Assembly: GCA_903905455.1 (NCBI GenBank)
Contig: CAIVGN010000071.1
Coordinates: forward strand, 1-45,091
DNA length: 45,091 nt
Direction: 5' to 3'
Origin: an uncultured Archangium sp.
Lineage (GTDB): Bacteria; Myxococcota; Myxococcia; Myxococcales; Myxococcaceae
Shown: positions 1-45,091 of the stretch, one piece after another
How the letters are laid out: the number at the start of each line of letters is the position of its first letter
How positions within the stretch are numbered: position 1 is the first letter of the stretch
Position numbers and translations under genes: made by a program
Notes under the pieces: generated by a model
Database searches by the model: none
Told to the model about the DNA's origin: nothing
What the model saw: only the letters and a program-made list of their open reading frames with translations

Positions 1-116
1 ACTACTACGGCGCGCTACCGATGATGCGCGAGGCCAAGGCTCAACTCCTCATCAACAAGTTCGACGAGCTGATTCGCGGCGTGCCGTTCTTCCGTGAGGT
101 GTTCGGTCTTGTTTGA
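1..116 (+). CDS. 3' end of an unrecognised protein (partial)
   Basis: The reading frame is open from the window edge to a TGA at 114-116 and gives 37 C-terminal residues ending in PFFREVFGLV. The composition (GCG, CTC, GAG codons) matches the genes of the rest of the window, so this is probably the tail of a normal chromosomal gene. The tail is charged and probably helical, and I do not recognise the family. Immediately after the stop the base composition changes sharply, so the gene borders the low-GC scar at 117-545. Confidence 0.6.
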   Translation, partial: YYGALPMMREAKAQLLINKFDELIRGVPFFREVFGLV

Positions 117-345
117 GTCGAAAAATGAGGGGATTGCTCAGGCATGGCACATGAATCACGGGTTCTGGAAAGCACTCACAGGAAGTCCAACTTCGCCCGT
201 TGCATTCGCGCAGTCCACTGCAACCGCTTGAGCCGGTGCAGGACTGCGGAGCGCCAACCATGCATGCGGCTCTCGCGATCGATGCGTGCGATAGCGCAAT
301 CAGACAGAGACAAACGAAAAGCAAATTCGACAGCCCGCCACCCAT
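52..345 (-). pseudogene. Remnant of a Cys-rich secreted protein
   Basis: From an ATG at 345 (an in-frame GTG at 357 is an alternative) the frame opens with a good Sec signal peptide: hydrophobic LLFVCLCLIAL followed by an A-x-A-type cleavage region (SIARA). It then gives a Cys-rich stretch with the pattern C-x6-C-x5-C-x5-C-x7-C-x-C, including SCTGSSGCSGLREC. Myxobacterial surface lipoproteins carry very similar short Cys-rich modules. After about position 168 the frame loses that character and runs antisense into the gene ending at 116, so the rest of the protein is missing. I read it as the 5' stub of a secreted protein cut off by a rearrangement; a genuine small secreted protein of about 98 residues is the alternative. 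Confidence 0.45.
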
Positions 346-545
346 AATCCACCCCACTCACGAATCCCACGCCCAGTACTGGAAGAATCTACAAACAAAA
401 GCAACTACATATACGAATGCATGCATGCGGCGGGCGAACGAAGTCGCAACGAACGCTGCACCTGTGGTTGAATCAATGAGAGACGATTCGAACATGATGG
501 TGTCGGATTTGTCAAGAGCCTGTTGTGATGTTTTATTATGCGGCT
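117..545. other. Low-GC scar between a gene tail and a truncated hipA
   Basis: This block is visibly richer in A and T than everything around it, with runs such as ACAAACAAAAGC and TTTTATTATG. It has no intact gene, only the stub described at 52-345. An 11-bp direct repeat ATGCATGCGGC occurs at 260-270 and 421-431. Its right border coincides with the point where hipA homology stops (about 546). It looks like foreign or decayed DNA left by a rearrangement. I found no terminal inverted repeats or transposase fragment. Confidence 0.5.
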
Positions 546-547
546 AG

Positions 548-993
548 GTAGAAACTGGCACGCGTCTTCTTGGTGCACGCCACGCCACTGCCGGCCTTCG
601 CGTCGGCGATCAAACCGGCTCACCAGCAGTCCGCTCGCGCCGTCCCGGTCCTTCACGAGGTGGGTCTTCGCGACCTCGAGGCCGCACGCGGCAGTCATGG
701 TCATGAAGAAGGACTCGTTCTCGACCAGCGGCGGCTTGTCGCTGGGGTTGAGCTTGAGGAGCCACCGCTGCCCGCGTGTGGCGAACGGAAACGAGATGAC
801 CGACGGCGACAGCTTGTCCTGCACCCCGGCCACCGACGGCTCATCGGCCGAATCGAGGCTCCGCGCGGTGTGCTTCGTAGAAGGCCCGGTCGTATTCGAA
901 GAGGGCGCCCGCATCGGTGCGGCGCAGCTCGCCCACGCGGGTGTCGTTGCGGAACACGTCGACCCGCTCGACGCTCTTCGGATCTCGGGTCAT
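548..993 (-). pseudogene. hipA: hipA kinase remnant (internal deletion, frameshift, 3' truncation)
   Basis: The ATG at 993 overlaps the hipB stop (ATGA) and encodes 50 residues that look like the start of a HipA N-terminal domain (DTRVGEL, FEYDRAFYEAH) before a TGA at 841-843. Kinase-type homology resumes in another frame, open from 914: SVAGVQDKLS, WLLKLNPSDKPPLVENE, LLVSRFDRR and HQEDACQFL at about 548. Thus a block of the N-terminal domain is lost with a change of frame, and everything after HQEDACQ is missing, including the catalytic Asp and the metal-binding loop. HipA is a Ser/Thr kinase toxin; this copy cannot be active. The split N-domain and kinase recall HipS/HipT of hipBST modules, but the first piece is too short and no start fits the second piece well, so decay is the better reading. 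Confidence 0.8.
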
Positions 994-1241
994 GCCGTCG
1001 GAACCCGCGGCTCGAGCTTGAAGGTCAGGCCCAGCACTTCGAGCACGAGCATCAGCTTGTCGATCCGGATGGTCGGCTTCCCTCTCTCGAGGTCGTAGAG
1101 GAAGTCGGGGCCGCAGTTCGCGAGGTCCGCGAGCTCTGCCTGGGTGAGCCGGAGCACCTTGCGCCGACGCCTCACTTCCTCCCCGAGCGCGACCGACCAG
1201 GCCGGCGGCAACTCGGGCGATCGGCTGGATTTCTTCCTCAT
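990..1241 (-). CDS. hipB: HipB-like Xre-family antitoxin/repressor
   Basis: An 83-residue protein with a Cro/C1-type helix-turn-helix over about residues 20-75, core TQAELADLANCGPDF followed by LYDLERGK. Family members bind the HipA kinase and repress their own operon as dimers. The stop overlaps the start of the hipA remnant (ATGA), the classical antitoxin-first layout. Upstream lie two related palindromes centred near 1281 and 1342, the likely operators. The start ATG at 1241 has only a weak GGGTG ahead of it. The gene is intact although its partner is destroyed, so it may survive as an orphan repressor or be on the way to loss. Confidence 0.85.
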   Translation of the reverse strand: MRKKSSRSPELPPAWSVALGEEVRRRRKVLRLTQAELADLANCGPDFLYDLERGKPTIRIDKLMLVLEVLGLTFKLEPRVPTA

Positions 1242-1271
1242 GCACCCGTTTTTGGGCCTTCAGAGGCCAGA

Positions 1272-1291
1272 TTCAAGCCGATCGCATGGAA
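1272..1291. promoter_or_regulatory. Putative HipB operator O1 (imperfect palindrome)
   Basis: TTCAAGCCGATCGCATGGAA is an imperfect 20-bp dyad (7 of 10 positions pair) that shares the half-site CGATCGCATGGA with the perfect palindrome at 1334-1351. It lies 31 bp upstream of the hipB start. Position and repetition suggest an autoregulatory operator; this is inference. Confidence 0.55.
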
Positions 1292-1333
1292 TTGAGGGCT
1301 CAGAGAGCCGCTTCAGCGACTCCGGGCCCAAAA

Positions 1334-1351
1334 TCCATGCGATCGCATGGA
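1334..1351. promoter_or_regulatory. Putative HipB operator O2 (perfect 18-bp palindrome)
   Basis: TCCATGCGATCGCATGGA is a perfect 18-bp palindrome placed between the stop of the upstream cytochrome gene (1355) and hipB, about 61 bp centre-to-centre from O1. The outer TCC/GGA resemble the outer bases of the E. coli HipB operator, but the spacing differs. The flanking 9-mers TTTTGGGCC (1250-1258) and GGCCCAAAA (1325-1333) form a further long inverted repeat around O1. Confidence 0.6.
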
Positions 1352-1354
1352 CGC

Positions 1355-2848
1355 TCAGCCGCCGTGGCCCTTGCCGACGATCTTCGCCCGGTACGCATCG
1401 AAGTCGAACTGCGGCGAGTTCTCGCGGTCGTGACACACCACGCAGGTGCTCGCGTCGGGCTTCTTGAGCACGCCCGTCTTCAGCGGCGCGACGACGTGGG
1501 CGCTGCCCGGTCCGTGGCAGCTCTCGCAGCTCACCTCGCGGCGGCCCTCGGTCTCGTCGATGCGGCACACGCCCTGCGGCTGCTTCCACCCCGTGACGTG
1601 GCAACCCACGCAGTCCAGGTGGTTCTCTTTGCCCACCACCTGCAGCGACGCGTAGGCCCGCGGGTGGCGCGTGGTCTTCCACACCGTCTCCGCGTCGCCA
1701 TGGCACTTCGCGCACGCCGCGGTGCCCACGAAGCCGGGCTTCTCCTCGGTGGCGGGAGGGCACGAGACGCCTTTCTCCTTCGCGTAGGCGAGGTTCAGCA
1801 GGCCCACGTCGACGTCGTAGGCCTTCTCGAAGACCTGGACCGCGGGGTCTTTGGGGAAGGTCGACTCGAGGGGCACGAAGCGGGCGGTCACCGTGCTGCG
1901 ATCATTCGGGACTACCACCGGCGTGGCCGCCAGCGCCTCGCGCCGCGCGATGAGCTCCTCGAGCTTCGCCTTGCGCAGGGCCTTCATCTCGTCGCTCAGC
2001 ATCGGCTCGTTGACCTGGCCACGCACCAGCTCGACCCGCTCATCCAGCGCGTAGAGCTCGCGGTCCCGCTCCCCGTCACCGCGCAGCCACTCCACGCCGC
2101 CGTCAGTGCGCAGGTTCACCGAGACCTTCAGCAACGAGCGCCCCTTGCTCTGCACCTGGGCCACCTTGGTCACGCCTCCGGCCAACCGGTTCTGCTCGGC
2201 CGCGAAGGCGTCTCTCGACTTGGAGGACACCACCAGCCCGATGCCGCGCACGTCCATCGCCTCGCGCAGGAGTTGCTCGTAGGGCGCGGGCACCACCGCC
2301 ACCACGAAGCGGGCGCCTTCCTTCGTCGCCTGGGGCACCAGGGCCGCGGCCGCAGCCAGGGTCGGCGCGCTCACGATGGCTACCCCATCGAGCACCTTGA
2401 AGGTCCCGCTCTTCAGCTCGGGCAACCCCAGGGCCTCGTGAAACGGCACCCCGCGCGCGTCGTCGAGCGGACCGGCAGTACGCAGCGTCAGGCCCATCGC
2501 CTTCCACGCATCCGCCAGCGCCTTCGCCTTGCGCTCCTGCTGGGCGACCGCCTCTTCCGGGATGACCGCGTCACCGAAGAGCCCATCACCGCAGTCGACG
2601 AGGTGCGCCGGGCCGCCGGTCTTGCGTGCCTCGGCCACCTGGAACGCTGCGCGCGAGACGCCACCGCGCATGTTCTCCGAGCACCCGCACGGGCCGATGT
2701 ACCCGCGCACTTCGCTCGTGAAGAAGAGGGTGACCGGCTTGGCGCTGCTCGGGGCGCGCGCTTCTCGCGTCACGCAACCCGCCAGCAGCACCACCAGGAC
2801 GATCAGCTCACCAGATGATGCTCTCGACCAGCTCGTCGACCTTCTCAC
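1355..2848 (-). CDS. Cytochrome c554-like tetraheme lipoprotein with UshA-like N-terminal region
   Basis: A lipoprotein signal ends in LLAGC, so the mature protein is membrane-anchored on the periplasmic side. The N-terminal part begins FFTSEVRGYIGPCGC followed by ENMRGGVSRA, resembling the first strand of 5'-nucleotidase/metallophosphoesterase-like proteins found fused to cytochromes; I do not see the usual GNHE metal motif. The C-terminal third has four CxxCH heme-binding sites in order (CAKCH, CVGCH, CESCH, CVVCH), arranged as in the cytochrome c554 family, and ends KIVGKGHGG. It probably moves electrons in the periplasm; the partner is unknown. The GTG at 2848 is chosen because it gives a basic n-region before the hydrophobic segment. 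It lies inside the preceding response-regulator gene, so the two are likely co-translated. The start is uncertain. Confidence 0.8.
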   Translation of the reverse strand: MRRSTSWSRASSGELIVLVVLLAGCVTREARAPSSAKPVTLFFTSEVRGYIGPCGCSENMRGGVSRAAFQVAEARKTGGPAHLVDCGDGLFGDAVIPEEAVAQQERKAKALADAWKAMGLTLRTAGPLDDARGVPFHEALGLPELKSGTFKVLDGVAIVSAPTLAAAAALVPQATKEGARFVVAVVPAPYEQLLREAMDVRGIGLVVSSKSRDAFAAEQNRLAGGVTKVAQVQSKGRSLLKVSVNLRTDGGVEWLRGDGERDRELYALDERVELVRGQVNEPMLSDEMKALRKAKLEELIARREALAATPVVVPNDRSTVTARFVPLESTFPKDPAVQVFEKAYDVDVGLLNLAYAKEKGVSCPPATEEKPGFVGTAACAKCHGDAETVWKTTRHPRAYASLQVVGKENHLDCVGCHVTGWKQPQGVCRIDETEGRREVSCESCHGPGSAHVVAPLKTGVLKKPDASTCVVCHDRENSPQFDFDAYRAKIVGKGHGG

Positions 2849-3188
2849 CCAGGGCCTCCAGGCCGTGCGACTTCGAGAGGAAGCCATCGGCGCCGACCTG
2901 GCCGGCCAGCTTCTCGAGCTCTTCGTCGTTGAGCGAGCTGAAGAGCACGATGGGGATGTCCTGCGTGTTGTACTCGTTCTTCAGCGTGCGGCAGATGTCC
3001 GCGCCCGTCGCCTCGGGCATGTGGATGTCGGTGAGGATGAGGTGCGGGTGGAATTCGCCGAGCAGCCGCTCGAACTCCATGAGCGTAGCTGCGCCCCGGA
3101 CCTCGTATCCGCGCTCCTCCAGGACTGCTGTCTCCATCTGCAGCGTGATCTCGCTGTCGTCGATGAGGAGGATTCGCCGCTTTTCCAC
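2808..3188 (-). CDS. Receiver-only response regulator (CheY-like)
   Basis: A single receiver domain with no output domain. The acidic pair is in LLIDDSE, the phospho-acceptor Asp in LILTDIHMPE (residue 54 from the start used here), the conserved Ser in VLFSS and the Lys in FLSKS, so it should be phosphorylatable. I place the start at GTG 3188, which yields MEKRRILLIDDSE, the usual distance to the fold. An in-frame ATG at 3236 would add 16 residues but shares two bases with the skp start on the other strand. No kinase is adjacent. The stop overlaps the cytochrome gene downstream, suggesting one transcript. Confidence 0.85.
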   Translation of the reverse strand: MEKRRILLIDDSEITLQMETAVLEERGYEVRGAATLMEFERLLGEFHPHLILTDIHMPEATGADICRTLKNEYNTQDIPIVLFSSLNDEELEKLAGQVGADGFLSKSHGLEALGEKVDELVESIIW

Positions 3189-3234
3189 GCCGGTGCTGAT
3201 AGTAGGGAGCGCCCGTTTTTCCAAGGGGTCTTCC

Positions 3235-3810
3235 ATGTGCCGTTCGCTTCTTGTGGTGCTGTTTCTCCTCGCTTCTCCGGCGGTCGCCGACGTGAAGCTC
3301 GGTTACGTCGATCTCCAGCGGGCCCTGATGGAGGTCAGCGAGGGTCAGCAGGCCAAGATGAAGCTCAAGGCCGAGATCGACAAGAAGAAGGCCGAGTTCG
3401 AGACCGAGCAGAAGAAGCTGCGCGAAGACGGCATGGTCCTCGACCGCCAGGCGTCAGCGATGAGCGAGGAGGTGCGCATCGAGAAGATGAAGCAGCTCCA
3501 GGGCCGGCTGATGCAGATCACCGAGCGCGGGCAGAAGCTCCAGGTCGAGTTCGTCGAGAAGGAGCGCGTCGAGCTCAAGAAGATCTTCGACCGCATGGAC
3601 CCCATCGTCGCCGGCATCGCCCAGCGCGAAGGACTCGCCATGGTGTTCGAGAAGACCGACTCCGGCTTGATCTACGCCCCGCCCAGCATGGACCTCACCA
3701 ACGAGCTGGTCCGCACCTACAACGAGAAGTTCCCGGTCAAGGGCATGAAGGTCACCACGCCCGCACCTTCCCCCGCAGCGCCCGCGCCGAAGGATGCGCC
3801 CACCAAGTGA
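3235..3810 (+). CDS. skp: Skp/OmpH-family periplasmic chaperone
   Basis: A 191-residue exported protein with a signal peptide ending SPAVA, then GYVDLQRAL at the start of the mature chain and a long Lys/Glu-rich coiled coil (about 45-130), as expected for Skp tentacles. Skp holds unfolded outer-membrane proteins in the periplasm before BAM-mediated insertion. An AAGGGG ribosome site precedes the ATG. A Pro/Ala-rich tail (PAPSPAAPAPKD) is added. It starts the lipid A operon; bamA, often just upstream in this arrangement, is absent here and replaced by a divergent response regulator. The stop overlaps the GTG of lpxD (GTGA). Confidence 0.9.
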   Translation: MCRSLLVVLFLLASPAVADVKLGYVDLQRALMEVSEGQQAKMKLKAEIDKKKAEFETEQKKLREDGMVLDRQASAMSEEVRIEKMKQLQGRLMQITERGQKLQVEFVEKERVELKKIFDRMDPIVAGIAQREGLAMVFEKTDSGLIYAPPSMDLTNELVRTYNEKFPVKGMKVTTPAPSPAAPAPKDAPTK

Positions 3811-4847
3811 AGACCGCCAGCCAGCTCGCAGCGCTCGTCGGTGGGACCCTCGAAGGCGACGCCGACCTCCACGTCACCGGCGTCTCGGGCCTCGAGCAGG
3901 CCAACCCGGGGCAGCTCTCGTTCTACGGGAACCAGAAGTACAAGCAGCAGCTCGCGGACACGAAGGCGTCCGTGGTGCTCGTGCCCGACGACGCGCCCCC
4001 GCGCGGTGAGAAGACGTACATCAAGGTGGCCCACCCGCACCTCGCGTTTGCCCGCGTGGCCCAGGCGTTCCACCCCCCGAAGAAGTACACGCCCGGCGTC
4101 TCCGAGAAGGCCAGCGTCCACGTCACCGCCGAGATCGACCCTTCGGCCACGGTGATGGACTTCGCCTTCGTCGGCGCCGGCGCCTTCATCGGCGCGCGCG
4201 CGGTGCTCTACCCCGGCGCGTACGTCGGCGAGGCCGCCTCCATCGGCGACGACACGGTGCTCTCGGCCAACGTCTCGGTGCTCGATCGGTGCCGCGTGGG
4301 CGCCCGCTGCCTGCTGCACCCCGGCGCGGTCATCGGCGCCGACGGCTTCGGCTTCGCCCTCGACATGTCGGTGCCCGAGCACGTGAAGATCCCCCAGGCG
4401 GGCATCGTGCGCGTCGAAGACGACGTGGAGATCGGCGCCTGCTCGTGCGTCGACCGCGCCACCACCGGCGAGACCGTGGTGGGGCAGGGATCGAAGATCG
4501 ACAACCTGGTGCAGGTTGGTCACAACTCCACCATCGGCCGCCTCTCCATCCTCTGCGCGCAGGTGGGCCTGTCGGGCACCACCGAGCTGGGCATGGGCGT
4601 GGTGCTCGCCGGCCAGGTGGGCGTCGCGGGCCACTTGCGCATCGGTGACATGGCCAAGGTCGGCGCCCAGGCCGGGGTGATCAGTGATCTCGACGACGGG
4701 GCCGTGGTGCTCGGGTCCCCGTCGATGCCCGGCCGCAGTTACATGCGCTCCACCGCCGTGTTCGTGAAATTGCCGGAGCTCCAGAAGGACCTCCGGGACC
4801 TGAAGAAACGCCTCGACGCGCTCGAGAAGGGAAAGACCCAGCCATGA
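3807..4847 (+). CDS. lpxD: UDP-3-O-(3-hydroxyacyl)glucosamine N-acyltransferase LpxD
   Basis: 346 residues, normal length. The N-terminal uridine-binding domain (about 1-100) is followed by a left-handed beta-helix of hexapeptide repeats and a C-terminal helix (ELQKDLRDLKKRLDALEKG). The catalytic His lies in LVQVGHNSTIG and falls at residue 239, the same number as in E. coli LpxD. LpxD adds the second hydroxyacyl chain to UDP-3-O-acyl-glucosamine in lipid A synthesis. GTG start at 3807 overlapping the skp stop; the stop overlaps the fabZ ATG. Confidence 0.97.
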   Translation: MKTASQLAALVGGTLEGDADLHVTGVSGLEQANPGQLSFYGNQKYKQQLADTKASVVLVPDDAPPRGEKTYIKVAHPHLAFARVAQAFHPPKKYTPGVSEKASVHVTAEIDPSATVMDFAFVGAGAFIGARAVLYPGAYVGEAASIGDDTVLSANVSVLDRCRVGARCLLHPGAVIGADGFGFALDMSVPEHVKIPQAGIVRVEDDVEIGACSCVDRATTGETVVGQGSKIDNLVQVGHNSTIGRLSILCAQVGLSGTTELGMGVVLAGQVGVAGHLRIGDMAKVGAQAGVISDLDDGAVVLGSPSMPGRSYMRSTAVFVKLPELQKDLRDLKKRLDALEKGKTQP

Positions 4848-5302
4848 TGGACGTCAGGGAAATTCAGAAGCTGTTGGCCCACCGCTACCCCTTCCTGCTG
4901 GTGGACCGGGTCACGGAGATCGAGGTCGGCAAGCGGCTCGTCGGCTTCAAGAACGTCACCATCAACGAGGAGTTCTTCAACGGCCACTTCCCCGGCCACC
5001 CCGTGATGCCCGGCGTGCTGCAGTTGGAGGCGCTCGCCCAGGCCTGCGCGCTGCTCGCGTACAAGAGCTCCGGCCTCAACCCCGACGAGCTGGTCATCTA
5101 CTTGATGGCCATCGACAACGCGAAGTTCCGCAAGCCCGTGGTGCCCGGCGATCGCCTCACCCTGACCGCCGAGGTCGTCAAGACCAAGGGCCCCATCTGG
5201 AAGCAGCGGGGCGTGGCCACGGTCGACGGCGCGGTGGTGTGCGAGGCCGACTTCCTGGCGACCGCGGTCAAGAAGTCCGCGATGCCCGAGAAGGCGTCAT
5301 GA
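4844..5302 (+). CDS. fabZ: 3-hydroxyacyl-ACP dehydratase FabZ
   Basis: 152 residues with the complete hot-dog active-site signature: catalytic His48 in NGHFPGHPVMPG and Glu62 in LQLEALAQA, preceded by the typical HRYPFLLVDR. FabZ dehydrates 3-hydroxyacyl-ACP, so it competes with LpxA and LpxD for the same substrate, and its place between them is common in Gram-negative genomes. ATG 4844 and ATG 4847 are consecutive in frame and either could be used. The stop overlaps the lpxA ATG (ATGA). Confidence 0.97.
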   Translation: MMDVREIQKLLAHRYPFLLVDRVTEIEVGKRLVGFKNVTINEEFFNGHFPGHPVMPGVLQLEALAQACALLAYKSSGLNPDELVIYLMAIDNAKFRKPVVPGDRLTLTAEVVKTKGPIWKQRGVATVDGAVVCEADFLATAVKKSAMPEKAS

Positions 5303-6075
5303 GCGGCATTCACCCCACGGCGATCATCACCCCCGGCGCCCAGATTCACCCCACCGCGACCGTCGGCCCCTACGCCGTCATCGGTGGCCAGGTGAAGATC
5401 GGCGCCGAGACCATCGTGGGCGCCCACACGGTCATCGAAGGCGACACCACCATCGGTGAGAAGAACCACATCTTCCACCTCGCGTCCGTCGGCGCGCCCC
5501 CGCAGGACCTCAAGTACGCGGGCGAGAACACCAAGCTGGTCATCGGCGACGAGAACCAGATCCGCGAGTTCACCACGATGCACCTCGGCACCGTGGGCGG
5601 TGGCGGGATCACGAAGATCGGCAACAAGAACCTCTTCATGGCCTACGCCCACGTCGCCCACGACTGCATCGTCGGCAACGGCTGCGTGCTCGCCAATGCC
5701 GCGACCCTCGCGGGCCACGTGGAGGTGGGCGATCACTGCACGCTCGGCGGCCTGTCCGCGGTCCACCAGTTCACCCGCATCGGCAAGCACGCCTTCCTCG
5801 CCGGCGGCACCATGGCGGTGATGGACGTGCCCCCGTACTGCATCGCCCAGGGCGATCGCGCGGAGCTCGCCGGCCCCAACTCGGTGGGCCTCAAGCGCCA
5901 CGGGTACACCGACGAGCAGCAGACCCGCATCAAGGACGCCTACCGCCTGCTCTTCCGCTCGAAGATGGGGCTCAACGAGGCGCTCTCGCAGCTGCAGGCC
6001 GAGATGGGCCAGTACGCGGAGATTGCCTTGCTCCTCGAGTTCATCACCAACAGCAAGCGCGGCATCACGCGGTGA
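5299..6075 (+). CDS. lpxA: UDP-N-acetylglucosamine acyltransferase LpxA
   Basis: 258 residues, the usual length. A hexapeptide-repeat left-handed beta-helix starts at once (HPTAIITPGAQIHPTATV). The catalytic His is in YAHVAHDC (His121, equivalent to His125 of E. coli). The C-terminal helical part (AYRLLFRSKMGLNEAL) is present. LpxA catalyses the first step of lipid A synthesis, 3-O-acylation of UDP-GlcNAc. The start ATG overlaps the fabZ stop and the stop overlaps the lpxI GTG, so translation is coupled along the operon. Confidence 0.97.
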   Translation: MSGIHPTAIITPGAQIHPTATVGPYAVIGGQVKIGAETIVGAHTVIEGDTTIGEKNHIFHLASVGAPPQDLKYAGENTKLVIGDENQIREFTTMHLGTVGGGGITKIGNKNLFMAYAHVAHDCIVGNGCVLANAATLAGHVEVGDHCTLGGLSAVHQFTRIGKHAFLAGGTMAVMDVPPYCIAQGDRAELAGPNSVGLKRHGYTDEQQTRIKDAYRLLFRSKMGLNEALSQLQAEMGQYAEIALLLEFITNSKRGITR

Positions 6076-6872
6076 GCAACATCGGCCTCATCGCGGGCAA
6101 CGGGCGGCTCCCGTTCCTCTTCGCTGAGGCTGCGAAAGCCCAGGGCCTCGCCGTGCACGCGGTGGCCTTCGAGGGCGAAGCCGACCCTGCGCTCGCGCGC
6201 GAGGTCGCCTCGCTGACCTGGGTGAAGGTCGGCCAGGCCAACGCCACCGCGCGTGCGCTCCTCTCGCGCGGGGTGAACAAGGCGGTGATGGCCGGCGGCA
6301 TCGGGCGCGTGCGCTCGCTCACCCAGGCAAGGCCCGACCTCGGCATGCTCCGCATCGCCGCCGGGCTGCGCAGCCTGCGCGACGACGAGCTGCTTCGCGC
6401 CGTGGCCCAGTTCTTCGAGCGCAGCGGGGTGCAGATCGTCGCGCCCACCGACTACGTGAAGTCCGTGCTCGCGCAGAAGGGCCACCTCGCGGGGCCGGCG
6501 CTGACCGCGCAGCAGCAGCGCGACGTGGAGATGGGCTGCGAAGTCGCCACCACCCTCGGCCGCGCCGACGTGGGGCAGACCGTGGTGGTGAAGGACGGCG
6601 TGGTGCTCGCGGTCGAGGCCGTGGAAGGCACCGACGAGTGCATTCGCCGCGCGGGCAAGTACGGCGGGCCGGGTGGGGTGGTGGTCAAGCGCTGCAAGCC
6701 GAACCAGGACCTGCGCTTCGATCTCCCCGCGGCCGGGCCGGTGACGCTCGAGGTGATGCGCGAGGCCGGCGCCAGGGTGTTGGCCGTCGAGGCCGGCAAG
6801 ACCGTGCTCCTGGATGCCCAGTTGCTGTTCACCGACGCGGCGAAGCTCGGCTTCTCAGTCGTCGGCACCTGA
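6072..6872 (+). CDS. lpxI: UDP-2,3-diacylglucosamine pyrophosphatase LpxI
   Basis: 266 residues of the LpxI (DUF1009) family: N-terminal IGLIAGNGRLPFLFAEAA, central SLRDDELLRAVAQFFE and GHLAGPALTAQQ, and the C-terminal domain with VEAVEGTDECIRRAG and VVKRCKPNQDLRFDLPA. It removes UMP to give lipid X, the step done by LpxH in enterobacteria. GTG start overlapping the lpxA stop. This ends the cluster; lpxB and lpxC are not in the window. Confidence 0.93.
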   Translation: MSNIGLIAGNGRLPFLFAEAAKAQGLAVHAVAFEGEADPALAREVASLTWVKVGQANATARALLSRGVNKAVMAGGIGRVRSLTQARPDLGMLRIAAGLRSLRDDELLRAVAQFFERSGVQIVAPTDYVKSVLAQKGHLAGPALTAQQQRDVEMGCEVATTLGRADVGQTVVVKDGVVLAVEAVEGTDECIRRAGKYGGPGGVVVKRCKPNQDLRFDLPAAGPVTLEVMREAGARVLAVEAGKTVLLDAQLLFTDAAKLGFSVVGT

Positions 6873-6902
6873 CCCCTCGGGTGCGGGTACAGTGGGCGCT
6901 CC

Positions 6903-7274
6903 ATGGCGCCTGCGAAGTCGCAACCCTCGACCCCCTTCGCCAGCCGCGAACTCAACGGCGAAGTGCTGCTCGAAGAGCTCGCTGATCTCCGCAACGCGCA
7001 GGTCCACCAGAAGCACCTGAGCGATCTCGTGGTGGGCCTGCGCGACCTCGAGGGCGTGCGCGTCTCGGAGGCCTCGCAGCGCCTCAAGTCGCTGGCCGCC
7101 AACCGCTTCTCCGGCACCCCCGCGCTCGCCTCGTTGCTGGTGCGCTGGGCCGCCAAGCTCAAGGTCGAGGCCGACGTGCCGCTGCTCATCGCCCACTTCG
7201 AGCGCCTCGCCGTCACCTCCGCCATCGTCAGCGCCGTGCGAAGGGCCTCCGAGTCGCTCAAGGGAGCGCGCTGA
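6903..7274 (+). CDS. Unrecognised 123-residue helical protein
   Basis: It starts at ATG 6903, 30 bp after lpxI, and its stop overlaps the next ATG (TGATG), so it is probably read with the following gene and perhaps from the lpx promoter. The sequence is soluble, has no signal peptide, and is predicted mostly helical (LLEELADLRNAQVHQKHLSDL, ASLLVRWAAKLKVEADVPLL when read in parts). I do not recognise a family. Codon use matches the neighbours. Confidence 0.7.
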   Translation: MAPAKSQPSTPFASRELNGEVLLEELADLRNAQVHQKHLSDLVVGLRDLEGVRVSEASQRLKSLAANRFSGTPALASLLVRWAAKLKVEADVPLLIAHFERLAVTSAIVSAVRRASESLKGAR

Positions 7275-8191
7275 TGTCGCACCCCGTCTCCGACGAGACG
7301 CAGGACCACCTCCAGCAGTGGCCGGCCCGCGCGCGCAAGCTCTTCGGCGAGCTGATGGAAGACGCGGGCAGCGATCTCCAGCGCGAGTTCATTCAACGCG
7401 CCGTGGCCGCCGCCCACACGCCCGCCGAGGTGCACGCCTTCGCCGACGCGCTGCGGGGCATGAGCGACGAGGAGGCCTACGCCTCGTGCACGCTCCACGA
7501 CGACGCCCCCGACGACTACACCGTCTCGCAGTTGCTCCGCGCCGAGGCCGACCCGCTCTTCGCCTTCGAGCTCAAGGGCGGCACCATCGAGCCCAATGAA
7601 GAGGAGCCAGCGCCCGAACCCGTGCCCGAGCCCGTGAAGAGTGACGCCCCGCGCCTCGACGCGCTCGGCTTCGTGCTCGCGAAGAAGAAGTCGTCCGACT
7701 CCTTCGAGGCCCCGCTGTCCGGTGCGCCGCGCCCCAAGTCGCTCGACTGGAACGACCTGCCCAGCGCCAAGCCTCCGCCCCCGAAGAAGGAGGGCCCGGC
7801 CAGCGCCGGGGGCACCCGCTTCCTCGAGGGGCTGCTCGCCGAGGCCACGAGCGCGCTGCGCATCTCGTGGAAGGAGCAGGACATCGACTCGCCCGGCGGG
7901 CTCTCGTTGGCCGACGCGCTCGCCTCCGCGGCCGGTGCGTTGAGCCGCGGCATTCCCGTGCCCTGCGCCATCGGCCCCAACCCCGGGGATCACCGCCGCT
8001 TCGTGGTGCTCATGCAGCTCAACACCTCCGGCCAGAGCCGCGCCTGGCAGCTCTACGATCCCTTCACCGCCGAGCTGGTGTGGGCCAACGAGGGAGATCT
8101 CCTGATGAAGCGGGAGCTGCCCTTCGCCAACAAGGTCAATCGCCGGTTGACCCGCATCGTCCTGCCGCAGAGCCTGCGCGCAGCCTTCTGA
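7274..8191 (+). CDS. Unrecognised 305-residue protein with Pro-rich linker
   Basis: Three parts are visible: a helical N-terminal region (1-95), an acidic and Pro-rich linker (about 100-180, with PEPVPEPVKSD and AKPPPPKKEG) and a C-terminal globular domain (185-305) with GGLSLADALASAAGAL, AIGPNPGDHRRFVVL and WQLYDPFTAELVW. The C-terminal domain, with its DHRRFVVLMQ and WQLYDPF segments, suggests a ligand- or protein-binding fold, but no catalytic set is evident and I assign no function. Coupled to the preceding gene through TGATG; an OmpA-domain protein follows 18 bp later. Confidence 0.7.
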   Translation: MSHPVSDETQDHLQQWPARARKLFGELMEDAGSDLQREFIQRAVAAAHTPAEVHAFADALRGMSDEEAYASCTLHDDAPDDYTVSQLLRAEADPLFAFELKGGTIEPNEEEPAPEPVPEPVKSDAPRLDALGFVLAKKKSSDSFEAPLSGAPRPKSLDWNDLPSAKPPPPKKEGPASAGGTRFLEGLLAEATSALRISWKEQDIDSPGGLSLADALASAAGALSRGIPVPCAIGPNPGDHRRFVVLMQLNTSGQSRAWQLYDPFTAELVWANEGDLLMKRELPFANKVNRRLTRIVLPQSLRAAF

Positions 8192-8209
8192 ACCTCCGTG
8201 GAGCCGCCC

Positions 8210-9229
8210 ATGAAGTCGCACCTCCTCCTCCTCGCCGCGCTGCTGCCGAGCCTCGCACTCGCTGACTCCGTCAACGTGTCGCTCACCAACAAGGCGCTCA
8301 AGGGCAAGGGCCTGCCCGCGGTGCACATCGAGATCCTCGAGCCCATCGCCGGCTTCCACCTCACGCTCGCCCGCGACGGCGCCAAGGCCCAGGAATGGAA
8401 GGGCGGCGGCAAGGTCGGCGCCACGCGCACCATCGAGCTGCCCCAACCCGAGGGGCTCGCGAAGTGGGCGGGCGAGCTGCTGATCAACCTCCCCAACGGC
8501 ACCACCGGCACCATGCCGCTGGAGTTCGAGACCGAGCTCGCCGGCCCCCTGACCCTCACCGTCGACAAGGAGAAGGACGTCGACATCGCCGGCCGCAAGC
8601 TGCGCTTCTCGCTCAACCAGCCCATCTCCAAGGTGCACTTGAAGGTGCTGATGGACACCGGCGCCACCGTGGTCGACGACGACATCACCTTCAACCGCGA
8701 GCCCGCGGGCACCAAGCTCGAGGTCACCTGGCCCGAGGGCAAGGGGCAGGTGCTGCGCGTGGAGCTGCGCGCCTTCGCCAGCTCGGGTGTCTTCAACGGC
8801 ATCGAGCTCACCCCATGGCGCATCGACATTCCCCACGAGGAGGTCAGCTTCGCGTCGGGCAAGTGGGACGTCTCGCCGGAAGAGGTCACCAAGCTCGACG
8901 CGAGCTTGAAGCTGGTGCTCGAGGCCATCGCCAGGTTCGGCGCCCTCGCGGAGCTCAAGCTCTACGTCGCCGGCCACACCGACACCGTCGGCCCCACCGC
9001 CTCGAACCGCACCCTCTCGCTCAACCGCGCGCGCAGCATCGGCCAGTACTTCCGCAAGAAGGGCGTGCGCATCGCCGTGATGTACGAGGGCTTCGGGGAG
9101 GAGGCGCTGGCGATCTCCACGCCCGACGAGCAGGACGAGCCGAAGAACCGCCGCGCCGAGTACATCATCGCCATCGACGACCCGACGACGAAGAACGTGC
9201 CCTTCCAGCCTCGGTGGCAGCGGCTCTGA
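8210..9229 (+). CDS. Exported OmpA-domain protein
   Basis: 339 residues. ATG 8210 is preferred over GTG 8198 because GGAG at 8200-8203 sits 6 bases before it. A signal peptide (LLLLAALLPSLALA) is followed by an unrecognised beta-rich region with repeated short strands (about 20-210) and a C-terminal OmpA/Pal-type domain (about 215-330). Key residues of the peptidoglycan-binding site are present: AGHTDTVG, the LSLNRARS helix and KNRRAEY. It is probably periplasmic and held at the peptidoglycan. Its stop is 6 bp from the convergent kinase gene. Confidence 0.85.
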   Translation: MKSHLLLLAALLPSLALADSVNVSLTNKALKGKGLPAVHIEILEPIAGFHLTLARDGAKAQEWKGGGKVGATRTIELPQPEGLAKWAGELLINLPNGTTGTMPLEFETELAGPLTLTVDKEKDVDIAGRKLRFSLNQPISKVHLKVLMDTGATVVDDDITFNREPAGTKLEVTWPEGKGQVLRVELRAFASSGVFNGIELTPWRIDIPHEEVSFASGKWDVSPEEVTKLDASLKLVLEAIARFGALAELKLYVAGHTDTVGPTASNRTLSLNRARSIGQYFRKKGVRIAVMYEGFGEEALAISTPDEQDEPKNRRAEYIIAIDDPTTKNVPFQPRWQRL

Positions 9230-9235
9230 CGGCCC

Positions 9236-11056
9236 TCAGTCGGCCGAGAAGGTGACCGGGGTCGCCTGGTTGGGGAGCACCGTCACGCGCTCCTTCGCCT
9301 GCTTGCGCGGGTGCTTGAGCGTCAGCTCGTAGGTCCCCGCGGGCACGGTGAAGCTCTTCACGCCCGTCACCTCGTAGCTCTTGCCCTGCAGCGTCACCGT
9401 GGCGAAGGGCACGGCCTTCACCGCGATGGTCCCCGTCCTGCGAGCCACCGGCGCGGGCTTCGCCGGCTCGGGCGGCTTCACCTCGGGGGGCGCCACCGCG
9501 AGGGCGGCGCCGGCGTCGAGCTCCGGTACCGGGTCAGGCACGGGCACGGGTACCGCCAGGACCTCGGGCGCGATCACCTCCGGCTTCGGGGACAGCGCGG
9601 CGACGGGCTCCACGGGCGTGTTGGCCGCCTGCTCGTCGCGGCGGGCCACGAAGCCGATGCCCCCGAGCAGCCCGATGATCAACACCGAGAGCAGGGCGAT
9701 GAGCGGGGTGTTCGAGCGGGGCAGGGTGCTCTGCTTGGGAGTCGCCTCGGAGGCCTCGACGGTCACCGACTGCGGCGTCGCGGTCTGGGTGATCGACCGG
9801 CGCGTCGGGCTCGCGGACATCTCCGGCAGCGTGCGCACCGACTCGCGCAACACCACCGACGGCTCCTGTACCGCCAGGGGCTCGAGGCGCCGGCTGGGCC
9901 GACGCACCGCGGGCATCTGCTCGGTGCTCCGGCGCGTGCCGAACTCCTCGGTGGTGCGCCCGTCGCTGTCGTCGTCGTCCATCACCCCGCGTTGGGGCGT
10001 GCGATCGACAGGCGTGGCGGTGAGCGTCGGGTCGGTGCGCGAGTAGCGCGGGGCGCGCGCGACCGTCTCCCCCGAGCCGAACTCACCGTCGTCCGACTGG
10101 GTCTCGTCGGGCCGCCCCGCGTCGGAAGGCGCCTCGAACTCTTCCTTGAACAGGTGCTGCAGGAAGATCGCCACCGAGGTGTCTTCGACCGACTTCGCGT
10201 TGCGCAGGACGAAGTTCGCCAGCGCCCGGTCCAGCTCGAAGGCCGACTGGAAGCGCTCGTCGAGCGGCCGCGCCAGCGCCTTCATCACCACGTCGGACAG
10301 CTCGGCGGGTACGTCGGGGTTGAGCCGCGAGGGGGGCGCGATGAGGCTGTCCTGCACCGAGCGCAGCACCGCGAGATCCGAGTCGCCGTCGAACAACCGC
10401 CCGCCGGTCAGCAACTCCCAGAGCACCACGCCCAGGGCGAAGAGATCGCTGCGCGCGTCGACCTTCTCGCCCTTCGACTGCTCGGGCGACATGTACGCGA
10501 ACTTGCCCTTGAGCATGCCCGGCGCGGTCTGGGAGGTGGTGGCCTTGGCGATGCCGAAGTCGGTCAGCTTCACCGCTCCCTCGAACGAGAGCAGCACGTT
10601 GTGCGGCGTCACGTCACGGTGCACCACGCCGATGCGCTGGCCACCGTCGCTCAGCGCGTGCGCGTACTGGAGCCCGCGGGCCACCTGCGCGCCGATCTCC
10701 GCCACCAGCGTGGGCGGCATGGGCACCTTCAGGTCGCGGCAGCGGTTGCGCAGGTCCCACAGCGAGGCCCCGCGCACGTACTCCATGGCCAGGTAGTACG
10801 AGTCGCCGTGCTTCCCGAAGTCGAAGATCTGCACCACGTTCGCGTGGTTGAGCCGCGAGGCGAGCCGCGCCTCGGCGATGAACATCTGCACGAACTGCGA
10901 ATCGTTCGCCAGGAAGCTGCGCACCACCTTGATGACGACGTCCTTGGCGAAGCCCTCGGGGCCCACGGCGCTCGCGAGGAAGATCTCCGCCATGCCTCCT
11001 TCGGCCAGCTTGCGCTGGATGAGGTAGCGGCCGACCGATGTCCCTGGAGCCAGCAT
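9236..11056 (-). CDS. Hanks-type Ser/Thr protein kinase, membrane-spanning
   Basis: 606 residues. The kinase domain (about 10-275) is complete: glycine-rich loop [10 protein letters not shown], Lys43 in [15 protein letters not shown] with catalytic Asp148, DFG at 166-168 and SPEQ in the APE position. A long Ser/Thr/Pro/Arg-rich linker (290-445) follows, a likely phospho-target, then one transmembrane segment at about 450-470. The external part has a Pro/Val-rich spacer and a C-terminal PEGA-like domain (about 525-606, [18 protein letters not shown]). Such kinases are numerous in myxobacteria. It is divergent from a TPR/PEGA-like exported protein, with 66 bp between starts, and the two may work together. 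Confidence 0.92.
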
Positions 11057-11122
11057 TCCCCTGCAAAGCCTCCCCTGCTAGGTGCGGCAGCCTAGTCTTA
11101 AGGGAGCCGGGGGGTCCAAGTG

Positions 11123-12634
11123 ATGCGAGCGGTGTGCGTGGCGGTGGTTGTCTTCGGTGCGGCGGCGGCGTGGGCGGGCAAGAAGACGGTGGTCGTCGCG
11201 GCCGGTGACTGCGCCGACCCCAGCCTCATCAGCGGCGCCCGGGAGTTTCGGGACCTCTCGTCCCGCCTGCTGGGCCCCCAGTTGATGGAGTCGGAGGTGG
11301 TGCTCGACATCGTGCGCCCCCGGCCCACGCGCAGCCTCTCGGACATCGAGCGCCAGCTCGACTCGGCCAAGGCCCTCTTCTACGGCGGCCAGGCCGATCG
11401 CGCGGCGGCCCTGGTGGATCGCGCCCTCGAAGAGCTCGACCGCGCCTCGCCCGAGTCGAGCCCCTGGGTCGCCACCCAGAACGCGCTGGTGCTCAAGGCC
11501 CTCATCGCCAAGAACCTCGAGCGCCCCAGGGACATGGCCGAGGCCTTCCGGCGCATCGTGCGCCTCGACCCTGCGTTCCAGCTCGACCCCGACGCGCACC
11601 CGCCCAGCGCCATCGCCGCCCTCGACGCGGTGAAGAAGGAGCTCGGCCGCGCCCGCAAGGTACCGGTGCTGCTGCGCGTCGACGCCGGCCCCATGGCCAC
11701 CGTCTTCCTCGACGGCCACCCCATGGGCACCACGCCCCTCAAGCTCGACCTCGTGCCCGGGGCCTACCGCGTCGCGATGACCTCCGGCACCATGGTGTCC
11801 TTCCCCCACCGCCTCGAGGTGCCCCGGGACACGAAGCTCAGCGTCGATCTCGCCTTCGAAGGCAGCCTCGGCACGCAGGCCCCGCTGTGCCTCTCCGGCG
11901 ACGCCGAGGCCTCCGCCGTGAAGCTCGCCCAGTTGGTGGCCGCTGAGAGCGTCATCGTGCTGCGCAACCTGGGCAAGCGCGGCGAGCCTCCGTACCTCTC
12001 GGGCACGGTCTTCGAGCTCGCCTCGGGCACCCAGGAGCGCGCCGGCTCGGTGCAGCCCGAGCTGCTCGCGAACCTCGCGACTTTCCTCGTCACCGGCCGG
12101 GAAATGAACGGCGTGGCGAAGTCAGGCGCGGCGCCCGCGGTGGTGTCCCCCCGGGTGACGACCGCGACCAGGGCCGAGCCGCCACCCGTCGCCGACGCCC
12201 CGCGCGCCGAGCCCGAGGAGAGCGCGCCGCTGGTCCTCGCGCCCGCCCGCGAACCGACCTTCACCGTGCCCCCCGGCGCGCCGGTGGGTCGCATCGTCTC
12301 GTTCACCCTCATCGGCCTCGGCGCGGCCGCCGTGCTCACCGGGGTCATCGCCTACGTCGCCGGCGCACCCGATCGCGAGCGCCTCTTCGGCATCTCGGAC
12401 AGCTCGGGCCGGTTGCCGCCCTTCGCGACGGCCCCCATCGTGGCCAACGAGGCGCTCACCCTGATGCAGAACATCGACACCAACCGCGCGCTCTCGCTGA
12501 GCCTCATCGGTGGAGGGCTGGGGGCGACGGCGGCGGGCGTGGTGGGCGCGGTGCTCTTTCCGCAGTCAGAGACGAAGCTCTCCGCCGGCGTCACGCCGTC
12601 GGGTGCGTCGATGCAGGTGCGCGGCGCGTTCTAA
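11123..12634 (+). CDS. Exported protein with TPR-like and PEGA-like regions
   Basis: 503 residues from ATG 11123 (GTG 11120 is in frame one codon earlier). The signal peptide ends AAAWA. Residues 70-165 form helical TPR-like hairpins (DIERQLDSAKALFYGGQADR, MAEAFRRIVRLDPAFQLDPD). Around 180-250 is a PEGA-like segment (VFLDGHPMGTTPLKLDLVPG), which usually faces the periplasm. A region of extended strands follows, then a Pro/Ala-rich linker and two C-terminal hydrophobic segments (about 390-415 and 455-480). The role is unknown. TPR-PEGA proteins beside Ser/Thr kinases are common in myxobacteria. Inverted half-sites CTAGG/CCTAG (11078-11095) lie in the shared divergent promoter region. Confidence 0.8.
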   Translation: MRAVCVAVVVFGAAAAWAGKKTVVVAAGDCADPSLISGAREFRDLSSRLLGPQLMESEVVLDIVRPRPTRSLSDIERQLDSAKALFYGGQADRAAALVDRALEELDRASPESSPWVATQNALVLKALIAKNLERPRDMAEAFRRIVRLDPAFQLDPDAHPPSAIAALDAVKKELGRARKVPVLLRVDAGPMATVFLDGHPMGTTPLKLDLVPGAYRVAMTSGTMVSFPHRLEVPRDTKLSVDLAFEGSLGTQAPLCLSGDAEASAVKLAQLVAAESVIVLRNLGKRGEPPYLSGTVFELASGTQERAGSVQPELLANLATFLVTGREMNGVAKSGAAPAVVSPRVTTATRAEPPPVADAPRAEPEESAPLVLAPAREPTFTVPPGAPVGRIVSFTLIGLGAAAVLTGVIAYVAGAPDRERLFGISDSSGRLPPFATAPIVANEALTLMQNIDTNRALSLSLIGGGLGATAAGVVGAVLFPQSETKLSAGVTPSGASMQVRGAF

Positions 12635-12640
12635 GGAACT

Positions 12641-13006
12641 TCAGCGCTCCAGCGACGGGGCGCTGGCCGTGTTCTTCGGGGTGATCTGGTACTTCGCCAG
12701 CTCCGCGCCGAGGCGGCCGGTGGCCATCATCGCCCACATCTTCCAGTCGGCGATGAACGACCAGGCCGGGTAGGTGAACGTCGCGGGCCGGTTCTTCTCG
12801 AGGAAGAAGTGGCTGACCCAGGCGAAGAAGTAGCCCGAGAGCAGCGCGCTGAGCACGTAGCTCGGGGCGAGGAACACCACGGCCATGACCAGGTTCAACA
12901 GGGCGATGGTGGTGCCTACGAAGTGGAACCAGCGCGTCACCGGCAGCGAGTGCTCGCCGAGGTAGAACGGCCAGAAGGTCTCGAAGGTCGTGTGCGTCTT
13001 CTTCAC
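12641..13006 (-). CDS. DUF962/Mpo1-like membrane protein
   Basis: 121 residues with the family hallmarks: FWPFYLGEHSLPVTRWFHFVG near the N-terminus when read in parts, and SHFFLEKNRPATFTYPAWSF with conserved His, Glu and Asn. There are two or three hydrophobic segments (about 30-70). The eukaryotic relative Mpo1 is an Fe2+-dependent dioxygenase acting on 2-hydroxy fatty acids; whether bacterial members share the reaction is not settled. GTG start overlapping the stop of the upstream 83-residue gene (GTGA). It converges on the TPR/PEGA-like gene with 6 bp between stops. Confidence 0.85.
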   Translation of the reverse strand: MKKTHTTFETFWPFYLGEHSLPVTRWFHFVGTTIALLNLVMAVVFLAPSYVLSALLSGYFFAWVSHFFLEKNRPATFTYPAWSFIADWKMWAMMATGRLGAELAKYQITPKNTASAPSLER

Positions 13007-13254
13007 TTGGCGAAGATCTTTCGGAACAGGCCCACGATGCCCTGGTCGTTGGTCGACTTGAGCTCATCGACCTTCATCTCTTCTTTTTCGCCGGGCGACG
13101 TGGGCGTCAACTGCTGCCGGGTCTTGAGCTGAACCTTGCGGTTCGGGTCGAGCGACATCGCGCTGAACTCGTCTTCGCCTTCGTAGGAGACCTGCGCGCG
13201 GGGCCGCGAGCCGGGAATCGAGGGAGAGGAGCCCGAGGGCAGTTTTCCAGCCAT
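13003..13254 (-). CDS. Small unrecognised hydrophilic protein
   Basis: 83 residues from ATG 13254. It is disordered-looking in the first half (Ser/Pro/Gly/Arg) and ends in a short amphipathic helix (GIVGLFRKIFAK) that could touch a membrane. No family recognised. Its stop overlaps the GTG of the DUF962 gene, so the two are translationally coupled and presumably expressed together. It is divergent from the lipoprotein gene starting at 13337, with 82 bp between. Confidence 0.65.
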   Translation of the reverse strand: MAGKLPSGSSPSIPGSRPRAQVSYEGEDEFSAMSLDPNRKVQLKTRQQLTPTSPGEKEEMKVDELKSTNDQGIVGLFRKIFAK

Positions 13255-13336
13255 GGGGCCACCATACGGAGGATCAGGCGAGCTCGGCAATGCGTGGCAA
13301 GCAAGTCCCCCAAAAGATTGACCCAGTGGAACGCGC

Positions 13337-13705
13337 ATGGGAACTTCGCCCGCGATGTCAGGACCTTCTTCGAACGAGCGGCTTCGGTGGGTTCTGGTGA
13401 CCCTGGCCCTTTCCCTTGTTGCCTGCGGCCCGGTGCAGTCGACGGCGTACCTCATCGACACCGAGACGATGCTCGAGGCCGCGCGCACCGCGCAGGCCGA
13501 CAAGCTCGCCCCCTACGAGTGGACCGCGGCCAACCTGTACTTCGCCAAGTCGAAGGAAGAGGTGGGCTACTCCGACTTCGAGCAGGCCGTGGACTACGGC
13601 AAGAAGGCCGTCGAGTTCGCCACCCGCGCGCGCGACACGGCGCTCAAGGTCGGCCGGCGCAACGAACCCCTGCCCTCTGATCCGCCCGTGGTGCCCACGC
13701 CATGA
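13337..13705 (+). CDS. DUF4398-type lipoprotein
   Basis: 122 residues from ATG 13337; ATG 13355 is also in frame. The lipobox LVAC follows a hydrophobic stretch, so the mature protein is lipid-anchored. The rest is a DUF4398-like pair of helices (AARTAQADKLAPYEWTAANL, AKSKEEVGYSDFEQAVDYGKK read in parts), the same helical module that opens the next gene's mature chain. The ATG of that TSP3-OmpA lipoprotein overlaps this stop (ATGA). The pair probably acts in the periplasm or at the outer membrane in envelope organisation. Confidence 0.85.
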   Translation: MGTSPAMSGPSSNERLRWVLVTLALSLVACGPVQSTAYLIDTETMLEAARTAQADKLAPYEWTAANLYFAKSKEEVGYSDFEQAVDYGKKAVEFATRARDTALKVGRRNEPLPSDPPVVPTP

Positions 13706-14886
13706 TCCGAAGGGCCTGCCTCGTCTTCTCGTCTCTCCTCGTCGCCTCGTGCCACAGCGGCCCCCAGATCCGCGCGTCGGGCGACATCATCAAGACCGAC
13801 ATCGAGCGCGCGCGGCGCTCCAACGCCCTGCGCTGCGCCCCCCGCGAGCTCGCTTCGGCCGAGGCCAACCTCGACTTCGCGCTCGGTGAGCTCGACGAGG
13901 GTAACTCGCAGCGCGCCTACGAGCACATCACCGAAGCGGAGGCGATGGCCAAGAAGGCCGTGGCCCTCTCGCGCGACTGCGCCCCGCGCCAGGTGGTGGT
14001 CAAGGAACAGCAGCCCCAGCTGGTGGTGAAGATCGAGGAGACCGACAAGGACGGCGACACGGTCCTCGACAAGGACGACCAGTGCCCCTCGCTGCCCGGC
14101 CCCGTGGAGAACAAGGGCTGCCCAGTCGAGGCCCCCAAGGACCGCGACGGCGACGGCATCTTCGACCCCTCGGATCACTGCGTCGATCAGCCCGAAGACT
14201 TCGACGGCTTCCAGGACGAAGACGGCTGCCCCGATCCCGACAACGACAACGACGGCATCCTCGACACGGCCGACAAGTGCCCCAACGAGGCGGGCCCCAT
14301 GCAGAACCTGGGCTGCCCCATCCTCGACAAGGATGGCGACGGGCTCAACGACGACAAGGACAAGTGTCCCAACGAGCCCGAGGACAAGGATGGCTTCGAG
14401 GACGAAGACGGGTGCCCTGACCTCGACAACGACGCCGACGGCCTGCCCGACGATCGCGACGACTGCCCGATGGTTCCCGGCCCCGTCGACAACAAGGGCT
14501 GCCCCCGCAAGTACTCGCTGGTCGCGGTCACCAAGGACCGCATCGAGATCAAGAAGCAGATCAAGTTCGCCACCGGCAGCGCGAAGATCGTCGGCGCCGA
14601 GAGCGAGAAGATCCTCGACGAGGTCGCCCTGGCCCTGAAGGACAACGCGCAGATCAAGAAGGTGCGCGTCGAGGGTCACACCGACTCGGTCGGCGACGAC
14701 GCCAAGAACCTGAAGCTCTCCCAGAACCGCGCCAACTCGGTGATGTCCGCGCTCATCAAGCGCGGGGTCGACCCGGTGCGCATGGAGGCCACGGGCTACG
14801 GCGAGACCAAGCCCATCGCGTCGAACTCCACCGCCGCGGGCAAGGCCGAGAACCGGCGCACCGAGTTCAACATCGCCGAGCAGTGA
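13702..14886 (+). CDS. TSP3-repeat OmpA/Pal-type lipoprotein
   Basis: 394 residues. A lipoprotein signal (SLLVASC) is followed by a DUF4398-like helical region (about 25-100). Then come about six thrombospondin type 3 calcium-binding repeats (about 113-275) with the DxDGDxxxDxxDxCP pattern, each closed by Cys pairs such as DDQCPSLPGP and NKGCP. A C-terminal OmpA domain (about 285-394) has VEGHTDSVG and KAENRRTEF, the diaminopimelate-binding residues. The protein should span from a membrane lipid anchor to peptidoglycan with a Ca2+-stiffened rod between. A convergent gap with a CCCGCGC/GCGCGGG hairpin follows. Confidence 0.93.
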   Translation: MIRRACLVFSSLLVASCHSGPQIRASGDIIKTDIERARRSNALRCAPRELASAEANLDFALGELDEGNSQRAYEHITEAEAMAKKAVALSRDCAPRQVVVKEQQPQLVVKIEETDKDGDTVLDKDDQCPSLPGPVENKGCPVEAPKDRDGDGIFDPSDHCVDQPEDFDGFQDEDGCPDPDNDNDGILDTADKCPNEAGPMQNLGCPILDKDGDGLNDDKDKCPNEPEDKDGFEDEDGCPDLDNDADGLPDDRDDCPMVPGPVDNKGCPRKYSLVAVTKDRIEIKKQIKFATGSAKIVGAESEKILDEVALALKDNAQIKKVRVEGHTDSVGDDAKNLKLSQNRANSVMSALIKRGVDPVRMEATGYGETKPIASNSTAAGKAENRRTEFNIAEQ

Positions 14887-14892
14887 CGCTCG

Positions 14893-14912
14893 CCCGCGCG
14901 TTTCAGCGCGGG
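14893..14912. terminator. Weak hairpin in a convergent gap
   Basis: CCCGCGC and GCGCGGG pair over 7 bp around a 6-base loop, 7 bases past the stop of the TSP3-OmpA gene. No T-run follows, so it may only slow or protect transcripts. The remaining 14913-14970 shows nothing else. Confidence 0.35.
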
Positions 14913-14970
14913 AAGCTGCCGGTGGTGCCCAACTCGCTGACCAGCCAGCCCCGGTTCCCCGCGAGCCGAA

Positions 14971-15816
14971 CTACTCGCGCACGCGGGTCGAGGCCGACTG
15001 GGCCTGCCCGGGAGCCGCGATGGGGGCGATGGGCTCGAGCCCACGACCGCCGATGAGCGCCTCCGCTTCCTTCACGCTGGCCTGCACCGCGTCCACGCCG
15101 GTCAACAGGTCGTCGAGCTGCTCGGTGAGCTGGTCGGGGCTGGTCATGGTCAGCGCCTGGTCGCGCAGCAGCCGCACCGAGTTCTCGATGAGGTTCATCT
15201 GCCCCCGCGCGCGGGCGAGGAAGGTCTCGATCTCCTTGATGGTGTCGAGCCGCTTCTGGAGCACGTTGGCGTTCTTCCCCGCCAGCTCGCGCACCGACTC
15301 GTCGGTCATCTTTTCCTGCAGGCCCTGCTGCGCCTTGATCTGGCGCTCGAGGTCCTTCACGTCCACGGCCTGGAGGTAGGTCTCGGCCCGCCGGCAGGCC
15401 GCCGCGAGGCGCACGAAGGAGGCGTGCAGCTGGGCCAGCTTCTCCAGCTCGGTTTGGAGCAGGATCGCCTGGAACGACGGGTTGTTCGCCATGTCGCGTT
15501 CGATCTCGCGACGCAGCTCGTCCAGCGCCTTGGCCCGCTGCCACTCCCGCTCCGAGAGCTCCGACATCAGCTTCTCGACGCGGGCCCGGTCTTCCTTCTC
15601 GCGCGAGGCCCGGTCGGCTTCGCGCACCGCCCGCTGGAAGGGCTTGAAGTCCGGGCCGAACACCAGCCACAGCGCCTCGACCCCCAGCGCCCCCAGGCCG
15701 ATGAGCCAGTCGCCGGTGAGCGCCGACGCGGTGGCTGCCCCGCCCAACAACGACAGGTTGTAGACGTTGAGGAAGGCCGCCTTCAGGTAGTTGCTCGAGC
15801 CGCCGCCTTCGGACAT
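14971..15816 (-). CDS. Membrane coiled-coil protein, last gene of the ABC/OmpA module
   Basis: 281 residues. Two adjacent hydrophobic segments (about 12-55, LNVYNLSLLGGAATASALTG and WLIGLGALGVEALWLVFG) are followed by an almost entirely helical, charged region (65-260) with strong coiled-coil heptads (READRASREKEDRARVEKLM, TELEKLAQLHASFVRLAAA) and a short Pro/Ala tail. A family name is not evident. It lies 4 bp downstream of the ABC ATPase gene and so belongs to the same transcript. It could brace the transporter or form filaments under the membrane; both ideas are inference. Confidence 0.75.
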   Translation of the reverse strand: MSEGGGSSNYLKAAFLNVYNLSLLGGAATASALTGDWLIGLGALGVEALWLVFGPDFKPFQRAVREADRASREKEDRARVEKLMSELSEREWQRAKALDELRREIERDMANNPSFQAILLQTELEKLAQLHASFVRLAAACRRAETYLQAVDVKDLERQIKAQQGLQEKMTDESVRELAGKNANVLQKRLDTIKEIETFLARARGQMNLIENSVRLLRDQALTMTSPDQLTEQLDDLLTGVDAVQASVKEAEALIGGRGLEPIAPIAAPGQAQSASTRVRE

Positions 15817-15820
15817 GACG

Positions 15821-16687
15821 TCAGAGCCCCACGCGAATGTTGCCCTGCACGTTGGACGCGTGCAGCAGGTCGAGCACGTGGTTCTCCACGCGCTTGAACT
15901 CGGAGCTCTGCTTCACCGCGACCTCCCGGGACTCGAAGAACGGCACCTCGATGCGGTGCAGCACCTTGGCCGGCCGGTGCGAGAGCACGAAGATCACGTC
16001 GGCCAGGTACACCGCCTCCGCCACGTCGTGGGTCACGAAGAGCACCGTGTTGTCCTCGGTGCGCAGCACGTCGAGGATCAGCGACTGCATGCCCCAGCGC
16101 GTCTGCGGGTCGAGGGCGCCGAAGGGCTCGTCCATCAAGATCAGGCGGGGCTTGTTGACCAGCGTGCGCGCGATGGCCACCCGCTGCTTCATGCCGCCCG
16201 ACAGCTGCTTGGGCAGCGAGTCGGAGAAGTCCTTGAGGCCCACCTTCTCGATGATCGCCATCGCCTGCTTCCTGCGCTCGGCGGCGGGGATGCCCTGCAG
16301 CTCCAGGCCGTACTCCACGTTCTTGAGCACCGTGCGCCAGGCGAAGCTCGTGTAGCTCTGGAAGACCATGCCGCGATCGCGGCCCGTGCCTTCCACCGGC
16401 GCGCCGTCGACCAGCACCTCGCCGGAATCGGGCGTCATCAGCCCGGCCACCGACTTGAGGATGGTGCTCTTGCCGCAGCCCGAGGGCCCGAGGAACACGG
16501 CCAGCTCGCCGATGCCCGGCTTGTTGGCCACCGACAGGCTGACGTTCTCCACCGCCTGCACGGTGCGACCCTTGCGGTCGGTGTACGAGATGTAGAGGTC
16601 CTTGAGCTCGAGCTTGGGCGGGTTGCTCGCCGCCAGCTGGGCCTGCGGCGGGGCGGCGATGGCAGGGGCGACGGGGGTCTCAGCCAT
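15821..16687 (-). CDS. NitT/TauT-type ABC transporter ATP-binding protein
   Basis: 288 residues with all ATPase motifs: Walker A GPSGCGKST, Q-loop MVFQSYTSF, signature LSGGMKQR, Walker B LILMDEPFGALD and the switch His in FVTHDVAEA. The closest pattern is the nitrate/sulfonate/taurine branch. An extra Ala/Pro-rich N-terminus (residues 1-25) precedes the domain. Its start overlaps the permease stop by 8 bp. With the permease and the anchored binding protein it would form an importer; the substrate is unknown. Confidence 0.93.
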   Translation of the reverse strand: MAETPVAPAIAAPPQAQLAASNPPKLELKDLYISYTDRKGRTVQAVENVSLSVANKPGIGELAVFLGPSGCGKSTILKSVAGLMTPDSGEVLVDGAPVEGTGRDRGMVFQSYTSFAWRTVLKNVEYGLELQGIPAAERRKQAMAIIEKVGLKDFSDSLPKQLSGGMKQRVAIARTLVNKPRLILMDEPFGALDPQTRWGMQSLILDVLRTEDNTVLFVTHDVAEAVYLADVIFVLSHRPAKVLHRIEVPFFESREVAVKQSSEFKRVENHVLDLLHASNVQGNIRVGL

Positions 16688-17540
16688 TGGTCTCTCTCCA
16701 CGAGAAGAGCAGCCCGTTGAGCGCGCTGATCAGCAGGTCCGTCAGGAGGCCGATGACGCCGACCACCGCGATGGCGGCGAACGTCCAGTCGGGGCGCGCC
16801 AGCCGCTCGGCCACCTTGAAGACCGAGCCGATGCCGTCGGGGGCGTTCACGTACTCCGCGAGAATGATGTACGTCCAGGCGATCGCGTTCATCACCCGGA
16901 AGCTGTCGAAGATCTGCGGCATCGCCGCCTTGATCAACACCGAGGTGATCACCTGCCGCCTGGTCGCGCCCAGGGTGAAGGCCGTCTGCACCAGCTCCTC
17001 GGGCACCAGGCGCACCGCGTCCACCACCGCCGGCAGCAGGTAGACCACCGTGCCCAGGAAGAGGAAGGCGATCTTCTGCATCTCCCCGATGCCGAACCAG
17101 AGGATCATCAGGGGGATGAACGCGGTGATCGGCAGGTAGCGCATGGGCGCGACCACCGGCTCGAAGATCCGGTTGACGATCTCGAAGCTGCCCATGGCGA
17201 TGCCCAGCGGCACCGCCACCACCACCGACAGTCCCACCGCGATCACGATGCGCAACGCCGAGATGGCGATGGCCCGCGCGAGGTCCATCTCGAAGAACAG
17301 GTACAGCAGGCTCTTGACCACCTCGTCGGGCGCCGGAAGGAAGCTGTGCTTCACCAGCGGCTCGAGCTCGCCCAAGCGATCCACCTGCACGTAGCTGGCG
17401 ACGCACCAGGCGGCCAGCAGCACCACCACGCTGACGCTCGACGCGATGCGCGCCGGCCCCGCGGGGATGGTGCTGCGCAAGCCCCACAACGAGGGCCGGG
17501 GGCCCTTGCCGCGGGGTTTGGGTTTCGACTCAGTTGGCAT
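16680..17540 (-). CDS. NitT/TauT-type ABC transporter permease
   Basis: 286 residues and about six transmembrane helices, with the conserved cytoplasmic loop typical of the family (LGATRRQVITSVLIKAAMPQ), which contacts the ATPase. A basic, Pro-rich N-terminal tail (MPTESKPKPRGKGPRPS) is unusually long. It starts 11 bp inside the end of the binding-protein gene. The single permease implies a homodimer. Neighbours show it belongs with a peptidoglycan-tethered binding protein, an atypical setting. Confidence 0.93.
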   Translation of the reverse strand: MPTESKPKPRGKGPRPSLWGLRSTIPAGPARIASSVSVVVLLAAWCVASYVQVDRLGELEPLVKHSFLPAPDEVVKSLLYLFFEMDLARAIAISALRIVIAVGLSVVVAVPLGIAMGSFEIVNRIFEPVVAPMRYLPITAFIPLMILWFGIGEMQKIAFLFLGTVVYLLPAVVDAVRLVPEELVQTAFTLGATRRQVITSVLIKAAMPQIFDSFRVMNAIAWTYIILAEYVNAPDGIGSVFKVAERLARPDWTFAAIAVVGVIGLLTDLLISALNGLLFSWRETNG

Positions 17541-19179
17541 TGAGGACGACCTTGATGTCGGTGCGCCGGTTCAGCGCGCGCCCATCTTCGGTCTCGTTGG
17601 GGGCCAACGGCTTGGCGCTCCCCTGGCCCACGGTGATGAAGCGCTCCGCGGCGATGCTGAAGTTCTTCACCAGGTAGGCCTTCACCGAGTCGGCCCGGCG
17701 CGCCGAGAGCGTCTTGTTCGCCGCCTCGCTGCCGCGGCTGTCGGTGTTGCCCTCGACCTGCAGGTAGGTGTTGCCGAAGGCCAGCATCGTCTCGCCCAGC
17801 GAATCGAGCGTGAAGTAGCTGCCGGGCATGATCTCCTCGGAGCCCGTGGTGAAGTGGATCGACAGGCTCTTGTTCACGATGGCCCGGTCCGAGACCTTGG
17901 GCTTGTCCTTGAACGCGAACGACTCCTCGACCTTCTGCGAGGCGTATTCCTTGGCCAGCGCGCCCACGAAGCGGCTGTCGCGGAAGTCGGGGGCGTCCAC
18001 CACCGAGCTGACCACGCCCTTCTTGCGCCAGATGACGAAGGCGCCGTTGAACAGCGAGTCGAAGTAGGACTTGGGCCCCGAGAGCCCGAAGAAGAGCGCG
18101 TTGTCCGCGTAGCTCGTCAGCTTGAGGCCCGAGAGCATGCCCGACACGTCGTCGGTGGTGAGCTTGAGCGCGTCGGCGATCAGCTGGTTGGTGCTCTGCG
18201 GGTCTTCCTTCATCACGCTGATGGCGTCGAACCAGCCGGAGACGAAGGCCTGCACCGCGCCGGGCGCCGTGTCCACCAGCTGCTGGCGGGCCACCAGCGT
18301 GTCCGCGATGACGTTGGTGGCCGAGGTGGTGGACACCAGCACGTGCGCTTCCTTCTCCCGCGCCGTCACCGCGCCCGAGAGGTCGGGCTCCCAGGTGACC
18401 GCGGCGTCGACCTTGCCGGCCTTGAACATCGAGGCCGCCAGGGGCGCCTCGGCGGTGAAGATCACGTTCTTCTCGATCTCCGCGCGCTCCTGCGGCGAGA
18501 GCCCCGACTGCGCCAGGAGGAACAGCAGCAGCCAGTGCGACGGCGTGTACTGGGTGCAGGCGATCTTCTTGCCCTTGAGGTCCTCGACCGACTTGATGGT
18601 CTTGAGCGAGACGATGCCGTCGCCGCCGCGGCTCCAGTCTTCCTGGATGATGGCGCGCGCCTTGAGGCCCTTCTCCTTGAGCGCGCTCGCCTCGCGCGAG
18701 AACGAGTCCACGGTGTCCCACATGATGTCGATGTCGCCGGAGATGAACGCCGCCAGCTTGGCGCTGGGGTCCTCGAGGAGCACGAACTCCACGTCGAGGC
18801 CGTACTTCTTCTTGTAGAGCGAGCTGGGCGAACCGGGCTTCATGCCGCCGTTGGCCACGATGCCGGGCGCATGACCGGCCCAGGTGTTGATGCCCACCTT
18901 CAGCGGGCGGTTGAGCATCTGCGTGCCCACGTTCGCCGTGCCGGTGGCGTTGACCTGCACGCCGCCCTCGCGGGGCGCGTCGCTGATGCCCTGGTTGAGC
19001 GCGGCGAAGTCGTCCTTCGACACGTCACCGCCGCCGAGCGCCTTCTTGGCCTCTTCCTGCTTCGCGCCGGCGCCCGCCCAGCTGCGCACCTCGTCGCCGT
19101 ACTTCTTCCAGCCCACGAACCCGATGACGCCCAGCGCCACCAGCGCGATGAACAACTTCCCGAACGGAGTCAGTTTCAT
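17530..19179 (-). CDS. ABC solute-binding protein fused to an OmpA peptidoglycan-binding domain
   Basis: 549 residues. Residues 8-24 are an uncleaved-looking hydrophobic anchor (LFIALVALGVIGFVGW). An Ala/Gly/Asp-rich spacer follows, then a periplasmic NMT1/SsuA-like binding fold (about 92-410: VGINTWAGHAPGIV, DPSAKLAAFISGDIDIMW, AAVTWEPDLSGAV). A complete OmpA-type domain closes the protein (about 435-549), with GNTDSRG and ALNRRTDIKV carrying the peptidoglycan-binding Asp and Arg. The protein would tie an importer to the cell wall. An AAGGG ribosome site precedes the ATG at 19179. Similar SBP-OmpA fusions have been annotated by sequence in other bacteria, but I know of no experimental function. 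Confidence 0.93.
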   Translation of the reverse strand: MKLTPFGKLFIALVALGVIGFVGWKKYGDEVRSWAGAGAKQEEAKKALGGGDVSKDDFAALNQGISDAPREGGVQVNATGTANVGTQMLNRPLKVGINTWAGHAPGIVANGGMKPGSPSSLYKKKYGLDVEFVLLEDPSAKLAAFISGDIDIMWDTVDSFSREASALKEKGLKARAIIQEDWSRGGDGIVSLKTIKSVEDLKGKKIACTQYTPSHWLLLFLLAQSGLSPQERAEIEKNVIFTAEAPLAASMFKAGKVDAAVTWEPDLSGAVTAREKEAHVLVSTTSATNVIADTLVARQQLVDTAPGAVQAFVSGWFDAISVMKEDPQSTNQLIADALKLTTDDVSGMLSGLKLTSYADNALFFGLSGPKSYFDSLFNGAFVIWRKKGVVSSVVDAPDFRDSRFVGALAKEYASQKVEESFAFKDKPKVSDRAIVNKSLSIHFTTGSEEIMPGSYFTLDSLGETMLAFGNTYLQVEGNTDSRGSEAANKTLSARRADSVKAYLVKNFSIAAERFITVGQGSAKPLAPNETEDGRALNRRTDIKVVLNAN

Positions 19180-19209
19180 GATCGGCCCTTGATCGACGTT
19201 GAAGGAGAA

Positions 19210-19899
19210 TTACGGCTTGGCGGCGGGTGCCGCAGGAGAGTTGAAGAACTCGAGCACGCGGTGCACCTGGCCCTTGCGCCCGTCGGCGGCGGCCGCCAGC
19301 GAGGCCAGGGTCTCGGTGCGCTTGGTGATGTCGGCGCGCAGCGAGATCACCTTGTCCTCGAGCTGCGCGATCTGCGCCGTGGCGTCGGTGATCGCCTTGG
19401 CCGTGGCCTGCTCGTTGAGGCGCACGTAGGTGTCGAGGGCCTTGAGCTGCGTCTGCGCGGCGCCGACGATCTTGGTGACGTCGAAGCCGAAGGCCTTGAG
19501 CGAGGCCTCGACGATCTGGCGCTTGATGTCGACCGGCGTCGCCTCGGGCAGGCCCTTGAGGAGCTCCTCGGCCTTGCGCACGCGATCGAGCTCGCTGGCG
19601 TCGAGGCCGCTGGTCTTGAACACCGCGTCGAAGTCCACCACCGCGGGGGTCACCGGCCCGGTGGGGGCCGGCACGCTCATCGCCGGGCGGGCGACGGCGG
19701 CGGACGGGACCGGGGCAGGGCCCACGTGGGGGGCGCCCTTCCTCGGCGCTGCCTGCCCGGCGAGCTCGGCGACGATGTCGGCCGCGCTCTTCTCGCCGTC
19801 ATCGGCACCCACCGCGGGCGTTCCTTCGGCCGGCGTGTCATCCTTCGCCTCGACAAACAGACCGAGCAGCTTCGACCCCAGGCCTTTTTCTTCGGGCAT
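19210..19899 (-). CDS. Helical protein, first gene of the ABC/OmpA module
   Basis: 229 residues from ATG 19899, chosen because AAGGAG lies 6 bases upstream; an upstream GTG at 19920 would include that site. There is no signal peptide. The N-terminal half is low-complexity Ala/Pro/Gly, the C-terminal half (about 90-220) is helical with coiled-coil character (TDATAQIAQLEDKVISLRAD), ending in VLEFFNSPAAPAAKP. It opens the five-gene operon, 30 bp before the binding protein. Family not recognised; a cytoplasmic partner of the transporter is likely. Confidence 0.75.
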   Translation of the reverse strand: MPEEKGLGSKLLGLFVEAKDDTPAEGTPAVGADDGEKSAADIVAELAGQAAPRKGAPHVGPAPVPSAAVARPAMSVPAPTGPVTPAVVDFDAVFKTSGLDASELDRVRKAEELLKGLPEATPVDIKRQIVEASLKAFGFDVTKIVGAAQTQLKALDTYVRLNEQATAKAITDATAQIAQLEDKVISLRADITKRTETLASLAAAADGRKGQVHRVLEFFNSPAAPAAKP

Positions 19900-19958
19900 G
19901 GCCTGCTCCTTAGCAGACACAAATTCCGCATCACCGCGAAATATGGTGAGGTTTTCCC

Positions 19959-21089
19959 ATGGCCAAGTTCGAAGTCCACATCCCCGCCAGTGACGGAAAT
20001 GGCTTCAACGTGACGCTCAAGGTGGGGGCCGACAATTGGATGTCGGCGCTCAAGGCCGGCATGCAGAAGCTCGGCGAGCAGGGCACGGTCAGCCAGAACG
20101 TGATGGTGGATGTGCAGGAGGACAACTCCATTCACGTCACCGAGGCTGCCTCGGGCCGCGTGTTCCGCATCCGCGAGCTCACCGACGACGAGGTCTCGCG
20201 CGCGCAGGTCAAGCGCCCCTCGCAGATTCGCCCCGCGGCCGCTCCCGCCCGCGTCGAGGTGAAGACCGAGCCGGGCCTGCCGGCGGTGAAGCTGCCCGAT
20301 CTCGACAAGACCCAGCCCATCCCCCGCAGCGCGCTCGAGGCCACCCGGCCCGCCGGCGAGCCGATGAAGATCGTGCACCCGCCGTCGCTCGAGAAGACGC
20401 AGCCCGCGACGCCGGCGCCCACGAACCTCACGCCCGCCCCCCGCGCCCAGCCGCGCACCAACAAGTCTTCGGCGCGCATCGAGCTGCGGGACGTCGAGGA
20501 GCTGGTGCAGCCCCTCAAGCCCACCACCGGCAGCATCGGCCGCGTCAAGTCGAGCCCCAACGTGGCTCGCTCGCAGCGCCAGGAGACCGAGGAGATCCTC
20601 GCCGACATCTTCCTGCGCGTGGTGGAGATCAGCGCCAAGCCCACCCTCGAAGAGGCGATGGACTTCATCCTCGAGCTGGCGATGGAGAAGGTGCCCTGCG
20701 AGGCCGGCTCGGTGTTGCGCGCAGACACGGCCACCGGCGATCTCACCTTCCTCGTGGCCCGTGGCCCCAAGGCCAAGGAGATCCTCAAGGCCAAGCTGGT
20801 CGTGCCCGCGGGCACCGGCATCGCCGGCTTCTGCGCCGCCGAGGGCGTGTCGGTGGCGGTCAGCGACGTCGAGAAAGACCCGCGCTTCTACGCCGAGGTC
20901 GGTGAGCGCGTGGGCTACGCGACCCGTTCGATGCTCTGCGCGCCCATGATGACCCGTGGCCACTCGTTCGGCGCCGTGCAGTTGCTCAACCGCAAGGGCG
21001 GCCCCCTGTTCCTCGAACACGAGGTCGGGGTGCTGGCCTACCTCGCGCACCAGGCCGCGCTGTACCTGAACCACAAGCTGCTCGAGTGA
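19959..21089 (+). CDS. GAF-domain protein
   Basis: 376 residues. A small N-terminal domain (1-75, KFEVHIPASDGNGFNVTLKV) resembles a compact alpha/beta module. A Pro/Lys/Thr-rich linker with repeated DKTQP/EKTQP motifs (110-180) follows, then a GAF domain (about 205-376: EAGSVLRADTATGDLTFLVA, GTGIAGFCA, YATRSMLCAPM, GAVQLLNR, FLEHEVGVLAYLAHQAA). The ligand is unknown, and no output domain is present, so it should act through a partner. Divergent from the ABC/OmpA module with 59 bp between starts, which makes shared regulation possible. The linker TQP motifs could be phosphorylation sites. Confidence 0.88.
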   Translation: MAKFEVHIPASDGNGFNVTLKVGADNWMSALKAGMQKLGEQGTVSQNVMVDVQEDNSIHVTEAASGRVFRIRELTDDEVSRAQVKRPSQIRPAAAPARVEVKTEPGLPAVKLPDLDKTQPIPRSALEATRPAGEPMKIVHPPSLEKTQPATPAPTNLTPAPRAQPRTNKSSARIELRDVEELVQPLKPTTGSIGRVKSSPNVARSQRQETEEILADIFLRVVEISAKPTLEEAMDFILELAMEKVPCEAGSVLRADTATGDLTFLVARGPKAKEILKAKLVVPAGTGIAGFCAAEGVSVAVSDVEKDPRFYAEVGERVGYATRSMLCAPMMTRGHSFGAVQLLNRKGGPLFLEHEVGVLAYLAHQAALYLNHKLLE

Positions 21090-21108
21090 GCGGAGGCGGT
21101 GCCGCCCC

Positions 21109-22122
21109 TCAGTTCTTGAGCAGCTCGCGCAGCAGCACCGTCGCGTAGCTCCCGGCGGGCAGGCTGAAGCGCAGCGTGAGCTCGGCTTCGCCCTCGACGC
21201 TCTCCAGCTCCAGGGGCACGCGCAAGAGCCGCCGCGCGCCCAGCGTCTCGTTGCCGCCCTTGTCGAAGAGCGCCCGCTCGATGCCCTCGTCGGTGAGCAC
21301 CTGCGACTCCACCACGTCGACCTCGGCCTCGGGCCGGCGCATCTCGGGGCCGAAGAGCGGGCCGGTGGGGCTCAGCTCGAAGCTCTCGAGGCGCGGCTGG
21401 TCGACCAGCGGTTCGGCGCACACGAACTCGCCCCCGGTGGCGTGCTTCTTGAGCACGTCGCCCAGCTGCGCCGTGGCGAAGGTGCCCGCGTCGAGGCGGC
21501 GCGCGAGCACCCGGTTGAAGAGGTCAGACTGGTAGGCGGACAGGAAGAGCTTCCGCTCGAAGCGATCGCGGTGGCGCCCCCCGGCCTGCAAGATGCGCTT
21601 GCCCTTGTCGGCGTTGTCGCCGCCCAGGCCGAAGCGCTGCTCGCCGAAGTAGTTGGGGATGCCCAAGCGCACCAACCGGGTGAGCGCCTCGCGGGCGAGC
21701 GCCGCGTCGGTGACGCCGCGCACGACGACCTTGAAGCGGTTGCCCTTGAGGTGGCCGCCCTTGAGCTTGTTGCGGTGCCGCGCGCTCTTGAGCACCGTGA
21801 CGCCCTCGAAGGCGAAGGTGGCCAGCCTGGGCTCCACGAAGCGCGCCGGGACGCACAGGTACTGGCGGGTGATGGCCTGGCGGTCCTTGAGGCCCGCCCA
21901 GCTCACCTCGCGCTCGTCCATCTCGCAGTGCCGGGCCAGCGCCTTCGCCACGTCGATGGTCGAGCGGTTGCGCTTCTCGATCCACAGGAAGAGGTGCTCG
22001 CCGTCGCGCTCGCCGTTCGGCTCGTAGGCCGGCAGCTCCTCGACTTCGAAGTCTTCGGGGGTGCCCTTGAACGACCCGCCACAGCCGGGCAGGTCGCGCG
22101 TCAACGTCGGGAGGTCGCTCAC
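21109..22122 (-). CDS. truD: tRNA pseudouridine(13) synthase TruD
   Basis: 337 residues, normal for TruD, which isomerises U13 of tRNA-Glu and some other tRNAs. Family landmarks: FKGTPEDFEVEELPAY at the start, the catalytic Asp in WAGLKDRQAITRQY, the NRF motif in LKGNRFKVVVR and the IPNYFGEQRFG block. The TRUD insertion domain follows. GTG start at 22122 overlapping the stop of the DUF4388 gene (GTGA); last gene of a three-gene run with a DsbA-like protein. Pairing of a tRNA modifier with those two genes has no obvious functional logic. Confidence 0.96.
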   Translation of the reverse strand: MSDLPTLTRDLPGCGGSFKGTPEDFEVEELPAYEPNGERDGEHLFLWIEKRNRSTIDVAKALARHCEMDEREVSWAGLKDRQAITRQYLCVPARFVEPRLATFAFEGVTVLKSARHRNKLKGGHLKGNRFKVVVRGVTDAALAREALTRLVRLGIPNYFGEQRFGLGGDNADKGKRILQAGGRHRDRFERKLFLSAYQSDLFNRVLARRLDAGTFATAQLGDVLKKHATGGEFVCAEPLVDQPRLESFELSPTGPLFGPEMRRPEAEVDVVESQVLTDEGIERALFDKGGNETLGARRLLRVPLELESVEGEAELTLRFSLPAGSYATVLLRELLKN

Positions 22123-23471
22123 TTCGTCTCGATGGTGGCCAGGTGCTCTTTGACGCGCCGGGCAAGCTCTTCGTCGGCGGCAGACTCGAGCAGCTCACCG
22201 GCCTGGAAGAGGAGAAAGAACATCACGTCAGACAACGCCTGCTTGAGGGAGTTGATGGGCTCGCTGCCCAGCTGCCCCTCGGTGCTCAGCTGGCCGTAGC
22301 GGGCCACCAGCTGCGCGGCCGGGAGCACGCCCCCTTCGTCGAACATCAACCCGCTGAGCACCGGTGAGGTCGAGACCCCGTTGCCCTTGAGCGCGGCGTT
22401 GGCCGAGATGAGGAACGGCTCGAGCGTGCCCCGGGCGGCGACCTCGTCGCGCACCTCGCGGAAGATGGTGTTGAACACCGAGACCACGCGCTCCACCGTC
22501 AGCACCACGGGGCGGGGCGGCGGAGGCGGGGCGCTGCGGCGGGGGGGCGGAATGGCCGGCGCGGCAATGGCCGAGACCGACGACGGCGGGACCACCGCGG
22601 CCACGCCCGGCTGCTCCGAGACCTTCACCAGGCCCATGTCGAGCAGGTGGTGCACGATGCGGGTGGCGTCGAACTCCGAGAACCGCGCCGCCTGGCCGAC
22701 CTCGATCACCGACCGCTGCCCGTTGACCTGCGCCAGCACCGCGGCCTCTTCCGGGCCGATCTTCCCCTCGGCGGGCTTGCGCAGCAGCACGAACATGCGC
22801 CCGTGGGGGATGCGCTTGCGGAACTGGGTCAGCTCGTCGATCTTGCGGATGCTGTCCATGAGCAGGCCGTTCATGGACAACGAGAGGTTGTGCGTGAGCG
22901 CCTTCTCGTCGATCTCCTGGTCGATCAGCGCGAAGGAGCCTTCCTTCGACAACATGATGCCGTGGAAGATCTCGCTGATCTGCTCATTGAGGCACTTGTA
23001 GAGATCGTGGGCCTTGATCAGCCCCCGCTCGACCAGCGCCTTGCCGATGCGCGACGGCGGCGCCTCGGCGAGCACCTTCTCCAGCGCGGCGCGCGGCACG
23101 TAGCCCATGCGCACCATCACCTCGCCGATGCGGTCGCCCGACGAGTCGCTGGCCGCCGAGCGCACGTCGCCGTCCTTGAGCAGCAGGCTGCGTTCGCCCG
23201 AAGGCGCGGTCACCCGGAGCACGCCCGTCCACCGCGACTGGCCGAGGAAGGCGATCAGGTCGGCCAGGTGAAAGGCGCCGCAGTCACCGGCGAGCACCAC
23301 CCGGGGCCGCGTCTCGTGCAGGCCACCCTGGGCCGGGCTGCGCAGCAACACCACCCAGTCGGGCGACGTGCTCTGCAGCCGGTAGTACCCCGTTCGCCCC
23401 GTGAGGGCCGAGCCCTGGCCTTCGGCTGGCGACAGCGCTCCACGGGCATCGACGAGGAATCGTGCGTCCAA
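22119..23471 (-). CDS. DUF4388 (PATAN-type) domain protein
   Basis: 450 residues from a TTG at 23471, the only upstream start found; its use is inferred from position just after the DsbA-like stop. Residues about 55-240 contain the DUF4388 core (CGAFHLADLIAFLGQSRWTG, LLLKDGDVRSAASD, RIGEVMVRMGYV, QISEIFHGIMLSKEGSFAL), common in delta-proteobacterial signalling. A Pro-rich spacer (APPPPPRPV) separates a C-terminal helical domain (325-450). It probably acts as a cytoplasmic protein-interaction module in signalling. Start and product role are uncertain. Confidence 0.8.
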   Translation of the reverse strand: MDARFLVDARGALSPAEGQGSALTGRTGYYRLQSTSPDWVVLLRSPAQGGLHETRPRVVLAGDCGAFHLADLIAFLGQSRWTGVLRVTAPSGERSLLLKDGDVRSAASDSSGDRIGEVMVRMGYVPRAALEKVLAEAPPSRIGKALVERGLIKAHDLYKCLNEQISEIFHGIMLSKEGSFALIDQEIDEKALTHNLSLSMNGLLMDSIRKIDELTQFRKRIPHGRMFVLLRKPAEGKIGPEEAAVLAQVNGQRSVIEVGQAARFSEFDATRIVHHLLDMGLVKVSEQPGVAAVVPPSSVSAIAAPAIPPPRRSAPPPPPRPVVLTVERVVSVFNTIFREVRDEVAARGTLEPFLISANAALKGNGVSTSPVLSGLMFDEGGVLPAAQLVARYGQLSTEGQLGSEPINSLKQALSDVMFFLLFQAGELLESAADEELARRVKEHLATIETK

Positions 23472-23473
23472 GA

Positions 23474-24355
23474 TCAGTTCGCGGGCCAGGCGCTGTTGCC
23501 CGTCAGCCAGTCGAGTTCATCATCGACGGCCAACGAGAGAGACTCGACGTTCAGGCCGAGGGGGTACTTGCGGCCGTTCACGTAGAGCGACGGCGTCGAC
23601 TCGACCCCCGCCTTCTTACCGGCTTCCTTGGAGGCCTCGAGCTCGTCGATGTACTTCTTCGACGCCAGCGCCTTCTCGAAGGCCTTCACGTCGAGGCCCT
23701 GCTTGGTCACCAGCTGCTTGATGAAGTCTTCGGACAGCGAGAGTTGGTTGTCGAACAGCGCGTCGTGCAGTTGCCAGAACTTGCCGGCGTCGCGGGCGAA
23801 GAGCACCGCCTGCCCGGCGTACAGCGCGTTGGCGTGCTGCTGGAGCGGGAAGAGCATCGAGCACAGCCGGGTGTTCGGCTTGCCCTTGACGAAGTCCTCG
23901 AGGATGGGGCGGGCGGCCGCGCAGTAGGGGCACTCGAAGTCGCTGAACTCGACGATGGTGACCCTGGCGTCCTTCGGGCCCACGCACTGCCGCTCGTCGG
24001 GCTTGAGGGCCGCGCGGCCCTTGTTGAAGCCCTGGTTGTACTTGCTCAGGGCGACGATGATCTCGCTGGCCGGGGCGCCGTCAGACGCCAGCGACGCGCC
24101 GTAGCCCACCAGCCGGCGGGTGTGCTTGCAGGCGTCGCCCTTCTTGAGAGAGGCCAGCAGCGTCAGGGGCCGCCCGCAGTAGTCGAACTCGTCGGTCAGC
24201 ACCGAGGCCAGCTCGCGCTTGGCCGGGGCGGTGAGACGGGAAAAGTCGAAGCCCGGCACGTCGGTCAGCACGCGCGAGGGGTCGGTTTGCGCCAGCGCCA
24301 CGGTTGCAGTGAGCACCAGCGACACCATCACGGATTTCGCGAGGAGGTGCGCCAC
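23474..24355 (-). CDS. Exported DsbA-like thiol:disulfide oxidoreductase
   Basis: 293 residues from GTG 24355. A signal peptide ends VALAQ. The C-terminal two thirds are a DsbA/thioredoxin-4 domain with active site Cys142-Pro-Tyr-Cys145 in FECPYCAAARP and the cis-Pro loop in ESTPSLYVNG. The preceding 100 residues form an additional domain with its own cysteines (FDYCGRPLTLLASLKKGDAC) of unknown role. It should oxidise or isomerise periplasmic proteins, which here include many Cys-rich and CxxCH-bearing ones. A longer start (ATG 24430) would overlap the divergent asparaginase gene and is less likely. Next gene begins 2 bp after the stop. Confidence 0.9.
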   Translation of the reverse strand: MAHLLAKSVMVSLVLTATVALAQTDPSRVLTDVPGFDFSRLTAPAKRELASVLTDEFDYCGRPLTLLASLKKGDACKHTRRLVGYGASLASDGAPASEIIVALSKYNQGFNKGRAALKPDERQCVGPKDARVTIVEFSDFECPYCAAARPILEDFVKGKPNTRLCSMLFPLQQHANALYAGQAVLFARDAGKFWQLHDALFDNQLSLSEDFIKQLVTKQGLDVKAFEKALASKKYIDELEASKEAGKKAGVESTPSLYVNGRKYPLGLNVESLSLAVDDELDWLTGNSAWPAN

Positions 24356-24419
24356 GATGCGAGGCGTTGTAACCACCGGGTGCAGCCTTGTAAAGGAACG
24401 CCGTCGCGCGAATCTCGAC

Positions 24420-25406
24420 ATGAAAAACATCCTCCTGGTTCACACTGGCGGCACCCTGGGCATGTCCGGCCGCCGGCCCGACGCGCTCAAGCCCGGCTCG
24501 TTTTTCCGCACCGTGCGCGAGCGCGTGCCCGAGCTTACGAAGCTGGCGCGGCTCGAATTCGACATCTTCAGCAACATCGACTCGTGCGAGATGCAGCCCG
24601 AGCTGTGGTCGCGGCTGGCGGCCCGGCTCGCCGAGCGGCTGCCGGAGTTCGACGGGGCGGTGATCACCCACGGCACCGACACCCTGGCCGAGACCGCCTG
24701 CGCGCTCTCGTACATGTTGCCGGGCCTCGACAAGCCGGTGGTGCTGACCGGGGCACAGCGCCCCCTGGGCGAGATCCGCTCCGACGCGCGGCTCAACCTC
24801 ATCGACGCGGTGACCTCCGCGCTGCACGGCCCCAAAGAAGTGACGGTGTGCTTCGACTCGCACCTCTTCCGCGGCAACCGGGTGCGAAAGGTGTCGATCG
24901 CCGAGTACGACGCCTTCGACAGCCCCAACTTCCCGGTGCTCGGGGTCCTGGGCGTGGACGCCAAGTTCTCCCCCGGGCTCCAGCGCAAGGGCGGCCTCAG
25001 GCTGGCCGAACGGGTAGACCCCCGGGTGTTCCTCCTGCGGGTCTTCCCCGGCCTCGACCCCTCGATCCCCCTCTCCATCCTCCCCCACATCAAGGGGCTG
25101 GTGGTCGAGGCCTACGGGGCGGGCAACTTCCCCTCGTCGAAGGAGCTCGGCCGCTCGCTGATTCCGGTCTTCCGGGAGGCGCAGCACCTGGGGGTGCCGG
25201 TGGTGGTCATCAGCCAGGCCCCCCGAAACGGCGTCGATCTTTCTTTGTACGAGTCCGGCAGCCAGGCTCGACTCTCGGGCGCGGTGAGCGGCGGGGACAT
25301 GACCGTGTCGGCTGCTGTCGTGAAATTGATGCACGGGTTGGCCAACTACCGGGGGGCCTCGTTGAACAAGTACCTCCAGCGATCTGTGGCAGGTGAGAGA
25401 AGCTGA
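24420..25406 (+). CDS. ansA: Type I L-asparaginase
   Basis: 328 residues. Both asparaginase signatures are present: VHTGGTLGM with the nucleophile Thr12, and THGTDTLAET with Thr-Asp at 86-87. DSHLFRGNRVRK and the C-terminal effector-site region also fit the cytoplasmic type I (AnsA) group. It has no signal peptide. It hydrolyses Asn to Asp and ammonia. Divergent from the DsbA-like gene; the spacer 24356-24419 contains an AAAGGAA about 20 bases upstream of the ATG, too far to be a good ribosome site. Confidence 0.93.
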   Translation: MKNILLVHTGGTLGMSGRRPDALKPGSFFRTVRERVPELTKLARLEFDIFSNIDSCEMQPELWSRLAARLAERLPEFDGAVITHGTDTLAETACALSYMLPGLDKPVVLTGAQRPLGEIRSDARLNLIDAVTSALHGPKEVTVCFDSHLFRGNRVRKVSIAEYDAFDSPNFPVLGVLGVDAKFSPGLQRKGGLRLAERVDPRVFLLRVFPGLDPSIPLSILPHIKGLVVEAYGAGNFPSSKELGRSLIPVFREAQHLGVPVVVISQAPRNGVDLSLYESGSQARLSGAVSGGDMTVSAAVVKLMHGLANYRGASLNKYLQRSVAGERS

Positions 25407-25447
25407 GTGCTAGCGTCACCCATCAGCGGTTCAGCGACAGGCGATCG

Positions 25448-26362
25448 ATGGCTGAGGACAAGACAGCAGTACACAAGATCAGTGACTTGCTGGGCGACGC
25501 CGCCGCGGTCAACAACGCGTATTTGATCATCATCAGCGCGAAGACCGCAGCGACCATCGGCAAGATGCTGAAGCTCGACAAGGGCGAATTCGTCATGGGC
25601 CGCGCGCCCGACACCCAGCTCCAGGTCGAAGACGACGGCATCAGCCGCAAGCACTGCAAGATCACCATGGCGCCCAACGGGCACTTCCAGCTCGTCGATC
25701 TCGGGTCGACGAACGGCACGTTCCTCAACGGCATCAAGGTCAACGTCGCCACCCTGCAGGACGGCGACAAGATCCAGATCGGCGCCAACACGGTGGTGAA
25801 GTTCTCCATCCAGGACCAGCTCGAGGAGCAGTACCAGCGCTCGATCTACGAGAGCGCCACCCGGGACGGCCTGACGCGCATCTTCAACAAGAAGTACTTC
25901 CTCGACACCCTGCGCAAGGAGTTCGCGTACTGCCTGCGGCACCGCGTGCCCCTGTCGCTGGTGATGTTCGACATCGACCACTTCAAGAAGATCAACGACA
26001 CCTACGGGCACCCGGCCGGCGACTACGTGCTGCAGAAGGTGGCGGCGAAGGTGGCCGAGACCGTGCGCCAGGAAGATCTCTTTGCCCGCTACGGCGGCGA
26101 GGAGTTCGCGTTGATGCTCCGCGAGTCCGCGTCCGAGAAGTCGATCCGCTGCGCCGAGCGCTGCCGTCGCGCCGTCGATGGCGCCGAGTTCGTGTTCAAC
26201 GGCACGCCCATTCGCTGCACCATCAGCCTCGGCGTGGCCACGGTGCTCGACTCCGACTTCGCGCAGCCCGAAGACCTCATCGGCGCCGCCGACAAGTACC
26301 TGTACCGGGCCAAGAAGGGCGGCCGGAACCGGGTCGACGCGATGGAGCTCAGCGGCCCCTAA
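25448..26362 (+). CDS. FHA-GGDEF diguanylate cyclase
   Basis: 304 residues. An FHA domain (about 35-115: FVMGRAPDTQLQV, ISRKHCKI, DLGSTNGTFLNG) should bind phosphothreonine, linking it to Ser/Thr kinases such as the one at 9236-11056. The GGDEF domain (about 135-300) has DIDHFKKINDTYGH and active-site GGEEF at 216-220. RQED precedes GGEEF by five residues, matching the product-inhibition I-site RxxD. It is thus a likely active, feedback-controlled c-di-GMP synthase. Its TAA overlaps the TAG of the convergent lipocalin-like gene. Confidence 0.95.
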   Translation: MAEDKTAVHKISDLLGDAAAVNNAYLIIISAKTAATIGKMLKLDKGEFVMGRAPDTQLQVEDDGISRKHCKITMAPNGHFQLVDLGSTNGTFLNGIKVNVATLQDGDKIQIGANTVVKFSIQDQLEEQYQRSIYESATRDGLTRIFNKKYFLDTLRKEFAYCLRHRVPLSLVMFDIDHFKKINDTYGHPAGDYVLQKVAAKVAETVRQEDLFARYGGEEFALMLRESASEKSIRCAERCRRAVDGAEFVFNGTPIRCTISLGVATVLDSDFAQPEDLIGAADKYLYRAKKGGRNRVDAMELSGP

Positions 26363-26886
26363 ATCCGCTGGAGGCCCGCCGCGAGCGATCGCAGCGCGCC
26401 CTGGGCGTCGATCTCCGCGAGCGCCTCGTTCCACGCCTCGTCGGTGAGCGGGCCCCGCGAGATCACGTCGAGCCCCGCGGGCGTGGCGAGGGTCCTGGAG
26501 AAGGTGATGATCGCGAAGCGGCCCTTCGGGTCCACGAACACCACGTCCCAGTCGCTGCGAAAGAGCCCGAGCAGCCCCCGGCCCCTCCAGGTGAAGTGCG
26601 TGGGCACGTCGGGCGACTGGGTGTCGATGCCCTCGATGGCGCCGGGCTTTCCCGCCTCGAGGTAGCTCACGCGATCGTCCATCGTGGTGACCCCGTCGCG
26701 CGTCTCGAGCCTCGAGTACTCGAAGCGCGGGGCGGTCTTCGTGCCGTCGCGCCACATGGGGAAGGTGGTGCCCCCCACGTGCCAGGTGCCCTCGAGCTGC
26801 CGGGCGTCGAGGGCGAGCGGGGTGTTCGAGGTGCGCAGCGGCGCCACGGCGCAGGCCGCGAGCAGCAGCAGCGGGGCGAGCCTCAC
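26359..26886 (-). CDS. Lipocalin-like lipoprotein
   Basis: 175 residues from GTG 26886, overlapping the stop of the degenerate GGDEF gene. A signal peptide with lipobox-like LLAAC gives a lipid anchor. The mature chain opens with LEGTWHVGGTTFPMW, the G-x-W of lipocalins, and alternates strands typical of a barrel (DVVFVDPKGRFAIITFSR). Bacterial lipocalins (Blc type) bind lipids at the outer membrane. The family fit is moderate and the C-terminus diverges. Confidence 0.72.
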   Translation of the reverse strand: MRLAPLLLLAACAVAPLRTSNTPLALDARQLEGTWHVGGTTFPMWRDGTKTAPRFEYSRLETRDGVTTMDDRVSYLEAGKPGAIEGIDTQSPDVPTHFTWRGRGLLGLFRSDWDVVFVDPKGRFAIITFSRTLATPAGLDVISRGPLTDEAWNEALAEIDAQGALRSLAAGLQRI

Positions 26887-27791
26887 GGCCTGGGCAACAC
26901 GGAGGGGATCGTCGGGACCTCGACGCTCGGCAGCTCGGCCGAGTCGGTGCTGGTGACGAACTCCACGCGGTTGCCGCCGCGCCCCATGGCCGCGGCCATG
27001 CCGTCCTGGGCCTGGCGCACGAGATCCGAGAAGCCGTACTCGCGGCCCGGCTCGCCCGCGGCGACGCCGACCGAGAGGGTGGGGTGCACCACGCGTTCGC
27101 CGGCCTGCAGCGTGGCCCGGGCGACGCGCTCGCAGATGCGGCGCGCGACGATGAGCGAACCGGCGAGGTCCGTGTGCGGCATCAACAGCAGCACGCGATC
27201 GGGCGAGTGCTGCACCGGGTAGTCGGTGTCGCGCAGCGAGCGGCGAATCGAGAACGAGAGCCCGCTCATCAGCTGCTGTTGCAGCTCCGGAGTGACGCCG
27301 CCCTCGATGGGGTCGAAGGCCACGATGGCCAGGGCCAGCGGGAAGCCGTAGCGGCGCGCCCGCTTGACCTCCACGAACAGCACCTCCTTGAAATGGGCGA
27401 AGGTATAGAAGTTGGTGGTCGGGTCGAGGATGCCGTCGCCCGCGCGCGGGGCGATGCCCACCGCCGCCTCGGCGTGCTTCTCCCGCTCGGCCAGGCGCAC
27501 CTTGAGATCGTTGGGCGAGACCGGCAGCGGCAACACCGCGTCGGCCCAGGGCGCCTTGAAGCCCTTGGCCTGCCCGGCGAAGAGCACGGCCTGGGGCGCA
27601 CGGCGGCGCACCTCGCGGGCGACCCGCGTCGGGCTCTTGAGCGAGCCCCCGAGCACCACCAACTGCTCGCGACCCAGTTGCTCTGGTTCCCGCGCGGCGG
27701 ACACCTTGAGGCCCGCCTTCTTCAGCGCCTCGCTGATGGCCTTGTAACGTGCGGCGTTCGGCTCGATGACGGCGGCCAACTTGATGATCAT
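26883..27791 (-). CDS. Degenerate GGDEF protein with pseudo-receiver N-terminus
   Basis: 302 residues from ATG 27791, which overlaps the HEAT gene stop. The first 120 residues resemble a receiver fold (IIKLAAVIEPNAARYKAISE, EQLVVLGGSLKSP, AVLFAGQAKGFKAPWADAVL in parts) without the usual acidic pocket. Residues 130-290 are a GGDEF-like domain (FYTFAHFKEVLFVEVKRARR, LALAIVAFD, TLSVGVAAGEPG), but the GGDEF motif reads SPDRVL, so no cyclase activity is expected. It might bind c-di-GMP or GTP as an effector. Next to it, in convergent orientation beyond one gene, is an intact GGDEF enzyme. Confidence 0.85.
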   Translation of the reverse strand: MIIKLAAVIEPNAARYKAISEALKKAGLKVSAAREPEQLGREQLVVLGGSLKSPTRVAREVRRRAPQAVLFAGQAKGFKAPWADAVLPLPVSPNDLKVRLAEREKHAEAAVGIAPRAGDGILDPTTNFYTFAHFKEVLFVEVKRARRYGFPLALAIVAFDPIEGGVTPELQQQLMSGLSFSIRRSLRDTDYPVQHSPDRVLLLMPHTDLAGSLIVARRICERVARATLQAGERVVHPTLSVGVAAGEPGREYGFSDLVRQAQDGMAAAMGRGGNRVEFVTSTDSAELPSVEVPTIPSVLPRP

Positions 27792-29362
27792 GGCGTGAGG
27801 CTCCCGACGCCGAGTGTACGCAAGGACTGGGTGGCGACGAATTTCACGTCCACGTCGGGGTCTTTTCTTGCGGCCCCCTGGAGCGCGGTGATGGCCCGGG
27901 GGCCCCCCAGGGTGCCCAACAACTCGGCGGCCACGCGCCGCACGGCGGGGTCCCGGTCGGCCTCCAGCTGCTGGGCCAGGCGGCCCTCGACGTTCGGGGC
28001 ATCGAGCGTGACGAGGGCGCGCACCGCGGTGATGCGCACCGTCGGGTCGGGGTCGGAGAGGCCGGCCGTCACCCGCGGCAGGCCTCCGCGCCAGCGACGG
28101 GTCGCCATGCTCCGCAGCGCGGCGTCGCGCACGTCGGGGCGCAGGGCCCCGCTGGCCCAGGTGAGCCGCTCGAAGACCTGCGGCGAGGGAGGCGCGAAGG
28201 CGAGCGCCGCGACGGCCGCGGCCTGCGCTTCGGGCGCGCCCCGGGTCAGCACCTGTTCCACGTCCTCCCGCGCGGCCTCCCAGCGGCACGAGGCGGCGAC
28301 AGGCAGGGCGAGCGCGCGCAGGGTGAAGTCCCGCGTCGGGTCGCGCCACGTCTCGAGCGCGGTGGCGGCGCAGGCCGGGTCCTGGGTGTCACCCACCAGC
28401 CGCAAGAGGCCCCGTTGCTGCGCCAGCGTCGCCGGCCGCTCCCCCGAGAGGCGCCGCGCCGCCACCGCCGCCAGGGAGCTGTGTTCGCCCCGCGCCAGGC
28501 CACGCCCGGCGGCGAGGCGGAGGCCCGGGTCGGGGTCGCTGACGGCGTCGAGCAGCTCGGGTTCGGACAGCGGGGCGAGCGACGCGAGGCGCGCCATCGC
28601 CTCCTTGCGCGGCACCAGCTCCACGGCCCGCAGCCCGGCCCGGGCCTCGTCCCGCTGCGCGCTGAAGACCGCGAGGAGGCGGTTCATGGTGAGCACGTCG
28701 GCCGGCGTCGCGGCGGCGAGCAGCTCCGCGGGCGCCGTGGCGTCGGTCTCGAGCGTCACGTCGGCGAGGGTCTCGAGCACCAGGGCGTCGAAGGCCGCGG
28801 GGCGCGAGGGCACCACGTCGAGCACCACCCGGGCCGGCCGGCGATCGAAGGCGTGACCCAGGTGCAGCAGCGCTTCCCGGCGCACCGCGCCCTGTGGATC
28901 GTAGAGGCCCGTGGCCACCTCGTGGCGGACTGCGGCCGCCCGCGCGACGCAGCCCTCGAGCGCCGCCCGCTCCTGGTCCAACAGGGAGGCCAGGGTGCGG
29001 CGCTCGACGCCCGCAGCGTGCACGGCCGTGACGCAGGCGCGCTGCAGCTCCGCTCCGGTGCTCCGGCTGGCCCACGCCGAGAGCTGGCGCGCCGGGGTCG
29101 TCTTCGCGCGGGTGGCCTCGAGCCGGAGGCCCGCCCAGCGTACCTCCCAGTCGGGGTCTTCGAGCAACCTCGCCAGCGGGGTGGGGGCCCGGCCCAGCCA
29201 GGCCGCGGTGTCGTCGGGCCGCGTGAGGCAGGCTCCACAGGCGCTGGCCCGCACGCGGGGGTCGAACACGTTGCGCTCGCAGGCTGCCCAGCACCGCGAG
29301 GTGCGCGGCTGCGCGACGGCCAGCCCGCTGACGAAGAAGAGGAGGAACCCGAGGCGGCGCAC
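27788..29362 (-). CDS. Exported HEAT-repeat protein
   Basis: 524 residues from GTG 29362. A signal peptide (LGFLLFFVSGLAVAQ) is followed by a Cys-containing segment (CWAACERNVF, ASACGACLTR). The rest is HEAT/Armadillo-type helical pairs, clearest at the end (LSDPDPTVRITAVRALVTLD, DRDPAVRRVAAELLGTLGGP, DPDVDVKFVATQSLRTLG). Such solenoids are protein-binding scaffolds, here probably periplasmic. First gene of a run with the degenerate GGDEF and lipocalin-like genes. Divergent from a second HEAT gene at 29430. Confidence 0.85.
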   Translation of the reverse strand: MRRLGFLLFFVSGLAVAQPRTSRCWAACERNVFDPRVRASACGACLTRPDDTAAWLGRAPTPLARLLEDPDWEVRWAGLRLEATRAKTTPARQLSAWASRSTGAELQRACVTAVHAAGVERRTLASLLDQERAALEGCVARAAAVRHEVATGLYDPQGAVRREALLHLGHAFDRRPARVVLDVVPSRPAAFDALVLETLADVTLETDATAPAELLAAATPADVLTMNRLLAVFSAQRDEARAGLRAVELVPRKEAMARLASLAPLSEPELLDAVSDPDPGLRLAAGRGLARGEHSSLAAVAARRLSGERPATLAQQRGLLRLVGDTQDPACAATALETWRDPTRDFTLRALALPVAASCRWEAAREDVEQVLTRGAPEAQAAAVAALAFAPPSPQVFERLTWASGALRPDVRDAALRSMATRRWRGGLPRVTAGLSDPDPTVRITAVRALVTLDAPNVEGRLAQQLEADRDPAVRRVAAELLGTLGGPRAITALQGAARKDPDVDVKFVATQSLRTLGVGSLTP

Positions 29363-29429
29363 GCCGCGCCGATGCTAGCCCCTGCGCAGTTCGTCGACTC
29401 AAGTGCCGTCCGGGTTAACGTCGCCCCTC

Positions 29430-30392
29430 ATGATTCGTCGGTTCGCCGTGCTGGTCCTGCTGGTCTCGTTGAGCGTGTTCGCCAAGCCCCAGCGCGCGGC
29501 CGAGGCGTCGAAGGTCATCGACCAGTTCCTCACCGGGCAGCTCGGCGTCAACCAGGCGCTCAACCGCATCCAGTTCCTCGGTGAAGAGCGCTTCGCGGCC
29601 GCGGAGGTGGTGTTCGCCCTCAAGCGCACCTCCGATGCGCGGCGGCGCGTGCAGTTGCTCGAGTTCCTCGCCCAGCTCGGGGTGCGCGACCCGGAGGTCG
29701 AGCGCCTGCTGCTGGCGACGCTCGCCAGCGACGACACCGGAGAGGTGATGGCCGGCGCCCGGGGCCTGGGCCGCATCAAGTGCGCCGACGCGGTCAAGCC
29801 GCTCATCGGGCTGCTGGGCAGCAAGCTGCTGGGAATCCGCCGGGAGGCCGCGCGTTCCCTGGGCGACATCGGCAAGCCCGCCGCCACCGCACCGCTGCTC
29901 AAGGCGGCGAAGACCGAGACCGACCTCGACGTGAAGATCCTCATGCTCCTCGCCGCCGGCCGCGCCGGTGACAAGGCCCAGGCGCCCGGCTTCGAGGCCC
30001 TGCTCAAGGACGACTCGGAGTCGACCCGCCTCGCCGCCGCCCAGGCGCTGTGCTCGATGGGCGCGCCGAAGTGCGCCCCCTTCGCGGCGAAGCTGCTGGC
30101 GTCGAGCGATCGCAACGAGCGCTTCCAGGCGGTGATGCTCTTCGAGGGCGCGTCGGCGAAGGTCTCCAGCCCGCTGCTGACCCCGCTGCTGGCCGACGCC
30201 GACGACAAGCTGCGGGCCCGGGCGGCGCGCATCCTGGTGCAGGGCGGCGATCTCAAGCGCCTCGATTGGCTGGTGCTCGAGAGCGCCCGGGCCAAGGGCG
30301 AGGTCCGCCTGGTCTATGAAGACGAGCTCGAGAAGCTCCGGCTGTCCGACGAGCAGCGCCAGGCCATCCTCAAGAAGGCAGGCCTGCAGTGA
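29430..30392 (+). CDS. Exported HEAT-repeat protein
   Basis: 320 residues from ATG 29430. The signal peptide ends SLSVFA. HEAT repeats run from about 45 to 290 (LVLGVRDPEVERLLLATLAS-like, GLLGSKLLGIRREAARSLGD, DLDVKILMLLAAGRAGD). It is shorter than the divergent HEAT gene but of the same type, suggesting an old duplication or two parts of one complex. Its stop overlaps the GTG of the DUF1460 gene (GTGA), so it may partner a wall-active enzyme in the periplasm. Confidence 0.85.
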   Translation: MIRRFAVLVLLVSLSVFAKPQRAAEASKVIDQFLTGQLGVNQALNRIQFLGEERFAAAEVVFALKRTSDARRRVQLLEFLAQLGVRDPEVERLLLATLASDDTGEVMAGARGLGRIKCADAVKPLIGLLGSKLLGIRREAARSLGDIGKPAATAPLLKAAKTETDLDVKILMLLAAGRAGDKAQAPGFEALLKDDSESTRLAAAQALCSMGAPKCAPFAAKLLASSDRNERFQAVMLFEGASAKVSSPLLTPLLADADDKLRARAARILVQGGDLKRLDWLVLESARAKGEVRLVYEDELEKLRLSDEQRQAILKKAGLQ

Positions 30393-31201
30393 TCTCCGCC
30401 TGGGTGCTGGTGCTCGCCGCGGCGACGCCGTGGTCGTCGATGGGCGACGCGCAGCGGGCCGACGCCATGGTCTCGCTCCAGGCGCTCCCCACGCTCCGCG
30501 AGCGGCTGCTGCGGGCCACCGAGGGCTTCGTGGGGACGCCCTACGTCACCTCGCCCCTCGGCGAGGGCAGCGGCAAGGACCCCGACCCGCTCGTGCGCTG
30601 GGACGCCGTGGACTGCGTGACCATGGTCGAAGAGTCGATCGCCCTGTCCACCGCCCCCCCGGCGAGCCTGGTGGAGGCGCTGACCGCGCTGCGCTACGAC
30701 GGCCCGCCCGCGTGGGAAAACCGGCTCCACGTGATGGAGAGCCAGTGGCTGCCCCAGAACGTGCGCCGGGGGTACCTCAAGGACGTCACCGCGCAGTACG
30801 GCGGCCCGAAGACGCGCACCGTCCAGAAGGTGCTCACCGCCGCGACGTGGAAACAGAAGGGGGCGGCGGGCCTCGGGTTGCCAGGTGACAAGCAGAGCAT
30901 CGGCACCTGGGCGCTCGACATCGTGCCGGCGGCGGCGGCGGCGGCCCTGCTGCGCGATGCGCCGGCCGGCCTGGTGGTCGTGGTGGTGCGCGCCGACCGG
31001 CCCTGGCTGGTGACGCGCGTCTCGCACGTGGGGGTGCTGGTGCAGTCCCCCCGCGGCCCGATGCTCCGGCACGCCTCGCGCAGCTTCAAGAAGGTCGTCG
31101 ACGAGCCTCTGGCGCGCTACCTCTCGCGGAACCTCGACTTCGGGGAATGGACCATCGAGGGCCTCGCGCTCTACGAGCCGGTGCTGCCCCCGGCGAAGTG
31201 A
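30389..31201 (+). CDS. DUF1460 amidase-like protein (NlpC/P60 superfamily)
   Basis: 270 residues from GTG 30389. After a short hydrophobic N-terminus come family motifs: GTPYVTSPLGEG, the nucleophile Cys76 in WDAVDCVTMVEESIAL and the catalytic His in RVSHVGVLVQ. DUF1460 members include N-acetylmuramyl-L-alanine amidases, so it probably cuts peptide side chains from peptidoglycan. The signal peptide is weak (MISAWVLVLAAATPWSS), but periplasmic location is likely. Coupled to a HEAT-repeat gene; convergent with a DUF2007-like gene 4 bp away. Confidence 0.85.
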   Translation: MISAWVLVLAAATPWSSMGDAQRADAMVSLQALPTLRERLLRATEGFVGTPYVTSPLGEGSGKDPDPLVRWDAVDCVTMVEESIALSTAPPASLVEALTALRYDGPPAWENRLHVMESQWLPQNVRRGYLKDVTAQYGGPKTRTVQKVLTAATWKQKGAAGLGLPGDKQSIGTWALDIVPAAAAAALLRDAPAGLVVVVVRADRPWLVTRVSHVGVLVQSPRGPMLRHASRSFKKVVDEPLARYLSRNLDFGEWTIEGLALYEPVLPPAK

Positions 31202-31205
31202 GGCG

Positions 31206-31505
31206 TCAGCCGACGGGGTTCTCGCCGGAGAGCGCTTCTTCTTCGGCCGCCTGGGCGTTCGCCGCCCCGTCGCGCTCGATGTCGGCCAGCTCGGCCTTGA
31301 GCAGCCCCTCGGCCTTCGCCAGGTCGTCGGTGGGCACGAGCAGGTCGTAGAACGCGGGCGTCGCCGAGGCGAAGGCGGCCGACGACGCGGCTCCCCCGGC
31401 CCGGCTGAAGGCGTCGAGCTGGGCCTCCTGGAGCACGCTGACCAGTCGCTCGGCCGTGAGGGGATCCGCTACCGAGGTCGCGACCGTAAAAGTGCGAGGA
31501 GCCAT
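31206..31505 (-). CDS. DUF2007-like small protein
   Basis: 99 residues from ATG 31505 (longer in-frame starts would run into the divergent gene). The pattern RTFTVATSVADPLTAERLVS with VLQEAQLDAF and YDLLVPTDDLAKAEGLL matches the small DUF2007 fold, which is related to PII-like ferredoxin folds and thought to be a regulatory or signal-transducing module. The C-terminal 20 residues are acidic. No partner is evident. Confidence 0.75.
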   Translation of the reverse strand: MAPRTFTVATSVADPLTAERLVSVLQEAQLDAFSRAGGAASSAAFASATPAFYDLLVPTDDLAKAEGLLKAELADIERDGAANAQAAEEEALSGENPVG

Positions 31506-31566
31506 GGGCGGAATGTACCTGAGAATTTGAGGCTGTGGGCTGGGGCGCGTGCTAAGTCCTTGTGAG

Positions 31567-33417
31567 ATGGCTCGCCTCAAGTTTCTCGTGTTCGCGCTCG
31601 TCGCCCTGGGACTCTGGGGCTACCACCTCACCATGATCGCGCCGCTGGCGCTGAGCAGCTCCGTCGAGCAGGCGCAAGCCGCCGTCTCGGGAGCCGCCGG
31701 CCCCGTCGCCGTCGCGCTGGAATCTCAGCGCTCGCTGACCCAGGCTGTCGCCCTGAAGGTCGCGACTACCGGCTCGGTCGCCTGGAATGCGGGCCCCAAG
31801 GCCGGCGCCAAGCCCGAGGCCCCCACGGTGGATCGCTTCGCCACCGTGCGCAGCGCCGCCGTCGAGGTCCTGCCCGCCGAGCTCAAGGAACAGCTCTTCG
31901 TGGCCCTGACCAACGAGCTCGGCGTGCTCGCCGTCAAGGGCCCCGGCGAGCCCGCGACCGTCGCCCCCGAAGGCCTCGACTTGCCCGGCATCGTGCAGGC
32001 CGGCGCGGCCGGGGCCCTGCGCACCATCGATGGCGCCAGCTACCTGCTGTTCGCGGCGCCGCTGGCCATCAGCGACAAGAACGAAGTGCGCCAGGCCGGC
32101 AGCATCGTGGTCGGGTTGCCCGTGCTGCCCGACGGCAAGGTGCTCGAGCAGGCGCTCAAGGCGCTGGGCCTCAAGAGCATCGCGCTGGTGACCGACGGCA
32201 AGCCGGTGTTGATCGCCGGAGAGAAGTCGTCGATCGACGAGGCGCTGGCCAAGGTGAAGGCGGGCGCGACCTCGCCGTTGTCCACTGGCCCTGTGCGCGA
32301 GCTGGGGCCGCTGGCCCTGCCGATCATGGCCGAGTCGACCATCCACGCGCTGGGTGCGCGCCAGGCCATCGGCGGCACGGCCTTCGAGGTCGTCTCCGTG
32401 GCGTCTTCGCGGGCGGCCATCGACGCGCTCGCGGCCTACCAGGTGTTCGCGCTCGGTGGTCTCGTGGGCCTGCTGCTGCTGACCATCGTCTTCACCATCA
32501 TCATGGGCGGGGCCGGCGAAGAGGGCGCCTCCATGGTGATGCCGCCGCCGATGCCCATGCCGCCCAAGCGCGAAGACACGGGCATGAAGCCGGCCTACGT
32601 GCCGCCGCCCGAGCACCACGAGCCTGCGCCCGAGGCGAGCCCCGACGACTTCCACTTCCCGCCCAGCAACCCCGGCGTGGCCCAGTCTCAGCCCCCGGCG
32701 CCGCCGGTCTCCTCGCCCTCCGCGTTCGCCATCTCGTCGCCCTCGATGGTCACCGGCGCGACGCCGGCCTACGACCCCGAGCCCACCTCCGACCCCTTCG
32801 CCCCGTCGGCGCCGCCCCAGCAGTCGCACTCGCGTCCGCCGCCGCCGATCGCCACCTCCGAAGCGCCCGCCTACGTGCCGAACCTGATGGACGAAGACGA
32901 GGGCCAGCGCACGGTCGCCTACCCCGCGTTCAAGCCGCCTCCCGGCGGCGTGGTGGCGCCCCAGCCGCCCCCGAGCGCCGACCCCTTCGCGATGGCCGCG
33001 GCCCAGCAGGGCTACGACGATCAGCCGGCCTCCCATGAGGACAACCCCGACGCCACCCGCGTCGCTGCGGTCCCTGCCGAGTTGATCAAGGCCGCGCGTG
33101 CCGGCGGCGCTTCGGGCAACACCGGCGAGCGCCCCGCGCTCAAGTCGGGCGGCGCCATGCCCAAGGTCGCGTCCATCGCCCCGGCCGGCGCTCCCAGCGA
33201 CGAAGATCGCCACTTCCAGGAAGTGTTCCGCGACTTCGTGGCCACCCGCGAGAAGTGCCGCGAGCCCGCCGATGGCCTGACCTTCGACAAGTTCAAGGCG
33301 AAGCTGCTCAAGAACAAGGAACAGCTCGTCGCGAAGTACCAGTGCCGCACCGTGCGCTTCCAGGTCTACGTGAAGGACGGCAAGGCGGCCCTCAAGGCGA
33401 CGCCCGTCAAGGACTGA
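31567..33417 (+). CDS. MXAN_5187-like membrane protein
   Basis: 616 residues from ATG 31567. One N-terminal membrane segment (about 5-24) and one near 291-315 (FALGGLVGLLLLTIVFTIIM) bracket a periplasmic sensor-like domain. A very Pro-rich cytoplasmic linker (MPPPMPMPPKRED, PPAPPVSSP, 320-520) leads to a compact C-terminal domain (about 535-616: FQEVFRDFVATREKC, FDKFKAKLLKNKEQLVAKY, FQVYVKDGKAALKATPVK). From memory this matches the C-terminal domain named after M. xanthus MXAN_5187. Topology suggests a sensor whose output is protein binding. It ends with a strong terminator. Confidence 0.82.
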   Translation: MARLKFLVFALVALGLWGYHLTMIAPLALSSSVEQAQAAVSGAAGPVAVALESQRSLTQAVALKVATTGSVAWNAGPKAGAKPEAPTVDRFATVRSAAVEVLPAELKEQLFVALTNELGVLAVKGPGEPATVAPEGLDLPGIVQAGAAGALRTIDGASYLLFAAPLAISDKNEVRQAGSIVVGLPVLPDGKVLEQALKALGLKSIALVTDGKPVLIAGEKSSIDEALAKVKAGATSPLSTGPVRELGPLALPIMAESTIHALGARQAIGGTAFEVVSVASSRAAIDALAAYQVFALGGLVGLLLLTIVFTIIMGGAGEEGASMVMPPPMPMPPKREDTGMKPAYVPPPEHHEPAPEASPDDFHFPPSNPGVAQSQPPAPPVSSPSAFAISSPSMVTGATPAYDPEPTSDPFAPSAPPQQSHSRPPPPIATSEAPAYVPNLMDEDEGQRTVAYPAFKPPPGGVVAPQPPPSADPFAMAAAQQGYDDQPASHEDNPDATRVAAVPAELIKAARAGGASGNTGERPALKSGGAMPKVASIAPAGAPSDEDRHFQEVFRDFVATREKCREPADGLTFDKFKAKLLKNKEQLVAKYQCRTVRFQVYVKDGKAALKATPVKD

Positions 33418-33445
33418 GCTGTCACACCTCCCTGATGGACCCGCG

Positions 33446-33481
33446 CGGGGTGACCTCATTTCGGTCACCCCGTTTGTGTTT
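33446..33481 (+). terminator. Rho-independent terminator
   Basis: CGGGGTGACC and GGTCACCCCG form a perfect 10-bp stem with a 7-base loop (TCATTTC), followed by TTTGTGTTT. It lies about 30 bases past the stop of the MXAN_5187-like gene. Confidence 0.9.
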
Positions 33482-33506
33482 CCAGACGCCCTTGTCGGGA
33501 CGCCCG

Positions 33507-33525
33507 CCTCTCATCGGCTGAGAGG
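33507..33525. promoter_or_regulatory. Candidate enhancer dyad
   Basis: CCTCTCA-N5-TGAGAGG, a perfect 7-bp inverted repeat. Its centre is about 90 bp upstream of the start point expected from the -24/-12 promoter at 33580, a usual distance for a sigma-54 activator binding site. Binding by the downstream activator itself is a guess. Confidence 0.45.
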
Positions 33526-33555
33526 GCAGAAACCTGAATTGTCACGAGGCGTTGG

Positions 33556-33576
33556 CAGGGGGGTCACGCCCCCCTG
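33556..33576. repeat. GC-rich inverted repeat next to the -24/-12 promoter
   Basis: CAGGGGGG and CCCCCCTG pair over 8 bp around TCACG, four bases upstream of the -24 box. It could be a second regulator site or a DNA-level barrier to read-through. It lacks a following T-run and so is a poor terminator. Confidence 0.5.
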
Positions 33577-33579
33577 ACG

Positions 33580-33595
33580 TGGCATGTGCGTTGCT
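33580..33595 (+). promoter_or_regulatory. Sigma-54 (-24/-12) promoter
   Basis: TGGCAT-GTGCG-TTGCT matches the consensus TGGCAC-N5-TTGCW with exact spacing; the only deviation is T for C at the sixth base, which is common. The start point would be near 33606 and the leader about 87 bases. The downstream gene encodes a sigma-54 activator, so autoregulation is likely. Confidence 0.75.
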
Positions 33596-33692
33596 CAACG
33601 ACGCGCGCCCGCAAGGGCAGGTGGAGTGGGGGCCGGGGTTCGTTTGTCGTGCTGCGTTCGGCGATGCTGCCGGCCTGCAGCGAGGAGCCGGA

Positions 33693-37418
<3,726 letters not shown>

Positions 37419-37455
37419 TTTCCGGTCGGCATCGGGGTTGCACATGGTCCTGCGC

Positions 37456-37761
37456 ATGAAGCTCGTCGGTGTCGCGATTCTGGCAATGATGGTGGGCACC
37501 GGGTGCGGTGTCGGCGCGGACGAGACGTACGACGGCGTCTCGCTGGTGGCGGCCACCTCGCAGGGCCTCGAGCAGGCCGACGTGCCGGCGGAGGTGCAGG
37601 CCGCGACGCTGCCGCAAACCACCGCCACCACGGGGGCTTCCCCGGTGCGGGACACGGGAACGGTGGCCCTGCCGCAGGACCCCATTCCGGTCTTCGAGGG
37701 GCGCCCCGCGGGGCAGCCCGTGACCTTCATCGCCCCGGTGGTGGTGCAGGGGTCTCGCTGA
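37456..37761 (+). CDS. Small putative lipoprotein
   Basis: 101 residues from ATG 37456; in-frame ATGs at 37405 and 37444 are possible but put extra residues ahead of the signal. MKLVGVAILAMMVGTGC is a clean lipoprotein signal with a Cys after GTG. The mature chain is short and Val/Ala/Thr-rich with no recognised domain (VALPQDPIPVFEGRP). It begins 37 bp after the sigma-54 activator stop, so it may be in the same transcript and could belong to its regulatory circuit. 11 bp separate it from the convergent kinase gene. Confidence 0.65.
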   Translation: MKLVGVAILAMMVGTGCGVGADETYDGVSLVAATSQGLEQADVPAEVQAATLPQTTATTGASPVRDTGTVALPQDPIPVFEGRPAGQPVTFIAPVVVQGSR

Positions 37762-37772
37762 ACGGTAGCGAC

Positions 37773-39431
37773 TTAACGGGGTGACACGCGTGGCAGCGAA
37801 ACGCGGAAGAGCGCGCCCCCGGTCCGGCCATCGGAGACCTCCAGCCGGCCTCCGTGTTCCTGGATGATGCGCAGGGCGATGGCCAGCCCCAGCCCGGTGC
37901 CCTGGGGCTTGGTGGTGACGTAGGGCTCGAAGAGGCGGTCCTTGAGCGAGGCGGGAATTCCGGGCCCCTCGTCTTCGACCTCCAGCAGCACCTCGGTCCC
38001 CACCTTGACCCGCACGTGGATGGCGCCGCTCCTGCCGGCCATGGCCTCCTCGGCGTTCTTCACGAGGTTCACGAGGACCTGGGTGACCTGGTCCCGGTCA
38101 ATGGACACCAGGCCGCCGGGATCGAGGGCCACGTCGAACTGCACGCCGTCGTGGGCGGCGTAGAGCGCCATCACCGGCTGCACCACGGCGGCGAGATCGT
38201 GCTGGGCCAGCTCGGGCCGGGGCAGCCTCGCGAACTGGCTGAACTCGTCGACGATGCGCTTGAGCCGGTCGACCTCTTCGAGGACCGCGCGGGCGCTCTC
38301 GGTGAAGAGGTTCTTGAAGCGATCGTCGAGCGGCCCGCGCTGGCTGGCGGCGAGCAGCGTCTCCAGCGACATGCGAATGGGGGTCAGGGGGTTCTTGATC
38401 TCGTGCGCGAGGCGCCGGGCGACCTCCTGCCACGCGGCGATGCGCTCGCTGGCGACCAGCTTGTCGGTGGCGTCCTTCAGGTCACCGGTCATGTGGTTGA
38501 AGGTGTCGATGAGGCCCTTGAGCTCGCCCGAGGCGCCCTGGCCCTCGACCTTCACGCCCGGGGTGCCGCCGGCGATCTGCTGCGCGGCGTCGGTGAGGGC
38601 CTCGACGGGGCGGGTGATGCGCCGGCTCACGAGGAACCCCAGCACGATCGACAGCAGCAGCCCGACGCCCGCGAAGCCGAGGAACGCGCGCAGCACCTCG
38701 GCGCGGGTGGCCACGAGATCGGCCTGCGAGAAGGTGAGGCGGATGGTGGCGACCTCGCCCACGGGGACCGTGCGGGTGAGGGTGGGCGGCGCCGCTTCTC
38801 CCGCGCTGGCGAAGGTGGCGCCGTCGGTGACGATGTCCACCCGGGCGCCGGTGCGCCGCGAGAGATCCTTCGCGCGCGCTTCCGAGAGCAGTACCCCGCC
38901 GATGGCCCACACGCGGCGCTCGCCGTAGTCGATGGCCCGCGCCGTGACGAGGGCCGGGGCGCTGACGAGGCCGTCGGGGGTGGACAGCTCGACGCGCGTG
39001 CCCACCACGCCGCGGGCGGCCTTCTTGGTCACGGCGAAGAGCGGATCGTCGGGCTCCCCCAACCGCGCCGGCAGGTGCCCCGACGAGAGCGTGCGGCCCG
39101 TGTCGTCCACCAGCGCGAGCACGTCGAGCCCGCGGGGGGTCATCAGCGAGGTGGCGGCGGTGGTGACGTGGGCGGGGGCGGGCACCCGGGCCGCGTCGCG
39201 GGCGACGTCTTCGAGGGCCTGGCTGGCGGCCAGCTCGTCCATCGCGCGGCGCACGTCGCCCTGGAGCCGCTGGGCTTCCGCGTCGACCGTCACCATGAGC
39301 TGATCGACGCGCGCCTCCTGTTGGCCGGCGAGGAGCGACGAGAGGTTGCGCAGGGCGAGCGGCACCACCACGGCGATCTGCAGCACCGAGAGCGCGACGA
39401 AGGCGAGGGCGAGGGTCCAGCGCAGGCGCAT
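37773..39431 (-). CDS. NtrY-type sensor histidine kinase
   Basis: 552 residues. Membrane segments at about 5-27 and 260-285 flank a periplasmic sensor domain. HAMP follows (SRRITRPVEALTDAAQQIAGG in part, 285-335). The dimerisation box has the phospho-acceptor His in LAHEIKNPLTPIRMS, an NtrY-like motif. ATPase boxes are complete: N-box VNLVKNAEEAM, G1 EDEGPGIP and G2 GTGLGLAI. No response regulator is adjacent. It is the last gene of a run with a PBP, an FG-GAP-like protein and a solute-binding-like protein, so its signal may concern the cell wall. Confidence 0.93.
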   Translation of the reverse strand: MRLRWTLALAFVALSVLQIAVVVPLALRNLSSLLAGQQEARVDQLMVTVDAEAQRLQGDVRRAMDELAASQALEDVARDAARVPAPAHVTTAATSLMTPRGLDVLALVDDTGRTLSSGHLPARLGEPDDPLFAVTKKAARGVVGTRVELSTPDGLVSAPALVTARAIDYGERRVWAIGGVLLSEARAKDLSRRTGARVDIVTDGATFASAGEAAPPTLTRTVPVGEVATIRLTFSQADLVATRAEVLRAFLGFAGVGLLLSIVLGFLVSRRITRPVEALTDAAQQIAGGTPGVKVEGQGASGELKGLIDTFNHMTGDLKDATDKLVASERIAAWQEVARRLAHEIKNPLTPIRMSLETLLAASQRGPLDDRFKNLFTESARAVLEEVDRLKRIVDEFSQFARLPRPELAQHDLAAVVQPVMALYAAHDGVQFDVALDPGGLVSIDRDQVTQVLVNLVKNAEEAMAGRSGAIHVRVKVGTEVLLEVEDEGPGIPASLKDRLFEPYVTTKPQGTGLGLAIALRIIQEHGGRLEVSDGRTGGALFRVSLPRVSPR

Positions 39432-39433
39432 CG

Positions 39434-40672
39434 CTACTCCGCGGCGAGGAAGACGTCGTCGAGGCGTGGAAGCCCCAGCACGTCACGGGTGAGGTGCTGC
39501 ACGTCCTTGGACGCGGTGACGCCGAGGCCGCGCGTCACCAGGGGCACGACGGGGAGCTCGAGGGCGAGCTGCGTGGCGAGCTCCCGGGCGCGGGCGTCGA
39601 CGTCGGCCGCGGTGGCGAGCTGCTGGAGCACCGCGGGGATGCGGGCGCGCTGGCCGCCCAGCTCGAGCCACATCAAGAGCGCTCCGGTGGGGCTGGGGGG
39701 TAGGACGAAGCTCTGCAGCAGCAGCTCCCCTTCGGCCGGGGCGCGACCGCGCAGCTGGGAGCGGGGCGTCGCCTTGAGCGCGAGCCGGTAGCCCAGGGGC
39801 TGGAGCTTGACCTGCAGGCGCTGCGCGATGCTCTGCTCGTGCGGGGCCTCTTCGTCGAAGCGCAGCACCAGCTCGCGGGGCGGCGTCAGCGGGGCCGGGC
39901 GGCTCACCGGGACGACGGGGCCCTGCGCGGCGAGCGTGGCGGGGAACAACCCGGTGAGGGGCCCTGCGGGGGCGGCGACGAAGAAGCGCGCGAGATCGGC
40001 GCGGTCGGTGGTGCTCTCGATGGCGGGCTTGAGCGCGTCGAGGCCCGGCCCGAGCGCGAGCGCGGTGACGAAGAGCTGGGGCACCTCGTCGGCCGTCGAC
40101 GCGCCGAGCACCACCTGCACGCGGCGCTGGGCGAAGAGGCGCTCGGCGGTGCGCGCGTCGGCGGCCTGGAGCACCACCGCGTCGAGGTGCGGGCGGCCCG
40201 AAGGCTGCTCGTCGAAGGCCTCGAGCTTCGGGCCCTTCGCGCGGAAGGCTCCGAGGGGCAGGGCGAAGGCCGGGTGACACAGGCTGCGCTCGAGATCGGG
40301 CGCGGCGCCCCGGAGCTGCAGCTCCACCGCGCGACCGGCGACGGCCCAACCCGTGACGCCCGAGAGCAGCGCGCGCACCGGGGTGGCCGTGGTGGACACG
40401 CGCTGCAGGGCCTCGACGACCAGCTTCGGGTCGACGCTGGGCGGCGTGGCGAGGCGCAGCACGCCGGGCGTGGGGCGGCTGGCCTCCACCACGCGGCACA
40501 GCAGTTGGTGGGTGAGCAGCAGGCGCAGCGCGTCGACGGGGGCGTCGGCGGTGAGCGGCTCGACCGCGGCGGAGGGCGAGACCAGCGCGACCTGCAGCGT
40601 GCCGCCGGGGCGGGCGCGGTTTCCGGCGTGCGCCAGCGAAGCGAGGCAGAGGCAGAGCAAGGCGCGCTTCAC
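39434..40672 (-). CDS. Exported family-5 solute-binding-like protein (degenerate)
   Basis: 412 residues from GTG 40672 overlapping the stop of the FG-GAP-like gene (GTGA). The signal peptide ends SLAHA. GGTLQVALVSPSAAVEPLTA at the mature start and LVTRGLGVTASKDVQHLTRD near the end resemble peptide/oligopeptide-binding proteins (SBP_bac_5), but the middle is short and weakly matched, and no ABC permease or ATPase is nearby. It may be a sensor-side ligand receptor for the kinase two bases downstream rather than a transport component; this is inference. Confidence 0.7.
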   Translation of the reverse strand: MKRALLCLCLASLAHAGNRARPGGTLQVALVSPSAAVEPLTADAPVDALRLLLTHQLLCRVVEASRPTPGVLRLATPPSVDPKLVVEALQRVSTTATPVRALLSGVTGWAVAGRAVELQLRGAAPDLERSLCHPAFALPLGAFRAKGPKLEAFDEQPSGRPHLDAVVLQAADARTAERLFAQRRVQVVLGASTADEVPQLFVTALALGPGLDALKPAIESTTDRADLARFFVAAPAGPLTGLFPATLAAQGPVVPVSRPAPLTPPRELVLRFDEEAPHEQSIAQRLQVKLQPLGYRLALKATPRSQLRGRAPAEGELLLQSFVLPPSPTGALLMWLELGGQRARIPAVLQQLATAADVDARARELATQLALELPVVPLVTRGLGVTASKDVQHLTRDVLGLPRLDDVFLAAE

Positions 40673-41952
40673 GGTGACTTCCTCAGCACGAGAAACTCGG
40701 CCGACGTGTCGTTGAGCCACGTGCCGAGCACCACCTCGTCGAACCCATCTCCGTCCAGGTCTCCGCTGGCCGCGAGGATGACGCGCCCCTCGAGTTTCTT
40801 CTGCCAGGCGACGGCGGCTTCGTTCACGTGGCCGCCGCGCGCCTGGGTGGACTCGAAGGCGCCCAGCGACACCACGCGGACCTCGTCGGTGTCCGTGGTG
40901 GAGCGCGCGGTGGTGACGACCACCTCGGCGGTGCCGTCGCCGTCGAAGTCGGCGAGCGTGCTGCCGCAGCCGACCCCGGTGACCTGGGTGCTGGGGGCCT
41001 GGCCGCGGGCGAGGGCGGCGTTGCCGGTGGGGCCCACGCCCAGGGCGAGGGTGCCGAACACCGCGAGCTGCTCCACGGGCTCGGGCCACACGACGATCTT
41101 CCCGGCCCACGACAGCTCGCGGCCGAAGCTCGAGTAGCCGGCGCGCGGGGTGACGGTGACCGGCCCCACGCTCAGCCCTTCCGAGCCCCCGGTGCTGCGC
41201 CACCCTTCGCGTTGCCAGGTGAAGACCTCGGCGCGCTCCCGGCGTGAGGACCAGGCGACGAGGCGCCCGTTGGCGAAGGAGAGCAGCCCGAACGGCTCGC
41301 GCGTGGGCTTGGTGGACAGCGCGCCACCCAGCTCCACGCGGCTGCGCACGCGGCCATCGGAGGACCAGGTGACGAGGGTGTCGGCGACGAGCGCGATCAG
41401 CTCGGCCCGGTGATCGCCGTCGACGTCTGCGAGGGTCATCGCGGCGGGCAGCCCGGCGGTGCGCGCGAGCACGCCCAGGTTGAGCTCGAGGGGCCGCGTG
41501 GACGGGGGCGCCGGAGCGCCGGCCAGGGTGAGCGCTTCGAGATCGGCGTCGACGCTGCTGGCGATGGCGGCCGCGGGGCCGGTGCGGGTGGGCACCGAGC
41601 CCGACCAGAAGTTCACCCAGGTGCTCAGCGCGTCTCCGCGAATCACGAGCTTGGGCGCTTCGAGGGACACGGTGAGGCGCAGCAACGAGCGCAGGCCCTG
41701 CTCGCGGGCTCGCTGCTCGGCGTCGGTGGCGTCGCTGGCGATCACCGGCACGGGGGCGAGTTGGAGCGCGGCGAGGGACGCCATGACCAGCGAGCCCGCG
41801 GCGCGGTTGATGGGCGCGGGGCCCCCTTCGACGTACACCCCCACCGGACCTTCGAAGCCCGCGGCCGAGACGGTGTGGGTGACGTCGGCGGCGAGGCGCT
41901 CGAGCGAGGTGCCGGGCGCAGCGGCGAGGAGCAGCACGGCGAGGAGGCTCAC
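40669..41952 (-). CDS. Exported FG-GAP/VCBS-like protein
   Basis: 427 residues from GTG 41952, overlapping the PBP stop. The signal peptide is LLAVLLLAAAPG. The first 150 residues have no clear family. Then come calcium-binding FG-GAP-type motifs: LADVDGDHRAELIAL, LADFDGDGTAEVVV and SGDLDGDGFDEVVLG, spread over beta-propeller-like strands (about 180-427). Such propellers bind partners in the periplasm or outside. Its place between a PBP and a sensor pair suggests it helps monitor or organise peptidoglycan synthesis. Confidence 0.8.
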   Translation of the reverse strand: MSLLAVLLLAAAPGTSLERLAADVTHTVSAAGFEGPVGVYVEGGPAPINRAAGSLVMASLAALQLAPVPVIASDATDAEQRAREQGLRSLLRLTVSLEAPKLVIRGDALSTWVNFWSGSVPTRTGPAAAIASSVDADLEALTLAGAPAPPSTRPLELNLGVLARTAGLPAAMTLADVDGDHRAELIALVADTLVTWSSDGRVRSRVELGGALSTKPTREPFGLLSFANGRLVAWSSRRERAEVFTWQREGWRSTGGSEGLSVGPVTVTPRAGYSSFGRELSWAGKIVVWPEPVEQLAVFGTLALGVGPTGNAALARGQAPSTQVTGVGCGSTLADFDGDGTAEVVVTTARSTTDTDEVRVVSLGAFESTQARGGHVNEAAVAWQKKLEGRVILAASGDLDGDGFDEVVLGTWLNDTSAEFLVLRKSP

Positions 41953-44474
41953 GGACCACCCTTCTGGTCGTGGATGAGGAAGTCGTTGGGGTCGACGGCG
42001 CGGGTCTCCTCGGTGGGCTCGGTGCCCTCGAGGAACCACTCGTTGCGGCCGGGCACGGAGCCGCCCGCGAGCTTGCCGGTGCGGGGGTCGATGCGAACCT
42101 GCTTCACCCCTTCGGGCACGGGGAACTCGCGGGCGCGCAGGCCCTGGTGGGCGACGCGCATGAAGCCCAGCCAGATGGGGAGCGCCGCCCTGCCGCCGGT
42201 CTCGCCCGGGCCGATGGGCTCGTGATCGTCGAAGCCCACCCAGGCCGAGGCCACGTAGTCGGCGGTGTAGCCACTGAACCAGGCGTCGCGGAACTCCTGC
42301 GCGGTGCCGGTCTTGCCGGCGGCGGGGCGGTTCAACTCGAGCACGGCCACGGCGGTGCCCTCTTCGACGACGCTGCGCATGAGCGAGGTGGCGAGGAAGG
42401 CGACGGCGGGGTTGAGCACCTGCTCGGGCGCGGCGTGACGCTCTTCGAGCACCTTGCCGCTGGCGTCGGCCACGCGCACCAGCATCACCGGTTCGGCGAG
42501 CTGCCCGTTGGTCTGCAGCGTGGTGTAGGCGTTGGCGATCTCCAGCATCGTCACTTCGCCGGTGCCCAGCGCGAGCGTCAGGTTCTGGGGGAGCTGGCTC
42601 TTGATGCCGGCCTTGTTGGCGAAGGCGATGACCGCGTCGGGCCCGAGCGCCTCGATGAGCCGCACGGACACGGTGTTCTTCGACTTGGTGAGCGCGGTGC
42701 GCAGGGTGATGGGGCCCTCGAAGCCGCCCTTCTCGTAGTTCTGCGGCTTCCACATCTTGCCGGTGTACGGATCGCGGATCGCCTCGGGCGCGTCGTTGAT
42801 CACCGAGATGGGCGTGAACTTCGTGGACTCGATGGCCGTGGCGTAGAGGAACGGCTTGAACGACGAGCCGGGCTGCCGGTGGGCCTGGGTGGCGCGGTTG
42901 AAGGCCGAGGTGTTGAAGTCGTAGCCGCCGACCAGCGCGACGACGGCGCGGTCCTTCGGGTCGATGGCCACGAGGCCGCCCTGGATGACGGGGACCTGCG
43001 AGAGCGTCGCCGCGAGCACCTGCGAGGCGGGCAGCGCGGGGCCGAGGCGCACGCGCACCAGCTCCCCGGGCTTCACCACGTCGGAGAGCTTCAGCGGGTT
43101 GGGCCCCAGCTTCCCTTCAGTACGGCGGCGGGCCCACTTGAGGCTGGCGAAGTCGAGCTGCGCGGTGGCGCCGATGAGGTCCACCTGCGCGGTGCCCTTC
43201 GCGTCGTCGAGGGCGGTGACGTAGCCCACGGTGTCCACCCCATCCAAGAGCGTCTTGACGCCGATGGCGCGGGCGAGCTTGTCGTCCTCGGTCTCCACGG
43301 GCTCGTCGACGGCGAGCTGCTCTTCGGGGTCGGCCAGCGGGTCGGCGCCCTCTTCGTTCTCCGGCGGCTTGAGATCGCGCAGCACCGTGAGGTCGGCGAC
43401 GAAGCGCTCGTCGGGGCGACGCTTGCCGGCCTCGGTGAGGCGCTTCTCGAGGGCGGGGCGCAGCGCGGCGAAGCGCTCGGGCTCCACCTGGCCCACCGGC
43501 CCGCGGTAGCCGAGGCGGCGATCGACGGCCTCGAGGCCCGCGCGGACGGAGCTCTCGGCGGCGGCTTGCAGGGCGGGCTCCATGGCGATCTGCACGCGCA
43601 GGCCCCCTTCGAGCACGGCCTTCTCTCCGTAGCGGGCGACGAGCTGCTTGCGTACCTCTTCCGCGTACGAGGCGCCGACCTGCACCGGCGGGCGCGGGCC
43701 GAGCACGATGGGCTTGTCGATCTCCGCGTTGGCGCGCTCCAGGGTCACGAAGCCGTGGCTGGCGAGCTGGCGCAGCACGTAGGTCTGGCGGCGCTTGGCC
43801 TTCACCACGTTGGTGACGGGGTTGATGCGGTGCGGGAGCTGCACGGTACCGGCGACCACCGAGGCTTCACCCAGCGTGAGGTCCCTGGCGTGCTTGCCGA
43901 AGTAGAAGAGCGAGGCCTCTTCGACGCCGTAGCGGTTGTGCCCGAAGTAGATGGTGTTGACGTAGAGGTTGAGGATCTGGTCCTTGCCCAGCGCCTGCTC
44001 CATGCGCGGGGTGAGGATCCACTCGCGGATCTTCCTGGCGAGCGTTCGCTCCTGGGTCAGCAGCAGCTGGCGGCAGGTCTGCTGCGAGATGGTCGAGGCG
44101 CCCGATTTCATGCCGCCGGGCCGCAGGTTCTTGACCGCGCTGCGCAGGATGCCGAGGTAGTCGAGGCCCTGGTGCGAATAGAAGTCGGCGTCCTCGGCGG
44201 CGAGGAAGCTGTTCTTCACGTGGGGGGGCAGGGTGGTGATGTCCACCCAGGTGCGGCGCTGCAGGTAGAACTCCGCGCAGATGCTCCCGTCGCGGCAGCT
44301 GACCTTGGTCACCTGCGCCGGCCGCCAGGTGCGCAGCTCTTCGACGCTGGGCAGGTCGCGCGAGTAGTACGACCAGGCCGCGGCGACGGTGATCACCCCG
44401 AGCACGAGACCCAGCGCCGCCAGCATCAGCAGGCGCTTGGTCCAGCGCCAAAGTCGGCTACGCCAGGGGCTCAT
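41949..44474 (-). CDS. mrcA: Class A penicillin-binding protein (PBP1A type)
   Basis: 841 residues from ATG 44474; an in-frame ATG at 44579 would add 35 basic residues. One membrane segment (about 14-35) is followed by the glycosyltransferase domain with catalytic Glu94 in AAEDADFYSHQGLD, then GASTISQQ and the RKIREW helix. An OB-like insertion sits around 400-500. The transpeptidase has SSFK at 537-540, SKN in TKSKNTVSV and KTGTAQ. It polymerises and cross-links peptidoglycan. It heads a run whose later genes encode an FG-GAP-like protein, a binding-like protein and a kinase. Length and motifs are normal. Confidence 0.95.
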   Translation of the reverse strand: MSPWRSRLWRWTKRLLMLAALGLVLGVITVAAAWSYYSRDLPSVEELRTWRPAQVTKVSCRDGSICAEFYLQRRTWVDITTLPPHVKNSFLAAEDADFYSHQGLDYLGILRSAVKNLRPGGMKSGASTISQQTCRQLLLTQERTLARKIREWILTPRMEQALGKDQILNLYVNTIYFGHNRYGVEEASLFYFGKHARDLTLGEASVVAGTVQLPHRINPVTNVVKAKRRQTYVLRQLASHGFVTLERANAEIDKPIVLGPRPPVQVGASYAEEVRKQLVARYGEKAVLEGGLRVQIAMEPALQAAAESSVRAGLEAVDRRLGYRGPVGQVEPERFAALRPALEKRLTEAGKRRPDERFVADLTVLRDLKPPENEEGADPLADPEEQLAVDEPVETEDDKLARAIGVKTLLDGVDTVGYVTALDDAKGTAQVDLIGATAQLDFASLKWARRRTEGKLGPNPLKLSDVVKPGELVRVRLGPALPASQVLAATLSQVPVIQGGLVAIDPKDRAVVALVGGYDFNTSAFNRATQAHRQPGSSFKPFLYATAIESTKFTPISVINDAPEAIRDPYTGKMWKPQNYEKGGFEGPITLRTALTKSKNTVSVRLIEALGPDAVIAFANKAGIKSQLPQNLTLALGTGEVTMLEIANAYTTLQTNGQLAEPVMLVRVADASGKVLEERHAAPEQVLNPAVAFLATSLMRSVVEEGTAVAVLELNRPAAGKTGTAQEFRDAWFSGYTADYVASAWVGFDDHEPIGPGETGGRAALPIWLGFMRVAHQGLRAREFPVPEGVKQVRIDPRTGKLAGGSVPGRNEWFLEGTEPTEETRAVDPNDFLIHDQKGGP

Positions 44475-44584
44475 CGGGGGACGCGGAGTGTAGCCGCCGC
44501 GGGCCACGACCGGGGCCAAGACTTCATCGCGGCGCGGCAGACGCGGCCTGCGGGTGAAGAACCACGGAGTGCTGGACATGGTGC

Positions 44585-44634
44585 TTCAGAGAGCAAGACG
44601 CGAGCCGCCCCTCGTACGGACAGGGCGGCTCGCG
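44585..44634 (-). terminator. Terminator of the TPR gene
   Basis: CGCGAGCCGCCC (44599-44610) and GGGCGGCTCGCG (44623-44634) make a perfect 12-bp stem with a 12-base loop. Read on the minus strand it is followed by TCTTGCTCTCT. It lies 15 bases past the stop of the TPR gene and separates it from the PBP operon. Confidence 0.7.
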
Positions 44635-44649
44635 AAGAGAGGCCAGGGG

Positions 44650-45091
44650 TCACTGCGGCTCGGGGATGGGGTGCGGCACGTCGCTCATCACGTCTTCGAC
44701 CTGCTGCTCCTCGGTGGGGAGCTGCACCTTGGCCACGCGCGCGGCGTTGACCCGGGCCTTCACGTACTTCGGCGAGAGATCCATGGCCTGCTGGTAGGCG
44801 GCCTTCGCTTCGTCACCGCGGCCCACGCGCTCGAGGGCGATGCCGAAGTTGTTGTGCACGTAGGCCACGTGGGGAAGCAGCTCGGAGGCGCGCTCGAGGG
44901 CCTTGACCGCCGTGGTGTTCTCGTTGGCGCGGAGGCACGCCAGGCCGAGGTTGTTCTGCGCAAAGCCGTGGTTGGGGTCGATCTCCACGGCCTTCTCGAA
45001 GCTGGCGATGGCGCCGGCGAGCTCGTGCATGCCCAGCTGCCCGAGGCCGGTGACCTGGAAGGCCTCGGCGTTGCCGGCGTCGCGGGTGATG
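44650..45091 (-). CDS. TPR protein (5' end beyond the window)
   Basis: The frame is open from the window edge; 146 residues are seen and the ATG at 45030 is internal. Three or so TPR units are clear: AIASFEKAVEIDPNHGFAQN, AVKALERASELLPHVAYVHN and AKAAYQQAMDLSPKYVKARV. A short acidic Pro-rich tail ends it. TPRs bind proteins; myxobacterial TPR proteins often serve envelope or motility complexes. The role is not readable from this part. Confidence 0.85.
   Translation of the reverse strand, partial: ITRDAGNAEAFQVTGLGQLGMHELAGAIASFEKAVEIDPNHGFAQNNLGLACLRANENTTAVKALERASELLPHVAYVHNNFGIALERVGRGDEAKAAYQQAMDLSPKYVKARVNAARVAKVQLPTEEQQVEDVMSDVPHPIPEPQ

Follow-up and report, generated by a model that had tools for sequence, protein, structure and literature searches.

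Operons that place an ABC transporter beside membrane-remodelling proteins have been described from sequence by Ravi et al. (2024; PMC11237479), whose passage on them lists PspA, ‘Snf7 homologs with a TM segment’, an AAA+ ATPase with an inactive N-terminal domain, an ABC ATPase, a permease and a PBPB-OmpA protein, with OGG56892.1 as an example. A link between membrane remodelling and solute transport, with OmpA touching peptidoglycan, was proposed there without experiments; the same source notes PspA together with Snf7 in Deltaproteobacteria (AKJ06548.1), and states that the control of assembly of PspA homologues lacking an associated AAA ATPase is unknown (PMC11237479). A preliminary description of the five-gene set studied here had held that no function was known for the whole set, a statement that is superseded insofar as the operon type had already been described in that paper. 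A literature search retrieved no experimental study on any member of the module, and likewise none on the function of the fusion of a solute-binding protein with an OmpA domain (SBP-OmpA) that it encodes.

Two further groups of described proteins resemble parts of the set. TauABC and SsuABC have the same binding-domain fold and the same types of permease and ATPase. In TauA, Glu106 is essential for taurine binding, and the sulfonate is held by the main-chain NH groups of Gly61, Gly79 and Thr132, Gln30 being a further sulfonate-binding position (PMC6906117, from which the TauA pocket residues used below were taken). MotB, ZorB and other inner-membrane OmpA-domain proteins display the same succession of inner-membrane helix, linker and OmpA domain as SBP-OmpA.

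The window, i.e. the whole stretch of 45,091 nucleotides that was analysed, is contig 71 of an 8.6 Mb draft genome of an uncultured Archangium sp. The five-gene operon reported at 14971-19899 was confirmed: it comprises five tightly packed genes, all on the minus strand, in the order P5, SBP-OmpA, permease, ATPase and P1. Its features are as follows.

19906..19911, minus strand: AAGGAG resembling a Shine-Dalgarno sequence, ahead of the P5 start codon (ATG at 19899), from sequence
19210..19899, minus strand: P5, first gene of the operon, soluble helical/coiled-coil protein of 229 aa, without a Pfam or NCBIfam family
17530..19179, minus strand: SBP-OmpA, 549 aa, from Pfam, a hydrophobic segment and a structure model
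17965..18912, minus strand: substrate-binding domain of SBP-OmpA, with invariant residues across 27 aligned sequences
17542..17862, minus strand: OmpA domain of SBP-OmpA, with D480 (of NTD) and R495, from alignment with OprF and others
16680..17540, minus strand: ABC permease of TauC/SsuC type, 286 aa, PF00528 E 3.7e-18
15821..16687, minus strand: ABC ATPase of NitT/TauT type, 288 aa, PF00005 E 1.4e-31
14971..15816, minus strand: P1, membrane-anchored helical protein of 281 aa, without a Pfam or NCBIfam family

SBP-OmpA and the permease gene overlap by 11 bp and the permease and ATPase genes by 8 bp, whilst gaps of 4 bp and 30 bp separate the ATPase gene from P1 and P5 from SBP-OmpA, respectively. 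The right end at 19899 given in the preliminary description proved correct, as the ATG there lies behind the AAGGAG (19911-19906) and agrees with the starts of homologues; a longer GTG open reading frame reaching 19920 is probably not the P5 gene. Pfam searches detected NMT1 (5e-11) and OmpA (1e-18) within one protein, along with ABC_tran (1e-31) and BPD_transp_1 (4e-18) in the ATPase and permease. Neither P5 nor P1 matched any entry of Pfam or NCBIfam, so that they represent two protein families for which these collections hold no model.

Like the operons of Ravi et al., that of the window combines SBP-OmpA, a permease and an ABC ATPase, and outer relatives of it additionally possess PspA and AAA+. 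The window's operon itself, however, contains neither PspA (or Snf7) nor the two-domain AAA+ gene; P5 does not figure in the passage of Ravi et al. on these operons, and P1 has no detectable homology to Snf7 or PspA. As both PspA and AAA+ are missing, the window's operon is a variant rather than a standard member of the described type. What is new here is the constant partnership of P5 and P1, the PspA-less variant, and a binding pocket in which the amine side of TauA appears to have been kept but its sulfonate side dismantled.

The two ends of the operon are flanked by genes of other kinds. A DUF4398 lipoprotein-like gene and a gene for a DUF4398/TSP3-repeat/OmpA protein (13337-14886) converge on the operon, and this pair, a possible outer-membrane-to-wall counterpart, adjoins the module in many core-clade loci. 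A GAF-domain gene (19959-21089) is divergent from P5, with about 60 bp between the two starts, and its position next to the module is conserved in core-clade loci only.

The transporter proteins display the characteristics of a NitT/TauT importer, namely the ATPase motifs, a BPD_transp_1 permease of TauC/SsuC type and a binding domain of NMT1/TauA fold. The ATPase retains Walker A (GPSGCGKST), signature (LSGGMKQR), Walker B (LILMDEP) and THD switch motifs and is TauB-like in NCBIfam (E 1e-65). The permease is TauC/SaoP-like in the same collection, its match to the TauC model (E 1.5e-33) falling below the equivalog cut-off, and the EAA coupling loop is intact. Judged from these motifs, the importer looks fully functional; since the ATPase and coupling motifs are intact and the pocket is conserved, import appears not to have been replaced. 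Three features nonetheless distinguish the operon from TauABC and SsuABC: its binding protein would be tethered to both membrane and wall by fusion, the sulfonate-binding positions have become Pro and Asp, and sulfonate-use genes were not seen adjoining it.

SBP-OmpA consists of an N-terminal membrane helix (residues about 7-28), a linker, an NMT1/TauA-type domain (about 90-405) and an OmpA domain (about 440-546). The N-terminal helix lacks a lipobox and is taken as an uncleaved anchor. In a structure model (pLDDT 78.5), the protein matched TauA with a Z-score of 29.0 (2.4 Å over 288 residues) and SsuA with one of about 26, and the OmpA part matched TagL, OprF and the OmpA of A. baumannii (3td5). 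The OmpA domain is complete, as had been claimed, covering positions 2-98 of the 98 of PF00691. Amongst the aligned SBP-OmpA sequences R495 is kept in all 27 and D480 in 26; these residues occupy the positions of the Asp and Arg that bind diaminopimelate in A. baumannii OmpA. It is inferred that the domain would bind peptidoglycan. What separates SBP-OmpA from MotB and ZorB is its middle domain, which is a solute-binding protein, and an operon devoid of a MotA or ZorA partner.

Within the binding domain, D137, T156, D158, D181, D187, P213, S214, W263 and D293 are invariant across 27 sequences extending down to 27% identity, and the pocket residues are amongst its most conserved positions. Comparison of the pocket with that of TauA, which the preliminary description had called for, was made against a template of about 21% identity. 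Sequence alignment placed D187 opposite TauA Glu106 and W263 opposite Trp176, and D293 falls opposite Asp205 once a gap in the alignment is closed manually; T99 could be set opposite Gln30 by hand only. In place of Gly61, Gly79 and Thr132 of the anion site stand P138, D158 and P213, the sulfonate site thus not being reproduced, and the invariant D137 and D158 are both acids. Because D187, W263 and D293 match whilst the sites of the NH groups have become P138, D158 and P213, the amine side of the pocket appears to have been kept and the anion side dismantled. Taurine or another sulfonate was accordingly rejected as the ligand, as the pocket does not fit it. The closest unfused relatives found on plasmids include importers located beside agmatinase or histidine-use genes, most of which have a D-x-S-x-x-x-D motif in common. 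From these residues and contexts, the ligand is most likely to be a nitrogen compound that is small and either cationic or neutral; the wall-derived ligand that had been put forward gained no support, the closest unfused relatives including the catabolic importers just named.

P5 is composed of an N-terminal GLGSKLLGLF motif, a Pro/Ala linker and a helical C-terminal half ending in VLEFF. A relationship with PspA was considered and was not detectable, a 16-residue N-terminal resemblance being within noise; an examination of the N-terminus for an amphipathic helix gave no convincing result, and none is claimed. P1 has a clear hydrophobic segment at residues 35-56 together with a weaker one, and its model adds a helix at 18-34; beyond the membrane segment or segments within 18-56, the chain continues for about 200 residues as long helices in this model (pLDDT 82). 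Homology of P1 to PspA was not detectable by hhalign (probability 0.3%). Fold searches with P1 returned generic helical matches, including BAR domains and designed proteins, with Z-scores up to 12, and an ESCRT-III entry was absent among the matches listed, which proves nothing either way. Pfam searches did not bear out an identification of P1 as Snf7, as P1 has no match and Snf7 hits reached the cut-off nowhere in the 58 genomes searched, and XpaC (PF10112) was discarded, P1 not matching it and the one weak hit in 146 genomes lying elsewhere than P1. If the AKJ accessions are those of Archangium gephyra, the Snf7 protein with a TM segment of the described operons may be P1.

The preliminary description had proposed that the five genes form a module, to be abandoned if the helical genes were not conserved beside SBP-OmpA elsewhere. 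A search of 146 Myxococcota genomes bore out the proposal, both helical genes staying with SBP-OmpA. SBP-OmpA was found in 14 of these genomes and the P5 family in 15, namely the same 14 and G139. The latter is not a clean exception, since it has a divergent cluster of its own, in which an OmpA-domain protein of the SBP-OmpA type, with relatives of the permease, ATPase and P1, lies near one of two weak P5 matches. The P1 family is more widely distributed (84 of 146 genomes). Beyond the Myxococcota, sampling consisted of a contig scan and a plasmid search. The contig scan yielded 38 loci, about 25 of which display the five genes in the same order, and the nearest relatives were Myxococcota MAGs named Archangium, Myxococcaceae and Myxococcales. 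Pairwise distances of the five genes were correlated across 19 loci (Spearman 0.75-0.92, uncorrected for clade-wide relatedness), which, with the conserved order, speaks against a chance arrangement. Synteny within the core clade was rejected as proof of a module, as it extends there to GAF, TruD and further neighbours. These core-clade flanks (GAF, TruD and TSP3-OmpA) are absent from a second gene context, and the constant part is therefore the five genes; it is by this second context only that the module is proven.

PspA and AAA+ genes recur beside the module in relatives. In loci L041, L044, L045 and L053, which represent the second context, PspA is located between P5 and SBP-OmpA (PF04012 E 5.4e-18 in L053) and a two-domain AAA+ gene follows P1, the N-terminal domain of the outer relatives' AAA+ being without an AAA match. 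In the divergent L112 (genome G034), whose SBP-OmpA scores far lower, PspA (E 7.8e-13) is followed in turn by SBP-OmpA, permease, ATPase, P1 and AAA+, and P5 also adjoins PspA-AAA+ in G139 (L100). In L052 and L106 (G005) the set is incomplete or P5 is at the opposite end. Linkage to PspA is not universal, as L051 and L062 (G023), both outside the core clade, lack PspA in the slot; in G023, whose SBP-OmpA is 34% identical, P5, SBP-OmpA, permease and ATPase occur in order and are followed by a P1-like protein, read by eye. Across the 146 Myxococcota genomes, 99 P1-family places were found, 74 of which, in 74 genomes, had a PspA gene at a distance of 6 kb or less; of the other 25, nine belonged to full five-gene modules in the family of the window, and several were on short contigs.

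The genome to which the window belongs encodes a sole PspA, on a different contig (C133:103725-104351), with a two-domain AAA+ nearby that occurs at C133 only; in this AAA+, Pfam matched AAA only in the C-terminal domain. The second locus as a whole (C133:93508-104351; L061, L064) contains PspA, an OmpA-less SBP, a P1 relative, a lipoprotein-like gene, a LolD/MacB-like ABC, a Ser/Thr kinase and AAA+, and was found in nearly all examined genomes of the window's family, whether or not they harbour the module. It resembles the operon in that a TauA-type SBP and a P1 relative (26% identity) are encoded in line with each other, but differs from it by its PspA, OmpA-less SBP, LolD/MacB-like ABC ATPase and AAA+, and in lacking P5 and the NitT permease. 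As the C133 PspA is only 15% identical to the operonic PspA type, it represents a paralogue and not a moved copy. The PspA and AAA+ of C133 may act in trans for the window's operon, and the PspA-less clade constitutes a natural experiment on which parts depend on each other.

The reading we favour, to which we give an even chance of being right, is that the operon encodes a working, wall-tethered NitT/TauT importer of a nitrogen-containing ligand, being the transporter half of a PspA/AAA+ system to which P1 and P5 link it. The N-terminal helix would keep SBP-OmpA in the inner membrane as its OmpA domain grips peptidoglycan, and the TauA-type domain would capture a small ligand that contains nitrogen and is probably cationic or neutral, for delivery to the permease and ATPase. 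P1 would reside in the membrane with its helices probably cytoplasmic and, with the cytoplasmic P5, would connect the transporter to membrane-bound scaffolds of the PspA type, such that assembly on the membrane might change when wall contact is lost or the ligand arrives. The system served would be PspA/AAA+ (bacterial ESCRT-III-like) membrane maintenance. The coupling role ascribed to P1 and P5 rests on gene linkage, as homology to PspA or Snf7 was not detectable in either. Counting against this reading are also the lack of PspA and AAA+ in the window's operon, the distance of the C133 paralogue from the operonic PspA, and the relatives outside the core clade in which PspA is missing from the slot. 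The preliminary description had argued that ordinary nutrient import does not need such a fusion; the repeated linkage to PspA and AAA+ upholds this view in part, whereas the apparently fully functional importer speaks against it. An ordinary nutrient importer, with the binding protein tethered so as to stay near its permease, P1 and P5 as structural helpers, and the PspA and AAA+ of relatives merely repairing the membrane around the complex, is possible though unlikely. Such an importer would accord with the intact motifs of ATPase and permease, the strongly conserved pocket, the catabolic importers of histidine and agmatine operons amongst its closest unfused relatives, and the stability of the PspA-less version as a clade, but catabolic enzymes were not seen to accompany the module in any of the contexts examined, and P1 is tied to PspA even where the OmpA fusion and the NitT permease are lacking.

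A more novel form of coupling, in which SBP-OmpA would detect a small nitrogen ligand and wall contact and P1 and P5 would relay both to PspA and AAA+, the wall-tethered importer gating ESCRT-III-like remodelling and the window's clade having uncoupled the importer half to act on the PspA of the second locus or on a new target, is somewhat more doubtful than ordinary import. Less likely again is a sensor without net transport, comparable to FtsEX or BceAB, in which ligand or wall contact would alter the ATPase cycle and P1 and P5 would signal to the scaffold. A binding protein tethered from membrane to wall, the constant membrane and cytoplasmic helical partners, and linkage to PspA (in single relatives also to TerB in L106 and to an SPFH-like protein, below the Pfam cut-off, in L055) are all consistent with sensing; the permease, however, has an EAA motif and resembles the importers TauC and SsuC, not the FtsX or MacB type. 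Finally, the OmpA domain, with its conserved wall-binding residues, might serve to anchor some machine, PspA-type or other, at sites on the wall, the importer part being vestigial. This we regard as very improbable, because the pocket residues are amongst the most conserved positions of the binding domain and the ATPase motifs are intact, neither of which is to be expected once an importer has become vestigial. A transporter possibly touching the wall, together with two constant helical partners, is a candidate link by which PspA-type scaffolds without an obvious sensor may read the state of the envelope. Anti-phage defence was also considered and rejected, PADLOC having returned only cross-hits of the ABC/AAA-type ATPase and ZorB-OmpA kinds.

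Genes of the TerB, SPFH and TelA types belong to membrane-stress gene sets. A TerB-domain gene (L106:11123-11578, G005) is located between AAA+ and P5 in the rearranged operon of that genome. Locus L055 (JAUSIT010000016.1), labelled Nanoarchaeota, has SBP-OmpA, permease and ATPase together with a P5-like gene, whilst its PspA slot is occupied by a gene for a helical protein with a TM segment, and the SPFH-like protein is in the same gene row; given the OmpA wall domain, the contig is probably bacterial and its bin mislabelled. A cluster on plasmid pAM7 of Vibrio rotiferianus (L060, NZ_AP019800.1) has in common with the window an SBP-OmpA (27% identity, annotated ‘phosphate ABC transporter substrate-binding/OmpA family protein’), a NitT-type ATPase and a permease, but adds TelA, a vWA protein, a second SBP-OmpA-like protein and a third SBP. 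Two uncharacterised genes of this cluster were tested and had no similarity to P1 or P5. The Vibrio cluster encodes three NMT1-type SBP domains, two of which are fused to OmpA.
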